Part shown: positions 1-64,000 of the stretch, one piece after another
Layout of the letters: every line of letters begins with the position of its first letter
Position numbering within the stretch: the first letter of the stretch is position 1
Assembly: GCF_029265695.1 (NCBI RefSeq)
Contig: NZ_JAJUHW010000004.1
Span: forward strand, 62,001-126,000
Direction: 5' to 3'
DNA: 64,000 nucleotides
From: Gracilinema caldarium
GTDB lineage: Bacteria > Spirochaetota > Spirochaetia > Treponematales > Breznakiellaceae
The notes under the pieces: model-generated
The model's database searches: none
Told to the model about the DNA's origin: nothing
What the model saw: the letters and a program-made list of their open reading frames with translations, nothing else
Program-made: the position numbers and the translations under genes

Positions 1-974
1 ATTCCAAAGATGGGGTCATTATTCTTGCCGCTACAAACCGCCCCGATGTCCTTGATCCGGCGCTTCTGCGGCCCGGCCGCTTTGACCGTCAGGTAGTGGT
101 GGCCATGCCGGATATAAAGGAACGGGAGGCTATATTCCGTATACATGCAAGCAAGGTACCCCTTGGTTCCGATGTTGATTTTTCTCGGCTTGCCCGGGCG
201 ACTCCGGGTACGAGCGGCGCTGATATTGCTAATTTGGTGAACGAGGCGGCCCTCTTTGCGGCCCGAAAGGATAAGGCCGTTGTAGAAATGGCAGATTTCG
301 AAGAAGCAAGGGATAAAATTCTTATGGGTGTGGCCCGAAAATCCCTTGTTATGTCCGAGCGGGAACGGCGAATGACAGCGATTCACGAATCCGGCCATGC
401 ACTGCTGCATTATTATCTCAAGAATGCCGATCCATTGCATAAGGTTACCATTGTACCCCATGGCCGAGCCCTGGGCATGGCCATGTCATTACCCGAAGAA
501 GACACTTACAGCAGAACCCGCGGCTGGATAGAGGATAGAATTACTATCATGTATGGCGGCTGGGCTGCCGAAAAATTGATATATAACGAAACAACAACAG
601 GAACTAAGCAGGATATACAGCAAGCCACCGATTTGGCACGCCGGATGGTATGCGAATGGGGCATGGCCGAAGATATCGGACCTATTTCCTTTGGACAGGA
701 AGAGGAACCCATATTTATCGGTAAAGAGATAGCCCGTCACAAGGATTACTCGGAAGATACGGCCCAGAAAATCGATAAGGCTATCCGAACCGTCCTGGCA
801 AGGGCGATAGAAACGGCTCAGACTATACTGCATCGGGAACGGGAAAAACTGGAGCGGCTTGCGGATTCCTTAATGGCCAGGGAAACCCTTTCTGACGAAG
901 AAGTCAGAGAGCTCTTAGGGCTTCCTCCACGGCAGCCGACCAATTTTGAGGGGGCCATGGTCCAGACTGAATAG
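1..974 (+). CDS. ftsH: ATP-dependent zinc metalloprotease FtsH, 3' part (5' end outside window)
   Basis: Frame is open from base 3 (SKDGVIILAATNRPDVLDPALLRPGRFDRQV, AAA+ SRH motif) and contains the HESGHALLHY zinc-protease motif (HExxH). Confidence 0.96.
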   Translation, partial: SKDGVIILAATNRPDVLDPALLRPGRFDRQVVVAMPDIKEREAIFRIHASKVPLGSDVDFSRLARATPGTSGADIANLVNEAALFAARKDKAVVEMADFEEARDKILMGVARKSLVMSERERRMTAIHESGHALLHYYLKNADPLHKVTIVPHGRALGMAMSLPEEDTYSRTRGWIEDRITIMYGGWAAEKLIYNETTTGTKQDIQQATDLARRMVCEWGMAEDIGPISFGQEEEPIFIGKEIARHKDYSEDTAQKIDKAIRTVLARAIETAQTILHREREKLERLADSLMARETLSDEEVRELLGLPPRQPTNFEGAMVQTE

Positions 975-982
975 GAGTGTTT

Positions 983-2569
983 ATGAGAGGAAGGTCCATA
1001 TTGGCGGGAGTAGTAATTGTTATTATCAATTTTTTGTCCAGCCTTCCTCTCTACGCTCAAATTGATGAGTTTCCCCTGGCACAGCAATATGTGGAAGGGG
1101 CTATAAAGGCTATTCATGAAGGCCGATGGCAGGATGCGGAAACAATCCTCGAAAGCGGATATGATTTTGCATCCGCATCTTCCGATTTATCCTATCTTAT
1201 GGCCCTTGTTCGTTTGCAGCTTGCAAGGCCCATTGGTTCGGTGCTGGAATCGATACGGCAGGCCCAAATGACTGACCGATGGCACCGATATTCGGCAGAG
1301 TCCGCTTCTTTTTTAGAGGCCCAAACACTCATTGTCCTGCGGCAATTTGATCAGACCCAACAAATACTCAAATCCCTTTCTACCTCTGCAGATGTAGTAT
1401 ATCTGCAATTAAAAATCCTCGCTTTGCGCAATGCTCAGGGTGAGTTTTCTCAGCTATTCTCAAAAGCGGTACAATTATATCCATTGGATCCACGATTTGC
1501 AGCCCTTTATTTCAGCTACATGAAAGATAAGGTTCCCTCCTCTCAGGATACAAAACTTATTCCTCTCCTTTTAAACCGCTTACCCGCCCTGCAAAAGGCA
1601 GATCCCTTATTGCCAATTTTAGCTGTTCCTTTTATTCAGGATACTGCTGAAAAGCGACGTGTCCTCGAAGCCTATCGTGCCCTTGGGAACGACATGCTTC
1701 CTGTGCTTCCTCTCGCCTTGGATCTAGGTGTTATAGATGAAAAAAATGCAATCCTAGAACTATTTCGTTATAAAACTCTTGATGCAGCGCTGGTACGGCG
1801 TGTTTGGTCCCGGTTGCGGACAAATGAGAGCCGCCAGATCTTTTCGCAGCAACTTTCAGTGTTCTCGGGGACTATGACCGAGGATTCTGACTCTGATGGC
1901 ATCCCAGAGGTAGAGGTCGGCTACAGTAATGGCAAGCTCAGCACCTATCAATATGATGCGAATCAGGATCGCATTCCTGAAATTAAAGTGTTATTTGAAC
2001 AGGGACTCCCTAAAGAAGGCCATATAGCTCCCTTTGAAGGAACCCTAGATGTCCAGGTTCTCTGGGATTCCTATCCTGTTGTGGAAAAGTTTACCACAAG
2101 AGATCTTACCTACATACCTGCGCCGTCTAGCTTTAACTATGCACCCTTTACATTAAAGGCTCTCGTTGGTTCCTATCCCGATGTATCGGTTCTTTTCCCG
2201 GAACGGGAATCCTTTGTACCTCGGCTTACAGAAAGGGCTCTCATCTCTTTTGCTGCAAAAATAATTCGGCCAGGTACAATAGCAAATGACGCGATAGAAA
2301 CGATAGAGTTGAGTAGTGGTATTCCTCTCCGTGCTGTCGAAACACGAAAAGGCCGCATTGTTTCTATACTCGAGTTCTCGCTGGGAAAGCCTATACTGCA
2401 GCGCCTCGATATGGATCTGGATGGCAGAATGGAAACGATACGGCGTTTTCCATCCACTATAGGAATTGTAGATTCACTTAATGGGCTCGATTATCGGTAT
2501 AAATTTGAGGTCATTGAAAGTGACTGGGACGGGGATGGCATTTATGAATACAAGGAACGGCTTCGATAA
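983..2569 (+). CDS. Secreted hypothetical protein with DxDxDG-type (EF-hand/thrombospondin-3-like) loops
   Basis: N-terminal signal peptide; ATG 983 preceded by AGGAG; repeated DSDSDGIPEVEV / DANQDRIPEIKV / DMDLDGRMETI / DWDGDGIYEY. Confidence 0.75.
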   Translation: MRGRSILAGVVIVIINFLSSLPLYAQIDEFPLAQQYVEGAIKAIHEGRWQDAETILESGYDFASASSDLSYLMALVRLQLARPIGSVLESIRQAQMTDRWHRYSAESASFLEAQTLIVLRQFDQTQQILKSLSTSADVVYLQLKILALRNAQGEFSQLFSKAVQLYPLDPRFAALYFSYMKDKVPSSQDTKLIPLLLNRLPALQKADPLLPILAVPFIQDTAEKRRVLEAYRALGNDMLPVLPLALDLGVIDEKNAILELFRYKTLDAALVRRVWSRLRTNESRQIFSQQLSVFSGTMTEDSDSDGIPEVEVGYSNGKLSTYQYDANQDRIPEIKVLFEQGLPKEGHIAPFEGTLDVQVLWDSYPVVEKFTTRDLTYIPAPSSFNYAPFTLKALVGSYPDVSVLFPERESFVPRLTERALISFAAKIIRPGTIANDAIETIELSSGIPLRAVETRKGRIVSILEFSLGKPILQRLDMDLDGRMETIRRFPSTIGIVDSLNGLDYRYKFEVIESDWDGDGIYEYKERLR

Positions 2570-2615
2570 ATAATCTCTGTAACCTCCGCATCTATGAAAG
2601 GATTTAATTGATACT

Positions 2616-4421
2616 ATGTCTTTAAAGAAAATAGGCTGGCGGCTTTTTCCTCTTTTGGTGTTTCTCTTTGTATCCTGCGTATCCGCATCGCATCGTCTTG
2701 AGCCTCCCCGTTTTGCTATGGAACTCAGATTTTCAGATCTTGAGCGGCTTACAGAAGCGGAGCCGACACAGGCTATACATGCAATTCAAGTTTTTAAGGA
2801 GCGGTATCCCGCTCTCGATGCCCAACAGACAGAACAGCTTGATACACTATATCAACGGGCTTGTAAAACCATTATTGCAAAGACCCATGAAGCAATAGAT
2901 GCAAAGCAGTGGACTAAAGCGCGATCTTTGCTTCGTTCCTTGTTTGTATTGGACTTAGCTCAGGAATTTCCCGAAATCTCGGAGGGCAAAATCCTTATGT
3001 TGCAGGCGGAGGATTTTCTTTCCGGGGGTAAAGACTTGGAAGCCTTTCTCGCATTATTGCAGGCAGCCCAATCCGGTTTCGATGTATATGCGGATAGGGC
3101 ATTGCCTTTTTTTAAAAGGGCAATAGAACTCAATCTGAGACCCCTGGCATTATACATTTATCAATTGGCTTTACAGTCTGATTCACGAGTGCAGGATTCA
3201 GAAAAAAGCTATTTGCGGGGGCGAGACAGCACGGCGGAAATGATTCGGGGCGTTGCCACAGTTCTCGTGGACCGGGGGATCCGTATAGAAAAGGGCCGTT
3301 CCTATGCGGACCGTGTGCTCGGTTCGGCATTTTTTATTGATAAAAGCGGGCTGCTTATTACTAATTATCATGTCATTGCCAGCGAGGTTGATCCTAAATA
3401 CAACGGGATTTCCCGTATGTTTATCCGTATGGGGGATGCTTCCAGCCCCAAAATCCCTGCCAAAGTGATTGGCTGGGACCCAATAATGGACCTGGCGGTT
3501 ATCAAGGCCGAAATTGTGCCCGAATATGTGTTCTCTGTAATAGGATCCGATACGGCCCAGGTTGGTGAAAAGGTGTATGCTATTGGGTCTCCAGCGGGCC
3601 TTGAAAAAACGGTTACCTCAGGTATTATTTCCGCCCTTAACAGGCGTCTCTTGCAGCTTGGTGATGTTATCCAACTGGATGCGGCGGTAAATCACGGAAA
3701 CTCTGGCGGCCCTGTGGTAAATGAACAAGGGAATCTGCTTGGCGTTGTATTTGCCGGGATTGAACAATTCCAGGGGATTAATTTTGCAGTTCCTGTTCAG
3801 CGCTTGGTTTCGGCTCTTCCAGCGCTTCTTGCCGGCGGGGAGGTAGAGCGGCCATGGTTAGGCCTCGTTTTAAGCGAGGACCGTTACGGGGTAAATGTTT
3901 TATATGTTGCACCAAATACTCCCGCATTTGAGCAAAATATACCCGTGGAAAGTACTCTGAAGCGGCTCAATGGGAAAGCTCTCTCAGATTTTCACGGCAA
4001 TTCCATTGCCGCCTTGCAAGACCAATTATTGCTCTGTCAAAGCGGGGAGCTTGTTTCCCTTGAAACAACCGATGGACGGCAAAGGCTTTTAGCACTAGCG
4101 AAGCGCCCCATAAAACCTTTAATTGATGCCATCAAATTAGATACAAAAGAGCGGCTTACTGCACCTCTTTTTGGAATGCTCCTTTCTCCGGGCTTTGGCT
4201 CTGCCATAGCCCCCCAATATCAGATTAAAAAAATAGTGCGGGGATCCATTGCTGATGAGAGCGGCCTCTCAGAAAATGACCCCCTGATCATTCAGGGATT
4301 TTCTGTGGACGAAAAACAGGGACTAGTCTCTCTCGATATTTCGATTAAAAAGCGAAAAATGGGGTATTTAGAAGTCATGATGCGGCTTTACGGATCCCTA
4401 GAAATCACAGATACGTTGTAA
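2616..4421 (+). CDS. Trypsin-like S1C (HtrA/DegP-like) serine protease, putative lipoprotein
   Basis: Lipobox-like LFVSC; catalytic context LITNYHVIA, DLAVIK, NHGNSGGPVVN. Confidence 0.88.
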   Translation: MSLKKIGWRLFPLLVFLFVSCVSASHRLEPPRFAMELRFSDLERLTEAEPTQAIHAIQVFKERYPALDAQQTEQLDTLYQRACKTIIAKTHEAIDAKQWTKARSLLRSLFVLDLAQEFPEISEGKILMLQAEDFLSGGKDLEAFLALLQAAQSGFDVYADRALPFFKRAIELNLRPLALYIYQLALQSDSRVQDSEKSYLRGRDSTAEMIRGVATVLVDRGIRIEKGRSYADRVLGSAFFIDKSGLLITNYHVIASEVDPKYNGISRMFIRMGDASSPKIPAKVIGWDPIMDLAVIKAEIVPEYVFSVIGSDTAQVGEKVYAIGSPAGLEKTVTSGIISALNRRLLQLGDVIQLDAAVNHGNSGGPVVNEQGNLLGVVFAGIEQFQGINFAVPVQRLVSALPALLAGGEVERPWLGLVLSEDRYGVNVLYVAPNTPAFEQNIPVESTLKRLNGKALSDFHGNSIAALQDQLLLCQSGELVSLETTDGRQRLLALAKRPIKPLIDAIKLDTKERLTAPLFGMLLSPGFGSAIAPQYQIKKIVRGSIADESGLSENDPLIIQGFSVDEKQGLVSLDISIKKRKMGYLEVMMRLYGSLEITDTL

Positions 4422-4431
4422 ATATAAGGGA

Positions 4432-4459
4432 TTGCATTATTCTGAAGCTCCTCTATACT
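4432..4459 (+). promoter_or_regulatory. Sigma-70-type promoter TTGCAT-N16-TATACT for the STAS/chemotaxis operon
   Basis: -35 at 4432-4437, -10 at 4454-4459; ATG of the STAS gene starts 6 nt later. Confidence 0.6.
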
Positions 4460-4465
4460 AGAAGT

Positions 4466-4816
4466 ATGACACAAGATCGTTCGAGCAAGGAACCGGCTCA
4501 TGCCTTTCAAATGGCATGGAATGGCTCCTTATCAATTGAACAGGCTCAGAATCTGTATTTGGATCTCGTGAAAGCATTTGCACAGAGCCAGCATGTTGTT
4601 TTGGATCTTTCTGAGGTCACCGATATGGACACCGCGGTAATTCAGCTTATCTGTGCTGCGTCAAAGGAAGCAAGCAATCGCGGCGCTGAATTCCAGGTTA
4701 GCGGCAAACTCAGAGAGGAGCTCCAGTCTAAACTACAGCGATACGGTTTTGTTTCAAAAATTACCATTTCGGGGCAGGAATTTGATTCCCAATGGTGCAT
4801 GCAGGGGAAGTTATGA
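4466..4816 (+). CDS. STAS-domain protein (anti-sigma-antagonist-like), first gene of chemotaxis operon
   Basis: VVLDLSEVTDMDTAVIQLICAASKEA resembles STAS; overlaps the cheA start (ATGA). Confidence 0.8.
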   Translation: MTQDRSSKEPAHAFQMAWNGSLSIEQAQNLYLDLVKAFAQSQHVVLDLSEVTDMDTAVIQLICAASKEASNRGAEFQVSGKLREELQSKLQRYGFVSKITISGQEFDSQWCMQGKL

Positions 4817-6975
4817 TTGATAAGTTCAAGGATGCCTTTAAAGAAGAAGCTTCTGAACTGTTGAGCAATCTGGAAGATCAGCTGCTTGCACTGGAGCAGG
4901 ATCCGGGCAACCAAGAAATTATCTCCGCAATTTTCAGAGCCATGCATACCATAAAAGGTTCTGCTGCTATGTTTGGCTTTGATGAAATTTCCCGTTTTAC
5001 TCATCAGGTCGAAAATGCCTTTGACAAGCTGCGGAATGGCCTTATTCCGGTAAGTAAACATCTTATCGATATAACCCTGCAAGCGAGAGACATCATCAGT
5101 ACCTTACTTACTGAACCTTCTGCGGACTTACAGAAGGAAATGTTAGGTTTAGAGCAGGAATTTAACCTGTTGGCGAATGGAGAGAATCAGGAAAAGCCCA
5201 AACAAGAAAATATAGCAGAGCTACAGGCTGAGAAGAAAACTGAGGGTGAGGTTCCTGCAGAACCATTCCCAGATGAACACAATAAAAAAATAACCACCTA
5301 TCGTATCCATTTTGAACCTAAGCCGGACCTCTTTAAAAATGGCACCAATCCGCTGCCGCTGATCGATGAGTTATATGGGTTAGGGCAGCTGTCCATCATT
5401 GCGCTGAAAAGTAAGATTCCTCCCCTTTCTGAATTAGACCCTGAATCTTGCTATATAGCATGGGATATGACACTGACAACCCCTGAGGGGATAGATGCGA
5501 TACGGGACGTTTTTATTTTTGTGGAAGATCTGGCCCGGATTGATATCGTACCATTGCAAACGGCTGATGCAATTTCAACTCAGCCAAGCGGTGAGGAAGT
5601 AAAAAGGCTTGGTGAAATACTCGTGGATCGGGGTGTTGCAAGTCCCGATACCATAGAGCATATAGAACATGAAAAGCGAAAAATTGGAGAGCTTTTGATA
5701 GAAAAAAATATTGCCAGCCCAGAGGATGTACAAAGTGCGCTGGTTGAACAGGAACATTTAAAGCAATTAAAGGAACGTCAGGAAGTTTCTACTTCTACTA
5801 TCCGGGTTCCCAGCGAACGGCTGGATTCTCTTGTAGATCTGGTTGGTGAACTCGTGACATTACAAGCCCGGCTTGCCCGTACCGCCGCATCTATTCAGGA
5901 CGGTGGACTTACGGTGATTTCAGAACAGTTTGAACGGCTGGTATCCCAGCTGAGAGATACCACCATGGGTATCCGCATGCTGCCCATAGGTACTACCTTT
6001 AATCGGTTCCGCAGACTTGTGCGGGATTTATCCGCCGAACTTGGCAAAGAAATAGATCTTGTTACCGATGGTGAAGAAACGGAACTGGACAAGACCGTTA
6101 TAGAAAAATTAACTGACCCGCTTGTCCATATTATTCGCAATAGTGTAGATCATGGAATCGAAGTCCCTGAAGAACGAGAACGGAGAGGTAAAAAACGAAG
6201 GGGTACGATTAGTCTTTCCGCCCTGCATTCGGGGGCTTATGTACTTATCCGAGTGAGTGATGACGGTGCTGGAATGAACCGTGAACGGATCTATGCAAAG
6301 GCGGTAGAAAAGGGTCTCATTGCTGAATCTATGCCGCTCTCGTCGTTAAGCGATCAGGAAATTTTCCAGCTGGTTTTTGCCCCCGGTTTTTCTACTGCCA
6401 CAAATGTAACCAGTGTTTCAGGCCGCGGGGTCGGAATGGATGTGGTAAAACGGCAGATAGATTCTCTGGGGGGCTCGGTGATTGTTGAATCATCCCCAGG
6501 AACGGGAACCAATATAACCTTAAAAATACCTTTAACCCTCGCAATTATCGATGGACTCCTTGTAAGGGTAGGGGATGAGCTTTATGTAATTCCCTTGTCG
6601 GTTGTCGACGGATGTGTGGAAATTAAACGGGAAGACCTGTTACTACAGCAGAAGAGCCGGTCTATTTTAACGTATCGCCAGCGGGTGCTTCCCTATGTGG
6701 CGTTACGGGATCTCTTCGCTATTCCAGGTTCATTGCCGGAGATAGAACAAATCGTGGTGGTCAATGCTATGGATTCTCCAATCGGTTTTGTGGTGGACCA
6801 AGTTATTGGAGACTATCAAACAGTTATAAAGCCCTTGGGGCTTTTGTTTAAGAAAAATGATGGCATTTCGGGGGCAACCATACTTGGGGATGGAACGGTT
6901 GCCCTCATTGTGGATGTGAACCGGCTTGCTTCGCTGGCCCAGCAGCGGGAAGCCCGTAAAACACAGACTGTATAG
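4813..6975 (+). CDS. cheA: Chemotaxis histidine kinase CheA
   Basis: Hpt domain (FRAMHTIKGSAAMFG), dimerization, HATPase (HIIRNSVDHGIE, GRGVGMDVVK) and CheW-like C-terminus. Confidence 0.96.
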   Translation: MIDKFKDAFKEEASELLSNLEDQLLALEQDPGNQEIISAIFRAMHTIKGSAAMFGFDEISRFTHQVENAFDKLRNGLIPVSKHLIDITLQARDIISTLLTEPSADLQKEMLGLEQEFNLLANGENQEKPKQENIAELQAEKKTEGEVPAEPFPDEHNKKITTYRIHFEPKPDLFKNGTNPLPLIDELYGLGQLSIIALKSKIPPLSELDPESCYIAWDMTLTTPEGIDAIRDVFIFVEDLARIDIVPLQTADAISTQPSGEEVKRLGEILVDRGVASPDTIEHIEHEKRKIGELLIEKNIASPEDVQSALVEQEHLKQLKERQEVSTSTIRVPSERLDSLVDLVGELVTLQARLARTAASIQDGGLTVISEQFERLVSQLRDTTMGIRMLPIGTTFNRFRRLVRDLSAELGKEIDLVTDGEETELDKTVIEKLTDPLVHIIRNSVDHGIEVPEERERRGKKRRGTISLSALHSGAYVLIRVSDDGAGMNRERIYAKAVEKGLIAESMPLSSLSDQEIFQLVFAPGFSTATNVTSVSGRGVGMDVVKRQIDSLGGSVIVESSPGTGTNITLKIPLTLAIIDGLLVRVGDELYVIPLSVVDGCVEIKREDLLLQQKSRSILTYRQRVLPYVALRDLFAIPGSLPEIEQIVVVNAMDSPIGFVVDQVIGDYQTVIKPLGLLFKKNDGISGATILGDGTVALIVDVNRLASLAQQREARKTQTV

Positions 6976-6981
6976 ATAGTC

Positions 6982-7839
6982 ATGGAGCCATTTTTTACTC
7001 CAGATACACTTACCGAAGCAGATTTTCAGCGCCTCTCCCAATTTATAGAAGGACATCTTGGTATTAAAATGCCGCCTTCAAAGCGGATCATGCTCGAAAG
7101 CAGGCTGCAAAAGCGGCTGCGGGCACTGAAGTATGCTCACTTTTCCCAGTATATTGATTTTGTATTTAGCAATGAGGGTCTGCGTTCGGAACTGTATCAT
7201 ATGATTGATGCGGTTACGACAAATAAAACTGACTTTTTCAGGGAAGCGGATCATTTTAATTTTTTAATGAATCAGTGGCTGCCTCAGCATGTTTCTCAAT
7301 GGGATGCTTCCCGGCCATGTAAAATATGGTCCGCAGGCTGCGCGAGCGGAGAAGAAGTATATACCCTCATGATTGTTATGGAGGAATTCAAACGTGTACA
7401 TCCTTCATTCTGTTATTCGATAATAGGAACCGATATTTCCGTTAAAGTGCTTCAGGAAGCCCTGAATGGAGTCTATGATGAAGAAAAAATTGCCAGTTTA
7501 CCCCTGGAATATAAAAAACGGTATTTCCTGAAGAGCAAAGACCCAAGCCTGCATGAGGTGCGAATAAAAAGCGAATACCGTAACAAGGTACGTTTTGAAC
7601 GGCTTAATCTTATGGATTCTGAATATCCATTTAAACAGGACTTTGATATTATTTTTTGCAGAAACGTCATTATTTATTTTGACAGGACAACCCAGGAGCA
7701 GCTCGTGTATCATCTTGCACATCATCTTAAGTATGAAGGCTTGCTCTTTCTTGGTCATTCCGAATCTATGACCGGCATGGATCTGCCTTTTACTATTGTC
7801 GCTCCGACTACTTATTGTAAAAATAAGGAGCTCTTATGA
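6982..7839 (+). CDS. cheR: Chemotaxis protein methyltransferase CheR
   Basis: [37 protein letters not shown] motifs. Confidence 0.95.
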
Positions 7840-8918
7840 AAGGTTCAAAAATAAAAGTCCTGATTGTCGATGATTCTGCGGTGGTCCGTCAGACACTTAC
7901 TGAAGTTTTAGAATCAGACAACCAGATTTCTGTCATAGGTACCGCCATGGATCCCCTGTTTGCAATAAAGAAAATACAGGAAGAACGGCCCGATGTAATC
8001 ATATCTGATGTAGAAATGCCTCGCATGGACGGTCTTAGCTTTCTTAAACAAATCATGTTGGATCCCCATCCCATTCCGGTGGTCATTTGTTCATCCAAAA
8101 CTGAGACCGGAAGCGAAAACGCACTTAAAGCTCTCGAATATGGGGCTGTTGAGATTATACAAAAACCCAAAATGGGAACCAAGGAATTCCTTGCAGAATC
8201 TAAAGTCCGCATCTGCGATGCAGTAAAAGCTGCCTATCAGGCAAGGGTAAAGCAATTACCTCCCAATTTTGCAGCCCCGGTGGTTCAGCCCAAACTAACC
8301 GCCGATGTAATATTGCCAAAACCAGAACCGGTTTCGGGAAATTTAGAGACAACGGAAAAGGTGGTCGTTATTGGGGCATCCACAGGCGGAACGGAGGCTC
8401 TCCGAGAGTTTTTAGAAGTACTGCCAGTCGATGCTCCTGGTATTGTTATTGTACAGCATATGCCAGAACATTTTACCGCCGCCTTTGCTAAACGGCTTGA
8501 TGGTCTCTGCAAGATAACGGTAAAAGAAGCAGAGGATAATGATACGGTGCTCCGAGGTAGGGCTCTCATTGCACCGGGTAACAAACATACGCTCCTTAAG
8601 CGCGCCGGGGCTCGATATTTTGTTGAGGTGAAGGATGGCCCCTTGGTATGCCGTCACCGGCCGAGCGTAGACGTTTTATTCCGTTCTGCAGCCCGCTATG
8701 CGGGAAAAAATGCCCTGGGGGTCATCATGACCGGTATGGGAGACGATGGCAGCAGAGGTATGAAGGAGCTGCATGATGCCGGTGCGTATACTATTGCACA
8801 AGATGAAGCATCCTGTGTGGTGTTTGGCATGCCCAATGAAGCCATTAAAGCGGGGGCAGTGGATATAGTACTGCCCTTGCAGAAGATTGCCAGCGAGGTG
8901 CTGCGAAAAGCCTATTAG
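7836..8918 (+). CDS. cheB: Protein-glutamate methylesterase CheB
   Basis: N-terminal receiver ([12 protein letters not shown]) plus methylesterase domain ([38 protein letters not shown]). Confidence 0.96.
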
Positions 8919-8978
8919 AAATAATTTGATAAATCTGATAAATTGGTTCATACTTAAAGTAGCTCTGGGAGGATATGT

Positions 8979-9353
8979 ATGCCTAAACGGGTCCTGGTTG
9001 TAGATGATTCTGCTGCAATTAGACAAAGTATTACCTATGTGCTGCAACAAGGCGGCTATGAAGTAATCGAAGCCAAGGATGGCCAAGATGGACTTGATAC
9101 GATGGCTCGTATTGAAGTTCCTGATCTCATAATTACCGATGTGAACATGCCAAATTTAGACGGTATCGGGTTTATACGCAGGATTAGGGAGCAGATTAAA
9201 TATAAGTTTGTACCCATTGTTGTTTTAACTACCGAATCTCAGGGTGAAAAAATGAATGAGGGCAAGGAAGCGGGGGCGACCGCATGGATTGTAAAACCCT
9301 TTAGTGCCGACAAACTGCTTGGGGTCGTAAAGAAAGTAATTGGTGCGGCTTAA
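8979..9353 (+). CDS. cheY: CheY-like response regulator
   Basis: Single receiver domain: VLVVDDSAAIRQ, DLIITDVNMPNLDG, VKPF. Confidence 0.9.
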   Translation: MPKRVLVVDDSAAIRQSITYVLQQGGYEVIEAKDGQDGLDTMARIEVPDLIITDVNMPNLDGIGFIRRIREQIKYKFVPIVVLTTESQGEKMNEGKEAGATAWIVKPFSADKLLGVVKKVIGAA

Positions 9354-9354
9354 A

Positions 9355-9813
9355 ATGGCAGATCAGTATCTAACCTTTGATATCAATGACGAACGCTATG
9401 GTTTTTTAGTCCGGAATATCGAAGTGGTGCTGGAAATGCTTCCCATTACCAGGGTGCCAAACTGTGCCGCGTCTATACTGGGGGTCATAAATCACCGAGG
9501 ATCGGTGGTTCCGGTTATTGATTTACGCAGAATGTTTGGCTTACCCCCCCTCGAGTCTCTCGGAGCAGCTTCTATAATTATTGCGGAAACAGAATATCAA
9601 AACGAAGCTGTCACTATCGGCATACTTGCTGATCAGGTGTATGAAGTTATTTCAATATCAGAAAAAGATATTGAATCCCAGCCTCAGATTGGGAAAAATA
9701 TCCAGGAAAGTTTTATTTCAGGGCTGGCAAAGGTCCAGGATAGATTTATTATTTTATTTTCTCTTGAAAAAATTCTTAAAGCCATAATGAATGAGTCACT
9801 CATCATGAGGTAA
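9355..9813 (+). CDS. cheW: CheW-like chemotaxis coupling protein
   Basis: YLTFDINDERYGFLVRNIEVVLEMLPITRVPN...GVINHRGSVVPVIDLR. Confidence 0.94.
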   Translation: MADQYLTFDINDERYGFLVRNIEVVLEMLPITRVPNCAASILGVINHRGSVVPVIDLRRMFGLPPLESLGAASIIIAETEYQNEAVTIGILADQVYEVISISEKDIESQPQIGKNIQESFISGLAKVQDRFIILFSLEKILKAIMNESLIMR

Positions 9814-9840
9814 GTATAATTTAATATCCTAGGATGAATC

Positions 9841-11724
9841 ATGGCAAAAATCATAATCTGCGAAGATGAAAATATCGTAGCCCTTGATATTAAGCGACAT
9901 CTGGAACGATTTGGTTATGAAGTCGCAGGAATATATGATTGTGCAGAAAATGCAATTTCTGCATGTGCTCGTGATAAGCCCAATCTGGTATTGATGGATA
10001 TACAGCTATCCGGTGCTATGGACGGACTGGACGCCTCAACTATTATTTATCAGAACCACAACATTCCAGTGATCATGCTGACCGCATACGCTGACGATAT
10101 TACGCTAGCACGGGTAAAAGACGGACTCCCCTTTGGCTATATTCTGAAGCCCTTTGAGGACCGGGAATTAAAAACTGCGATAGAAATTGCTCTTTTTCGC
10201 CATGAAATGGACGAAAAACTCCGTAAAAGCGAAGCCCGGTACCGGACCCTGTTCGAAGATGCTCCGACGGCTAATTTTACTGCCGATGGTAATGGTATTT
10301 TAACAGACTGCAATACAACCTTTATCAAACTTCTCGATATTAAAAACAAAGAAGATGTAATAGGGCAGTCTATTTTTTCATACTTTGCCGATACAGACAA
10401 TGGCAATCGTCTTTGGCAGTCCTTTTTAAATCGTACTAATGGTGTTTCACAGGATTGGGAACTTAAAAGATCTGATGGAACTAGAGTGTTTGTGCTGGCA
10501 ACCCTTTCTATCCTACCCCGAACCGAAGACAAACCCTTGGAAATACAGGGCTATCTCCTGGACAATACGGAACACCGAGATCTGGAAAACCAATTGCGAC
10601 AGGCTCAAAAAATGGAAGCCATCGGCCGTTTAGCTGGCGGTATAGCCCATGATTTTAATAACATTATTACCGCCATTATGGGGTACGGTAATCTGCTCCG
10701 AGAAGATATTGAAGATAATCCGCTGCTCAAAGAAGAGGTAGAAGGAATACTTTCTGCTACCCAGCGGGCGGTTAACCTTACAAGGCAATTGCTTTCTTTC
10801 TCCCGCAAACAAGCTGTTGAGGCAAAGGTGGTCAATATCCACGATATCCTCAAGGATCTGGAAAAAATGATCCAGCGCTTGGTAAACGAAAATATTCAGG
10901 TGACTTTGGCGCTGAACGCCAGTACCCCCTTTGTTTCGATAGATCCAGGGCAGTTTGAACAGACTATTGTGAACCTGGTAGTAAATGCCCGGGATGCCAT
11001 AAAGGGAAATGGGTCTATTATTATTCAGACAAAAAGCGTGATCTGTGATAATACATGTCACCAACATGGTATAAAACAAGGGAAATGGCTGCAAATAATA
11101 GTAAAAGACAATGGTTGCGGCATCTCCGCAGAAGATATGCAGCATATATTTGAACCCTTTTTTACCACTAAGGAAAAAGACAAAGGAACCGGTCTCGGCC
11201 TTTCCACGGTGTATGCAATTATTTCACGCAGCGGCGGCCAAATTGCTGTAGAAAGTACGGTCGGCGCGGGGACTACCTTTTTTATCTACTTACCCGAAGT
11301 AGAAGAGAAATCAGAGTCTATCTCCAATACAGCCCAGAAGGTAGAACCAAAAACCCGGTCGGGTACCATTATTGTCGCTGAGGATGATGAGTTTATTCGA
11401 GGGCTTATTAGCAGGCTGCTTGCAAAAAGCGGCTACCGAGTATTAGAGTCCACCGATCCCCATGATGCGATCCGAATAGCGGAACATGAAAAAGACTATA
11501 TGCTTCTCACCGATATCGTCATGCCCCAAATGAATGGATATGATCTTGCCACCAGGTTAAGTGAGAAGAGTCCGGGATTAAAGGTTCTTTTTATTTCAGG
11601 GTACCAGGACCGGTCTTTTATTGTGCCGGAAAAGAACCTTGAAAATATAAAAAGTCTTTTCCTTGAAAAACCTTTTTCCCACGAAGTACTGCTTGAGACG
11701 ATCGATAAACTCGCAGTACTCTAG
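9841..11724 (+). CDS. Hybrid sensor histidine kinase (REC-PAS-HisKA-HATPase-REC)
   Basis: N-terminal receiver, PAS-like segment, H-box GGIAHDFNNIITAI, N-box NLVVNARDAI, G-box KGTGLGLSTVY, C-terminal receiver (LLTDIVMPQMNG). Confidence 0.93.
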   Translation: MAKIIICEDENIVALDIKRHLERFGYEVAGIYDCAENAISACARDKPNLVLMDIQLSGAMDGLDASTIIYQNHNIPVIMLTAYADDITLARVKDGLPFGYILKPFEDRELKTAIEIALFRHEMDEKLRKSEARYRTLFEDAPTANFTADGNGILTDCNTTFIKLLDIKNKEDVIGQSIFSYFADTDNGNRLWQSFLNRTNGVSQDWELKRSDGTRVFVLATLSILPRTEDKPLEIQGYLLDNTEHRDLENQLRQAQKMEAIGRLAGGIAHDFNNIITAIMGYGNLLREDIEDNPLLKEEVEGILSATQRAVNLTRQLLSFSRKQAVEAKVVNIHDILKDLEKMIQRLVNENIQVTLALNASTPFVSIDPGQFEQTIVNLVVNARDAIKGNGSIIIQTKSVICDNTCHQHGIKQGKWLQIIVKDNGCGISAEDMQHIFEPFFTTKEKDKGTGLGLSTVYAIISRSGGQIAVESTVGAGTTFFIYLPEVEEKSESISNTAQKVEPKTRSGTIIVAEDDEFIRGLISRLLAKSGYRVLESTDPHDAIRIAEHEKDYMLLTDIVMPQMNGYDLATRLSEKSPGLKVLFISGYQDRSFIVPEKNLENIKSLFLEKPFSHEVLLETIDKLAVL

Positions 11725-11792
11725 GTACATACCAAAATTGTTCTGATACCTTCTCTGCCAGCTAAGAAAAGTAATATTCAGGCATCGAGTCC

Positions 11793-11821
11793 TTGCGGTT
11801 TTAGAGAATTTCCGCTATAGT
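11793..11821 (+). promoter_or_regulatory. Sigma-70-type promoter TTGCGG-N17-TATAGT upstream of lepA
   Basis: -35 at 11793-11798, -10 at 11816-11821; ATG 11830 lies 8 nt after the -10. Confidence 0.6.
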
Positions 11822-11829
11822 CCGCCCAT

Positions 11830-13635
11830 ATGAATGAGACAGAGCATATCAGGAATTTTTGTATTATAGCCCACATAGATCACGGAAAATCCACCCTGGC
11901 GGATCGGCTTATCCAGAAGGCAAAACTGGTGGATGACCGTAATTTCCAGAATCAAATTCTGGATAATATGGATATTGAACGAGAACGGGGGATTACGATT
12001 AAGAGCCAGGCAGTAACGATTCCCTACCATAGCCTGGACGGCAAGGATTATGAACTTAACTTTGTAGATACCCCCGGCCATGTGGACTTTACCTACGAAG
12101 TTTCCAGGGCAATCAGCTCCTGTGAAGGGGCCCTTCTTCTTGTGGATGCAACCCAGGGAGTACAGGCCCAAACCCTTTCCAATATGTACCTTGCATTGGA
12201 ACACAATTTGGAAATAATTCCGGTAATTAACAAGATTGATATGCCTGCCGCCGATGTAGAGTCCACTAAACATCAAATTGAACACGATTTGGGGCTCGAT
12301 GCGGAGCATGCGCTTTTAGTCTCTGCTAAACAGGGAATCGGTATTGATGAGCTTTTCGAAGCAATAGTTCATCGTATCCCCGCGCCTCGCGGCAGTTCGG
12401 ACAATCCTCTCCAGGCTCTCATTTTTGACTGCCACTACGATCCCTATCGGGGCGTCATTGTCCACCTTCGGGTGTTCCAGGGACATATAAAGCCGGGAAT
12501 GAAAATCCGCTTTATGAACAACAACGCAGAGTATGAGGTAGAAACGGTTGGTGTCTTTAAGCTTGCCCTGGTCGAACAGCCGGAACTTAAAGCCGGAAGC
12601 GTGGGCTACATGATAGCGGGCATAAAAACCGTGAGCGATGTACGGGTCGGTGACACGGTTACCAATGCAGAGCGTCCCTGCGACAAGCCCCTGCCGGGCT
12701 TTAAGGAAGTAAAACCCGTTGTATTCTCATCAATATACCCTGTGGATTCAAATGACTACGAAGAACTCAAGGACAGCCTCGAAAAACTTAAATTAAACGA
12801 TGCCTCGCTTATTTACGAAAAGGATTCATCCGCTGCCCTCGGGTTTGGGTTCCGATGCGGCTTTCTTGGCCTTTTGCACCTGGAGGTTGTACAGGAACGG
12901 CTCGAACGGGAATTTGACCAATCTATTATCTTTACCGCCCCCTCGGTTAAATATAAGCTCCATTTGCGGAACGGCGAAGAAATCTATGTGGACAATCCCA
13001 CCGAATATCCCGATGAGGGGAAAATAGACAGCGCAGAGGAACCCTACATCCGCGCATCCATTATCACACCCACGACCTATCTGGGGTCAATTATGAGCCT
13101 CTGCACGGAAAAACGGGGTGTCCAGACCAACATGACCTATTTGGACGAAAAACGGGTGGAGCTGATTTATGAGATGCCCCTGGCCGAGGTCCTTTTTGAT
13201 TTTTATGACAAGCTCAAAAGTATAAGCCGCGGATATGCGAGCTTTGATTACGACATAACGGGCTACAAGCCCACAGAACTGGTTAAGCTTGATATTCTCT
13301 TAAACGGCAAGGTGGTCGACGCCCTTTCCCAGCTTGTGTTCAAGGGCAATGCCTACGAACGGGCCCGTACCATTTGTGAGCGCCTCAGGGATGAAATTCC
13401 CCGCCAGCAGTTTAAGATTCCCATACAGGGTGCTATCGGCAGCCAGATTATCGCTCGGGAAACCGTAAATGCCCTGCGAAAGGACGTCCTTGCCAAGTGT
13501 TACGGCGGAGATATTACCCGTAAACGGAAACTCCTTGAAAAACAGAAGGAAGGCAAGAAACGCATGAAAATGGTGGGCGACGTAGAACTACCCCAGAATG
13601 CATTTCTTGCGGTCCTAAAATCTAAGGACGAGTAA
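11830..13635 (+). CDS. lepA: Elongation factor 4 (LepA)
   Basis: [27 protein letters not shown], characteristic LepA C-terminal region. Confidence 0.97.
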
Positions 13636-13662
13636 GACGGGAAAAGGGGGCTAGGTGGTTGC

Positions 13663-15387
13663 TTAGGGTTGATTAGCATTTTTAAGGGCCAGCTCTACTA
13701 TTTTGATGAAGTAGTCGAGCTCTGCGCGAACCCGTTTTAAAAAACTGATGTCATTGGTCCCGGGACGCTGCCTGCCGGCAGCGGCGCATTCCGGGACATG
13801 GGCCCATAGGTAATCGCAGTAGTCTATTAGCTGGTCGAGCTCGTCCGCCGCCGCCGGAGCTTCACCGGAGAGTATAGCCCTGAGCCGCCTCAGAGACGCA
13901 AGCTCCTCGGTGAGCAGGGCCTGGATGGCAGCACACCTATCGGTGCCATCTCCATCATGGGGGCTAGTTGCAGGCGATCCGCCTTGTAGGTTCATCAATA
14001 TGCTAATATTCTGCTCTTCTCGTACAAAATTATTTGGTGAGAGCTCTGATTCGTGACTTGAGGGCTCTTCAAAAAGCTCCGAAAGGCTCCCTCGGCGGAT
14101 ATGCAAATCAAGCCCCGCGGGCCGTATATCTACAAGACGCTCATGGGAAGCAAATTCCCTGACAAAAAGATCCCGGTACCGCTGCAATACCCGATCGGTG
14201 TACATCATTTGTCCATTTATATCTAAAACTTTTTGTATATCCCGATGATAAATAGCTGTTTCCATCGCAAGCGGAGCGAAGCGGTTGTGCGTATTATAGC
14301 GTTTTTGATACCCGGGGCTGGATTTTGCATGGTACTGTTCCGGTGTAAAAGCAAAGTCGAGACCCGCAATATACACAGGTCCATCGGTTATGGTTAGTGC
14401 AATATGGGTAGCCGAGAGTCCTACGGAGCCTAGGGGCGGAAAGGTTGTTGGCAGCAGGTCTCTTTGTTTAAGTCTTTTAAAAAAGGCAAGCTCAGTCCAG
14501 GGGGTAAAGAAAAAGCAGGTTTTATCCTCGGGGATTAACAAGGTTCCCGGATGAGCAGAAAGGTCCATGGCAAGCAAAAAATCCTGTGAGCCGTAACCGA
14601 CAAAATCTTTGAGGTTCCAAATTTGGGATTCCAGGGCAACTACGATATCAACCGGAATGGATCGGGCAATAAAAGACTGAAGGGCCGTATCGACACAGAG
14701 TATTCTAAATGGTCTCGTTTCCTTGTGTCGAAGTCCAGGATATTCTCTAACGAGCTGGTCTAAAAGGGTATCCAGGCTGGGGCCCGCTGCAGCCATGAGC
14801 AGCGGTGTCTTACCGAAATGTATTTTATGCATTGGCGTTGTTCGGCCGAGAAGCGGGAGATTGCGCAGGGCGTTTTTTGCATAAAGACGTCCCATACGGG
14901 TTAGGGTCATTGCATTTGCCCAGTCTGTCGCAATATCAGTCTGCAGGCTATGGAGCAGCTCTTTGTATTGGTTTTCATATAAGGTCCATCCGGCATTGAG
15001 AGTTATTAGTTCTACCCGGCGAAATCTTCGAGGGCCCCAGTGCATGCGGACAAAGCTGCACAACTTTTCTGATGAATCTGTTGAAATATATGGAACTTCA
15101 GCGGGTATGTGGGCTAAAAACTCATCCTTTGTTGCATGAAAGAGAGCTTCATCTATTTCTAATGCCAAGATAGAGGAATTTACAGGTAATGACTGCAGGA
15201 TCAGAGAAATGCCATAACCAAAGAGGGGGCTGGCAATTAAGTAAAGCGTTCTTTCTTTTAATTGGTATGTCCGGGCTGCTTTCTCTGCCTGTGCGATAGG
15301 ATCGATGGTAGAAAGCAGCGTTTTGCCCTGGTAGGAAAGTGAAAAACCCCGGCGAGCCGGTAGCTGCCGGGGAAATTCATGCATCAT
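13663..15387 (-). CDS. DUF115/6-hydroxymethylpterin pyrophosphokinase MptE-like (MAF-type) protein
   Basis: LLMAAAGPSLDTLLDQL, RILCVDTALQSFIARSIPVDIVVALE...GSVGLSATHIAL...GPVYIAGLDFAFT typical of DUF115/MAF proteins. Confidence 0.78.
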   Translation of the reverse strand: MMHEFPRQLPARRGFSLSYQGKTLLSTIDPIAQAEKAARTYQLKERTLYLIASPLFGYGISLILQSLPVNSSILALEIDEALFHATKDEFLAHIPAEVPYISTDSSEKLCSFVRMHWGPRRFRRVELITLNAGWTLYENQYKELLHSLQTDIATDWANAMTLTRMGRLYAKNALRNLPLLGRTTPMHKIHFGKTPLLMAAAGPSLDTLLDQLVREYPGLRHKETRPFRILCVDTALQSFIARSIPVDIVVALESQIWNLKDFVGYGSQDFLLAMDLSAHPGTLLIPEDKTCFFFTPWTELAFFKRLKQRDLLPTTFPPLGSVGLSATHIALTITDGPVYIAGLDFAFTPEQYHAKSSPGYQKRYNTHNRFAPLAMETAIYHRDIQKVLDINGQMMYTDRVLQRYRDLFVREFASHERLVDIRPAGLDLHIRRGSLSELFEEPSSHESELSPNNFVREEQNISILMNLQGGSPATSPHDGDGTDRCAAIQALLTEELASLRRLRAILSGEAPAAADELDQLIDYCDYLWAHVPECAAAGRQRPGTNDISFLKRVRAELDYFIKIVELALKNANQP

Positions 15388-15396
15388 AGAATACGG

Positions 15397-16935
15397 TTAT
15401 TTATTGCTGGCCATAAAAGTGCGGACAAAGGTATCAAAGAACTGGTCCTTAAGTTTTTTGCTGTTTAAGAAATAATTCCGCAAGGTCCGCTCAGAGTACT
15501 GGCCGGCAACATAGTTATAATAGTAATTGATGACAGCAGAGGTAGAATCATCAGCTTTTATTTCAGAAACGGGATTGAGAACAATCACGTTGTCACCCAC
15601 CACGAAAGGCTTGGATGGCGTCTGTAGGGGCGTAGAAAAAGCGGTTTTCCAGAATGTTTCGTTTATAGACGCTGAAGCAAGCTCTTTTACATTCATCGAG
15701 CTTAATCCTTTAAAAATCTCGATATCACCATAGTTGAGAGAGAGGGGACCAAAGGATTTCTTTTCCAAAGCCATTGCGGATGCGGCGTTAGCAAAACCCA
15801 TGGTACGCGCTTTTTCAGCAAAACTATTAGCCTGAGCGATGAGGTAATCTTCAATTTTTCCTTTTTCAAAGGAAACCATATAAGATCGGGCCTTTTCGAG
15901 CAGTGCTTTGTCAGGGGTCGTGACAGGCCGGGGATCTTCTTCTGCGCGGTAGAATGCCCAGCCGGATGGACCTTTAACAATTTCACTCAGAGAACCCTTT
16001 GTAAGATTGAGTACCTTTTCTTTGCTTGCAGTATCGGTTATTTCAGTGGCGAGTTCATAGGCATATTTTAGCCCCGTGTCTCCGCCCTTGTCGGCAAATT
16101 CATCCTTTGAATGGGTTTTTGCTGCATCTTCAAAACTGACGGTGCCATTTTTTACAGAATCATAGACCTTTTTTGCATCCCCTTCGCTGGAGCTGATAGT
16201 AATTTTGGAAAGGTGTACCTGTTTGAATAGATCGGGATTTGCACTTATAAAGGCAGCTACTTCGCTGTCGGGATAGGATGCGAGAGGAAATACGACCATA
16301 TCAAAACTGCGTTCGGGGGATGCCATGGAAATAACGAAGTCTTTTTCCTGGCTCGAGATGCGCAGATTGAGGGTGTCTTCCATATAGCGTTCTAATGCAA
16401 TCTGGGCCTCCAGATCTCGCCGGAGATTCATCCTGTCCGCTTCCGATATAGCTTTATATCGGGCCGCAGAAAATTTACCGTTTTCCTGGAACACCGGAAG
16501 GGCTGCCATTCGTTTATCCACGAGCACCTCTGGGGTTTTGTATCCAGTCTTTTTCATTTCCTGCAGGGCAGCGGTCTGAATAACGGTGCTTTCAAAAGCG
16601 GCCCGCCAAACCTGGAAAGCAGCGTATTGGTTATTTTGGTCCTGACCGGAGGATCGTAGCTGTTCACTATAATAGTCCCGTTGCTGGGCGAAGTAATTGC
16701 CGGGGATAAACTCAATCGGAACACCGTCATAGGAGCCGAAGGATAACCTGCCACCTTCAGCCAGGCTGTTTGCTTTGGGCGCCATAGCGGGAACCAGCAC
16801 AAAGGCAATCACAGTAAAAAGGGTGATGAGGATAGAGCCCGTATAAAGAGCGGGATGGGCTTTGAAACGGCGGACAAATTCCTGCCATCCAGAGACCTCA
16901 TTCTGTGCAACAGGCTTTTTTTCTTTTGATGCCAT
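15397..16935 (-). CDS. SurA/PpiD-like periplasmic foldase with parvulin-type segment
   Basis: N-terminal TM segment, SurA_N-like region, parvulin-like KTHSKDEFADKGGDTG. Confidence 0.8.
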   Translation of the reverse strand: MASKEKKPVAQNEVSGWQEFVRRFKAHPALYTGSILITLFTVIAFVLVPAMAPKANSLAEGGRLSFGSYDGVPIEFIPGNYFAQQRDYYSEQLRSSGQDQNNQYAAFQVWRAAFESTVIQTAALQEMKKTGYKTPEVLVDKRMAALPVFQENGKFSAARYKAISEADRMNLRRDLEAQIALERYMEDTLNLRISSQEKDFVISMASPERSFDMVVFPLASYPDSEVAAFISANPDLFKQVHLSKITISSSEGDAKKVYDSVKNGTVSFEDAAKTHSKDEFADKGGDTGLKYAYELATEITDTASKEKVLNLTKGSLSEIVKGPSGWAFYRAEEDPRPVTTPDKALLEKARSYMVSFEKGKIEDYLIAQANSFAEKARTMGFANAASAMALEKKSFGPLSLNYGDIEIFKGLSSMNVKELASASINETFWKTAFSTPLQTPSKPFVVGDNVIVLNPVSEIKADDSTSAVINYYYNYVAGQYSERTLRNYFLNSKKLKDQFFDTFVRTFMASNK

Positions 16936-17127
16936 AGAGTTATGTACCTCTCTGCGTTGAAGCTCGACGTTTACGGTTCAATAAAAAATTGCACCGCGGG
17001 CAGTAAACCATACCATGCAAGCAAAGGGTCGTCAATGACTTTGAACCGATATGAAATGGAGAAGAAAAGGTAAAAGTCGGTTGCTTATGAAAACGCTTCG
17101 GTCATTAAAAATTTTAAGCAAAACTGC

Positions 17128-17156
17128 TTGACATAAAAATAGTATTTCGATATATT
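17128..17156 (+). promoter_or_regulatory. tRNA promoter TTGACA-N17-TATATT
   Basis: -35 at 17128-17133, -10 at 17151-17156, 12 bp before the tRNA-Asp 5' end. Confidence 0.8.
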
Positions 17157-17168
17157 CACAACCGTTAC

Positions 17169-17242
17169 GGGGGCGTAGCGAAGCTGGTTATCGCGCTGGC
17201 CTGTCAAGCCGGAGATCGCGGGTTCAAGCCCCGTCGCTCCCG
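17169..17242 (+). tRNA. tRNA-Asp (GTC)
   Basis: Acceptor GGGGGCG/CGCTCCC with G73; anticodon arm CTGGC-CTGTCAA-GCCGG; T-arm GCGGGTTCAAGCCCCGT; no encoded CCA. Confidence 0.95.
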
Positions 17243-17244
17243 TA

Positions 17245-17274
17245 AAGCCCGTCCAATTTTGGACGGGCTTTTTT
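17245..17274 (+). terminator. Rho-independent terminator after tRNA-Asp
   Basis: AAGCCCGTCC-AATTTT-GGACGGGCTT followed by TTTT. Confidence 0.85.
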
Positions 17275-17318
17275 CCATATAAGCGTTGTAACAAAATTAA
17301 TAAAAAGCAACAGAATGA

Positions 17319-17391
17319 CGGGCTGTAGCGCAGGGGCTAGCGCGCTTGGTTCGGGACCAAGATGTCGGCGGTTCAAATCCGCCCAGCCCGA
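17319..17391 (+). tRNA. tRNA-Pro (CGG)
   Basis: Acceptor CGGGCTG/CAGCCCG; anticodon arm CTTGG-TTCGGGA-CCAAG; T-arm GGCGGTTCAAATCCGCC; A73. Confidence 0.95.
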
Positions 17392-17405
17392 GGAATACTC
17401 AAAAG
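17374..17405 (+). repeat. tRNA-Pro 3'-end repeat, copy 1 (within and beyond the functional tRNA)
   Basis: CAAATCCGCCCAGCCCGAGGAATACTCAAAAG, 32 bp identical to 17590-17621. Confidence 0.95.
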
Positions 17406-17430
17406 ATCACCATTTCTGGTGGTCTTTTTT
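17405..17430 (+). terminator. Terminator after tRNA-Pro
   Basis: GATCACC-N6-GGTGGTC then TTTTTT. Confidence 0.75.
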
Positions 17431-17471
17431 ATTTAGCGGGCAGTGTCTTTAATAAACGTAGAGGCGAGGGC

Positions 17472-17600
17472 GGGCGGATTTGAAACGGAGCAGGCGCGCC
17501 GCGAAGGCGGCTGAAAGCGCCCAGGGATGGGCGCGGCAGCCTGCGGAGGCGGGCTGGAGTGTGGATGCAGGAAGCGTCCGCACGGAAGCCAAATCCGCCC
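17472..17600. other. Structured 129-nt segment bounded by an 11-bp perfect inverted repeat; candidate ncRNA or mini-insertion
   Basis: GGGCGGATTTG (17472-17482) pairs with CAAATCCGCCC (17590-17600); inside are GCCGC-GAAG-GCGGC, GCGCCCA-GGGA-TGGGCGC and CAGCC...GGCTG hairpins. Confidence 0.5.
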
Positions 17601-17621
17601 AGCCCGAGGAATACTCAAAAG
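17590..17621 (+). repeat. tRNA-Pro 3'-end repeat, copy 2 (no 5' half)
   Basis: 32 bp identical to 17374-17405. Confidence 0.95.
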
Positions 17622-17645
17622 CCGCATTGTTCAATGCGGCTTTTT
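17621..17645 (+). terminator. Terminator after copy 2
   Basis: GCCGCATT-GTTC-AATGCGGC then TTTTT. Confidence 0.85.
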
Positions 17646-17680
17646 CGTTTTAAGGATGAAGCGGGCGCTGCATAGCAGCG

Positions 17681-17701
17681 TCCGCCCAGCCCGAGGAATA
17701 C
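17681..17701 (+). repeat. tRNA-Pro 3'-end repeat, copy 3 (no 5' half)
   Basis: TCCGCCCAGCCCGAGGAATAC, 21 bp identical to copies 1 and 2. Confidence 0.93.
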
Positions 17702-17706
17702 GAGAA

Positions 17707-17742
17707 GGGGATGTCCAACTAGTTTAGGACATCCCCATTTTA
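17707..17742 (+). terminator. Terminator-like hairpin after copy 3
   Basis: GGGGATGTCC-N10-GGACATCCCC then ATTTTA. Confidence 0.75.
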
Positions 17743-17799
17743 TTTAACGAGCAGTGTTATCAGTGAACCCATAGGCGGAGGCGGGCTGGAGTCTACCCT

Positions 17800-18717
17800 T
17801 TATAAGTCCTCAGGTAAGCTATTAGCATCTAAGACAAGAGAATGGATCCGGTCAAGTTCTACATAGATATAGGGGTTCCCATCATAATCATGGATTCCTG
17901 CACCTTTTTCAGGAATACGGAGCCCTGCAATCTCCTTGGAACCCTCAAAAGGAGTAGCCCACCTGTCTTTTAGATTACGGCCCTTTACCTCCGCATAACG
18001 ATCTTCGGAACGCCAGTTAACAGGCCGGCCTTCGCTGTCCACAGTCATCACCGCCGATACGGCCATTCCTGCATAGGTCATGGAAAGTTCGATGCTGTTG
18101 CTTCCAATCTGACGAAACTTAAGCGGCAGGCTAAAGTACGCGAGTGGACAAAGGGTGAGATCGTTGAGGAATGTAACGAAGGCGGAGATGGCCATTTCAG
18201 GCCCTTTGGAATCCACAACCTTAATGAGGTCCATCGCCTTGATAAGCATTCTGCCCTGGCCTTCTAAAAAGGAGTCGATACCCTTCATAGGTGGCTTGGT
18301 GGAGCTCAAGTAAACCACCCTGGCAGGATTGTCTAAACGGTTATACTGTCTCATGATGAGAGGCATCCAGGGTTCAGTCGGGCCATTTCGTATTCGGCCT
18401 TCCAGAATCACCGAAAAGGATGAAATGCGGTTTTTCCCTGCTACCTGTGCGTTACGGAAATACCGCTGAGCTGGTTCTGGTAAAATATCAATGTCAGCTT
18501 CTGTTATCACAGATCCAGGCGCACCCATTGATATTGAAACCCATTGAGCGGTTTTATTCTGCGGTGCTGTGCCTCTTGCATAGTCAAAAGCCTGTGGAAG
18601 GGAGCGAGCGCGTTTTACATTTGCTTTAGCTTGACCTTCGAGGCCGACAAAACGTATTGCTATGATGAGGGCTGTGCAAAGAGTAATGGAGATGATGAAA
18701 AGTATAGGTTTGTTCAT
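17800..18717 (-). CDS. Conserved hypothetical protein, DUF6544-like
   Basis: ORF with N-terminal TM; segment YAGMAVSAVMTVDSEGRPVNWRSEDRYAEVKG...[20 protein letters not shown] resembles DUF6544-type proteins. Confidence 0.65.
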   Translation of the reverse strand: MNKPILFIISITLCTALIIAIRFVGLEGQAKANVKRARSLPQAFDYARGTAPQNKTAQWVSISMGAPGSVITEADIDILPEPAQRYFRNAQVAGKNRISSFSVILEGRIRNGPTEPWMPLIMRQYNRLDNPARVVYLSSTKPPMKGIDSFLEGQGRMLIKAMDLIKVVDSKGPEMAISAFVTFLNDLTLCPLAYFSLPLKFRQIGSNSIELSMTYAGMAVSAVMTVDSEGRPVNWRSEDRYAEVKGRNLKDRWATPFEGSKEIAGLRIPEKGAGIHDYDGNPYIYVELDRIHSLVLDANSLPEDL

Positions 18718-19112
18718 GGCGTCTCCATCTTTTCAGCGGTAGCTTTTTCCAGGGCGTCCTGGATTGCCCGGAGAATCACCCTGCTGCTGCCGGTAGCGCC
18801 GCTTACCGCATCTACTTTAAGACTCTGAGCCTCGACCACCCGGTCTACAATTGCCTCAGCAGGCTTCCCTCTGCCGCAGTCATGCCGGAGTATGGTAATT
18901 TGAGAGATCCTGTGATCAGCAGTATCAACCGAAACTTGAACCTTTACCAAGGTGGTATTCCACGCTCCAATCCATGTTCCGTCCGCTGTTTTTGAAAGAT
19001 CCGGATCGACGATTTCTATGTTGTCGAATTCTTCCATAAAATTACAGCTGCCTAATGTAAGGGAGAAAATAACTGCAAGCAGTACCGCCCATGGTTGTTT
19101 TGTCAGTATCAT
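18714..19112 (-). CDS. FMN-binding domain lipoprotein
   Basis: Signal plus lipobox (LTLGSC); DGTWIGAWNTTLVKVQVSV and VDAVSGATGSSRVI (FMN-binding S/T-G-A-T motif). Confidence 0.8.
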   Translation of the reverse strand: MILTKQPWAVLLAVIFSLTLGSCNFMEEFDNIEIVDPDLSKTADGTWIGAWNTTLVKVQVSVDTADHRISQITILRHDCGRGKPAEAIVDRVVEAQSLKVDAVSGATGSSRVILRAIQDALEKATAEKMETP

Positions 19113-19185
19113 ATAAGCTCCTTCTGTGCTTTAATGCAAATGTACTAGCCGCCCCCCAGGGCTTAGTTCTCATCAAACTGTAATT

Positions 19186-19230
19186 GTTAACAGTGTTCAC
19201 ATTTTCTAATCTATAGTTAACGATGTTAAC
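19186..19230. promoter_or_regulatory. Paired operator-like sites GTTAAC-N3-GTTMAC
   Basis: GTTAACAGTGTTCAC (19186-19200) and GTTAACGATGTTAAC (19216-19230), 30 bp apart; minus-strand TTGACA at 19242-19237. Confidence 0.6.
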
Positions 19231-19301
19231 ATTATTTGTCAAGGGGGTCTTAATACCATGTTTTTATACACCATTGCAATCATATATAAAAAATAGTATA
19301 T

Positions 19302-19333
19302 TTAAATTGATTGATAATTATCAATCAATTTAA
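19302..19333. repeat. Perfect 32-bp palindrome TTAAATTGATTGATAATTATCAATCAATTTAA
   Basis: Each half is the exact reverse complement of the other; immediately upstream of the SD/ATG of the aldo/keto reductase gene. Confidence 0.95.
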
Positions 19334-19348
19334 TGCAAGGAGACTATC

Positions 19349-20332
19349 ATGGAATATCGACGGCTTGGTTCGGCGGGGGTAAAGGTTTCGGCCCTATCCT
19401 TAGGCTCATGGGTAACCTATGGATCCCAGGTTGATGTAGATGCAGCGGCGACCATGCTTAAGGCTGCTTATGATAATGGGGTTAATTTTTTTGACAATGC
19501 CGAATCCTATGCGGGGGGCAAATCTGAGGAGATTATGGGGGCAGCCTTGAAAAAACTGAGACTCCGCCGCGCAAGTTATCTCGTGAGCACCAAGTTCTAT
19601 TGGGGGCTTAACGAAGGCCCCAACGAGAAAAATACCTTAAACCGTAAATACCTCATGCAGGCCATAGACGGTTCACTCACACGGTTCGGCCTCGATTATG
19701 TAGATCTGGTTTTCTGCCACCGGCCGGACCCGAACACTCCTATGGAAGAAGTGGTCTGGGCTATGAACGATATGGTCGCCTCAGGAAAAGCCCTTTACTG
19801 GGGAACCTCCGAATGGAGCGCCGAGGAAATACGGCAGGCCTGGGAAATCGCAGACCGCCGCAACCTCCGCAAACCCCAAATGGAACAGCCCCAGTACAAC
19901 CTGTTGTTCCGAGACCGGGTGGAAAAGGAATATCAGCGGCTGTATCGGGACATCGGCCTTGGTCTTACCACCTGGAGCCCCCTGGCTTCGGGGGTCCTTT
20001 CGGGTAAATACGCCAAGGGTATACCCGCAGGTTCTCGCCTTTCCCTCCCTGGCTATGAGTGGCTCCTTGAGCGGTTCCCCAAGGATGTATTAGGAGCAGT
20101 AGCAGCGCTCGATCCCATAGCCCGTGACCTGGGAGGGACCCAGTCCCAGCTTGCCCTTGCCTGGTGCCTTAAAAATCCGAACGTGAGTACGGTTATAACC
20201 GGTGCAAGCCGTAAGGAACAACTGGAAGAAAATCTAAAAGCCCTTGATATGGTTCCCCGACTTACCCCATCGGTGCTTGATGAAATTGACCGGGCTTTGG
20301 CGCCGGCTCTGGCTATAATGTCAGGAAAATAA
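19349..20332 (+). CDS. Aldo/keto reductase (Kv-beta/YghZ-like)
   Basis: [76 protein letters not shown]. Confidence 0.92.
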
Positions 20333-20344
20333 GGTTCCCCGTTT

Positions 20345-20384
20345 CAAGAGTGACCGACTTTTAAAGTTGGCTCACTCTTGAAAA
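20345..20384 (+). terminator. Terminator-like hairpin after the aldo/keto reductase gene
   Basis: CAAGAGTGA...TCACTCTTG arms with an inner complementary segment. Confidence 0.7.
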
Positions 20385-20429
20385 ACCGCCCCTTTTGTCT
20401 CAAGCTTATGCTATAAGGGGGGATGTCTT

Positions 20430-21398
20430 ATGATGAAACGTGGCTGGTTTTTGTTCTTTTTAGGTATACTTTCTGTTGCTGCCTACGCTCAGACCTTGCC
20501 AAAACCGACAGCAGAAATAACCCAGTTTCAAATTAAGGAGATATCACTTCGGGATGTAACCTTCCAGTTTGAGCTCACCGTTAGCAATCCTTATCCGCTT
20601 GAGCTTAGTTTTTCAGGTATGACCCTGGATTTTTCCGTAGAGGGTTCAAAGGTTTTTAGCGCGGCAAATCAAGGAGGGTTCAGTGTTTCCGCTAAGGGCA
20701 AGAAAGCGAACCGGTTCAATGTAAAACTTGCCTATGAGGATATTTATAAATTAGTACAGAATTACACCACTAAAGAATGGCTTAATACGGTTATTAACGG
20801 AACCCTCTCTATTCCGCTGCCTAAATTGCTGGGTGTTCCTCCCAGTATCAGTTTTAACTACAAACTTGAAAAGAAAATCCCTGCTATTAAACCAACCGTA
20901 GCTATTATCGGCTTTACGGTTACTCCACCCAGCGCTGCTGAAGTATCCGCCGCCCTTACCAAGGCGGGTAAAAAGGCTGATCCTGAAAAAGCCCGAGGCG
21001 CCATAGCGGATATTTTGTCGGGTAAGAAACCTGACAAACCGGTTATCGATCCCGCAGAACTGGATTTACCCCTCAACGTTAGCTTTACCATTCAGATTCG
21101 CAACGATGCTCGGGGGGCTATTAATTTTACTGCGGTCGGTTACGAGCTTTATATCAATAACGAGAAACTAGTCATTGGAGACAGCAGCACGGTAAAACAG
21201 GAAGGTCAGAATGTCTATATAACGGTAAAAAACACTTTTAGTACTAAAAAGCTCAGTTCAGCGGTCAAGGCCCTGTTTACCGAGAAAAAGGGAAGTTTCA
21301 GGGTAACAGGAAGTGCTCGTATCAAGTTGCCAGATGATATCAGCAAAGAGCCGATTCCTCTGGGGTTTGATGAACGGGGCTCCTTTGCGCTGAAATAA
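20430..21398 (+). CDS. Secreted LEA/WHy-domain-like protein
   Basis: Signal peptide; LEA14-like pattern NPYPLELSFSGMTLDFSVEGSKVFSAANQGGFSVSAKGKKANRFNVKL. Confidence 0.7.
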   Translation: MMKRGWFLFFLGILSVAAYAQTLPKPTAEITQFQIKEISLRDVTFQFELTVSNPYPLELSFSGMTLDFSVEGSKVFSAANQGGFSVSAKGKKANRFNVKLAYEDIYKLVQNYTTKEWLNTVINGTLSIPLPKLLGVPPSISFNYKLEKKIPAIKPTVAIIGFTVTPPSAAEVSAALTKAGKKADPEKARGAIADILSGKKPDKPVIDPAELDLPLNVSFTIQIRNDARGAINFTAVGYELYINNEKLVIGDSSTVKQEGQNVYITVKNTFSTKKLSSAVKALFTEKKGSFRVTGSARIKLPDDISKEPIPLGFDERGSFALK

Positions 21399-21501
21399 GC
21401 GGCGGCATAGTCCCCAGAGGAGGCCATTTTTAAAGTGGCCAGCATTTGAAATTGTTCACTCCATATTGCGGCAACACTCATTTTACGTTACCTCTTTTGG
21501 T

Positions 21502-22059
21502 ATGGATGCGTTCGGCACTATAGAATTTGTCTATGATATGAGTCTGTACCGGCTTAAGGTTCATGAGGGGCTCAAGAATATGAACTTTATACTCTACCAA
21601 GAGGGCTCTTTAATCTACAAAGACCGAATCCCCCTACGTATATGGAAAGAACAGCACTTTACTCACCATATGTACATCAATATGGACAATAAAGATTTTG
21701 CAATCATTTTCATCGTAGGACTCACAGAAGCGCAAAGTGTGGCATACAGTCTCCAGATAAACGGAACACTTGTTGCGGGGGAGGAACCTCAGCGGCTCAG
21801 GGAATTAACCAAGGATGCGGAGACCGAATTGCCTTATCAAGCTTCCCCCTGGGCTCTCTCACTGACGTACATGAGTCCTCTCTTAATTTTAATTATTACT
21901 GACCTCATAAATCAAAATCAGCGAGAGTTCTTTGATTATTTTAAGTTAGAAATAATCGGCGCCATGTCTATTGTGGCAACCGAATTTGCATCTCGGTTCC
22001 TTAACAAGGGCGGGAAGGCCCTTAGGGCGGGAAGGCCCTTAGGGCGGGAAAGTTCGTAA
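21502..22059 (+). CDS. Hypothetical protein; C-terminus encoded by a 17-bp tandem repeat
   Basis: Open frame with ATG at 21502 (the ORF track opens upstream at 21466); no family recognised. Confidence 0.5.
   Translation: MDAFGTIEFVYDMSLYRLKVHEGLKNMNFILYQEGSLIYKDRIPLRIWKEQHFTHHMYINMDNKDFAIIFIVGLTEAQSVAYSLQINGTLVAGEEPQRLRELTKDAETELPYQASPWALSLTYMSPLLILIITDLINQNQREFFDYFKLEIIGAMSIVATEFASRFLNKGGKALRAGRPLGRESS
22007..22050 (+). repeat. 17-bp tandem repeat (AGGGCGGGAAGGCCCTT) x2.6
   Basis: 22007-22023, 22024-22040 and partial 22041-22050 are identical. Confidence 0.95.
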
Positions 22060-22105
22060 AACGGTGATAATTTAATTGGTAAAATAGTGCTGCCAGGAGT
22101 CCCCC

Positions 22106-22981
22106 ATGCGTATTCTTAATTTTGGATCTCTCAACATTGATTACGTGTACCGTGTGGACGCGTTTCTTAAACCCGGTGAAACAAAGGCGGCCAAGTCTCG
22201 GTCTGTATTTGCTGGCGGCAAGGGACTCAATCAGTCCTTGGCCATGGCAAAGGCGGGGCTGACGGTGTTCCATGCAGGGAAAGTGGGAGCCGAGGGGGAC
22301 TTTCTGGTGGATACTCTCAAAAAAGGCCGGGTGGACACGAGCCTTATCGGCCGCTCAGACAAGCCTTCGGGGCACACTATTATTCAGGTGGATGACCAGG
22401 GCCGGAACTGTATATTACTTTTCGGAGGGGCTAATCAAGATATTGATGAGTCTTACATTGATGCTGCCTTAGCTTCTTTCGGTTCAGGCGATTACCTGGT
22501 ACTCCAAAATGAAATTTCCCTCGTACCCGAAATTATTAAAAAGGCTAAACAACGGGGGCTTTTCATCATTATGAATCCTTCTCCGTATACACAAGAGATT
22601 CTCTCTTATCCGCTTGATAAAATTGATATGTTTCTGATGAACGAAATTGAAGCTGAGGGTTTTACGGGCCTTCAGGACCCCCGGAAAGCCCTGAATGCCC
22701 TGTGTAATGAGTTCCCCCAATCTCAGATAATACTAACCCTGGGCGACAAGGGGGCCCTATGGGGCCGGGGGACGGAAGGGATTATCGAACAGCGGGCCTA
22801 TCCAGCTACAGTGGTAGACACCACCGCCGCGGGGGATACCTTTTCTGGCTATTTTATCGCCGGCCTTGTAGAGGGCTCTTCCGTTCCCGAGGCCTTGGAT
22901 TTGGCCTCCCAGGCCGCGGCTATCTGCGTAAGCAGGCCGGGAGCTGCTGATTCAATTCCGTGGCGGCACGAAATGCGATGA
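22106..22981 (+). CDS. PfkB-family sugar kinase (ribokinase-like)
   Basis: N-terminal GGKGLNQSLAMAKAG and C-terminal DTTAAGDTFSGYF. Confidence 0.92.
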   Translation: MRILNFGSLNIDYVYRVDAFLKPGETKAAKSRSVFAGGKGLNQSLAMAKAGLTVFHAGKVGAEGDFLVDTLKKGRVDTSLIGRSDKPSGHTIIQVDDQGRNCILLFGGANQDIDESYIDAALASFGSGDYLVLQNEISLVPEIIKKAKQRGLFIIMNPSPYTQEILSYPLDKIDMFLMNEIEAEGFTGLQDPRKALNALCNEFPQSQIILTLGDKGALWGRGTEGIIEQRAYPATVVDTTAAGDTFSGYFIAGLVEGSSVPEALDLASQAAAICVSRPGAADSIPWRHEMR

Positions 22982-23122
22982 GAATTTATCTTGAAATCCG
23001 CGATTCAGCGCAGAGTTTACAATAAAATATAAGAGACTGGCTTTTGAAATTGGCTTATATATAAAATACTGTATTTGTGTTTTAATATTGCAGAATATTG
23101 CAATAATTTATAGAATTTTATC

Positions 23123-23151
23123 TTGACGTCTTTGATTGATGTTGCTATATT
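23123..23151 (+). promoter_or_regulatory. Sigma-70 promoter TTGACG-N17-TATATT
   Basis: -35 at 23123-23128, -10 at 23146-23151; SD AGGAGG before ATG 23183. Confidence 0.75.
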
Positions 23152-23182
23152 TTGAAACAATAAAACATAACAGGAGGACGTT

Positions 23183-23416
23183 ATGAAGATACAGATTCTA
23201 GGCACCGGTTGCGCCAAGTGCCAGCTTCTTGAGAAAAATGCCCGCGAAGCAGTACAGGAATTGGGATTGACCGCAGAAATAGAAAAGATCACTAATATTG
23301 ATGATATCATGTCCATGGGGGTTATGATGACCCCTGCATTAGCCATTGATAATGATGTTAAAATCGTTGGCAAGGTCCTGACAAAGGATCATATAAAAGA
23401 ACTTTTAACGAGGTAA
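23183..23416 (+). CDS. Thioredoxin-fold small redox-active disulfide protein
   Basis: MKIQILGTGCAKCQLLEKNAREAVQELG (CxxC). Confidence 0.88.
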   Translation: MKIQILGTGCAKCQLLEKNAREAVQELGLTAEIEKITNIDDIMSMGVMMTPALAIDNDVKIVGKVLTKDHIKELLTR

Positions 23417-23419
23417 ATT

Positions 23420-24604
23420 GTGGCTTCCAAAGAAATTTCGTCTAACAAAGCATTAGGAATTGTTGCGCTGGTCTTTTTGGCTGCCTATTTTATTCCCTTT
23501 GATGCTCCCCGTGTAGCAGGTGCTGTGCAGGAAGCATTTTTAATGCTCAGTGAATATGCACGCCAGCATGTACTGCTCTGTGTGGTACCGGCCATGTTTA
23601 TTGCCGGTGCTATTACCGTTTTCCTTAACCAGCAGGCTGTCATACGGTATCTTGGACCCAAAGCTCCCAAAGCGCTGGCCTACGGAGTTGCTTCTGTATC
23701 AGGAGCTATTCTTGCGGTCTGTTCATGTACGGTGCTTCCTCTTTTTAAGGGTATCTATAAAAAAGGCGCTGGCCTTGGACCTGCTGTATCTTTCCTGTAC
23801 TCCGGTCCGGCTATCAACATATTGGCTATTGTAATGTCCTACAAAATATTTGGATGGAAGCTGGGAACTGCTCGTATGGTTGGGGCTATTCTTTTTGCCA
23901 TAGTTATTGGTCTTTTAATGGAACTCATTTTCCGCAAAAGCGATGAAGAACGCTTGGCGGATGAACGTATGTTTAAATACGAAAAAACCGAAGGTGAGCG
24001 GACCCTGGGCCAGATGATTCTGTATATGGCCTCCATGATCGGCATTCTAGTTTTTGTGAACTGGGCCAACTCCAAAGGAGCTTCCGCTGTATGGGACACT
24101 ATTTATAATAGTAAATACTGGATTACCGCAGCCTTTGCTCTGCTCCTTATTTTTACATTGGTGAAATGGTTTTCTAAGGATGATCTCTATACCTGGGTGG
24201 TGGCAACCCGAGATTTTGCTCTCCAAATTTTACCTTACCTGTTTGGTGGTGTGTTAGTAGCAGGCTTCCTGCTAGGGCGTCCCGGCCATGAGGCCTTGTT
24301 GCCCAATGAGTGGGTCGCAAAACTGGTTGGCGGGAACTCGCTTTTCGCAAACTTTTTTGCGGCTATCACCGGCGCATTTATGTATTTTGCAACCCTGACC
24401 GAGGTTCCAATAATCCAGGGGCTTTTAGGCAGTGGCATGGGCCAGGGGCCTGCGTTAGCCTTGCTGCTTGCTGGACCATCCTTGTCACTCCCTTCCATGC
24501 TTGTTATTGGAGCTGAACTGGGCTGGAAAAAAACAGCAGTCTATGTCGCCCTTGTTGTAGTCCTCTCTACGCTAGCGGGATTGCTTTTTGGTCTAGTAGC
24601 ATAA
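23420..24604 (+). CDS. Permease (DUF318/ArsP-like)
   Basis: Multi-TM; VSGAILAVCSCTVLPLFKGIYKKGAGLGPAVSFLYSGPAINILAI typical of the DUF318/ArsP family. Confidence 0.87.
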   Translation: MASKEISSNKALGIVALVFLAAYFIPFDAPRVAGAVQEAFLMLSEYARQHVLLCVVPAMFIAGAITVFLNQQAVIRYLGPKAPKALAYGVASVSGAILAVCSCTVLPLFKGIYKKGAGLGPAVSFLYSGPAINILAIVMSYKIFGWKLGTARMVGAILFAIVIGLLMELIFRKSDEERLADERMFKYEKTEGERTLGQMILYMASMIGILVFVNWANSKGASAVWDTIYNSKYWITAAFALLLIFTLVKWFSKDDLYTWVVATRDFALQILPYLFGGVLVAGFLLGRPGHEALLPNEWVAKLVGGNSLFANFFAAITGAFMYFATLTEVPIIQGLLGSGMGQGPALALLLAGPSLSLPSMLVIGAELGWKKTAVYVALVVVLSTLAGLLFGLVA

Positions 24605-24613
24605 GGATTCATT

Positions 24614-25549
24614 ATGAAAGATCAACATGACCATGACGATAATGACCATGTTCATGAACACATATTAGAAGGATCAGGAGGAAAATTACTTGCCTCTATC
24701 CTTATCACTACCCTGACCTTAGTCGCAGAGCTTGTCGGAGGTATTCTGACCGGGAGCCTTGCTCTGCTTTCTGATGCGGCTCATGTGTTTATGGATATCT
24801 TTGCACTTGCTCTAAGCTATGGAGCGGTACGGCTTGCACAAAAGGCTCCCAGCGCTTACCACAGTTTCGGTTTCCGACGAATGAAAGTTATTGCGGCCTT
24901 TGTTAATGGGACGACACTTCTGGTGATCGCTATAGAAATTTTTAGGGAAGCCTACAGCCGTTTATTTACCTCTGAGCATGTTTTAGCAGGTCCCATGCTA
25001 ATTATCGCTATTATTGGCTTAGCAGCAAACCTTTTGGTAGCCTTGGTTCTTGGTGGTCATGATCATGATGATCTAAATGCTCGATCTGCATTCCTTCATG
25101 TGTTGGGTGATGCTCTGTCTTCGGTCGGCGTAATTGTAGCGGGTATTATTATTCTATTTACAGGATGGTACTGGGTGGATACTATTGCCAGTGTCCTTAT
25201 CGGTATTGTCATCCTCACCGGTGCTTTTAAAATATTAAAGGAAACGGTACATATTCTTAATGAAGGAGCGCCAGCGGGATCTTCTGCCAAAGCGGTTGAA
25301 CAAGGATTGTTAAAAATTCCCGGTATCCTTTCTGCCCATGATATTCATGTATGGACCATTGAACCTGGATATACTGTATTAAGCGCCCATGTCCTTCTTG
25401 AAGACCAATTGGTCAGCAATACCAGACCTGTACTTGAATTGTTAAAGAGGACACTAGATAAAGAATTTAGCATAAACCACGTAACAATTCAGTTTGAATG
25501 TGTTAACTGTGGTCAAACCTGTGTAGCCTGTGAAGGTGCGGACCTTTGA
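24614..25549 (+). CDS. Cation diffusion facilitator (CzcD-like)
   Basis: His-rich N-terminus, SLALLSDAAHVFMDIFAL, DDLNARSAFLHVLGDALSS, C-terminal cytoplasmic domain. Confidence 0.93.
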   Translation: MKDQHDHDDNDHVHEHILEGSGGKLLASILITTLTLVAELVGGILTGSLALLSDAAHVFMDIFALALSYGAVRLAQKAPSAYHSFGFRRMKVIAAFVNGTTLLVIAIEIFREAYSRLFTSEHVLAGPMLIIAIIGLAANLLVALVLGGHDHDDLNARSAFLHVLGDALSSVGVIVAGIIILFTGWYWVDTIASVLIGIVILTGAFKILKETVHILNEGAPAGSSAKAVEQGLLKIPGILSAHDIHVWTIEPGYTVLSAHVLLEDQLVSNTRPVLELLKRTLDKEFSINHVTIQFECVNCGQTCVACEGADL

Positions 25550-25606
25550 AATTAGTTCAACTTTGAACTTTAGAAGTCCTCTTTAGCCAAGCGAATTATT
25601 TTGAAG

Positions 25607-25650
25607 AAGTTTTCAGCTGCTTTCTAATAAACAGCTGAAAACTTTTTTAT
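25607..25650. terminator. Bidirectional terminator between convergent CDF and GH10 genes
   Basis: AAGTTTTCAGCTG/CAGCTGAAAACTT 13-bp perfect stem followed by Ts. Confidence 0.85.
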
Positions 25651-26666
25651 AGCTTAAAATCAGCTATCGTTTTCTTCATGAGTTCATATACCGGTTTGGG
25701 CGCTTTGTTGCGGTCAAAGGGATGGGCGCTCCCGTATCCGGCAAAGGTCCCGGGTATCCAGCTATATAGATCAGTGTAACCCCAAAGAACGAAGGAAGAA
25801 ACCTTTTCTTCCAGGGCAATGCGGAGGAGATCCAGGTACACCTTCTGCTGGGCAGCTTCCTTTTCAGGCGTTACTGGCAGTTTAATGCGTACATCTACCT
25901 CGGTAAAAGAAACGGACAATCCCAGATCCCGGAAACGCTGGATGTTTGCTCTGAGCGCTTTTTCGTTGACCGGTTGTTCAGCCAGCACATGGAGCTGGAA
26001 ACCAACCCCGTCGATTGGCACCTTTCTGGTCACCAGGTCCTTTACCAGATTGTAAAAGGCATCTCCCTTGGTTGTTCCTGCGTATTCATTGTTATAATCA
26101 TTTAAAATGAGTTTTACCGATGGATCTGCTTGGCGGGCTGTTTGAAAAGCTATATCGATATACTCTCTGCCGATGGTCTTCATCCACACCGAGTTCCGCA
26201 GTATTCCATTGTCGTCAATGACTTCGTTACATACATCGTATTCATAAAATTTGCCCTTGTAGCGCGTGAGTACCTGGTTTATTGTATCCTTCAGAACGGA
26301 GAGGGCTTTCTCTCTATCGGTCAGGTTGTTGATAAAGGGCGGATTCTGGTTGTGCCAGACGAAGGTATGACCCCGGAGCTTCATATTGTTCTTTTGCGCA
26401 AACTCAACCAATTTGTCGGGATCGGACCAGTTCCAGAAACTTTCGGTGGGCCTGAGGTACTGGAGCTTCATAATATTTTCAGCCACCAGTATGTTGAAAT
26501 TATCTTGCAGCAGTTTTGCATCCTTTGGATCAAGCAGATCACTGGGACGCACTGCTACACCGAAGAGAAACTGTTTGGAGTCTGCAACAGTTTTCATATT
26601 CTTGGGAGCACAAGAAAGGAAACCTATAACTCCGACGGCTAAAATGAACCAATATTTCGTTTTCAT
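25647..26666 (-). CDS. Endo-1,4-beta-xylanase, GH10, putative lipoprotein
   Basis: LRGHTFVWHNQNPPF, YDVCNEVIDD, VSFTEVDVRI; lipobox FLSCAP. Confidence 0.93.
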   Translation of the reverse strand: MKTKYWFILAVGVIGFLSCAPKNMKTVADSKQFLFGVAVRPSDLLDPKDAKLLQDNFNILVAENIMKLQYLRPTESFWNWSDPDKLVEFAQKNNMKLRGHTFVWHNQNPPFINNLTDREKALSVLKDTINQVLTRYKGKFYEYDVCNEVIDDNGILRNSVWMKTIGREYIDIAFQTARQADPSVKLILNDYNNEYAGTTKGDAFYNLVKDLVTRKVPIDGVGFQLHVLAEQPVNEKALRANIQRFRDLGLSVSFTEVDVRIKLPVTPEKEAAQQKVYLDLLRIALEEKVSSFVLWGYTDLYSWIPGTFAGYGSAHPFDRNKAPKPVYELMKKTIADFKL

Positions 26667-26765
26667 GTGTTTATCTTGTCATTGATTTTTTACTCTGTAA
26701 AGGGCGGCATGTAAAAAGTTGTTTGCAAAGGGCTGTAAAGGTGGCATACTATGTGGGGGGCAAAT

Positions 26766-27593
26766 ATGGAAAACAAATTGCATAAGATTTACTTTATATA
26801 CGGAATCGTCTTTTTCATGATAAGTCTGGCTTTTACATCCTGTGATACTTCGGTTCCCGATCCCAAGACAGCCTATGTCCCTGCTGGATACCGTCTTGTG
26901 TGGCAGGATGAGTTCGATTATAAAGGCGCACCTAACCCCGATAAATGGAATTATTCATTAGGTGGAAATGGCTGGGGAAACGGAGAGGTTCAATTTTATA
27001 CAGATAAAAGAACCAATTCTTTTGTAGATAAGGGTATGCTTACAATTAGGGCTGCCAACGAAAATGGGATGTGGACCAGCGCCCGTATAAAAACCCAATA
27101 CAAGGCCGATTGGCTCTATGGTTATATAGAAGTTCGAGCCCGTCTGCCCAAAGGGATAGGTACCTGGCCAGCTATCTGGATGCTGCCATCTTTTGATTCC
27201 TACGGCGCTTGGCCGCGCTCAGGGGAGATAGATATCATGGAGCATGTTGGTTTTGATCCCAACGTAATCCATACAACCGTCCATACCCTCGCGTATAACC
27301 ACAAAATAGGAACCCAGAAAAACCATCATGCGGTTGTCCCCGGTGCGACCGAAGCGTTTCATATTTATGGAATAGAATGGAACGAAAATTATATACAATG
27401 GTACATCGACGGAAAGCCCTTTTTTAAATTTACCAATGAGCAAAAAACCTATGCCGAATGGCCCTTTGATAAGCCTTTTTATCTTATTCTTAACCTAGCC
27501 ATAGGCGGTTCCTGGGGAGGCCAGAAAGGCATAGATCCAAAAATGAAAGAAGCTCGGCTGGAAATAGATTATGTCAGGGTGTATCAAAAATAA
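26766..27593 (+). CDS. GH16 family beta-glucanase, putative lipoprotein
   Basis: LVWQDEFDYKGAPNPDKWNY, WPRSGEIDIMEHVG (ExDxxE), IQWYIDGKPFF. Confidence 0.93.
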   Translation: MENKLHKIYFIYGIVFFMISLAFTSCDTSVPDPKTAYVPAGYRLVWQDEFDYKGAPNPDKWNYSLGGNGWGNGEVQFYTDKRTNSFVDKGMLTIRAANENGMWTSARIKTQYKADWLYGYIEVRARLPKGIGTWPAIWMLPSFDSYGAWPRSGEIDIMEHVGFDPNVIHTTVHTLAYNHKIGTQKNHHAVVPGATEAFHIYGIEWNENYIQWYIDGKPFFKFTNEQKTYAEWPFDKPFYLILNLAIGGSWGGQKGIDPKMKEARLEIDYVRVYQK

Positions 27594-28251
27594 TATCCAT
27601 TTCTGCCCCCGGTCCCTCTTTGGGGTTCGGGGGTAAAAAGGATAGCTGGACTTTGCCTTCCAAGAGCGAAAAAAAACTTCCCTGATAAATCTGGTTTAAT
27701 ATTTCTTCCGCCATTCGTGAATTAGTTCCTGTTTGGCAGCGGAAACGCACACTGTCTCGGTCTTTTAGATGATGGGCCTGGAGATTAATTGTATGGGAAA
27801 TAGTGAACAAGCCTGCGAGGATATCGGTAATACAGATAGCTACCACTAAAGCCGTTTGGGTGTCTAAGCTGTGTCGCAGCGCCGATTCTTCAGAACGGTC
27901 AAAAAAGGTAGTAACCTGTATGCCATCAGGAGGAAGCCCAAATTCCTGCGGAGTAGTAATGAAGGATTGTAAAATATCATGCAAGTTCAGTTCTGAAAGG
28001 GTTTCATCCTTGTCATAGAAATGGTCATCGAGAGAGGAGAGTATTTTAATACGCCGTCTCAAGCTGCTTCGGTCGCCTCCTGAAGCAGCGTCCATGTCAA
28101 TAATGCTGAGCAGCAATTGATGAGTTGTTCGGTGGTGAAATTCCAGATTTTTTAGCTGTTTTTCTAGCTCCGATATATGTTTTAAAAGACGTACCTGAGA
28201 TGCCTGACTTTCTTCGAGGTCCAACTTGAGCTGTTCCGTACTTTCCCCCAT
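27574..28251 (-). CDS. Histidine-kinase-like hypothetical protein with degenerate HisKA_2 and ATPase regions
   Basis: Coiled coil then LEFHHRTTHQLLLSIIDM, resembling HisKA_2 (xVHHRVKNNL); canonical N and G boxes not visible. Confidence 0.55.
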   Translation of the reverse strand: MGESTEQLKLDLEESQASQVRLLKHISELEKQLKNLEFHHRTTHQLLLSIIDMDAASGGDRSSLRRRIKILSSLDDHFYDKDETLSELNLHDILQSFITTPQEFGLPPDGIQVTTFFDRSEESALRHSLDTQTALVVAICITDILAGLFTISHTINLQAHHLKDRDSVRFRCQTGTNSRMAEEILNQIYQGSFFSLLEGKVQLSFLPPNPKEGPGAEMDIIFDTP

Positions 28252-28294
28252 GGTTCCCCTCCCAAAAGTTGCCACTTTTACATTGGATCGTTAT

Positions 28295-29410
28295 TTAATC
28301 GATTCGTATTAGTTCATATTCCTGCTTTCCAAGTCCAATTTTTTCAGCATAATCGATGCCGAGCTTCCAGTTGGTGTGGGGCTGGGCAAGGGTAAAACGG
28401 TCTGAAAGCTCTTCCTGCTTTGTATGGCCAATACAGCTTGCAGGATTAATCGGCGCTTGGTTGACTAAATCTACCGAAGCCCGGTCCAGCGCAACCGGGT
28501 CAAAGCTCGCCGCTATTCCGATGTCCCCTACAATGGGCACATCATTCATACTCCAGCAGTCGCAGTTCGGAGAAACATTCATTATAAAGTTGATATGGAA
28601 ACTGGGCTTATCCTTAACAACCGCAAGCGCATATTCGGCGATCTTTTCCTGGGCACCTACCGAGTCCCATTGGGGCTGGGCCGCATCGTACATACATACC
28701 GCCACACACTGGCCGCAGCCGACGCAGCGGGTATAATCGATGACCGCCTTTTTATGTTCCAAATGTATGGCGTTCTGGGCACAATTTTTTACACAGATGC
28801 CGCAGCCAATGCAGTTTCCCGAATCGATTTTGGGCTGCCCATTGGAGTGCATTTCCATTTTACCCCCAATGGATCCGGACCCCATACCGAGGTTCTTTAT
28901 TGCTCCTCCAAAACCGGTGAGTTCATGGCCCTTAAAATGGTTCATCGATATAAGTACATCGCTTTCTGCGATGGCAGAACCAATCTTTGCGGTTTTGCAA
29001 TGTTTCTGGTTAATTTCGATTTCCCGATATTCGGTGCCCTTAATGCCGTCTGCAATGATCACCGGGCATCCTGTCGCAAGGGGGTTAAAGCCGTTTTCAA
29101 AAGCGCTTTCGATATGGTCTACCCCATTGGCCCGGCGTCCCTTGTACAGGGTATTGCAGTCGGTCAGAAAGGGCAGGGCTCCCTTGCTTTTCAGGACCTG
29201 AACGAGCCTGAGTACATAGTTGGGCCTGATATAGGCCAGGTTCCCTGGTTCTCCAAAATGGATTTTAATAGCCGTCAGTTTTTTATCAAAATCGATGTCT
29301 AAAAGGCCCGCTTTTTTTACCAGGGTTTCAAATTTGTCGAGCAAGTTTTTTCCCGGTTTTGTCCGGAGATTGGTCACATAGACAAGAGGTTTTTGTATAG
29401 AATTATTCAT
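28295..29410 (-). CDS. DUF362-domain protein with two 4Fe-4S ferredoxin motifs
   Basis: CIGCGICVKNCAQNAIHL and CVGCGQCVAVCMYDA clusters after a DUF362-type N-terminus. Confidence 0.88.
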   Translation of the reverse strand: MNNSIQKPLVYVTNLRTKPGKNLLDKFETLVKKAGLLDIDFDKKLTAIKIHFGEPGNLAYIRPNYVLRLVQVLKSKGALPFLTDCNTLYKGRRANGVDHIESAFENGFNPLATGCPVIIADGIKGTEYREIEINQKHCKTAKIGSAIAESDVLISMNHFKGHELTGFGGAIKNLGMGSGSIGGKMEMHSNGQPKIDSGNCIGCGICVKNCAQNAIHLEHKKAVIDYTRCVGCGQCVAVCMYDAAQPQWDSVGAQEKIAEYALAVVKDKPSFHINFIMNVSPNCDCWSMNDVPIVGDIGIAASFDPVALDRASVDLVNQAPINPASCIGHTKQEELSDRFTLAQPHTNWKLGIDYAEKIGLGKQEYELIRID

Positions 29411-29483
29411 ATTTTGATGATAGACGCACCCGCAGACTTTGTAAAGGGAGCCACCTTAAACGGCTCACCTTTATGCAATAGCC

Positions 29484-30485
29484 TCATTCTGACATGATAA
29501 CCCTGTTTCTTCCTTCTTTTTTTGCCCTGTATAAAGCCTTATCAACTCTTTCTAGAATGCTTTCAATACTATCATGTTCTTTGTAAGAGGTAACACCAAA
29601 ACTGGCAGTTTTGTGCCCAATTATTTCAAATATAAAATTTTCTACAACCTGTCTTATTTTGTTTGCCATATGCATGGCTCTCTCAAGCTCGGTTTCTGGA
29701 CAAATTATCAAAAATTCTTCTCCACCCCAGCGGCCGCAAACATCAGTATTTCTTGTGTTTTCTAAAATTATGTTTGCAAATTGTAACAAGATTTTATCAC
29801 CCACTAGATGGCCAAAAGTATCGTTCACCTCTTTAAAATGATCTATGTCTAACATTATAATTGAAAACGGTCTTATATAACGTTTTGATCTTTCCAATTC
29901 CATATAAATTGTTTCTTCTAAAACACGTCTGTTATATAGGGATGTCAATTTATCAGTAACCGCAAGTTTATTTAATTCTATATTTAAAGATCTTAATTCC
30001 TCTGTCTTCTCATTAACCAATCTTTCTAGAACAGCGTTTCTTTCTTCTATTTCCTTTACTGGATATGCTTCATCTTCTCCATGTTCAACTGTTGGTAAAG
30101 AAATATGCTTATGTTCCATTTGCCATCGGTTTTGATTGAGGATCCAGACTGTCGAATATCTTAATCCATTTAGCCTTACCTCTTCTTTGAGGATATAAAA
30201 TTTTAGATTTAATACACAGGCTACTATCCCGACGTTATCAAATGGTTTTTGAATATGCATACTTAAAATTTCATAATCTATTGGGTCAGGAACCTGAGAA
30301 ATGTCTCTTTCAAATAATGAAATTGATGCATCGAGCTTAAAAGAAACTTCATCAAGACCAGTGCCAAAGACAGAAAAACGACGACTAAAAAATTGTTTTA
30401 CTTCCTCAAAATTTCTTTCCTTAAAATAAACCCTTAAATACGAAAGAAAAGCTTGTTCTAAATCGCCTGTCTCAATATCGCTCAT
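29484..30485 (-). CDS. GGDEF-domain diguanylate cyclase with N-terminal SnoaL-like region
   Basis: DKLTSLYNRRVLEE, FKEVNDTFGH, CGRWGGEEFLIICPE. Confidence 0.9.
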   Translation of the reverse strand: MSDIETGDLEQAFLSYLRVYFKERNFEEVKQFFSRRFSVFGTGLDEVSFKLDASISLFERDISQVPDPIDYEILSMHIQKPFDNVGIVACVLNLKFYILKEEVRLNGLRYSTVWILNQNRWQMEHKHISLPTVEHGEDEAYPVKEIEERNAVLERLVNEKTEELRSLNIELNKLAVTDKLTSLYNRRVLEETIYMELERSKRYIRPFSIIMLDIDHFKEVNDTFGHLVGDKILLQFANIILENTRNTDVCGRWGGEEFLIICPETELERAMHMANKIRQVVENFIFEIIGHKTASFGVTSYKEHDSIESILERVDKALYRAKKEGRNRVIMSE

Positions 30486-30607
30486 GAGGACTCCAACATG
30501 AACTATAAATGGATCTACTTATTTGTCAAGGAAAGGGGCACGGCCCCTTTTTTTCCGTAACCGACTTTTGAAATGAGCTCAATTGGCTCAATTTTTAAAA
30601 ATTTTAC

Positions 30608-30658
30608 TTGCATTTTCTAAAAAGTGGGTTTATAGTGTTACTAACAAGCGTTAGTAAC
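30608..30658 (+). promoter_or_regulatory. Sigma-70 promoter TTGCAT-N17-TATAGT with 22-bp palindromic operator GTTACTAAC-AAGC-GTTAGTAAC
   Basis: -35 30608-30613, -10 30631-30636, operator 30637-30658. Confidence 0.8.
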
Positions 30659-30694
30659 GCACAGAACGAACAAATTGGACAAATGGAGGTACCT

Positions 30695-32002
30695 ATGAAA
30701 AAGCTCGCAATGACACTCGTCATGGCACTTGCGGTGTTTGGTCTCGTATTCGCCGGTGGCGGCACCGAAAAGGCCGCATCTGGCAGCAGCGGCCAAAAAA
30801 CCATCAACTTTTTAGCCGTATGGGGCGGCCAGGAAGCGGAAGTATTCCGTGCAATGGTTAAACCCTTTGAAGAGCGGACTGGCATAAAGGTAGAACTGGA
30901 AGCGACACGGGACCTGGATGCGGTCATTACAACCCGGGTTGAGGCGGGAAATCCTCCGGATGTGGCGGGACTTCCCGGTCCTGGTAAGCTGGTTGAACTG
31001 GCCAAGGCTGGTAAGCTTGTAGATCTGTCCCAGGTTCTTGATATGAACGAATTCAATAAGAACTATTCTGCTGGCTGGAAGGATCTTGGTACGGTAGATG
31101 GCAAACTCTATGGTATCTTTACCAAAGCGGCCATCAAAGGTCTTGTCTGGTACAATCCTAAAACATTTAAGGCCGCTGGTGTTAATCCGCCTACCAATGC
31201 CTGGACCTGGAATGATATGATGAACTATTCCAAACAGGCGATTGATAAGGGTCTTGCTCCTTGGGCGATTGGTGTAGAAAGCGGTGCTGCATCTGGCTGG
31301 GTTGGAACTGACTGGCTCGAGAATATTTTCTTGCGGGTAAATGGCCCAGAAAAATACAAGGAATGGTACGAAGGTAAACTGGCATGGACCAGCCCTGAAG
31401 TACGGAAAGCATGGGAAATTTGGGGCCAGATTATTGCGGATTCTAAAATGATTTACGGTGGTTCAAAATATGTTAATTCGACCAACTTTGGCAATGCTCA
31501 TGAACCGCTCTTTAGCAATCCTCCCAAAGCTTTGTTCCATCATCAGGCTAGCTTTATCCAGAGCTTCATTTTGAATCAGTTCCCGAGCCTGAAACCTGTT
31601 GAAGACTTTGATTTTGTAGCCTTCCCCAGCATCGACGCAAAATATGCTAAGGCAGTAGAAGGTGCAGCTGATGTTATCGGTGTATTCAAGAATACCCCGG
31701 AAGTCCGCGCTTTTGTAAATTACCTGGCGAGTGCAGAAGCTCAGGCTTATTGGGCAGCCGGTACGGGAGCCCTGGCTACCAACAAGAATGTTTCTCTCGT
31801 ATTCTATCCCGACGCTCTTACCAAACGGGCTGCAGATATTATGAACAAGGCTGAGATTGTTGTATTCGATGCTTCTGACATGATGAAGCCTGAAATGAAT
31901 GCAGCTTTCTGGTCCGCTGTGGTGAGCTATATTGAGAATCCGAAAAACCTGGATTCCATATTGGCCGGTCTCGAAAAGGTCCGTAAGGATGCATATAAAT
32001 AA
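30695..32002 (+). CDS. Sugar ABC transporter substrate-binding protein
   Basis: Signal peptide; family 1 extracellular solute-binding pattern; ATG 30695 after GGAGG. Confidence 0.92.
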   Translation: MKKLAMTLVMALAVFGLVFAGGGTEKAASGSSGQKTINFLAVWGGQEAEVFRAMVKPFEERTGIKVELEATRDLDAVITTRVEAGNPPDVAGLPGPGKLVELAKAGKLVDLSQVLDMNEFNKNYSAGWKDLGTVDGKLYGIFTKAAIKGLVWYNPKTFKAAGVNPPTNAWTWNDMMNYSKQAIDKGLAPWAIGVESGAASGWVGTDWLENIFLRVNGPEKYKEWYEGKLAWTSPEVRKAWEIWGQIIADSKMIYGGSKYVNSTNFGNAHEPLFSNPPKALFHHQASFIQSFILNQFPSLKPVEDFDFVAFPSIDAKYAKAVEGAADVIGVFKNTPEVRAFVNYLASAEAQAYWAAGTGALATNKNVSLVFYPDALTKRAADIMNKAEIVVFDASDMMKPEMNAAFWSAVVSYIENPKNLDSILAGLEKVRKDAYK

Positions 32003-32085
32003 TAGATAGAAAAATCAGTTCTTCAAGCCGGAACTTCACGGTTCCGGCTTGTTAGTTGTAATCACAAAGCATAAGGCGGAACAGC

Positions 32086-33066
32086 ATGCATGTAAACTAT
32101 TTTTTAATAGCCATCCTGGCAATAGGGATTATTCCAGTTTTTATATGGTCATACCTTGTGGTAACCGAGCTAGTGGTTTCCCGCACACCTCGAAAAATAT
32201 CTGGTTCTCTTCGGCCTTGGCTTTGGTTACTTCCGGCCCTTTCTCTCCTCGTCGTATTTTTGGTATATCCCGCTGCGAATACGGTATATCTCAGTTTTTT
32301 AGATGCCAAGTCTGCTAATTTTGTAGGCTTTGCCAATTACCTATATATATTTACTGATGCCAACATGCTGGTGGTACTCCGCAATAATGTGTTATGGCTG
32401 GTACTCTTTACGCTCTTTTGTCTGTTCTTTGGCCTCTTGATTGCACTGCTGGCCGACCGTGTTCGCTATGAGTCTGTCGCGAAGGCCTTTATTTTTCTGC
32501 CCATGGCTATTTCTTTTGTTGCAGCCGGTGTAATCTGGAAATTTATGTATGAATATCGCCCTGCTGGCTCCCCGCAAATCGGTACGGTGAATGCTGTCCT
32601 TTCAGTAATAAATCCAGCTTTTGAACCAAAGGCATGGCTCTTTGACCGTTCTACCAATAATATAGCCCTCATTGTGGTGGGTATATGGATGTGGACCGGT
32701 TTTGCCATGGTGATCCTTTCTGCAGGGCTTAAGGGAATCAGCGAAGACCTCTTGGAGGCAGCCCGTATGGATGGGGCAGGGGAGTTCACCATATTTATAA
32801 AGATCATTTTACCCTTACTGCTTCCGACGATTACCGTGGTAGCTACCACGCTTATTATAAATGTTTTAAAAGTCTTTGATATTGTATATGTGATGACCAA
32901 TGGTAACCTTGGGACCGAGGTTATCGCAAACCGCATGTACAAGGAAATGTTTAATTATCGTAATTATGGTCGGGCCAGTGCCATCGCCACGCTGCTCCTC
33001 GTGGCCATAATTCCTGTCATGGTCATCAACATTAAACGATTTAATGCGGAGGGTTCCCATGAGTAA
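32086..33066 (+). CDS. Sugar ABC transporter permease (MalF/UgpA type)
   Basis: Multi-TM; EAA-type loop EAARMDGAGEFTIFIKIILPLLLPT. Confidence 0.92.
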   Translation: MHVNYFLIAILAIGIIPVFIWSYLVVTELVVSRTPRKISGSLRPWLWLLPALSLLVVFLVYPAANTVYLSFLDAKSANFVGFANYLYIFTDANMLVVLRNNVLWLVLFTLFCLFFGLLIALLADRVRYESVAKAFIFLPMAISFVAAGVIWKFMYEYRPAGSPQIGTVNAVLSVINPAFEPKAWLFDRSTNNIALIVVGIWMWTGFAMVILSAGLKGISEDLLEAARMDGAGEFTIFIKIILPLLLPTITVVATTLIINVLKVFDIVYVMTNGNLGTEVIANRMYKEMFNYRNYGRASAIATLLLVAIIPVMVINIKRFNAEGSHE

Positions 33067-33931
33067 AAAAATCATTTCCCTGGAAGCTCAGTACCGTAAA
33101 GCCCTGTCCGCTATTCCACTTCACTTCGTGCTTATTCTTGCCTGTGTAGTCTGGATGGTTCCTTCAGTGGGGCTTTTTATAAGCTCTTTTCGGCCGAAAA
33201 ATCTTATAGCCATAAGCGGCTGGTGGGAGGCGCTAAAAAGTCCCTTTGCCTTTACATTGGATAACTATATCCATGTCATTTCCCGGGGTAATATGGGTAG
33301 GAGTTTTATTAACAGCCTGCTCATTGCTGTGCCTGCAACGGTTATTCCGATCTTTATTGCCGCAGCGGCAGCCTATGCCTTTGCATGGATGCGTTTTCCC
33401 CTCAGGAAGGCCCTTTTCTTGCTTGTAGTAGCCCTGATTGTGGTTCCGCTCCAAATGACCATGATTCCGGTTTTGCGCATTTTTAACAGTCTGGGGCTTA
33501 CAGGAAGTTTTACCGGCATTTGGCTTGCCCACACGGCCTATGGACTTCCCTTTGCGGTATATCTCTTGCGGAATTTTATCGCCCAATTGCCCCCTTCCAT
33601 GATAGAATCCGCCGAGATTGATGGAGCTTCCCACCCATTAATATTCCTCAAACTGATAGTGCCCACTTCTATTCCCGCCATTTCATCGCTTGCTATTTTC
33701 CAGTTCATGTGGGTATGGAATGATCTTCTGATTGCCCTTGTTTACCTGGGCGGTACTCCCGACGTAGCACCTATGACGGTTACTATCGGTAACCTGGTCA
33801 ATTCCTATGGCGGCGGCTGGGAATATTTAACCGCAGCGGCCTTTATATCTATGGTCCTGCCCCTTGTGGTCTTCTTTGGATTACAGCAATATTTTGTTAA
33901 AGGTGTTCTCGCCGGTTCGGTCAAAGAATAG
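33059..33931 (+). CDS. Sugar ABC transporter permease (MalG/UgpE type)
   Basis: Multi-TM; ESAEIDGASHPLIFLKLIVPTSIPA. Confidence 0.92.
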   Translation: MSKKIISLEAQYRKALSAIPLHFVLILACVVWMVPSVGLFISSFRPKNLIAISGWWEALKSPFAFTLDNYIHVISRGNMGRSFINSLLIAVPATVIPIFIAAAAAYAFAWMRFPLRKALFLLVVALIVVPLQMTMIPVLRIFNSLGLTGSFTGIWLAHTAYGLPFAVYLLRNFIAQLPPSMIESAEIDGASHPLIFLKLIVPTSIPAISSLAIFQFMWVWNDLLIALVYLGGTPDVAPMTVTIGNLVNSYGGGWEYLTAAAFISMVLPLVVFFGLQQYFVKGVLAGSVKE

Positions 33932-33971
33932 AACCTTGAGGGCATAAATAAAACAAAAGGATTTATGGCAG

Positions 33972-35021
33972 ATGAAAAAGCGTATGGTTTCAGCATCCGA
34001 TGTGGCTAAGCTCGCAGGTGTATCCAGAACGACGGTTTCGTTCATTCTGAATAATACTCCCGGGAAGCATATCAGCGAAGCTACCCGCCAGCGGGTGCTC
34101 CAGGCTGCCAGTGCATTGGAATATGTGCCCGATGAGGATGCGGTTAGCATGGCTCGGCGGACTCATTTTACCATAGGCTTTTTTATCAGCCACTCAAGCT
34201 CAATCTTTACCGATGCCTATATTATCCGCCTTATTGATGGGATGGCCCTGGTGTTCAACAAAAACCGATGCCGGCTTGTATTGCAGCCCCTGCGTCAGTC
34301 CCAGACCAACTATGTTGAACTCGTCCGGTCCCATGGCCTTGACGGCGTGATACTCATCAACACCCATACCAATGATCCTGGTATTACTGATTTAGAGCAG
34401 GCCGATATCCCGTTGGTTGTTATAGGTTCTATTCAGGGGCTTCATATTCCTCAGGTGGATATTGATAATACCGCTGCGGCCCGAGAAATGGCAGAATATT
34501 TAATTTCACTGGGGCATACAAAAATCGCGATGATTGTCCATGCACCGGTTAGCTATTATGCCGCAGCGCACCGGCTCGCGGGATACAAAGCAGCCCTTGA
34601 GGCAGCGGGGCTTCCAATTCAAGATCAATATATTCGAATTGCCGATTTTACCGAAGCTTCGGGCTACCGGGCTATGCGGGAATTGCTAGATCTGGCAGAC
34701 CGGCCAACCGCGGTGTTTGCGGGAAACGATGTGGTGGCCTACGGTGCCATGCAGGCAATTCAGGACGCGGGGCTCGATATTCCTGGTAATATATCCCTTG
34801 CCGGCTTCGACGATGACTATCTTTCCCGCTATTTAAACCCGCCGCTCACCACCGTAACCCAACCAGCAGAGGGGCTTGGTGAGGCCGCCGCACGTCTTGT
34901 ATTGCGGCAGATACTTTCTCCATCAGCGGTGCAACAAGAGGCGGAAATGCACCGTATCATTTTACCAACCGTACTTGCACAACGAGATTCTTGCAGGAGC
35001 ATACAACATGAGCAGCACTGA
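33972..35021 (+). CDS. LacI-family transcriptional regulator
   Basis: N-terminal HTH SASDVAKLAGVSRTTVSFILNN and periplasmic-binding-like domain. Confidence 0.94.
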   Translation: MKKRMVSASDVAKLAGVSRTTVSFILNNTPGKHISEATRQRVLQAASALEYVPDEDAVSMARRTHFTIGFFISHSSSIFTDAYIIRLIDGMALVFNKNRCRLVLQPLRQSQTNYVELVRSHGLDGVILINTHTNDPGITDLEQADIPLVVIGSIQGLHIPQVDIDNTAAAREMAEYLISLGHTKIAMIVHAPVSYYAAAHRLAGYKAALEAAGLPIQDQYIRIADFTEASGYRAMRELLDLADRPTAVFAGNDVVAYGAMQAIQDAGLDIPGNISLAGFDDDYLSRYLNPPLTTVTQPAEGLGEAAARLVLRQILSPSAVQQEAEMHRIILPTVLAQRDSCRSIQHEQH

Positions 35022-38000
35022 AATTCAGGAATGGAAAATAACAGAAAGAAAATGGAATAAGCAGAGCCTTGGAAAGGATGAAACACTTTTTACCCTGGCA
35101 AACGGACACTTGGGACTCCGGGGCGATTTTGATGAACCTCAGCCGGCTTTTCACCGGGGTACCTATATTAATGGCTTTTTCGAAAAGGAACCAATCGTAT
35201 ATGGCGAAATCGCATACGGTTATGCGGAAAACCATGAGACTATTCTTAATCTGCCGGATCCAAAACAGGTACGGCTCTTTGTAAACAATGAAGAATTCCG
35301 GCTGGATACGGTACGGATTCTTTCTTATAACCGATGTCTTGATATGAAAGAAGGGCTTCTGGTCCGCAATGTGGAAGCCATGCTTCCCAATGGATGCCGT
35401 ATAGGGCTTAAGAGCCGGCGGCTTGTGAGCTTTGTCCGGACCACGATTGGTGCCCTTGAGTACCAATGTACCCTGTTAGATAGTCCTGGCGGAATGCCCG
35501 TTTCTATTAGGCTCGAAAGTCCGCTGGAAGCCCTTGCATCTAACCGTAAAGCAGAAAAGGATCCCCGGGTCGGCTCCAAATTTTCCCGGCATCCATATAA
35601 AGTCGTTTTATTGGAAGCTCATCAAGACCGCTCTCGTCTTGCCGTGGATACCCACAAGAGCGCCCTTGCTGCGGTACTTGACCTTCGCTATCATTTAGTT
35701 CCTCAAAATACATTATCGCTTTCTTTTAAGGCTAGTGATGAGTCTGCCCAGTATAGCTGGGCGGGGACTATGAATGTCGGTGAATCTTTTACGTTCTATA
35801 AATATTTTTCCTATGCCAGTGGTTCATCATCGGAAATCGAAGCCCTGAAAAACCAAAACGAATCGATGCTGGATGCGGCCTTTCAAGCAGGTTTTTCCGT
35901 TCTCGTTCAGGAGCAGCATGACTTCTTAAAAGCCTTTTGGGCTGTTGCGGATGTGCAAATAGAAGGAGATCCAGAAATTCAGCAGGCTATTCGTTTTAAT
36001 ATATTCCATATTCTGCAATCCTCCGGTCGGGATGGAAAAACCAGCATCGCAGCCAAAGGCCTCACCGGTGAGGGCTATGAGGGCCATTATTTCTGGGATA
36101 CAGAAATATATGTGTGCCCCCTATTTACCTATACGCAGCCAGAAATTGCCCGGAGTCTCCTTGAGTATCGGTATTCCATTTTAGATAGGGCCCGCAAGCG
36201 TGCCCAGGTTATGGCTGAAAAGGGGGCCCTCTTCCCCTGGCGTACCATCGATGGGGAAGAGACAAGCGCTTATTATCCTGCTGGTACCGCCCAGTATCAT
36301 ATTAACGCGGATATTGTATATGCCATGGAAAAATACTGCCAAGCCTCTGGTGACCGGCAGTTCCTGTTCCATAAGGCCGCAGATGTGGCGGTTGAAACGG
36401 CCAGGCTTTGGTTGTCCCTGGGCCATTTCGGCGCCGATGGTCTGTTCCGCATTGACTGCGTAACCGGGCCCGATGAATACACCGCCCTGGTGAATAACAA
36501 TGCATATACGAATCTCATGGCCCGGAACAATCTCCGCTTTGCCCTGGATACACTGGGACTCATGAAGCAGGCAGCCCCTGCCGACTATAAGGCTTTGCTT
36601 GTACGGCTTAATCTTGATGAATCTGAGCTGGAGCTATGGAAACGGGCCGCAGAGGCTATGTACGTTCCTTTTGATCCAAAAACTGGAATTTATCCTCAGG
36701 ATGATTCCTTTATGGCAAAAGAACCCTGGCCCTTCGAGAGTACTCCCCGGGATAAATATCCTTTACTGCTTCATTTTCACCCCCTGGTGATTTACCGGCA
36801 CCAGGTGCTGAAACAGCCTGATTTAGTTCTAGCCCAATTTTTACTTTCTGAACAATTCAGCCTGGCAGAAAAAATCCGGAATTACCGCTTCTATGAGAAG
36901 CTCACCACCGGAGATTCATCCCTTTCCCACTGTATTCAAAGTATTATGGCCGCTGAAATCGGTGACTCGGAAAAGGCATATGACTACTTCCTTAAAACAG
37001 TCCGGATGGATTTAGATGATGTACATGGCAACAGCAGTGATGGCATCCATACCGCTGCCATGGCCGGCAGTTGGCTCTCTGTTATCTATGGATTTGCCGG
37101 TTTCCGGGACCGGCGGCATGTAGACAGCGATATCTGTTATTCGTTTAATCCAAGGCTCCCGTCGCAATGGAAGCGACTTGTTTTTTCATTACAGTTAGAG
37201 GGCCGAACTCTCAGGGTAGACCTGGGACGCTACGCGGTACAATATAGCCTCTTAAGGTCCACAGAACAAAACTCTTCCGATGTTCCGAAGCCCCTTACCT
37301 TCCTGCACCGAAACCAAAGTATCACCCTCTATGAAGGAGATGCGGTGACGGTCTCGCTCAAACCGGTTTTGCGGGCCGTTGTTTTTGATCTGGATGGCGT
37401 TATAACCGATACTGCCAGGCTGCATTATACCGCTTGGAAGCAGCTGGCAGACGAACACGGCTGGATTTTTGACGAGAAACTTAACGAAGCGCTTAAAGGT
37501 GTTTCACGGTTGGGCTCCTTAGAAATAATTCTACGCCATAACAGTATCCGCCTTTCGCATCAACAAAAACATGAGCTTGCGGAACGAAAGAACGCTTATT
37601 ATATGAAGCTATTGGATAATCTGGGGCCCCAGGACATTCTGAGCGGTATTCAGAATTTGCTTCTTGAGTTGGGCAAAAGGGGTATAAAACGGATTATTGC
37701 ATCGGCCAGCAGGAATGCGCCGAGAATCATTGAACAGTTAGGACTCGGTCCTGTGCCTGGTACCTATTTCGAAGGTATTGTGAACCCAGATACGGTCTGC
37801 TGCGGAAAGCCGGATCCTGAACTATTTTTACGGGCTACCGAGCTGGCTAAGGTATCGCCACATGACTGTATAGGTATAGAAGATGCCCAGGTTGGTATTG
37901 ATGCAATAAAGGCGGCTGGTATGAAGGCTATTGGAATCGGTCATAATTTGAATGGAGCTGATATAAGAATACATGATACCAGTGAATTGTCCGTGGAACT

Positions 38001-38046
38001 CCTAGAACGGCTCATTCAGGATGGAGGATTCAGGGGAAAAGATTGA
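35008..38046 (+). CDS. Fusion of GH65 disaccharide phosphorylase and beta-phosphoglucomutase (HAD)
   Basis: GH65 motifs GHYFWDTEIYVCPLF and TGPDEYTALVNNNAYTN; C-terminal HAD domain AVVFDLDGVITDTARLHYTAW in one frame. Confidence 0.92.
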   Translation: MSSTEIQEWKITERKWNKQSLGKDETLFTLANGHLGLRGDFDEPQPAFHRGTYINGFFEKEPIVYGEIAYGYAENHETILNLPDPKQVRLFVNNEEFRLDTVRILSYNRCLDMKEGLLVRNVEAMLPNGCRIGLKSRRLVSFVRTTIGALEYQCTLLDSPGGMPVSIRLESPLEALASNRKAEKDPRVGSKFSRHPYKVVLLEAHQDRSRLAVDTHKSALAAVLDLRYHLVPQNTLSLSFKASDESAQYSWAGTMNVGESFTFYKYFSYASGSSSEIEALKNQNESMLDAAFQAGFSVLVQEQHDFLKAFWAVADVQIEGDPEIQQAIRFNIFHILQSSGRDGKTSIAAKGLTGEGYEGHYFWDTEIYVCPLFTYTQPEIARSLLEYRYSILDRARKRAQVMAEKGALFPWRTIDGEETSAYYPAGTAQYHINADIVYAMEKYCQASGDRQFLFHKAADVAVETARLWLSLGHFGADGLFRIDCVTGPDEYTALVNNNAYTNLMARNNLRFALDTLGLMKQAAPADYKALLVRLNLDESELELWKRAAEAMYVPFDPKTGIYPQDDSFMAKEPWPFESTPRDKYPLLLHFHPLVIYRHQVLKQPDLVLAQFLLSEQFSLAEKIRNYRFYEKLTTGDSSLSHCIQSIMAAEIGDSEKAYDYFLKTVRMDLDDVHGNSSDGIHTAAMAGSWLSVIYGFAGFRDRRHVDSDICYSFNPRLPSQWKRLVFSLQLEGRTLRVDLGRYAVQYSLLRSTEQNSSDVPKPLTFLHRNQSITLYEGDAVTVSLKPVLRAVVFDLDGVITDTARLHYTAWKQLADEHGWIFDEKLNEALKGVSRLGSLEIILRHNSIRLSHQQKHELAERKNAYYMKLLDNLGPQDILSGIQNLLLELGKRGIKRIIASASRNAPRIIEQLGLGPVPGTYFEGIVNPDTVCCGKPDPELFLRATELAKVSPHDCIGIEDAQVGIDAIKAAGMKAIGIGHNLNGADIRIHDTSELSVELLERLIQDGGFRGKD

Positions 38047-38077
38047 CGAAAACAATAAAGAATGTCAAACTAATTGT

Positions 38078-39754
38078 ATGTTTGTGTATACACCCTACAT
38101 TTGGCCCTTAATCATTGCCACGGTGCTTTGTATCGTTATTGCACTGTATGTGCAAAAGTATCCGGAAACACCGGCTTCCAGGCCCTTTATTTACATGATG
38201 TGGGTCGGTGCAGGGTGGACCTTCTTGTACGGACTGTCAATAATTACCGTGTGGTATCCGCTTCGGCTTTTTCTTTCCATGGCAATGTATATTCCGTCCC
38301 GGCTCATGGCGCCGGCAATTTTGTACATGGCTTTGGAATACAGCGGAAAGGAACGCTGGATTACCACACGGAATGTAGTTCTGGTTCTCAGTATTCCAAT
38401 CATCTCAATTATTGCTTCAATGACAAGCCCCTGGCATCGCCTTTTCCGTTACGATTTTGCTCTGGATACTTCGGGCGTTATTCCAATCCTGTACTATACA
38501 GTTGGACCGATCTTTACGTTGAGCAACATCTATAATGCAATAGTTATTCTCTCATCCCTTTTGATTATGTTCTTTTCTTTAAGAGACCGGGCTCTTAAAC
38601 CACAATCCACTATGCTGCTGATAATTGGGATTCTCATTCCTATCTTGGTGGAAATATTGTTTACCAACAATATCACTCCTATAAAAGGCTATAATTTTGC
38701 AGCCAGCACCATTGTGTTTACCGGCGGTGCATACCTCGTAGCCCTCATGAAATACCGCCTCTTTGGGTTTATGCCGATTGCCCGTTCTACGGTGCTCGAA
38801 CATATTTCTGATCTGGTGGTCGTTTTTGATAATCAGGCTCAAATAGTAGATTGCAACCCCGCAGCCCTCCAGGCTATCGGATTGAATTCGCAAAATTATG
38901 TTGGTATACCCAACGATTTTTTACCCGCACCATGGAAAGATTTTTTTGATGCCCAGGCCAAATTAGGCTCTGGCCAGCGGGATGTGGAACTCACCGTTCA
39001 AGGTGAAAATAAGGTCTTTGATCTTTCAGTCAAAAAAATTGCAGACAGCCGATCCAGAATTTTGGGTACTCTTTTCTTGCTCCACGATATAACAAGCCTG
39101 CGCTCTTCGGAAAGAAAAGTGCAGCAGCTATTGGAAGAAAAAAATCTTTTATTGCGGGAAGTACATCATCGGGTTAAAAATAACATGAGCGTTATTGCCA
39201 GTATACTTTCCCTGCAATCAGAAACAGTTCAAGACGAAGCTGCAAAGGCTGCGCTGCTAGAAGCCAGAAACAGGGTCCAAAGCATGTCAGTTCTGTATGA
39301 CCGGCTCTACCGATCCGATGGCGCTAATGAGATGCCCCTGAGCGATTACCTTTCTCCCCTTATTGATAAATTAGTTGCCATGTTCCCAAGCGATCCCTTT
39401 ATTAAGGTTGAAAAATGTCTTGAACCGATTGTACTGAACGCTCGTATACTTTTTTCTCTAGGTATTATCGTCAATGAACTTTTAACCAATGCATTTAAAT
39501 ATGCTTTTAAATCCGGTGAAACAGGATTTATTCGTATTAGTGCTGAAAAAAATGGATCCCTTGTAACGGTTCAAGTGATAGACAGCGGCGGGCGCTATCC
39601 CGATGAAAGCACAGGTCAAGGTCCACTTGGTTTCGGTTTACAGGTAGTTCAATTGATGGCTAAACAGATTGGTGCCAATTTCATGATTAAGCGGACAGGA
39701 ATTCAGGTAAAAGAAACGGTCGCAAAGCTCACGTTCTCTTTATCAGAGTCCTGA
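38078..39754 (+). CDS. Sensor histidine kinase: N-terminal 7TM-like region, PAS, HisKA_2, HATPase
   Basis: Hydrophobic N-terminus, LREVHHRVKNNMSVIASILSLQ, NELLTNAFKYAF, GFGLQVVQLMAKQI. Confidence 0.88.
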   Translation: MFVYTPYIWPLIIATVLCIVIALYVQKYPETPASRPFIYMMWVGAGWTFLYGLSIITVWYPLRLFLSMAMYIPSRLMAPAILYMALEYSGKERWITTRNVVLVLSIPIISIIASMTSPWHRLFRYDFALDTSGVIPILYYTVGPIFTLSNIYNAIVILSSLLIMFFSLRDRALKPQSTMLLIIGILIPILVEILFTNNITPIKGYNFAASTIVFTGGAYLVALMKYRLFGFMPIARSTVLEHISDLVVVFDNQAQIVDCNPAALQAIGLNSQNYVGIPNDFLPAPWKDFFDAQAKLGSGQRDVELTVQGENKVFDLSVKKIADSRSRILGTLFLLHDITSLRSSERKVQQLLEEKNLLLREVHHRVKNNMSVIASILSLQSETVQDEAAKAALLEARNRVQSMSVLYDRLYRSDGANEMPLSDYLSPLIDKLVAMFPSDPFIKVEKCLEPIVLNARILFSLGIIVNELLTNAFKYAFKSGETGFIRISAEKNGSLVTVQVIDSGGRYPDESTGQGPLGFGLQVVQLMAKQIGANFMIKRTGIQVKETVAKLTFSLSES

Positions 39755-39885
39755 AATCAAATCCTATTACTGTCGCTCCGTTACCTCTTGCGGCTTTTAA
39801 TATTTCCCTGTATGCTGGTAAAGACCCTCTTTCAGGGCCTTCAGGTGCCTGGAACCTGAAAATTCTTTAATATGGAATACTTTGT

Positions 39886-40584
39886 ATGAAAAAGACAGTC
39901 TTATCGCTTGTTTTAGCTTCCACAGTTTTATTCGCCTGTAATGCAAAAGGTAATGCAGATGCATCTAAAGATGCTACCGCTACAAAACCAGCTTCCAAGG
40001 CAGATATAAGCTATGCAGTAGGCATGGCCCTCGGCAAGAGTGTGAAAGACACGGGTATTGAACTGGATTATAACGCGTTTATGCAAGGCTTTAAGGATAA
40101 TATGGAGAGCAAGAAACTCAAGCTCACCGAAGAACAGGCCTCTTCGTACATTCAAGAAGCTATTACTAAGGCTCAGGAGAAAAAAGCCGCTGATAACAAA
40201 GCAAAGGAAACCAAATTCCTCGAAGACAATGGTAAAAAACCGGGGGTTAAGACTACTGCGAGCGGCCTTCAGTACGAAGTGATTTCAGAGGGCACCGGCG
40301 CAAAACCCCAAGCCAGCGATACCGTAAAGGTTCACTATACGGGAACTTTGATGGACGGCACCAAGTTTGATAGTTCTGTAGATCGCGGCGAGCCTGCGGT
40401 ATTCCCCCTGGATCAGGTTATTCCCGGTTGGACCGAAGCTATTCAGCTCATGAACGTGGGCAGCAAATACAAATTTTTCATTCCTTCAAGTCTTGCGTAT
40501 GGTGAAAGCGGCGCTGGCAACGTTATTCCTCCCAATTCACCGCTCATTTTTGAAGTAGAACTGATTGGTATCGAAAAGAAGTAA
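39886..40584 (+). CDS. FKBP-type peptidyl-prolyl isomerase (FkpA/Mip-like), putative lipoprotein
   Basis: VKVHYTGTLMDGTKFDSSVDRGEPAVFPLDQVIPGWTEAIQLM, AYGESGAGNVIPPNSPLIFEVEL. Confidence 0.95.
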   Translation: MKKTVLSLVLASTVLFACNAKGNADASKDATATKPASKADISYAVGMALGKSVKDTGIELDYNAFMQGFKDNMESKKLKLTEEQASSYIQEAITKAQEKKAADNKAKETKFLEDNGKKPGVKTTASGLQYEVISEGTGAKPQASDTVKVHYTGTLMDGTKFDSSVDRGEPAVFPLDQVIPGWTEAIQLMNVGSKYKFFIPSSLAYGESGAGNVIPPNSPLIFEVELIGIEKK

Positions 40585-40609
40585 ATCGATAAGTCGAAGA
40601 TAAAGGAAA

Positions 40610-40645
40610 AGCCCCCTGCAACATAGTGTTGGAGGGGGCTTTTTT
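40610..40645 (+). terminator. Rho-independent terminator after the FKBP gene
   Basis: AGCCCCCT...AGGGGGCT then TTTTT. Confidence 0.88.
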
Positions 40646-40684
40646 GTTGGCTGCACCAGATATTGAGGTCCTAGTAAAACTACT

Positions 40685-41869
40685 TTATTTTACCGCAAAA
40701 TAGGCATTGATAACATCCATACAGGTGTTATGGTTGATTTTTACAATACCCATTTCGCGTTTCGCATTTTCCGTAGAATCCGACGCATGAGCCGTGTTAA
40801 CCATCACATTGCTGCCAAATTCGCGTCGTACCGTCCCCATGGGTGCCTTAAGCGGATCTGTCGGTCCGAGCACATCCCGAATTTTATTGACCGCATTTTC
40901 GCCTTCATAGACTAGGATCATACATTTAACTGACCCGGGCTGGTTCATTTCTTCTACTGGACATGCACTCGGTTTCTTTCCGGACATAAACTCAACAATT
41001 TGTTCAAATTGATCTATTGCATATTCCACGCCAAAACTATCGGTTAACATCTTTTCGGTGTTCTCGCTCAAGGTGATTTTGAATTCACTTTCTAGAATTT
41101 CCTTGGCCTTTTTACCGAATATAGGACTCAGTTTGTTCTTGAGCGCATCCTTTACCGGGCCGTAGAATTCGAGGGCTTCTGCAATAGAGAAACGGTGTAC
41201 CTTTACCGAGATAATCCGAAGACCCGTTCGGGAGAACATATCGATAATGGTTCCTGGACGGGATGAATTGTATTTCCAGTTGTCGGGCTTGAGTATTACC
41301 AGGGTCCGTTCGATTTTTGATGGATCCGGATAAGCCATGTTTTCAATAATGTTGGGCTGGCCCTTGAGAAAGCGTGCAAAGAGAGCAAGGTTTTGGTCTG
41401 CCGCTTCCTGGCTGCGGGGAGTTAAGACCGCAGGCTCCAGATAGGTTACCTTATTCGGGTCATTGGGATCTACGATCATATCTGCATAGGTATCCCGAAT
41501 TGTTTCACCGGTAATCGATTCAATACCCATGTTTTCTGGATACAGGGCCCCGACAATATCAGAAAGCTTGCGGACCGCGTCGGTTCCGCGGAAAAGAAGC
41601 AGCAAAGATCGATGCCGCCGTCCACCTGAGGGCGCTAGGTTTTTTTCTACATAGTCTGCCAGGAGATCCGCTGCTTTAGGATTAGACGGATCTTTTTGGC
41701 TGCGGATAAGTCCGGCATATTCTTTTACAAAAGCCTCGTCGGGAGCAATCATTTGAGCGCCGACCAGCTCCAGATCCAGCCGTGAAAGTAAACGAGCGAT
41801 AACCCCGCCGGTTCGGCTTTTTGCAATAGTATAGGGGGTTACCAGAACATACGAAAGGGTTTGATCCAT
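40685..41869 (-). CDS. Tandem nucleoside-diphosphate-kinase-like protein
   Basis: C-terminal half: ERTLVILKPDNWKYN, YEGENAVNKIRDVLGPTDPLKAPMGTVRREFG, VNTAHASDSTENAKRE; N-terminal half has a similar but divergent pattern. Confidence 0.8.
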   Translation of the reverse strand: MDQTLSYVLVTPYTIAKSRTGGVIARLLSRLDLELVGAQMIAPDEAFVKEYAGLIRSQKDPSNPKAADLLADYVEKNLAPSGGRRHRSLLLLFRGTDAVRKLSDIVGALYPENMGIESITGETIRDTYADMIVDPNDPNKVTYLEPAVLTPRSQEAADQNLALFARFLKGQPNIIENMAYPDPSKIERTLVILKPDNWKYNSSRPGTIIDMFSRTGLRIISVKVHRFSIAEALEFYGPVKDALKNKLSPIFGKKAKEILESEFKITLSENTEKMLTDSFGVEYAIDQFEQIVEFMSGKKPSACPVEEMNQPGSVKCMILVYEGENAVNKIRDVLGPTDPLKAPMGTVRREFGSNVMVNTAHASDSTENAKREMGIVKINHNTCMDVINAYFAVK

Positions 41870-41948
41870 ATATAAAAACTCCTATGAAGATCCTATCATA
41901 AACAGTTTTATATATTTTGTCTATATAAGTTGTTCTGGTATAGTGAAA

Positions 41949-42000
41949 TGCATAAATATTTATAAAATACATTGACAATTTATATTTATGCAATTATTAT
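41949..42000 (+). promoter_or_regulatory. livK promoter TTGACA-N17-TATTAT flanked by inverted repeat TGCATAAATAT/ATATTTATGCA
   Basis: -35 41972-41977, -10 41995-42000; IR arms 41949-41959 and 41982-41992. Confidence 0.75.
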
Positions 42001-42025
42001 GCAATCTACAGTAGGAGGAACTGTT

Positions 42026-43186
42026 ATGAAAAAGAGTATGGGAATTTTTCTTGCTCTGTCCTTAGTATTTAGCTTTGCTGTCATTCTTGCAGGTTGCGGA
42101 GGTAGCGCTCAATCTAATGTTATTAAGATCGGTGTCTTTGAACCCTTGACCGGCGCAAATGGTGCGGGCGGCGCTGACGAAGCAGAAGGAATTAAACTTG
42201 CCAATATGCTGTATCCCACGGTAACGGTGGGCGGTAAGGAATATAAAATTGAACTTGTAGTGGCTGATAATAAGTCGGACAAGGTAGAAGCTGCCAATGC
42301 GGCCACTATGCTTGCTCAGAAAGCCAAGGTAAATGCTGTTATCGGCAGTTGGGGATCTTCCCTGTCTATGGCCGGCGGACCCATTTTTGCGGAAGCAAAA
42401 ATCCCTGCCGTTGGGGCATCCTGTACCAATCCTAACGTTACCAAGGGCAACGAATACTATTTCCGGGTCTGTTTCCTGGATCCCTTCCAGGGCGAAGTAA
42501 TGGCAACCTATGCCTTTAAAAACCTGGGGGCTAAGAAGGCTGCCATTGTTCGGGAAGTCTCCAACGATTACTCCGTTGGGCTGGCTAAATTCTTCGCCGA
42601 CAGCTTCATCAAGCTGACCGGTGATCCGAATGCTATTGTTGCCCAAGCCGATTACAACACGGGGGACCAGGACTTTAATGCCCAGCTTACCAATATCAAA
42701 AAGGCGAACCCTGACGTTATTTTTGCTCCCGGTAACTTTACCGAAAGCGCTCTGCTTATTAAACAGGCCCGGCAGCAGGGGATAACAACTCCCTTCCTTG
42801 GCGGTGATACCTGGGACGAAGCGGCGTTCCTTGAAGTGGGCGGCAAGGAAGTCGAAGGAGCGGTACTCTCTACATTCTTTGCGAACGATGTGCCCATAAA
42901 TGCTACGAGTGCTTTGTTCCTTAAGGAATTCCGGGCTAAGTTCAACAAAGAGCCCGCTGCTGTAGCAGCTCTCGGTTTCGATGCATATCTGGTGATCCTC
43001 GACGCTCTTAAACGGGCCAACTCCACTGACCCAGTTAAGATCCGGGCTGAAATCGCCAAAACCACCAATTTCGAAGGTGCTGCCGGCTCTATTACCATCA
43101 ATGCTGAACGGAATGCCGAAAAAGACGCGGTTATTAAGGTCGTAAAAGACGGAAAATTCCATTACCTGACTACCGTAAAGCCCTGA
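42026..43186 (+). CDS. livK: Branched-chain amino acid ABC transporter substrate-binding protein
   Basis: Lipobox AGCGG; IKIGVFEPLTGANGAGGADEAEGIKLA (Leu/Ile/Val-binding family). Confidence 0.92.
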   Translation: MKKSMGIFLALSLVFSFAVILAGCGGSAQSNVIKIGVFEPLTGANGAGGADEAEGIKLANMLYPTVTVGGKEYKIELVVADNKSDKVEAANAATMLAQKAKVNAVIGSWGSSLSMAGGPIFAEAKIPAVGASCTNPNVTKGNEYYFRVCFLDPFQGEVMATYAFKNLGAKKAAIVREVSNDYSVGLAKFFADSFIKLTGDPNAIVAQADYNTGDQDFNAQLTNIKKANPDVIFAPGNFTESALLIKQARQQGITTPFLGGDTWDEAAFLEVGGKEVEGAVLSTFFANDVPINATSALFLKEFRAKFNKEPAAVAALGFDAYLVILDALKRANSTDPVKIRAEIAKTTNFEGAAGSITINAERNAEKDAVIKVVKDGKFHYLTTVKP

Positions 43187-43278
43187 TATACCGTTAGTTC
43201 GGAACCATTTTAATCATCGGGGGTGTTTCGTTGTGGCAACCAGAGCGAAACACCCCTTTCAATTTACATGAAGGACCT

Positions 43279-44172
43279 ATGGATTTATCTACCTTTTTTC
43301 AATACTTAGCTAATGCCCTCTCTCTGGGAAGCCTGTATGCCCTCATAGCTATTGGCTATTCAATGGTTTACGGTATCTTGCGGCTTATCAATTTTGCCCA
43401 TGGGGATGTGTTTATGCTGGGGGCGTATATCGCGTTTTACCTTGTCTCCGCGGCCATTATGCCCTGGTGGGTTGCTTTTATTGTTGCGATCGGGCTGACC
43501 TGCCTTTTTGGTATCGGCCTAGAACGGGTAGCTTACCGGCCGCTGCGGGATTCTCCTAAAATTTCCATCATGATCAGTGCAATTGGAGCTTCTTTTTTAA
43601 TAGAAAATCTTGCTATTGTGCTATTCGATGCCCGGCCCAAGGCGTTCAAAGTGCCGGAACTTTTTTCCACCGTGGTCAACATTGGCGGCGTTTCAATCGT
43701 AAGTGTGAGTTTCTTTATCCCCCTTATAACCTTTGCGCTTCTGGGGATCCTTCTTTTTATTGTGCACAGGACGAAAACTGGTATGGCTATGCGGGCTGTT
43801 TCTACCGATCAGGATGCGGCCCGGCTCATGGCTATTGATGTTGATAAAACGGTCTCTTTCACCTTTGGCATAGGGTCTCTTTTAGCTGCCGTCGGCGGCA
43901 TTATGTGGTCCCTGAAATACCCGCAGCTTTTGCCTCTCATGGGAGTCATGCCTGGCCTTAAATGCTTTATCGCGGCGGTTATCGGCGGTATCGGTTCCAT
44001 AGGAGGAGCCGTGCTTGGGGGCTTCCTTTTGGGTATCATTGAAATTATGACCGTGGCTTTTTTGCCGGATCTCACGGGCTACCGGGATGCCTTTGCTTTT
44101 ATTTTACTCATCATAGTACTCTTGGTCCGGCCTACCGGGCTATTGGGTAAGAATCAGGGGGAAAAGGTATGA
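43279..44172 (+). CDS. livH: Branched-chain amino acid ABC permease LivH
   Basis: NALSLGSLYALIAIGYSMVYGILRLINFAHGDVFMLGAY. Confidence 0.94.
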   Translation: MDLSTFFQYLANALSLGSLYALIAIGYSMVYGILRLINFAHGDVFMLGAYIAFYLVSAAIMPWWVAFIVAIGLTCLFGIGLERVAYRPLRDSPKISIMISAIGASFLIENLAIVLFDARPKAFKVPELFSTVVNIGGVSIVSVSFFIPLITFALLGILLFIVHRTKTGMAMRAVSTDQDAARLMAIDVDKTVSFTFGIGSLLAAVGGIMWSLKYPQLLPLMGVMPGLKCFIAAVIGGIGSIGGAVLGGFLLGIIEIMTVAFLPDLTGYRDAFAFILLIIVLLVRPTGLLGKNQGEKV

Positions 44173-45218
44173 ACAAAAGGCTTTATTTATCCCTCGGAGC
44201 AGCTCTGCTGTTTGTGGTGCTGCTCTTCTTAGCCGATGCGTTCCTGGATCCCTTTTCCATGCAGATATTTAAGCTCTGTGCCATCAATATTATTCTTGCC
44301 CTGTCGCTCAATCTCCTTAATGGATTTACGGGCCTCTTTTCTCTGGGACACGCAGGTTTTATGTCTATCGGTGCCTACACCTGCGCCCTTCTTACCATGA
44401 CGACGGCTCAAAAGGAAATGAACTTTTTCCTCAAGCCCATAGAACCTTTTTTGGCCCATATTACTATTCCCTTCCTGCCCGCCCTGCTCATTGCGGGGCT
44501 TGTGGCAGCCTTTTTTGGATTTATCATCGGGGCTCCAGCCCTGCGCCTCAGGGACGATTATCTGGCAATCGCTACCCTGGGATTTTCTGAGATTATCCGG
44601 GTTGTGTTTACTAATCTGCAAAGTATTACCAACGGATCTCTGGGTATAAAGGGCTTACCCCGCTTTACCACCATGTGGTGGGCCTGGGGGACCGCGGTGG
44701 TAACGGTGGTCCTCATTGTCAGCCTTATCCACTCAAGCTATGGACGAGCCTTTAAGGCGATTCGGGACAATGAAATTGCAGCAGAAGCCATGGGCATTAA
44801 TGTGTTCAAAATGAAGCTTCTTTCATTTGTCATCTCGTCATTCTTTGCCGGTATCGGCGGGGCTCTCTTAGCTCATCACCTTACCACTATAGATCCTAAA
44901 CAGTTTATGTTCCTCAAGACCTTTGATATCCTCCTGATTGTGGTATTGGGAGGCATCGGTTCTATTTCAGGCTCCATTATAGCCGCCGTGGTGGTTACTA
45001 TTTTGATGGAAGCCCTCCGGTTTCTCGACGGGCCTCTTAATTTTATTTTCTTTTCGACCCCCGGTGTCCCCGGGATCCGGATGGTGGTTTTTTCCATACT
45101 CCTCATGGTGGTTATCCTCTTCCGCCAGCAGGGGCTTATGGGGCGTCATGAGTTATCCTGGTCTATGATAGAAGGCTGGGTCAGAAGCCTGGGCCGCAAG
45201 GGCCGAACAAGGAGCTAG
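44169..45218 (+). CDS. livM: Branched-chain amino acid ABC permease LivM
   Basis: LNLLNGFTGLFSLGHAGFMSIGAYTCALL; LRDDYLAIATLGFSEIIR. Confidence 0.94.
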   Translation: MNKRLYLSLGAALLFVVLLFLADAFLDPFSMQIFKLCAINIILALSLNLLNGFTGLFSLGHAGFMSIGAYTCALLTMTTAQKEMNFFLKPIEPFLAHITIPFLPALLIAGLVAAFFGFIIGAPALRLRDDYLAIATLGFSEIIRVVFTNLQSITNGSLGIKGLPRFTTMWWAWGTAVVTVVLIVSLIHSSYGRAFKAIRDNEIAAEAMGINVFKMKLLSFVISSFFAGIGGALLAHHLTTIDPKQFMFLKTFDILLIVVLGGIGSISGSIIAAVVVTILMEALRFLDGPLNFIFFSTPGVPGIRMVVFSILLMVVILFRQQGLMGRHELSWSMIEGWVRSLGRKGRTRS

Positions 45219-45220
45219 CG

Positions 45221-45991
45221 GTGGAACATCTATTGCAAACTAAACAACTGACCATGAAGTTCGGCGGCCTTACGGCGGTATCAGAACTGAATATCGAAAT
45301 AGATCCCGGGCAGATTATTGGTCTTATCGGGCCGAACGGGGCTGGAAAAACTACGGCCTTTAACATGATTACCGGGGTGTATAAACCGAGCTCGGGAACC
45401 ATACTTTTTAAGGGCCACCGGATTGATGGATTAAAGCCTCATCGTATAACTGATCTGGGTATTGCCCGCACCTTTCAGAATATACGGCTTTTTAAGGAAA
45501 TGACCGTACTGGAAAATGTCCTTGTGGCCCACCACTTTAGGATGGGTACTAACCTCGCAGAAGCAGTTCTTAAGCTTCCCAGTTACAGGAAGAAAGAAAA
45601 GGAATCCAGAGACCTGGCTATAACCCTGCTTGAGCGGCTGGGATTGGCTGACCAGGCCCATGAACGATCAACTTCGCTGCCCTACGGCAAGCAGCGGCGC
45701 CTTGAAATAGCCCGGGCTTTGGCTACGGGGCCTACGCTCCTCCTCTTAGACGAGCCTGCGGCGGGAATGAATCCCCAGGAGTCCCGGGACCTCATGGATT
45801 TTATTTTTAAGATCCGGGAGGACTTTAAGCTTACCATACTCCTCATTGAACACCATATGCAGGTTGTCATGGGAGTCTGCGAGCGGATGTATGTACTGGA
45901 CTATGGCATAACCATCGCCCAGGGGAGTCCCGAACATATCAGAAAAGATCCAAAGGTAATCGAAGCCTATCTGGGGGCAGACGCATGCTGA
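45221..45991 (+). CDS. livG: Branched-chain amino acid ABC ATP-binding protein LivG
   Basis: Walker A GPNGAGKTT; LivG-type FGGLTAVSELN, GIARTFQNIRLF. Confidence 0.95.
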   Translation: MEHLLQTKQLTMKFGGLTAVSELNIEIDPGQIIGLIGPNGAGKTTAFNMITGVYKPSSGTILFKGHRIDGLKPHRITDLGIARTFQNIRLFKEMTVLENVLVAHHFRMGTNLAEAVLKLPSYRKKEKESRDLAITLLERLGLADQAHERSTSLPYGKQRRLEIARALATGPTLLLLDEPAAGMNPQESRDLMDFIFKIREDFKLTILLIEHHMQVVMGVCERMYVLDYGITIAQGSPEHIRKDPKVIEAYLGADAC

Positions 45992-46695
45992 ACATAGAAA
46001 ATTTGTCGGTCCATTACGGTGGCATCCATGCTCTTCAGGGCATCAGCCTCGAAGTCCCCGCGGGGAAAATCGTGACCCTCATCGGGGCTAACGGTGCAGG
46101 AAAAAGTACCACCCTGAACGCTATTATCGGACTTGTTAAAAGCTCTTCCGGTTCTGTGACCTTTGAAGGGAAAAATATCCTAGGCCAGCCTACGAAAAGC
46201 CTCGTAGAGCAGGGGATCGTACTTGTGCCAGAGGGCCGTCGGATTTTTCCGAACCTGACGGTCCAGGAAAATCTTACCCTCGGCGCCTATGCACGAACCG
46301 ATAAGGAAGGTATAGAAAAGGATAGGGAACGGGTCTTTAGTCTCTTTCCCCGGCTCAAGGAACGGATTAAGCAGAAGGCCGGAACCCTGTCAGGGGGAGA
46401 ACAGCAAATGCTTGCCGTGGGCCGGGCCCTCATGAGTAAACCCAAAATGCTTATGATGGACGAACCATCCCTGGGGCTAGCGCCTATCATTGTGGGAATG
46501 ATTTTTGATATTATAAAAGAAATAAACAGGTCAGGCGTCACGGTACTCCTCGTTGAACAGAATGCCAAGGCTGCGCTGGAAGCCGCAGACCTGGCCTATG
46601 TACTTGAGACTGGCCGGATTACCCTTTCTGGTACAGGCAAAGAACTGCTGGCCGATGACCGGGTCCGTAAAGCCTATCTCGGAGAAGGGGAGTAA
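45985..46695 (+). CDS. livF: Branched-chain amino acid ABC ATP-binding protein LivF
   Basis: YGGIHALQGISLEVPAGKIVTLIGANGAGKST; LSGGEQQMLAVGRALM. Confidence 0.95.
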   Translation: MLNIENLSVHYGGIHALQGISLEVPAGKIVTLIGANGAGKSTTLNAIIGLVKSSSGSVTFEGKNILGQPTKSLVEQGIVLVPEGRRIFPNLTVQENLTLGAYARTDKEGIEKDRERVFSLFPRLKERIKQKAGTLSGGEQQMLAVGRALMSKPKMLMMDEPSLGLAPIIVGMIFDIIKEINRSGVTVLLVEQNAKAALEAADLAYVLETGRITLSGTGKELLADDRVRKAYLGEGE

Positions 46696-46708
46696 AAAGG
46701 GGTACAGG

Positions 46709-47980
46709 ATGGGAAATCTCGATACAGTGTTTGCTTCCCTCAGGGAAGCCCAAAAAGCCCTTGCATTGGTGAGCCGGAAGGAAAAAGATGAAGGTCTCAG
46801 GGCGGTAATGAAGGCCATTGATGCAGATAGGCAGGCTATTCTGACGGCCAACCGGCTCGACGTTGAACGGGCCCGCGCATCGGGCATGAAAGAAGCCCTG
46901 GTAGACCGGCTTGCCCTGAATGACAAACGAATCAACGAAATGATCGATGGCATTGATGTGGTAATACGGCAGGATGATCCCATCGGCCGGGTCCTCGACG
47001 GCTGGACTTTACCCAATGGGCTTTTTATAGAAAAGATAACCGTTCCCCTCGGGACTGCGGCGATTATTTACGAATCCCGCCCCAACGTTACGGTGGACGC
47101 CTTTTGCCTAGCTTACAAGGCAGGCTGCGCTATTCTGCTCCGGGGGAGTTCCGCAGCCCTTGAGTCCAACCGAGCCCTGGTTACAACCATGAAGAGGGCC
47201 CTTGCGGAAGTGAACCGCTTCCCCGATGCGGTCGCTTTGGCAGACTCAGGAAGCCGGGACGAGGTTGATGAAATTCTTACCGCCCGGGGCCAGGTGGATG
47301 TGGTTATTCCCCGGGGCGGTCGGGACCTCATTCGCCGTGTGGTGGACAATGCCCGGGTACCGGTTATTGAAACCGGAGAAGGAAACTGCCACATCTATGT
47401 GGAGCCCAGCGCCGACTTTGAAAGCGCCCTGGCCATTGTGGAAAACGCAAAGATCCAAAAACCCGGAGCCTGCAACGCCGTGGAGACCCTGCTCGTCCAT
47501 CGGGATGCGGCTCATCAATTTATACCCCTCCTTGCCAAGCGGCTTGCGGGTCGGGTCCTCTTACGCTGCTGTGATCGCAGTAGGGCCATACTGGCCGGTG
47601 CAAAAGACCTGCCTGCGGCCCTCAAGGTAGAGGCCGCTGCCGAAGCAGACTGGGAAACTGAATACCTGGACTATATCCTTGCCATTAAGGTGGTCGATAC
47701 CCTCGACGAAGCCATCAGCCATATTAACCGGTACGGCACTAAACATTCGGAAGCAATCCTCACCAATAACCTTGCATCGAGCCAGGAATTCGAACGGCGG
47801 GTTGATGCAGCCTGTGTGTATACCAATGCTTCCATTCGCTTTACCGACGGCGGCCAATTTGGATTCGGGGCCGAACTCGGCATCAGTACCCAAAAATTCC
47901 ACGCCCGGGGTCCCATGGGCCTTGAAGCCCTGACCACAATCAAGTATCGTGTACGGGGAACAGGTCAAATACGGGAGTAA
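46709..47980 (+). CDS. proA: Gamma-glutamyl phosphate reductase
   Basis: IYESRPNVTVDAFCLAYKAGCAILLRGSSAA, PRGGRDLI, ETGEGNCHIYVE, NASIRFTDGGQFGFGAELGISTQK. Confidence 0.96.
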   Translation: MGNLDTVFASLREAQKALALVSRKEKDEGLRAVMKAIDADRQAILTANRLDVERARASGMKEALVDRLALNDKRINEMIDGIDVVIRQDDPIGRVLDGWTLPNGLFIEKITVPLGTAAIIYESRPNVTVDAFCLAYKAGCAILLRGSSAALESNRALVTTMKRALAEVNRFPDAVALADSGSRDEVDEILTARGQVDVVIPRGGRDLIRRVVDNARVPVIETGEGNCHIYVEPSADFESALAIVENAKIQKPGACNAVETLLVHRDAAHQFIPLLAKRLAGRVLLRCCDRSRAILAGAKDLPAALKVEAAAEADWETEYLDYILAIKVVDTLDEAISHINRYGTKHSEAILTNNLASSQEFERRVDAACVYTNASIRFTDGGQFGFGAELGISTQKFHARGPMGLEALTTIKYRVRGTGQIRE

Positions 47981-47994
47981 TTATAAAAGCTATT

Positions 47995-48798
47995 ATGATA
48001 CCTCAATTAATTGAAGATGCCCGAAAGATCGTAATAAAAGTTGGGTCCAATACGCTGGCGGACAAGCAGGGGCACATAAACCGTGCGTTCCTCGCTGAAT
48101 TCGCCGAGCAGGTTGCGGATTTGCTTTCCCAGGGGAAGCAGGTTGTACTTGTGTCCTCAGGCGCTCGGATTGCGGGCATATCTACCATCGGCAAATGGGA
48201 GCGGAAACGGGACATTCACTACAAGCAGGCCCTCTGTGCGGTCGGCCAGGTGGAACTGATGGAAGCCTGGCGCAAGGCCTTTGAGCCTAAAAATATACAC
48301 ATTGGTCAGCTCCTCCTCACTGCCGATGATTTTTCCAACGATATAAGGACCCTGCACATGCGGAATACCCTCTTTACTTTAGTTGATGAAGGGGTGGTTC
48401 CCATCATTAACGAAAACGATTCGGTTTGTGTTGATGAAATTAAAATCGGCGACAACGACAATCTTGCTGCTTTATCAGCTATTTTGTGGAGCGCCGATCT
48501 TTTGATTCTTTTCAGCGATATTGACGGTGTCTATACCAAGAATCCTAAGGAACACCAGGATGCGGAACTCATAGAAGAAGTGCGGGACCTGGCGGCCTTA
48601 AAGTCTTCCATCTCCATGGGCAGCACCAACAGTTTCGGAACTGGCGGTATCGTAACAAAACTGGAAGCCGCCGAAAAAGTTCTTTCTTACGGCATTCCCA
48701 TGATACTTGCCCATGGGGGCAAAAGCCGGGTATTGGAAGCTCTTCGCAGCGGTACCCAGCGGGGAACCGCCTTTATTCCGCCGGGAGGCAAACCGTGA
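47995..48798 (+). CDS. proB: Glutamate 5-kinase (short form, no PUA domain)
   Basis: IVIKVGSNTLADKQG, VSSGA, NENDSVC, GDNDNLAALSAI, GTGGIVTKLEAA. Confidence 0.94.
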   Translation: MIPQLIEDARKIVIKVGSNTLADKQGHINRAFLAEFAEQVADLLSQGKQVVLVSSGARIAGISTIGKWERKRDIHYKQALCAVGQVELMEAWRKAFEPKNIHIGQLLLTADDFSNDIRTLHMRNTLFTLVDEGVVPIINENDSVCVDEIKIGDNDNLAALSAILWSADLLILFSDIDGVYTKNPKEHQDAELIEEVRDLAALKSSISMGSTNSFGTGGIVTKLEAAEKVLSYGIPMILAHGGKSRVLEALRSGTQRGTAFIPPGGKP

Positions 48799-49625
48799 AA
48801 TATACAATTACCTGTATTGGCAGCGGCAATATGGGCGGTGCGCTGATGAAGGCCGCCGCCCGGATGATCGGAGGGGCCGCTATTGGCGTCACTGACGCGG
48901 ATACAACTAAGGCAGCGGCCTTTGCTGCCGAGCTGGGCGGCGGCGCCCTGGCGGCGAACAAGGAGGCCGCAGCGGAAGGCCGTTTTGTGCTCCTCGCGGT
49001 AAAGCCCCAGGTGGCGCCTGCGGTGCTGGCGGAGATCGCCCCCGTACTGGCCCAGCGGATCCAGGAAGGAAGAGCTGCGGTGCTGGTTTCCATCGTAGCG
49101 GGGCTTTCCATTGCGGCAATGCGGAAGCACCTCGGTGAAGCGGGCTGCTTGCAAAACCAACCGATAATAAGGCTTATGCCCAACACACCAGCCTTGGTTG
49201 CCAAGGGGATGATTGCCCTGGCTTCATCAGCGGATGTGAAAGCCACGGATGTGGCAGAGCTTGAGCATATTTTAGGCGAAGCGGGCATTATCGATCGAAT
49301 AGAAGAGAAATATATGGATGCCGTGACCGCCCTGTCCGGGTCGGGGCCTGCCTTTGTGTACCTTTTTATTGAATCCCTAGCCGATGCGGGGGTACGGGCC
49401 GGCTTAAGCCGTGACAAGGCTCTGCGCTATGCGGCCCGGACCGTTTTGGGTTCCGCCGCCATGGTGGAAGAAACGGGCCAGCATCCTGGGGTGCTCAAAG
49501 ATGCGGTGACCTCTCCTGCGGGAACGACCATTGCGGGCATTGCAGCCCTGGAGGAACGGGCCTTCCGGGGCACGGTAATGGCTGCCGTGGATGCGGCGTA
49601 CCGGCGGGCAAAGGAACTCGGATAG
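48795..49625 (+). CDS. proC: Pyrroline-5-carboxylate reductase
   Basis: CIGSGNMGGALMKAA, RLMPNTPALVAKGM, ALSGSGPAFVYLFIESLADAGVRAGLSR, SPAGTTIAGIAALEE. Confidence 0.96.
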   Translation: MKYTITCIGSGNMGGALMKAAARMIGGAAIGVTDADTTKAAAFAAELGGGALAANKEAAAEGRFVLLAVKPQVAPAVLAEIAPVLAQRIQEGRAAVLVSIVAGLSIAAMRKHLGEAGCLQNQPIIRLMPNTPALVAKGMIALASSADVKATDVAELEHILGEAGIIDRIEEKYMDAVTALSGSGPAFVYLFIESLADAGVRAGLSRDKALRYAARTVLGSAAMVEETGQHPGVLKDAVTSPAGTTIAGIAALEERAFRGTVMAAVDAAYRRAKELG

Positions 49626-49639
49626 CCCTTGGATCTTCA

Positions 49640-50530
49640 TCAATAGTAGCTTATCCTGTATTCTCCGATAGTCTTAAAGCCAAGCTTTTCGTAGACCTTT
49701 ATAGCGGACTGGTTTCTTTTTTTTACAAAAAGGCTCACCGCGGCGCCGGTTTGCTGTATCCGTTCCACCAGGGCTGCCACTACATAGGTTCCAATACCCA
49801 AGCCGCGCAGGTCGGGCCGAACATAGACCCCGCCAATCTGCCTATATCTGTAGGACGCTGCGTTGGTATTAGCCTTGGCGGCAGGAAGCCCCTGGTACTC
49901 TCCATAGACAAGCAGTTCTTCTCGTAAAATTCGCTCGACCCCCTGCCGGCAGTGTTTTTCGCTGAAACTGCCATGGGAAGGTATAACCTCTTCCTGTTCA
50001 TAGGCGGCCTGCAATTGGTAGAGTGCTTCCAGAGTAGGATTAACTACGAGTTCTAGTCCATCCGGTTTTAGCGGCAGGCGGACTGTTTCGGTGAGGTTCA
50101 TGAGATAATAATCAAAAGAGTCGCGCATGCTGTAGCCGCTGGATTTCAGGGCTCGTTCAGCGATCCGCACATCCTCAGTAAGACCCTGTACCGAATATAT
50201 TTTTTTAAAGAATTGCTGTTTTAGCATTCTGCATATTATTTTTTCTGCTCTTTCGCTGCTGCAGCCATGAAAGAATGGGTGGAGTATGGCGCCTGAGCGG
50301 AATACAAAGCTTTGGATTGTATTGTCTGCATTTTGACAGATAAGGAGTTCTCCGGGTGGGGCTCCTGTCTGGGTATAGGTAATAAAACGGCTTGCTGCGG
50401 CCACAAGAAAGGGTTCATGGACTCTTAAGAAAGTTTCGATAGCTCCCAGGTCCCTATTGTTCGCTTTGTGCCACCGGCACGCTTCTGTATATTGTTCGGT
50501 GCTAGCCGGTAAGAGCTCCCTGTCTTGCAT
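49640..50530 (-). CDS. GNAT-family N-acetyltransferase
   Basis: C-terminal YRYRQIGGVYVRPDLRGLGIGTYVVAALVERIQQTG...NQSAIKVYEKLGFKTIG. Confidence 0.85.
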   Translation of the reverse strand: MQDRELLPASTEQYTEACRWHKANNRDLGAIETFLRVHEPFLVAAASRFITYTQTGAPPGELLICQNADNTIQSFVFRSGAILHPFFHGCSSERAEKIICRMLKQQFFKKIYSVQGLTEDVRIAERALKSSGYSMRDSFDYYLMNLTETVRLPLKPDGLELVVNPTLEALYQLQAAYEQEEVIPSHGSFSEKHCRQGVERILREELLVYGEYQGLPAAKANTNAASYRYRQIGGVYVRPDLRGLGIGTYVVAALVERIQQTGAAVSLFVKKRNQSAIKVYEKLGFKTIGEYRISYY

Positions 50531-50536
50531 GATGGA

Positions 50537-52234
50537 CTATCTTGTATTCCCTTTGAGCGCAAAAGGGAGTCTTCCCTGCATGGGTATCCTTCCGAGCAGG
50601 GCCGAAAAGGTGGCGATAAAGGATTCCTGAGAATAGCTGTACACCGCAATGCTGCTGGAACTCCAGGGAACACGCTGGAGGTGGACCGGAGAAAGGGCGG
50701 AAATAACAATTATCTTTTTCCCCGAATAACGGATGCTCTGCAGGAGATCTACGCCATAACTGTTGGCGAGGCAAAATATAATGGTGTCGGCAGATTTTGC
50801 CATGGACATAAAATTGATCTTATCGGTTTGGGAGCTTGCATCAGAATAGGGATATTTGAAACGCTGTGCATCAGGATAAGCCCGCAGCCCGATGGTTAAA
50901 AAATCTTCAAAGGGAGAGGCAAGGAGCACTTTGCCTGCTTGGGTAGGATTGAGGGGTGCCGGGTTAGTTCCAGAGACGAGGGTTACACTGCGGGCCGCCA
51001 GATCCAGGAAAAAGGCTTTGCCCTGGGGATCGGGAATCCGTTTTTTTATTTCATCAGTCTGAGGATAAAGGGGCGGGGCAGCGCTGCGGCGAAGGTAATC
51101 GAGCTTAAGAATGAGTATTCTCCGGGCTGCATCCCGTACCCTGGAACGAAATTTTGGATCCCTTTTCATGGCTTCTAAAAGGTTGTTCCACACCGGGTCA
51201 GAAAGATTGGGGGTCTTGGACATCATAATGATATCGTTTCCCGCTTCCAGGGCTTTCTGAGCTGCCCGGGATAGACTGCCTGCGGAAGTAGTTACCCCGT
51301 TCATCAATAGGTCATCCGTAATAACAAGCCCAGTAAAACCGATGGTATCTCTCAGTATGGTAGTGATGAACCAAGGGCTGATTGAGGCTGGTTCATTCCC
51401 TCCTTTGGTGAGCGGAAATGCCAGGTGACCAGTCATGATGGCGGGGATTCCCTCTTTACTGAGCATCCGGTACGGAAGCAGTTCCCGGTTCCAGAGGGTC
51501 GCAAAGGGAATAAAAATTTCGGGAAGCACCCCATGGGAATCGAGTTCCGTATCGCCATGGCCCGGATAATGTTTTGCTGTTGGGATGATACCTGCCTTTT
51601 CCTGTCCCTTGGCAAAGGCGATGCCGAGAATACCTGCTGCAACTGGATCATCACTGAAGGCTCGGGGGCCGATGAGTACGGATTGCTGGTTTGTAAAGAG
51701 ATCAACCGAGGGGGCAAAATTCATGTTGATGCCCAGGGCAGCCAGTTCCCTGCCTATATAATAGCCCGCCATATAGGCGTCCCGGGGAATACCGGAAGCC
51801 CCAATGGCCATATTACCCGGAGTTTCGCTCGTAAGGCCTTTTACATGGCGTATCCAGCCCCCTTCCTGGTCTGTCGCTACAAGGAGGGGGATTTTTTTTT
51901 CGCTTGTTAAAGCCGCCTTCTGGAGCTGCCCCACCGTGTTAGCGAGCCGGTAGGTATCTTCGGTATTCCAGCCGAATATTTTTATACCCCCAATACGGCG
52001 TTTCTGGATCCAGTCCATAATGGCCGGAGAAGGGTCAGCTCCTACCCAGCCCAGCATGAAGGTCTGGGCCAGGGCTTCTTCATCTGACATGCCTGCAAGG
52101 AGTTTTGCCGCCAGTTCATTCGGATTGCCGGGGCTGTAAAAATCCTCCGCCCGGGCGATGCTGCTGGCAGTATTGTATGAGAAAATAAAAATGAATAGGA
52201 GAAATATACCGTTTTTATATAATCCAGGCTTCAC
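50537..52234 (-). CDS. GH3 family glycosidase (beta-N-acetylhexosaminidase-like), secreted
   Basis: IPLLVATDQEGGWIRHVKG, TAKHYPGHGDTELDSH, LVITDDLLMNGV. Confidence 0.9.
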   Translation of the reverse strand: MKPGLYKNGIFLLFIFIFSYNTASSIARAEDFYSPGNPNELAAKLLAGMSDEEALAQTFMLGWVGADPSPAIMDWIQKRRIGGIKIFGWNTEDTYRLANTVGQLQKAALTSEKKIPLLVATDQEGGWIRHVKGLTSETPGNMAIGASGIPRDAYMAGYYIGRELAALGINMNFAPSVDLFTNQQSVLIGPRAFSDDPVAAGILGIAFAKGQEKAGIIPTAKHYPGHGDTELDSHGVLPEIFIPFATLWNRELLPYRMLSKEGIPAIMTGHLAFPLTKGGNEPASISPWFITTILRDTIGFTGLVITDDLLMNGVTTSAGSLSRAAQKALEAGNDIIMMSKTPNLSDPVWNNLLEAMKRDPKFRSRVRDAARRILILKLDYLRRSAAPPLYPQTDEIKKRIPDPQGKAFFLDLAARSVTLVSGTNPAPLNPTQAGKVLLASPFEDFLTIGLRAYPDAQRFKYPYSDASSQTDKINFMSMAKSADTIIFCLANSYGVDLLQSIRYSGKKIIVISALSPVHLQRVPWSSSSIAVYSYSQESFIATFSALLGRIPMQGRLPFALKGNTR

Positions 52235-53169
52235 CTATATGCTTCACCCCTGATTTCATCAATATACTGGGATGCGCAATGGGCTGCAATAGCCCCCTCT
52301 CCGGCAGCCACCACAACCTGGCGGAAGGGACTGGACCGGACGTCTCCTGCGGCAAAAAGGCCCTTTATAGAGGTTTCCATGCGCTGATTGGTAATGATAT
52401 AGCCTGCTTCATCCTTTTCTGCCTCAGGAACCAGGTCCGTCTGGGGAATGGAGCCGACAAAGATAAAGACCGCTTCTGTATCATCTTCGTACCGTTCGCC
52501 CGTATCGGTTCGTTCTAAGACTACCGAGCGGACCTTGGTGTCACCCTTAATTTCCACAATCCGGGTATTAAAGTGGACCTGGATATTTTTATTGTGGAGT
52601 ACCCGGTCTGCAATTGCCTTTTGGGCCCGGAAACGATCTCGGCGATGGACCATGACGATCTGGCTCGAAAGGTTGGAAAGGTACTGGGCTTCGTCGCAGG
52701 CCGCGTCGCCGCCGCCGACCACATACATTTTTTTGCCCTTAAAAAATGGACCGTCGCAGGTGCCGCAGTAGGAAACGCCGCGGCCCTGGAACTCCATCTC
52801 GCCGGGGACTTCCAAGTGCCGGTGCTTGGCTCCCGTGGCGAGGATAACTGCCGGTGCGGTCATGGTATCCCCGGAGCCCAGGTGGGCGGTAAATAGGTTG
52901 TGTTCTTTAGTGAGTTTGGTTACCGTATCGTTGACAAATTCGGCGCCGAATTTCTCCGCCTGCCGGTGCATGTCCTGGGCAAACTCAAAGCCGCTTTTTG
53001 GTTCAATATATCCGGGATAGTTTTCCAGGTGGTCGATGAGTAGAGCCTGTCCGCCGGGGGCTATCTCTTCGATCATAACAGTTTTTAAGTTCGCTCGAGC
53101 GCCGTATTGTGCTGCGGTAAGGCCTGCGGCGCCTGCTCCGATTATAATTAAATCTACTTCACGATTCAT
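52231..53169 (-). CDS. trxB: Thioredoxin-disulfide reductase
   Basis: IIGAGAAGLTAAQYGARA, CGTCDGPFFKGKKMYVVGGGDAA, GLFAAGDVRSSPFRQ. Confidence 0.95.
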   Translation of the reverse strand: MNREVDLIIIGAGAAGLTAAQYGARANLKTVMIEEIAPGGQALLIDHLENYPGYIEPKSGFEFAQDMHRQAEKFGAEFVNDTVTKLTKEHNLFTAHLGSGDTMTAPAVILATGAKHRHLEVPGEMEFQGRGVSYCGTCDGPFFKGKKMYVVGGGDAACDEAQYLSNLSSQIVMVHRRDRFRAQKAIADRVLHNKNIQVHFNTRIVEIKGDTKVRSVVLERTDTGERYEDDTEAVFIFVGSIPQTDLVPEAEKDEAGYIITNQRMETSIKGLFAAGDVRSSPFRQVVVAAGEGAIAAHCASQYIDEIRGEAYR

Positions 53170-53306
53170 TTGTAATATCTCCTATATATGAAAAATACTA
53201 TAAACGCCAGGCTCTGTCAATTACCTTAAAATCTGCGATTTGGCGCGGCGGCTGCAATGCAACTGAAAATGATTATACAGTAATTTTACTTTTTGGAGAA
53301 TAATGG

Positions 53307-53312
53307 TATACT
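53307..53312 (+). promoter_or_regulatory. Putative -10 box (TATACT) for the MCP gene
   Basis: TATACT 7 nt before ATG 53320; -35 poorly conserved. Confidence 0.4.
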
Positions 53313-53319
53313 GTTCTTT

Positions 53320-55302
53320 ATGAATATACGCGCTAAACTGGTCTTGCTTGTATTGGGAATGGTAGTGCTCATTTCCGGTGCATCTTCGGTGTATTTTATT
53401 ATGCAGGCTCCGCTTGTTCAGATTGATAAGGAGCGGAAGGTCCTTGATAACCTGGCTCTTGCAATAATGGGGCTGCGAACCGAAATTAACCGGCTCGATT
53501 CGGCCATGTTTATGTCTGAACGTCCTAAGTTTTATGCAGCCCGAGTCAAATTTGGGGAGGCCTTTAAATACCTGCAGCAGATTTCATATCTTAGAAAGAC
53601 GGATAAAACCCTCGCAGAAGCCCTTGATGTAATCGAACGTTTACAGAAGCTAAATGATGATAACCTTTCTAATGTGGTTGATATGTATGAGGAACTATAC
53701 AAGAATGCCCAAACTTTGTTTACGTTCCCAGATCAAATCGTGTTCCGGCGTTTTTATGACGGGACCGCAATTATCAATAATAACACTCATGACATTCAGA
53801 TAGCATTGTTTAACTTAAGCCGCTTTGATTCTTTTGTGAATATTCTGAATGACAGCCTTGAGTCTTCTCTTAATGTCATAACCGAACAGGGAGAGGTCAT
53901 TGACGCCCGAATTAAACAGATTCAGCAGCAGTCGGTTATAGTCGCCCTATCCATTATCGTAGTGCTTATTGTTATTATTGCCCTCTTTTCGCTCATTTTT
54001 GCAAACACAATCGCAAAATCGGTCATTAAAATTGCAGATGGTATTCGGTCTCTTGCGGAAGGGGACCTTTCGGTTTCATTTTCGATAAAAACGAAAGATG
54101 AGATTGGAAGGCTCGCCCGGCAAATGAATGATTTCATCCATTCTTTGGATGAAGCTTTGCTTGGTATTAAGGATGCGGCGGATCGAAATAACCAGGTAAA
54201 GAACCAATTGCTCGATTCAAGCGAACGCACCAATCATACGCTGCAAGAGATGGAACTTGCAGTTCAAAATGTGGAAGAGCAGGCTCGGCTTCTGGAGCAG
54301 CGGATTGCCGAAACACGCAGCATAGTCGGCGATATGACCGGCGGTGTTGGCCAGCTCGATGCCCGCTTATCGGATCAGATAGCCATGGTCGAAGAATCGA
54401 CCGCTTCCATTACTCAAATGCTTGCAACCATTGGCAATATGGCTCGTCTTGCGGAACAGGACAAGAAACTGGCCGATACACTGGTCAAAATATCCGATGA
54501 CGGCAAGGAAGTATTCTCCGCTGCCTTTGAACGGGTCGAGGCTATTACTGAACAGGTTGATAAAATTGAGGAAATGATAGAAATCATCAACAATATCGCC
54601 GGCCAGACGAACCTGCTTGCCATGAATGCGGCAATAGAAGCAGCCCATGCAGGGGAAGCTGGTAAGGGTTTTGCGGTTGTAGCCGATGAGATTAGGAAAC
54701 TTGCGGAAGCTTCCCAGGAAGGCTCTAAAGAAATAGCGGGTTCTGTTCGCGGTATTGTGGAAGCCATAGAGAGTGCTAAGGCGGGCAGCGCTGACACGAA
54801 TAAGGCCTTTGCCGAAATAGAAGAAAAAATAAAAGAAGTATCCCGTTCTGTTTCGGAAATCAGCAACAGTCTTGCGGAGACGAACGAAGGGGGCCGTCAG
54901 ATACTTACCGCCATGACAAGTCTGCGGGAACTTTCTGCTTCTATTAACCAGGAATCCCGGAACATGGCTCAAAATACCCGATCTATAGAAGCCACCATGG
55001 AACAGCTTGATCAGGTAAGTGAGAGCCTCCGTTCCGCCATGGCATCCATGGCGCAAAAAAATAACGACATGTCTCAGGTTGCGGAACTCACGATTTCTCT
55101 GGCCCACCAGCTTGCTGCAATTGGCAAGGATTTGGAAGCCCGAATCGCCCATTTCAAGACCACCTGCGAACAGTCAGGGGGTGAAATATCTCAAGGCGGT
55201 GTCTGCGTAGACCAAGACCATCAACAGGCTGTATCTAATTCAACATCGGATACGCTAGTTTCAGGCAATTTAGAAGCGACAGCTAGGCTTTTGGATAACT
55301 GA
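53320..55302 (+). CDS. Methyl-accepting chemotaxis protein
   Basis: N-terminal TM, HAMP-like [17 protein letters not shown], signalling tip [42 protein letters not shown]. Confidence 0.95.
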
Positions 55303-55360
55303 TCTAATTTTAAAAGTCGGTCACTATTTTTTTGCGTTATGAACGTGGCTTATACAGAAA

Positions 55361-55389
55361 AAAAAGAGGCTGTCCGTGTTTCGGACAGC
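55361..55389 (-). terminator. Terminator downstream of the Gfo/Idh gene
   Basis: GCTGTCCG-TGTTT-CGGACAGC with a T run on the minus strand. Confidence 0.8.
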
Positions 55390-55397
55390 TCCATTAA

Positions 55398-56450
55398 TTA
55401 GAAAATAACCGGCCGGCCGCTTTCCGCACTTTGGTAGAGGGCATCGAGTATTTTCATGATGAGTAGGCCTTCTTTTCCATCTGCTTCATGGGGTGTTCCA
55501 GCAATTATAGAATCGATAAAATGAGACATGGCAGTGATTGGTTTTGGATTTCCTGCAGCCCAACTAGAGGCCGCATGGTATTTTTCGTCCCATTGGTATC
55601 CTAGATGTTCTGTAAAGAATTCCGCTTCGAATTCGTATCCCTCACCAATGTTGCGGTGAATTAGACCGCCACGGCTCCCGAGTATACGGGTTTCCATCAA
55701 TTCATTTTCTTTTATATTCCCCGCCCAGGAAGCTTCCATACTTAAAGAGGCCCCATTTTTAAAACGAATAAAACCAGCAGCTAAATCTTCCACTGAATAA
55801 GTTTTATGTTCCCTTTGGGCAATCTCAGTTGCAATTGGTGCATAGGTTGTTCCGGTGACATAATCCACCTCTGGGTAACCCATAAACCAAAGAGCCAAGT
55901 CGAGCCGATGAACTCCTAAATCGATGAGCGGGCCCCCTCCTGCAAGTTCCTTGTTTCCAAACCAGCCACCAAATCCGGGCATACCCCGCCGCCTCAACCA
56001 AATAGATCTGCCATAGTATGCTTGTCCTAAGTCGCCCTGATCGATTCGAGCTTTTAAAGCCCGAGCAGGCATGGTAAAACGGTAAGAGAAGTTAATCATT
56101 AAACGTCTCTCTGTTTTTAAGGCTGTCTCAAGCATAGTCTGGCCTTCTGCTGCATTCATGGCCATAGGTTTTTCACAAAGTACATGAGCTCCCTTTTCGA
56201 GGGCCCGGTTCGTTAAATCTTTGTGAAATTTATTTGGTGTTGCCACCGATATTACCTGGCATAACCCGCTATCAATGAGGGCTTCAGCGCTTGTAAAACG
56301 GTTAGGAATTCCATATTGATCACCAACGGCATCAAGTTTGGCTTTGTCAGTATCTGCAATAGCAATAACCGTGCAGTTTGGATTGCTTCGGTACCCTTCT
56401 ATATGATGTTTTCCAATTCCAAGTCCAATGACTCCTACGGTAAGTTTCAT
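55398..56450 (-). CDS. Gfo/Idh/MocA-family oxidoreductase
   Basis: VGVIGLGIGKHHIEGYRSNPNCTVIAIADTD; GAHVLCEKPMAMNAAEG. Confidence 0.93.
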   Translation of the reverse strand: MKLTVGVIGLGIGKHHIEGYRSNPNCTVIAIADTDKAKLDAVGDQYGIPNRFTSAEALIDSGLCQVISVATPNKFHKDLTNRALEKGAHVLCEKPMAMNAAEGQTMLETALKTERRLMINFSYRFTMPARALKARIDQGDLGQAYYGRSIWLRRRGMPGFGGWFGNKELAGGGPLIDLGVHRLDLALWFMGYPEVDYVTGTTYAPIATEIAQREHKTYSVEDLAAGFIRFKNGASLSMEASWAGNIKENELMETRILGSRGGLIHRNIGEGYEFEAEFFTEHLGYQWDEKYHAASSWAAGNPKPITAMSHFIDSIIAGTPHEADGKEGLLIMKILDALYQSAESGRPVIF

Positions 56451-57244
56451 TGTATATCCTCCAGATTTTGAACGATTCCTGCTTGTCCGAACTCAGCAGG
56501 CGGTTCAGGCAGTGGTTCTAAGGCAGGGCTGTTGGGGCACCGATCTTGTATTTTTACCCGCTCTGCAGCCCAATATCCTGCATTAACTAATATCTTTTGT
56601 ACCGCGGTATTGTAATATGTGGGATAAGATTCATGTCCGGGGCGAAAATAAAAAATTCGGCCTGCTCCACGATTCCAACAACAACCGGATCGGAAAACCT
56701 CGCCGCCCTGGAACCAGCTGACAAAAACAAGCTCATCCGGTACGGGAATTTCAAAGCGTTCACCATACATCTCCTCATGGGGAATTTCGAAATAGCCCCC
56801 TTCATTCACAGGTAAGTCTTGGGCTATAGGATGGCTTGGCTCGATTACCCATATACGTTCCTTTTCTGCGGCCTCTCTCCATTTAAGGGAGCAGGTTGTT
56901 CCCATGAGGGACCTGAAGATTTTAGAATAATGGCCTGAATGCAGTACCACGAGTCCCATGCCTTCAAGAACTCGCTGCTTAACCCGTTCCACAATCTCGT
57001 TTTGAACCTTGTCATGGGCAATGTGTCCCCACCAGTAGAGAACTTGAGTGTTTTCTAAAAGTTCTTTACTTAAACCATGCTCTGGCTGGTCCAAAGTTGC
57101 GGTACTTACAGAAAAATTTCCTGTTTTTTCAAGAGCTTCTGCAATTACCTGGTGTATACCCTTAGGGTATATTTTCCGTATCGCTTCGTGTTCTTGTTCA
57201 TGGATAAACTCGTTCCAAATGACCGCACGTATTGGTGTTCCCAT
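56447..57244 (-). CDS. ThuA-domain protein (trehalose-utilisation-like)
   Basis: IRAVIWNEFIHEQ...YPKGIHQVIAEAL...VLYWWGHIAHDKV...GAGRIFYFRPGHESYPTY. Confidence 0.88.
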   Translation of the reverse strand: MGTPIRAVIWNEFIHEQEHEAIRKIYPKGIHQVIAEALEKTGNFSVSTATLDQPEHGLSKELLENTQVLYWWGHIAHDKVQNEIVERVKQRVLEGMGLVVLHSGHYSKIFRSLMGTTCSLKWREAAEKERIWVIEPSHPIAQDLPVNEGGYFEIPHEEMYGERFEIPVPDELVFVSWFQGGEVFRSGCCWNRGAGRIFYFRPGHESYPTYYNTAVQKILVNAGYWAAERVKIQDRCPNSPALEPLPEPPAEFGQAGIVQNLEDIQ

Positions 57245-57351
57245 AATGTTGCTCCTTGGGAATAACTATAACAAGATCACCTTTTTGTTGAATGAGTTTC
57301 TCTTATATAATGCTTGTTATAATCTTTGAAGCATAGTAAAAATCTTAGATT

Positions 57352-58299
57352 ATGAAAGTTGAGTCAGATCTAAAAACACTTTCATCACTGCTGTTACGAT
57401 GTAAACAGGGCGTGCTTTCCGGAGATATACCTGTGATGATACCTCTGGGACAAGCGAGACCGCGGCCTCCTGAATTTGGCCAGTTTCATTTGCAAGCAGA
57501 GCTGTTTTTCCAAGTATCTGGAGCAACCCTATTTCAATTTCCTTCTTCGGAATATCTTTTAAAGCCCAATGAAATACTGATCGTTCCTCCATTAGTGACT
57601 CATTTTGAAAAAGTTCGAGGCCCAGATGATGAATTTCAGAATTTGGTTGCCTATGCAGGGAAACGATCCTGTTCGGTTCATATTGCCAAAGCTGGATTGG
57701 ATAAACGGCCAGCCATCGAGTTTATTCAACGGAGAAACCCTTCCTATGCGGGCCATATTGCCGAATACCTTTCTGATGCGACTGTCCTTCAAGAAGATCT
57801 ATATCCTGTTACTGTAGAACAAGATGCAGCTGAACCAATAAGGCTCCTTGTCGCTACGGCACTCGCTCACTTTTTACTTGCCTTGCAGATAAGGACAGAG
57901 TCGATACCGCCATCAGTTTCATCCCCTTGGCAGGAAGAAAGTGGAGGTTCATCATTAGTCCATGAAGCCCGTGAACGGGTTCTGGCGGCATATTCTGACA
58001 GGGCCCTTTCAGTTCAATTACTCGCTGAATGGCTGAGATGTTCTGCAGATTACTTAAGCCACATATACAAAACTCAAACAGGAGAAAGTCTTACTGCTTT
58101 TATCAATCGAGTCAGACTTGAACGGGCTGCAGAACTCTTAAACGAGACAGGTTTGTCGGTCAAAGAAATCAGTTGGGCTTGTGGATTTTCTGAGGAAAGT
58201 TACTTTATAAAAAAATTCAGCACCTATTTCGGACTCACTCCTAGCCAGTACCGCCGCACTGGACGAGACCTTTTACCGTCTCCGGGAAGTTTTTCCTGA
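57352..58299 (+). CDS. AraC-family transcriptional regulator
   Basis: Cupin-like N-terminus; C-terminal HTH (VQLLAEWLRCSADYLSHIYKTQTGESLTAFINRVRLERAAELLNETGLSVKEISWACGFSEESYFIKKFSTYFGLTPSQYRR). Confidence 0.94.
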   Translation: MKVESDLKTLSSLLLRCKQGVLSGDIPVMIPLGQARPRPPEFGQFHLQAELFFQVSGATLFQFPSSEYLLKPNEILIVPPLVTHFEKVRGPDDEFQNLVAYAGKRSCSVHIAKAGLDKRPAIEFIQRRNPSYAGHIAEYLSDATVLQEDLYPVTVEQDAAEPIRLLVATALAHFLLALQIRTESIPPSVSSPWQEESGGSSLVHEARERVLAAYSDRALSVQLLAEWLRCSADYLSHIYKTQTGESLTAFINRVRLERAAELLNETGLSVKEISWACGFSEESYFIKKFSTYFGLTPSQYRRTGRDLLPSPGSFS

Positions 58300-58503
58300 T
58301 AGGCTAAGCCCAAGACCAAGCAGCGCAGCAGCCCCGCCACCAATCATTAAGTAGACGCTCTGCTGTTCAACCTTGGTGGTACCGGTAAAGACCTTTGTAA
58401 TTTTGTTTTTAAGGGACTGTTGGGCGGAATAATATTCATAGCCGCCATAGGCCCCCACTGCAATACCCGCCACTAGTAAAATTAATCCGATCGTTCGTTT
58501 CAT
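58273..58503 (-). CDS. Small membrane protein, DUF3185-like
   Basis: MKRTIGLILLVAGIAVGAYGGYEYYSAQQSLKNKITKVFTGTTKVEQQSVYLMIGGGAAALLGLGL. Confidence 0.7.
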   Translation of the reverse strand: MKRTIGLILLVAGIAVGAYGGYEYYSAQQSLKNKITKVFTGTTKVEQQSVYLMIGGGAAALLGLGLSLSGKTSRRR

Positions 58504-58514
58504 GGATGCTCCTT

Positions 58515-59027
58515 TTAATCGACCCAGCGGACCTTGTCCGGGGCCCATTCATTCATATATATTCTCGCAAATCTTCCAGAATGCGCAACCCCCGGATTTT
58601 CAGGAAAATAGGTTTTTCTAAAAAACCAGACCACATCGGCCATGTCATCTGCGGAATTAGCCGTAGCATACCGAAAATATATCTTTTTATTATTCAGGAT
58701 TTCGATTACTTCGGGATTTTCAACAAGCTGCGGGTCGGTAAGACGACGAATTTCTGAACGGAGTCCGCCGTAGCGGGCATTGCCAACGGTGAGCAGCCGC
58801 AGGTGTTTATGGTCATCCATCCAGTAAATTTCATAGACTCCCCCTACCGCAGGAACAGAGGTCGCTATGGTCCATCGGTCCGCACTTATCAATTTGGACC
58901 AATGAATCGAAAAAAAAACGTCTTTGCCCCGTTTCCGTGCGGTAATACCAGAATCCATGGCCACAGCATAGCACAGGGCAGTTACTTTTTCCATACATAG
59001 ATACAACGTATTTGTATAAAGAATCAT
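58515..59027 (-). CDS. Hypothetical protein (start uncertain)
   Basis: Open frame without recognised domain; tightly follows neighbouring minus-strand gene. Confidence 0.55.
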   Translation of the reverse strand: MILYTNTLYLCMEKVTALCYAVAMDSGITARKRGKDVFFSIHWSKLISADRWTIATSVPAVGGVYEIYWMDDHKHLRLLTVGNARYGGLRSEIRRLTDPQLVENPEVIEILNNKKIYFRYATANSADDMADVVWFFRKTYFPENPGVAHSGRFARIYMNEWAPDKVRWVD

Positions 59028-59123
59028 ACATTTTTTTATCTCATCGTAATATACTGGACTTTAATATTTTATAAGTTATTGTATAGCAAATAGATATTAA
59101 ATTTTGTTTGTTGATGAATAGGC

Positions 59124-59140
59124 TTGGCATGGTTCTTGCA
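59124..59140 (+). promoter_or_regulatory. Sigma-54 (-24/-12) promoter TTGGCATGGTTCTTGCA
   Basis: Matches YTGGCAYGRNNNTTGCW at every position; GG (59126-27) and GC (59138-39) separated by the invariant 10 nt. Confidence 0.8.
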
Positions 59141-59175
59141 TAATATTCTGTAGAGTGAAAGCTCTGGAGGATGTT

Positions 59176-60021
59176 ATGGCCAAGAAGAAGGACAATTTTA
59201 ATACCGACGATGTGCTTAAGACCTACTTTGACCAGATAAAGGCAGCTCCCCTTCTCACCTTTGAAGAAGAATTGGAACTTTCGCGCAAGATCATGGAGGG
59301 CGACGAAAGCGCCCGGCAGCGGCTTATAGAATCCAATCTGCGGCTTGTGGTGAAAATTGCCAAGGCCTATATGTCTCACGATGTATCTTTGCTTGACCTG
59401 ATACAAGAGGGGAACCTCGGGCTTATCCATGCTGCACAGAAATATGATTTTAACAAGCATGTGCGGTTTTCTACCTATGCAAGCTGGTGGATTAAACAGG
59501 CTATAACCCGGTCTCTGGCTAATAAACGCCGAACTATTCGGCTGCCCCACCGCAAGGAAGAGGCGCTCAAAAAAATCCAAAAGGCTTACAATACCCTTTC
59601 CCAGCTTTACATGCGCCGGCCGACAACGGATGAAATAGCTGCCGAAATAGGCCTTCCCCTGGAAGAAGTAGAGTATATCATGAATATCGCTAATGGTATG
59701 GTGTCCCTCGATGCGGATACCGGAGAGGATGACAGCACCACTCTCATCGATATGTGCGAAGACTACACCTACAGTCCTGATATGGAGTTTATCCGCAATT
59801 CGGTTCGGGAAGATACCCTTAAATTTCTTGAACGGCTCATGGAGCGGGAGAAAAAAATATTGATGTACCGGTTTCAGTTTTTTGGGGGCGAACGGTTTAC
59901 CTTAAAGGAAATCGGTGACGAAATGGGTATTTCTCCCGAAACGGTCAGGCAAATTGAAATGCGGGCCATCAAAAAGTTTAAGGAAGAAGCTGCGGACCTT
60001 AAGGAATATGTATATCTATAA
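59176..60021 (+). CDS. Sigma-70 family RNA polymerase sigma factor (group 2/RpoS-like)
   Basis: Region 2 (NLRLVVKIAKAYMSHDVSLLDLIQEGNLGLIHAAQKYDFNKHVRFSTYASWWIKQAI) and region 4 (FTLKEIGDEMGISPETVRQIEMRAIKKF). Confidence 0.95.
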   Translation: MAKKKDNFNTDDVLKTYFDQIKAAPLLTFEEELELSRKIMEGDESARQRLIESNLRLVVKIAKAYMSHDVSLLDLIQEGNLGLIHAAQKYDFNKHVRFSTYASWWIKQAITRSLANKRRTIRLPHRKEEALKKIQKAYNTLSQLYMRRPTTDEIAAEIGLPLEEVEYIMNIANGMVSLDADTGEDDSTTLIDMCEDYTYSPDMEFIRNSVREDTLKFLERLMEREKKILMYRFQFFGGERFTLKEIGDEMGISPETVRQIEMRAIKKFKEEAADLKEYVYL

Positions 60022-60036
60022 GGTAGGCTCTCAGTC

Positions 60037-60065
60037 TTGACCAAGGGCTTTCCAGACAGTACAGT
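60037..60065 (+). promoter_or_regulatory. Sigma-70-type promoter TTGACC-N17-TACAGT
   Basis: -35 60037-60042, -10 60060-60065; GTG start at 60073, 7 nt after the -10. Confidence 0.55.
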
Positions 60066-60072
60066 GTAAATA

Positions 60073-61227
60073 GTGGCTAAGGAAAAACGAAGAACAACTG
60101 GCGTTAAAGGATCTAAACGAAAGAAAAAGCTAGGATTTAACGATTCTGTACGAGCGGTGCTTGTGAGCTCCCTGCTCATAGGGGCTGCGGTCTTTCTTAC
60201 CGTTGCTTTGATCATATTTTTTCCGCCAGCTAGTGAGCAGGCTGATACTTTAAAAAATCCCGTTGCTGATACTAATACGCAAAATCAAAGTACTGCTGAG
60301 CCAGTAAAGGACTCCCAAACGGGGGGCATAGAAGATTCTGAGCGTACGAGCCGTGCACCTCAGGATTCTCCTACAACACCATCTCGGACTCTTAAACCTG
60401 CGGAGTCTAAGCCCATATCAACAGCAAAACCGGTGTCTCCGAAGGATCTCCCGCTTCCCAACAGGACCAATGGTAGCGCTAAAACAATTGCTGTTTCAGC
60501 GCCGATAGAACGTCCGCCCCAGCCAGTGCCACGAAAAAAGGGGTATCTTGCCATTGTACTAGACGATGCAGGAAATAACCTCAGGGAACTAGAGCCATTT
60601 TTGCAATTTCCCGGTCCCCTCACTATTGCGGTCCTCCCTGGTTTGCCCTATTCGGCCGAAGCAGCGAAAAGGATCCGCGCGGCTGGCAAGGAAGTAATAC
60701 TGCATCAACCTATGGAAGCTATCGGGGGGCAAAATCCAGGACCAGGGGCAATTTATTCAGGGATGAACAAGGAAGAAATAGAAAGGGTTTTAAAGACCAA
60801 TCTCGCCCAGGTTGGCCCTGTGGTAGGGATGAATAACCATCAGGGGTCTAAAATTACCTCTGACGATAAAATCATGGAAATAGTGCTCGCTTTTTGTAAG
60901 CGAAATAGTATATATTATTTAGATTCAAGGACTACCGCAGAAACGGTGGTCCCCGCTGTTGCAGAACGGATGGGAATACGAATCGGGGAGCGCGATGTGT
61001 TCGTAGATAACATTCAGGAAAAGGCCGCCATGATACGTTTTATGGAAGAGGGGCTTCAGAAGGCAGAAAAGAAAGGGGCCGCAATTGTAATAGGACATGT
61101 TTGGTCCAACGAACTGGTCGCTACCCTGCAGGAAATGTATCCGGAACTCATAGCACAGGGGTTTTCGCTAACCACCGTCTCACGGATTATGATGGGAACC
61201 TTTGAAGATGAAGGTTTTGGGGATTGA
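60073..61227 (+). CDS. Divergent polysaccharide deacetylase family protein
   Basis: GYLAIVLDDAGNNLRELEPFLQFPGPLTIAVLPGLPYS, GMNNHQGSKITSDD; TM plus Pro/Thr-rich linker. Confidence 0.9.
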   Translation: MAKEKRRTTGVKGSKRKKKLGFNDSVRAVLVSSLLIGAAVFLTVALIIFFPPASEQADTLKNPVADTNTQNQSTAEPVKDSQTGGIEDSERTSRAPQDSPTTPSRTLKPAESKPISTAKPVSPKDLPLPNRTNGSAKTIAVSAPIERPPQPVPRKKGYLAIVLDDAGNNLRELEPFLQFPGPLTIAVLPGLPYSAEAAKRIRAAGKEVILHQPMEAIGGQNPGPGAIYSGMNKEEIERVLKTNLAQVGPVVGMNNHQGSKITSDDKIMEIVLAFCKRNSIYYLDSRTTAETVVPAVAERMGIRIGERDVFVDNIQEKAAMIRFMEEGLQKAEKKGAAIVIGHVWSNELVATLQEMYPELIAQGFSLTTVSRIMMGTFEDEGFGD

Positions 61228-62236
61228 GTCATCCTGCGACGAATGCGCCGCAGCAGTGGTGGAGGATGGGAAAAAAATACTATCCAATGTGGTTGCCACC
61301 CAGATACCCTTTCATGAGATATACAACGGGGTAGTACCCGAAATTGCAAGCCGCATGCATACCGAGTGGATCAGCGGCGTGGTTAAAACGGCCCTCTCTG
61401 ATGCGGGTTGCAGACCAGAGGACATAGATGCCGTTTCAGCTACAGCCCAGCCCGGGCTTCTGGGCTCCCTCTTAGTGGGTCTGAGTTTTGGCAAGGCCTT
61501 TGCCTATAGTCTGGATAAGCCCTTTATCGCTGTCGATCACATGCTAGCCCATCTCTACGCACCAATGCTTTCTGAACAGGTAGATTATCCCTTCCTTGGC
61601 CTCCTGGTATCCGGCGGGCACAGCATTATTTGCCGGGTGGATGACTTTGACTCCATAACAGTTCTAGGAACCACCATAGATGACGCGGTGGGAGAAGCTT
61701 TTGACAAGGTCGCTAAGTTTTACGGTTTTGGATATCCCGGCGGGGTATATATTGATAGGCATGCAAAACGGGGCGACAGCAATGCCTTTAAGTTCCCCAT
61801 GCCGAACTTGTATAAGGGTGAACATCGGTACGACGTATCCTATTCGGGGCTGAAAACTGCGGTCATCAACCAGATTGAACAATTCAGGCAGCTTGATGAA
61901 CAGGGGCAGCCTGCAGCCATGAGCCCTGAAAATATTGCAGCCTCTTTCCAAAAAACCGCTATTGACATATTGCTGCGGAGCCTGTATCGGGCGGTAGAAG
62001 ATACGGGGCTCACCACCGTGGTAGCTGGGGGAGGAGTAGCTGCAAACTCCTACCTCAGGCACTGTCTTGTTGAACGACATGATCTCCGCTGCCTGTTTCC
62101 TCCCCTTGATTTATGCGGGGATAATGGGGCCATGGTGGCTGGTTTGGGTTATAAGTATCTGGATCGGGGAGATCGTTCGCCTTGGACGGTTACCGCTTCT
62201 GCTCGTGTTAAGGCCTTTAAGCGCCGCTATCCATAA
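61208..62236 (+). CDS. tsaD: tRNA N6-adenosine threonylcarbamoyltransferase TsaD
   Basis: KVLGIESSCDECAAAVVEDG, VDHMLAHLYAPML, LLVSGGHS, DDAVGEAFDKVAK, VVAGGGVAANSYLR. Confidence 0.96.
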   Translation: MKVLGIESSCDECAAAVVEDGKKILSNVVATQIPFHEIYNGVVPEIASRMHTEWISGVVKTALSDAGCRPEDIDAVSATAQPGLLGSLLVGLSFGKAFAYSLDKPFIAVDHMLAHLYAPMLSEQVDYPFLGLLVSGGHSIICRVDDFDSITVLGTTIDDAVGEAFDKVAKFYGFGYPGGVYIDRHAKRGDSNAFKFPMPNLYKGEHRYDVSYSGLKTAVINQIEQFRQLDEQGQPAAMSPENIAASFQKTAIDILLRSLYRAVEDTGLTTVVAGGGVAANSYLRHCLVERHDLRCLFPPLDLCGDNGAMVAGLGYKYLDRGDRSPWTVTASARVKAFKRRYP

Positions 62237-63179
62237 GAGCGCGCAGGTCTTCGTTGTCTGGGTATAATCGGGGGCTTTCGGGTATCGGCTGGGAAGCAAG
62301 CCGTGCCGCAATTGCTAAAATGGCCTGTGAAAAGGGCGCGTTTTTTTGGAGCAAGAGGGCCGGTTTGCGGGATGCAACCGATAGGCTGACCACGGGGTCC
62401 CGCGGAATGTATCCGATGTATTCTACCTGCAGGTCCAGGTTCTTTTTTGCGATTTCCCTGAGTTTTATACCAACCGACAGGTCCTGGGGACCGCTGCCCA
62501 TATTCAAAATGATACGGGTATACAATTTTTCTACCTGGGTTATGCCATTTTGCGCACCCTCGCCATATTGTTCACGCAGTTTTTGCCGAAGGACCGGATA
62601 GGTATTGGTGCTGCCTTCCATTTTTTGAGCGAAAAAAGAGGTTATAAGCTGCCGTTCTGCACTTTTGGGAGGAAAGGACCGAATGAGAGCACGGTAAAAA
62701 GCTGTTTTTAAGAATGAATAGGCATTCAAGATGGCGGTGCTTTCTCCCATGGTTACAATAAGACCGGAACTGCTGGTCAGAAAAAAATCGACCGTATTAT
62801 AAGAAGAACCTGCACCGAGATCCATCAGTATATAGTCAGCGGGAAGACTCATAAGACTTTTAACTATTTTTTGCTTGGTAAAAAAATCCAGGTTTGCAGT
62901 ACCTGGCAGCAGCGTGTCCCCCGGAATAAAGAAGAGCCGGGGAATTCCCGTATCTACCAGGAGGGCTTCCAGGTTGGTTTCAGTACGATACACGAGGTTC
63001 CCAATACCGGGATACCGGTTTTTTATACCCAACAGGGTATGGAGATTTGATGCCCCTAAATCGAGATCTACGAGCACCGTTGTTTTTCCGAGTTCCGAGA
63101 GGGCTATGGCGCAGTTTGCGGCAAACACGCTCTTGCCGACTCCTCCCTTACCCGAAGCAACTGGTAGAATTATAGCCAT
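62217..63179 (-). CDS. MinD/ParA-like P-loop ATPase
   Basis: Deviant Walker A ASGKGGVGKSVFAAN; VLVDLDLGASNLHTLLG. Confidence 0.9.
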   Translation of the reverse strand: MAIILPVASGKGGVGKSVFAANCAIALSELGKTTVLVDLDLGASNLHTLLGIKNRYPGIGNLVYRTETNLEALLVDTGIPRLFFIPGDTLLPGTANLDFFTKQKIVKSLMSLPADYILMDLGAGSSYNTVDFFLTSSSGLIVTMGESTAILNAYSFLKTAFYRALIRSFPPKSAERQLITSFFAQKMEGSTNTYPVLRQKLREQYGEGAQNGITQVEKLYTRIILNMGSGPQDLSVGIKLREIAKKNLDLQVEYIGYIPRDPVVSLSVASRKPALLLQKNAPFSQAILAIAARLASQPIPESPRLYPDNEDLRALMDSGA

Positions 63180-63316
63180 ACTCTAAGTATGCAGTCTTAA
63201 GAGTATATGTGCAAGCAATGATCTAAACAGTCCGCAGGGGCTTTACATTTTTTTTGTATTCAGTTATAGTGTCCCATACTTTGTACGTATAGGATACTCC
63301 GGAAGGAAGGTTTGTT

Positions 63317-63508
63317 ATGTCACGGACTTGCGATATCTGCGGAAAACACACGGTCACTGGAAATAAGGTCAGCCATGCCAAAAATCATAGCCGCCGTACC
63401 TGGAAACCCAACCTGGTTAAGGTAAAGACAGAAATTCAGGGTACTACCATTACGCTTAAGATGTGCACCCGCTGTCTTAAGAGCGACTATGTAACCAAAA
63501 AAGTGTAA
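63317..63508 (+). CDS. rpmB: 50S ribosomal protein L28
   Basis: MSRTCDICGKHTVTGNKVSHAKNHSRRTWKPNLVKVK. Confidence 0.96.
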   Translation: MSRTCDICGKHTVTGNKVSHAKNHSRRTWKPNLVKVKTEIQGTTITLKMCTRCLKSDYVTKKV

Positions 63509-63559
63509 GGTTTGCTGATTTCTGCACATTCTCGGCCCGCCATTTTACGGGACCGAAGC

Positions 63560-63600
63560 AAGAAAGGGATGTCCAAAAGCTGAGGGCATCCCTTTCTTAT
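63560..63600 (+). terminator. Terminator after rpmB
   Basis: AAGAAAGGGATG...CATCCCTTTCTT perfect 12-bp stem. Confidence 0.85.
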
Positions 63601-63606
63601 TCATAA

Positions 63607-64000
63607 TTAAACACCTGCTGTCGTGCCGTGTCTCTCGCTTAATGGTTCAAGCATCAGACGTAATCCATCGTAAGCTGGGGCAACGTAGTTTTGGGAAAAA
63701 CCCTGTTCAAGCAGGTATTCGAAAATTGCTGTGTGAAAATAATCATGGCACAGATGGGTAAGGTATGCTTGCCGGGGACGGACCAGGTTGATGATATCAA
63801 GTGCCTGGTCAAAGCTGAAATGGGTAGGGTGTGGAAGCTTTCGCAGGGCGCCGATGATAAGTATATCCAGCTGAGCGAGGAGTAAAAGTGTTTCTTTAGG
63901 AATCTGGCTCACATCGGTCAGGTAAGCGCAGCGGCGCCCTGCTTCCTCCACGAGCCACCCGAGAATATGTAAGCGACCGTGATATACTGGCAGGGGTGTA
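63607..64000 (-). CDS. MBL-fold metallo-hydrolase (PhnP-like), C-terminal part; 5' end outside window
   Basis: Frame stays open to the window edge (TPLPVYHGRLHILGWLVEEAGRRCAYLTDVSQIP), then LIIGALRKLPHPTHFSFDQAL. Confidence 0.85.
   Translation of the reverse strand, partial: TPLPVYHGRLHILGWLVEEAGRRCAYLTDVSQIPKETLLLLAQLDILIIGALRKLPHPTHFSFDQALDIINLVRPRQAYLTHLCHDYFHTAIFEYLLEQGFSQNYVAPAYDGLRLMLEPLSERHGTTAGV

Follow-up and report, generated by a model that had tools for sequence, protein, structure and literature searches.

What is the 129-nt segment that lies between two copies of the tRNA-Pro 3' end in Gracilinema caldarium, and what put it there? The locus falls in the window, that is, the whole 64,000-nucleotide stretch of DNA analyzed here, which comes from a draft genome of 3.04 Mb in 88 contigs; a comparison of LepA places Treponema MAGs as its closest named relatives. 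An earlier note on this DNA had read the segment as a structured noncoding RNA (ncRNA). We favor, with a probability of roughly 0.55, the reading that the segment (element E1) belongs to a phylum-wide family of protein-free mobile DNA cassettes of ~130 bp that insert into tRNA gene 3' ends.

The array behind tRNA-Pro and its fold

All features of the array lie on the forward (+) strand. The host and target gene, tRNA-Pro(CGG) (17319–17391), follows a tRNA-Asp (17168–17243), and the element boundary falls within its T loop, between GGTT and CAAATCC. A terminator-like hairpin recognized from the sequence, spacer D1 (17401–17431), separates tRNA-Pro from E1 and stands in the same register as the later spacers. 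E1 itself (17472–17600) is intact and scores 126.5 bits with the family model R1, described below. The segment and its perfect 11-bp closing repeat are present as the earlier note had claimed, as is the tRNA-Pro T-arm sequence in the right arm of the closing stem: positions 17590–17607 equal the tRNA-Pro 3' end and, with a trailer, make up a right arm (17590–17621) in which 32 nt are identical to the tRNA locus. What had been overlooked is that the left arm (17472–17487) is antisense to the T arm of the same tRNA, being its reverse complement at 94% over 16 nt; the first 11 nt of this arm pair with the right arm to form stem P1.

Downstream, a terminator had been proposed after the segment and is found as D2 (17617–17646), the terminator-like hairpin of the second unit. 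It is followed by a second-unit remnant (17661–17701), made up of the short hairpin already reported (17661–17685) and the third tRNA-Pro 3'-end copy that it precedes (17682–17701). Beyond the terminator-like hairpin of the third unit (17707–17741) lies a fragment of a third element, GCGGAGGCGGGCTGGAGT (17775–17792), of which E1 has an identical copy at its P2/P5 junction (17543–17560). That 17661–17701 and 17775–17792 are remnants of two more copies had also escaped the first reading.

The terminator hairpins of successive units (17401–17431, 17617–17646 and 17707–17741) keep their position and shape while their sequences are wholly different, and the same pattern recurs in the D1 and D2 hairpins within arrays at further loci. 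The hairpin at 17707–17741, GGGGATGTCC-N10-GGACATCCCC followed by T-runs, has near-identical copies at ~25 sites in the genome and is multi-copy in the relative G002. It is a member of a distinct, dispersed repeat family that landed behind the tRNA-Pro array.

Folding energy and covariation, two of the checks proposed with the ncRNA claim, both came out in favor of structure. Under RNA parameters, the minimum free energy (MFE) of 17472–17600 is −80.3 kcal/mol, compared with −54.7 ± 3.9 for shuffled sequences (z = −6.56; 0 of 200 as good); DNA parameters give z = −5.7 against shuffles, and the opposite strand folds worse (−66.4 kcal/mol). Covarying homologues are many. In their alignment, 80.3% of pair cells are paired, as opposed to 28%–41% when the partners are slid, and 283 pair cells carry changes on both sides where shuffles give 91.7 ± 8.4. 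The fold conserved by covariation comprises P1, a domain P2 (GCAGGC at 17490–17495 with GCCTGC at 17539–17544) enclosing P3 (17498–17511) and P4 (17517–17534, with GGA in its loop), and P5 (GGCT...AGCC, about 17552–17589, with an inner hairpin at 17559–17583 and the loop GCAGGAAGC). Because both arms come from the tRNA, the covariation of P1 has in part that origin; the core helices P2 and P5 have independent support. In the homologues, P5 is broken by internal loops of the GGA/GGA and tandem GA/GA kinds.

Two of the three hairpins originally described, GCCGC-GAAG-GCGGC (17498–17511) and GCGCCCA-GGGA-TGGGCGC (17517–17534), are those of P3 and P4. The third, CAGCC-N10-GGCTG, gives way, on covariation, to P2 and P5 as the conserved pairing. 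The conserved fold is the MFE structure of the segment under DNA parameters, and it is the RNA parameters that yield the third-hairpin variant. Nor does the GGGA loop hold as a GNRA type, the corresponding loops in homologues being mostly CA(N)GGAT with no conserved GNRA.

A family behind tRNA genes

When local DNA of the window was searched against 99 relatives, the element itself, and not just the tRNA, was found in many of them behind other tRNAs. For the order, the model R1, built from 35 members, matched in 262 of 394 sampled genomes, spread over 72 of 92 genera; for the phylum, it matched in 46 of 296 sampled genomes, other classes among them. The window's genome has 8 matches and genome G041 has 21, Treponema berlinense and further records matched by LepA also carry the element, and tandem arrays are present in many genomes. 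No family in Rfam 15 matched E1 or nine of its relatives, BLAST against phages and plasmids returned no match to the element, and of two core patterns searched in viral contigs, one had 0 matches and the other hit 2 contigs, neither of which was confirmed by R1. A literature search found nothing on such elements in spirochaetes; a study of integrons in Treponema (PMC3607928) leaves tRNA unmentioned. The family is real and widespread, and it appears to be undescribed.

Its members sit in a consistent place. Among 119 distinct copies, 103 have a same-strand tRNA gene just 5' of them (within 100 nt in 81), and these tRNAs represent 21 anticodons, for Pro, Met, four Ser, Leu, Ala, Gln, Val, Arg, Asp, Cys and Asn; Glu, Gly, Trp and Thr types occur outside this set, and elements from other classes likewise lie 3' of tRNAs. 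The remaining 16 copies are mostly at contig edges or behind the 3' fragments of tRNAs or of an apparent tmRNA. Eight tRNA-less copies were inspected, six of which follow a tRNA 3' fragment or an apparent tmRNA end (the other two are L133 and L220). The arms are matched to the host gene: the right arm restarts in the T loop (CRANTCC) and usually continues through to the tRNA end, and the left arm, for its part, runs antisense to its own tRNA's T stem and at times to the acceptor too. Past the conserved T loop, the mean match to the element's own tRNA is 4.3 nt for the left arm and 9.5 nt for the right, compared with 0.7 and 0.9 nt to other tRNAs.

Some copies stand at sites other than complete tRNA genes. 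At locus L120 (G025:C228, about 1010–1214, reverse strand), two tandem elements follow an apparent tmRNA 3' end, GGACGCGGGTTCGACTCCCGCCACCTCCA, which suggests that any T arm, beyond tRNA genes, can be a target. Elements at L177, L195, L202, L217 and L128 lie behind tRNA 3' fragments that are probably the ends of integrated islands, and at L128 a complete tRNA-Leu on the opposite strand faces the array.

The closest described counterparts are the tRNA-linked repeats (TLRs) of Escherichia coli, among them the 178-bp tyrT repeats (Egan and Landy 1978, cited in PMC8144298). According to PMC8144298, from 2021, TLRs share a 3' end of 18–19 bp that exactly repeats the end of the tRNA or rRNA before them, and their function had yet to be found. 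TLRs and the spirochaete elements alike lie directly downstream of tRNA genes, occur as tandem copies and end in 18–19 nt that, starting in the T loop, repeat the 3' end of the tRNA before them; E1 is on the same strand behind its tRNA, has 3'-end identity at 17590–17607 and belongs to a family with one to several tandem copies per site. The likeness extends to the left arm. In the repeats of two E. coli K-12 loci, tyrTV (L267; GGGGAAGGAT / ATCCTTCCCC) and serV-argVYZQ (L282; AGGGAGGAT), the tRNA 3' end restarts in the T loop, the left arm runs antisense to the T stem, and small hairpins lie between the arms. With the left arm opposing the T stem, the ends of the E. coli TLRs form a closing stem, of which we found no mention in the passages of PMC8144298 consulted.

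The core sequence, however, is unrelated, and the family in spirochaetes is much bigger and is found behind a wider range of tRNA types. We rejected the tyrT repeats as sequence homologues, since R1 scores at most 8.3 bits on them and the model of RtT RNA (RF00391), run on six spirochaete genomes, found nothing above its cut-off. That model, at about 130 nt, spans the whole E. coli repeat from left arm to tRNA 3' end and in this resembles the spirochaete element. RtT is a different sequence family and is classed in Rfam as a cis-regulatory RNA, whereas the pairing statistics of the spirochaete family (below) point to DNA. Judged by its sequence and layout, the spirochaete family is TLR-like in architecture and not a member of RtT.

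DNA strand or RNA

RNA helices tolerate G·U but not A·C pairs, while either one counts as a mismatch in a DNA strand. Across 111 distinct copies, the core pairs hold 43 G·T and 39 A·C among 3,357, and an alignment made with MAFFT, which is not fitted to the model, holds 19 G·T and 35 A·C among 1,062. The tRNAs at the same loci, used as a control, have 8.7% G·U against 0.05% A·C in 2,125 pairs. Compared with this control, the parity favors a fold that is selected as single-stranded DNA over one selected as RNA. It is the strongest sign of selection or copying on a DNA strand, if an indirect one, as G·U could equally be kept down by strong selection for stability or by a constraint acting on the two strands. 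Folding energy was dropped as a test of DNA versus RNA, as it does not discriminate (83% of core pairs recovered with RNA parameters, 72% with DNA parameters). Tandem purine mismatches are 5'-GA-3'/5'-GA-3' in 192 of 192 cases and never the reverse; tandem GA is a stable sheared motif in DNA and RNA alike.

The most serious rival is an RNA of the CsrA-binding type, in which a transcript reading through from the tRNA would be cut at the duplicated tRNA 3' end to release a small RNA that could, for instance, bind CsrA through the GGA of the P4 and P5 loops. GGA stands in the P4 loop of 106 of 111 copies, in the P5 loop of 86 and in both apical loops of 82, the P5 loop being mostly CAGGA(N)G, so an RNA function, possibly as a CsrA-binding RNA, could be read from the sequence. 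The element is always on the strand of its tRNA, some loci have gaps of 3–26 nt with no obvious terminator, and three TLRs of E. coli rRNA operons are transcribed into RNAs that bind Hfq and, via GGA, CsrA, according to PMC8144298. The same paper, however, predicts the 19 tRNA-operon repeats of E. coli to be without CsrA affinity. In the spirochaetes, G·U is not commoner than A·C in the helices, 22 of 111 copies have CACGA, which lacks GGA, as their P5 loop, and a terminator-like hairpin lies between tRNA and element in the window and at many loci of relatives. Moreover, the arms change from one tRNA to the next, and copies are missing from sister species or found there in decayed form, unlike a conserved regulator. 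We regard the small RNA as unlikely, though to be taken seriously, and a mobile DNA element as likelier than the ncRNA reading. Of the original claim of a structured ncRNA, "structured" stands on covariation and the folding z score of −6.56, and two observations, the parity of G·T and A·C and the terminator-like hairpin between tRNA and element, speak against "ncRNA".

Insertion, decay and a possible route

The 3' junction of the element is fixed in the T loop, between GGTT and CRANTCC, and the 5' junction is variable. The direct repeats start in the T loop and stop at a variable point downstream, which in isolated copies lies 13–59 nt past the tRNA. The D1 spacer is repeated after the element as D2, over 24 nt at L139, 19 nt at L149, 45 nt at L174, 59 nt at L222 and 39 nt at L219, where the repeat includes the terminator. 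This duplication is visible in a subset of loci only; many have little D1/D2 similarity, for which we assume age and spacer drift. An empty site is also at hand. In the tRNA-Ser cluster of G001, a relative of the same genus, only 18 nt, TGTCCAGAAGAGGTTCCT, separate tRNA-Ser(TGA) from the next tRNA; in the window's genome (G000), tRNA-Ser(TGA) is followed by 236 nt holding the element, a second tRNA 3' end and TGTCCAGAACAGGTCCCT, and the spacer after the element matches the empty site of G001. Direct repeats and an empty site in a relative of the same genus therefore identify the elements as insertions. On this evidence, the T-arm identity stems not from tRNA processing but from duplication of the target's end on insertion.

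G001 has intact copies at its Leu and Met loci, and G000 has 3'-truncated ones there; G003 has a truncated Met copy and a Leu copy that extends past the end of its contig. Some copies are thus shared within the genus and decayed, and by themselves do not demonstrate recent movement. The sequences indicate that elements arrive, multiply in tandem and decay, and the window's array is an example: behind the intact E1 come a remnant made up of a hairpin and a tRNA 3' end, and then an 18-nt fragment. Truncation recurs just after GGAGGCG (about position 76–81 of the model) at L119, L011, L030, L118 and L144, and the copies truncated there keep the left arm and P2–P4 without P5 and the right arm. A bigger autonomous element with its left end near position 77 was considered and rejected, as the four arrays searched for a remote tRNA 3'-end copy showed only the ordinary ones close by and no far right end.

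Among enzymes that could move such an element, none of Phage_integrase, Y1_Tnp and RVT_1 consistently accompanies a high number of elements in a genome, each type (for tyrosine recombinases, extra ones) being missing from several element-rich genomes. One alternative is an integron-like or phage-type reaction, in which a tyrosine recombinase would join the folded element, with P1 as an attC-like paired site, to the tRNA T arm as an attI-like site, stacking cassettes. The layout tRNA-[spacer-element]n with its crossover in the T loop, the inverted arms that make a paired copy of the target and the Ser(TGA) spacer equal to the empty site of the sister species all fit, and like integron cassettes the element is short, would fold as single-stranded DNA, has inverted ends and is arrayed behind a fixed site. 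Against this, its arms are unlike integron R boxes, reading GGATTYGAACC ... CRANTCC with no attC boxes of the form RYYYAAC ... GTTRRRY (no GTT/AAC boxes); it has a multi-branched conserved core and uses a tRNA as its site; it is present in genomes without an integron integrase, such as G000 and G018, each of which has only two tyrosine recombinases, presumed to be XerC and XerD; and conservative recombination would not be expected to leave direct repeats of variable length. We consider this route improbable.

Target-primed reverse transcription, with the element as an RNA that uses its 3' arm for priming at a T-loop nick, would produce just the pattern of a fixed 3' junction, a variable 5' junction and variable direct repeats. 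RVT_1 was, however, absent in 19 of 28 genomes tested, including the copy-rich G041, G001, G018, G063, G066 and G095, and the parity of G·T and A·C speaks against an RNA intermediate, which makes this explanation highly improbable. The element also shares with REP/REPIN sequences and their RAYTs, and with IS200/IS605 ends, a small size, lack of proteins and a presumed fold as single-stranded DNA; it differs in its tRNA-end target and direct repeats, and several element-rich genomes lack a Y1 transposase (Y1_Tnp was absent in the element-bearing G000, G001, G018, G066, G206 and G183). We also consider highly improbable a DNA element kept for the benefit of the host, in which spare tRNA 3' ends would buffer tRNA genes against integrating islands. 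Each copy does add another tRNA 3' end, and arrays do occur behind tRNA 3' fragments, but such a role does not need a covarying core, and patchy presence, decay and an empty site are at odds with it.

For the mobile cassette that we favor, we tentatively propose a new class, a suggestion we hold with clearly less confidence than mobility itself: a protein-free element that would travel as a folded single DNA strand, dock on the universal T-loop sequence and rewrite its left arm for each tRNA, with the E. coli TLRs as an independent or very distant branch. The transferred form would be the folded + strand as single-stranded DNA, and its 5' end, GGATTYGAACC, complements the near-universal T-loop sequence and may allow docking at a wide range of tRNA genes. 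If the strand were joined at the T loop and the gap then filled by repair synthesis, the tRNA 3' end would be duplicated and the tRNA left intact, and copying back of the displaced strand could produce the target-specific left arm. Mobilizing enzymes could be supplied in trans, either the host's own or those of passing mobile elements. Repeated insertion at one site would then build tandem arrays that later decay, as may have happened in the window to leave one intact copy and two remnants.

A large and diverse covarying family marked by insertion, with TLR architecture, direct repeats and an empty site, makes the TLR puzzle of 1978 testable with respect to mobility, the mover and whether DNA or RNA is involved. 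The count of G·U against A·C with a tRNA control may help to separate DNA from RNA folds in other families of candidate ncRNAs. If true, the reading proposed here would add a mechanism of tRNA-targeted insertion that spares tRNA function and adapts the arms of the element to its target.
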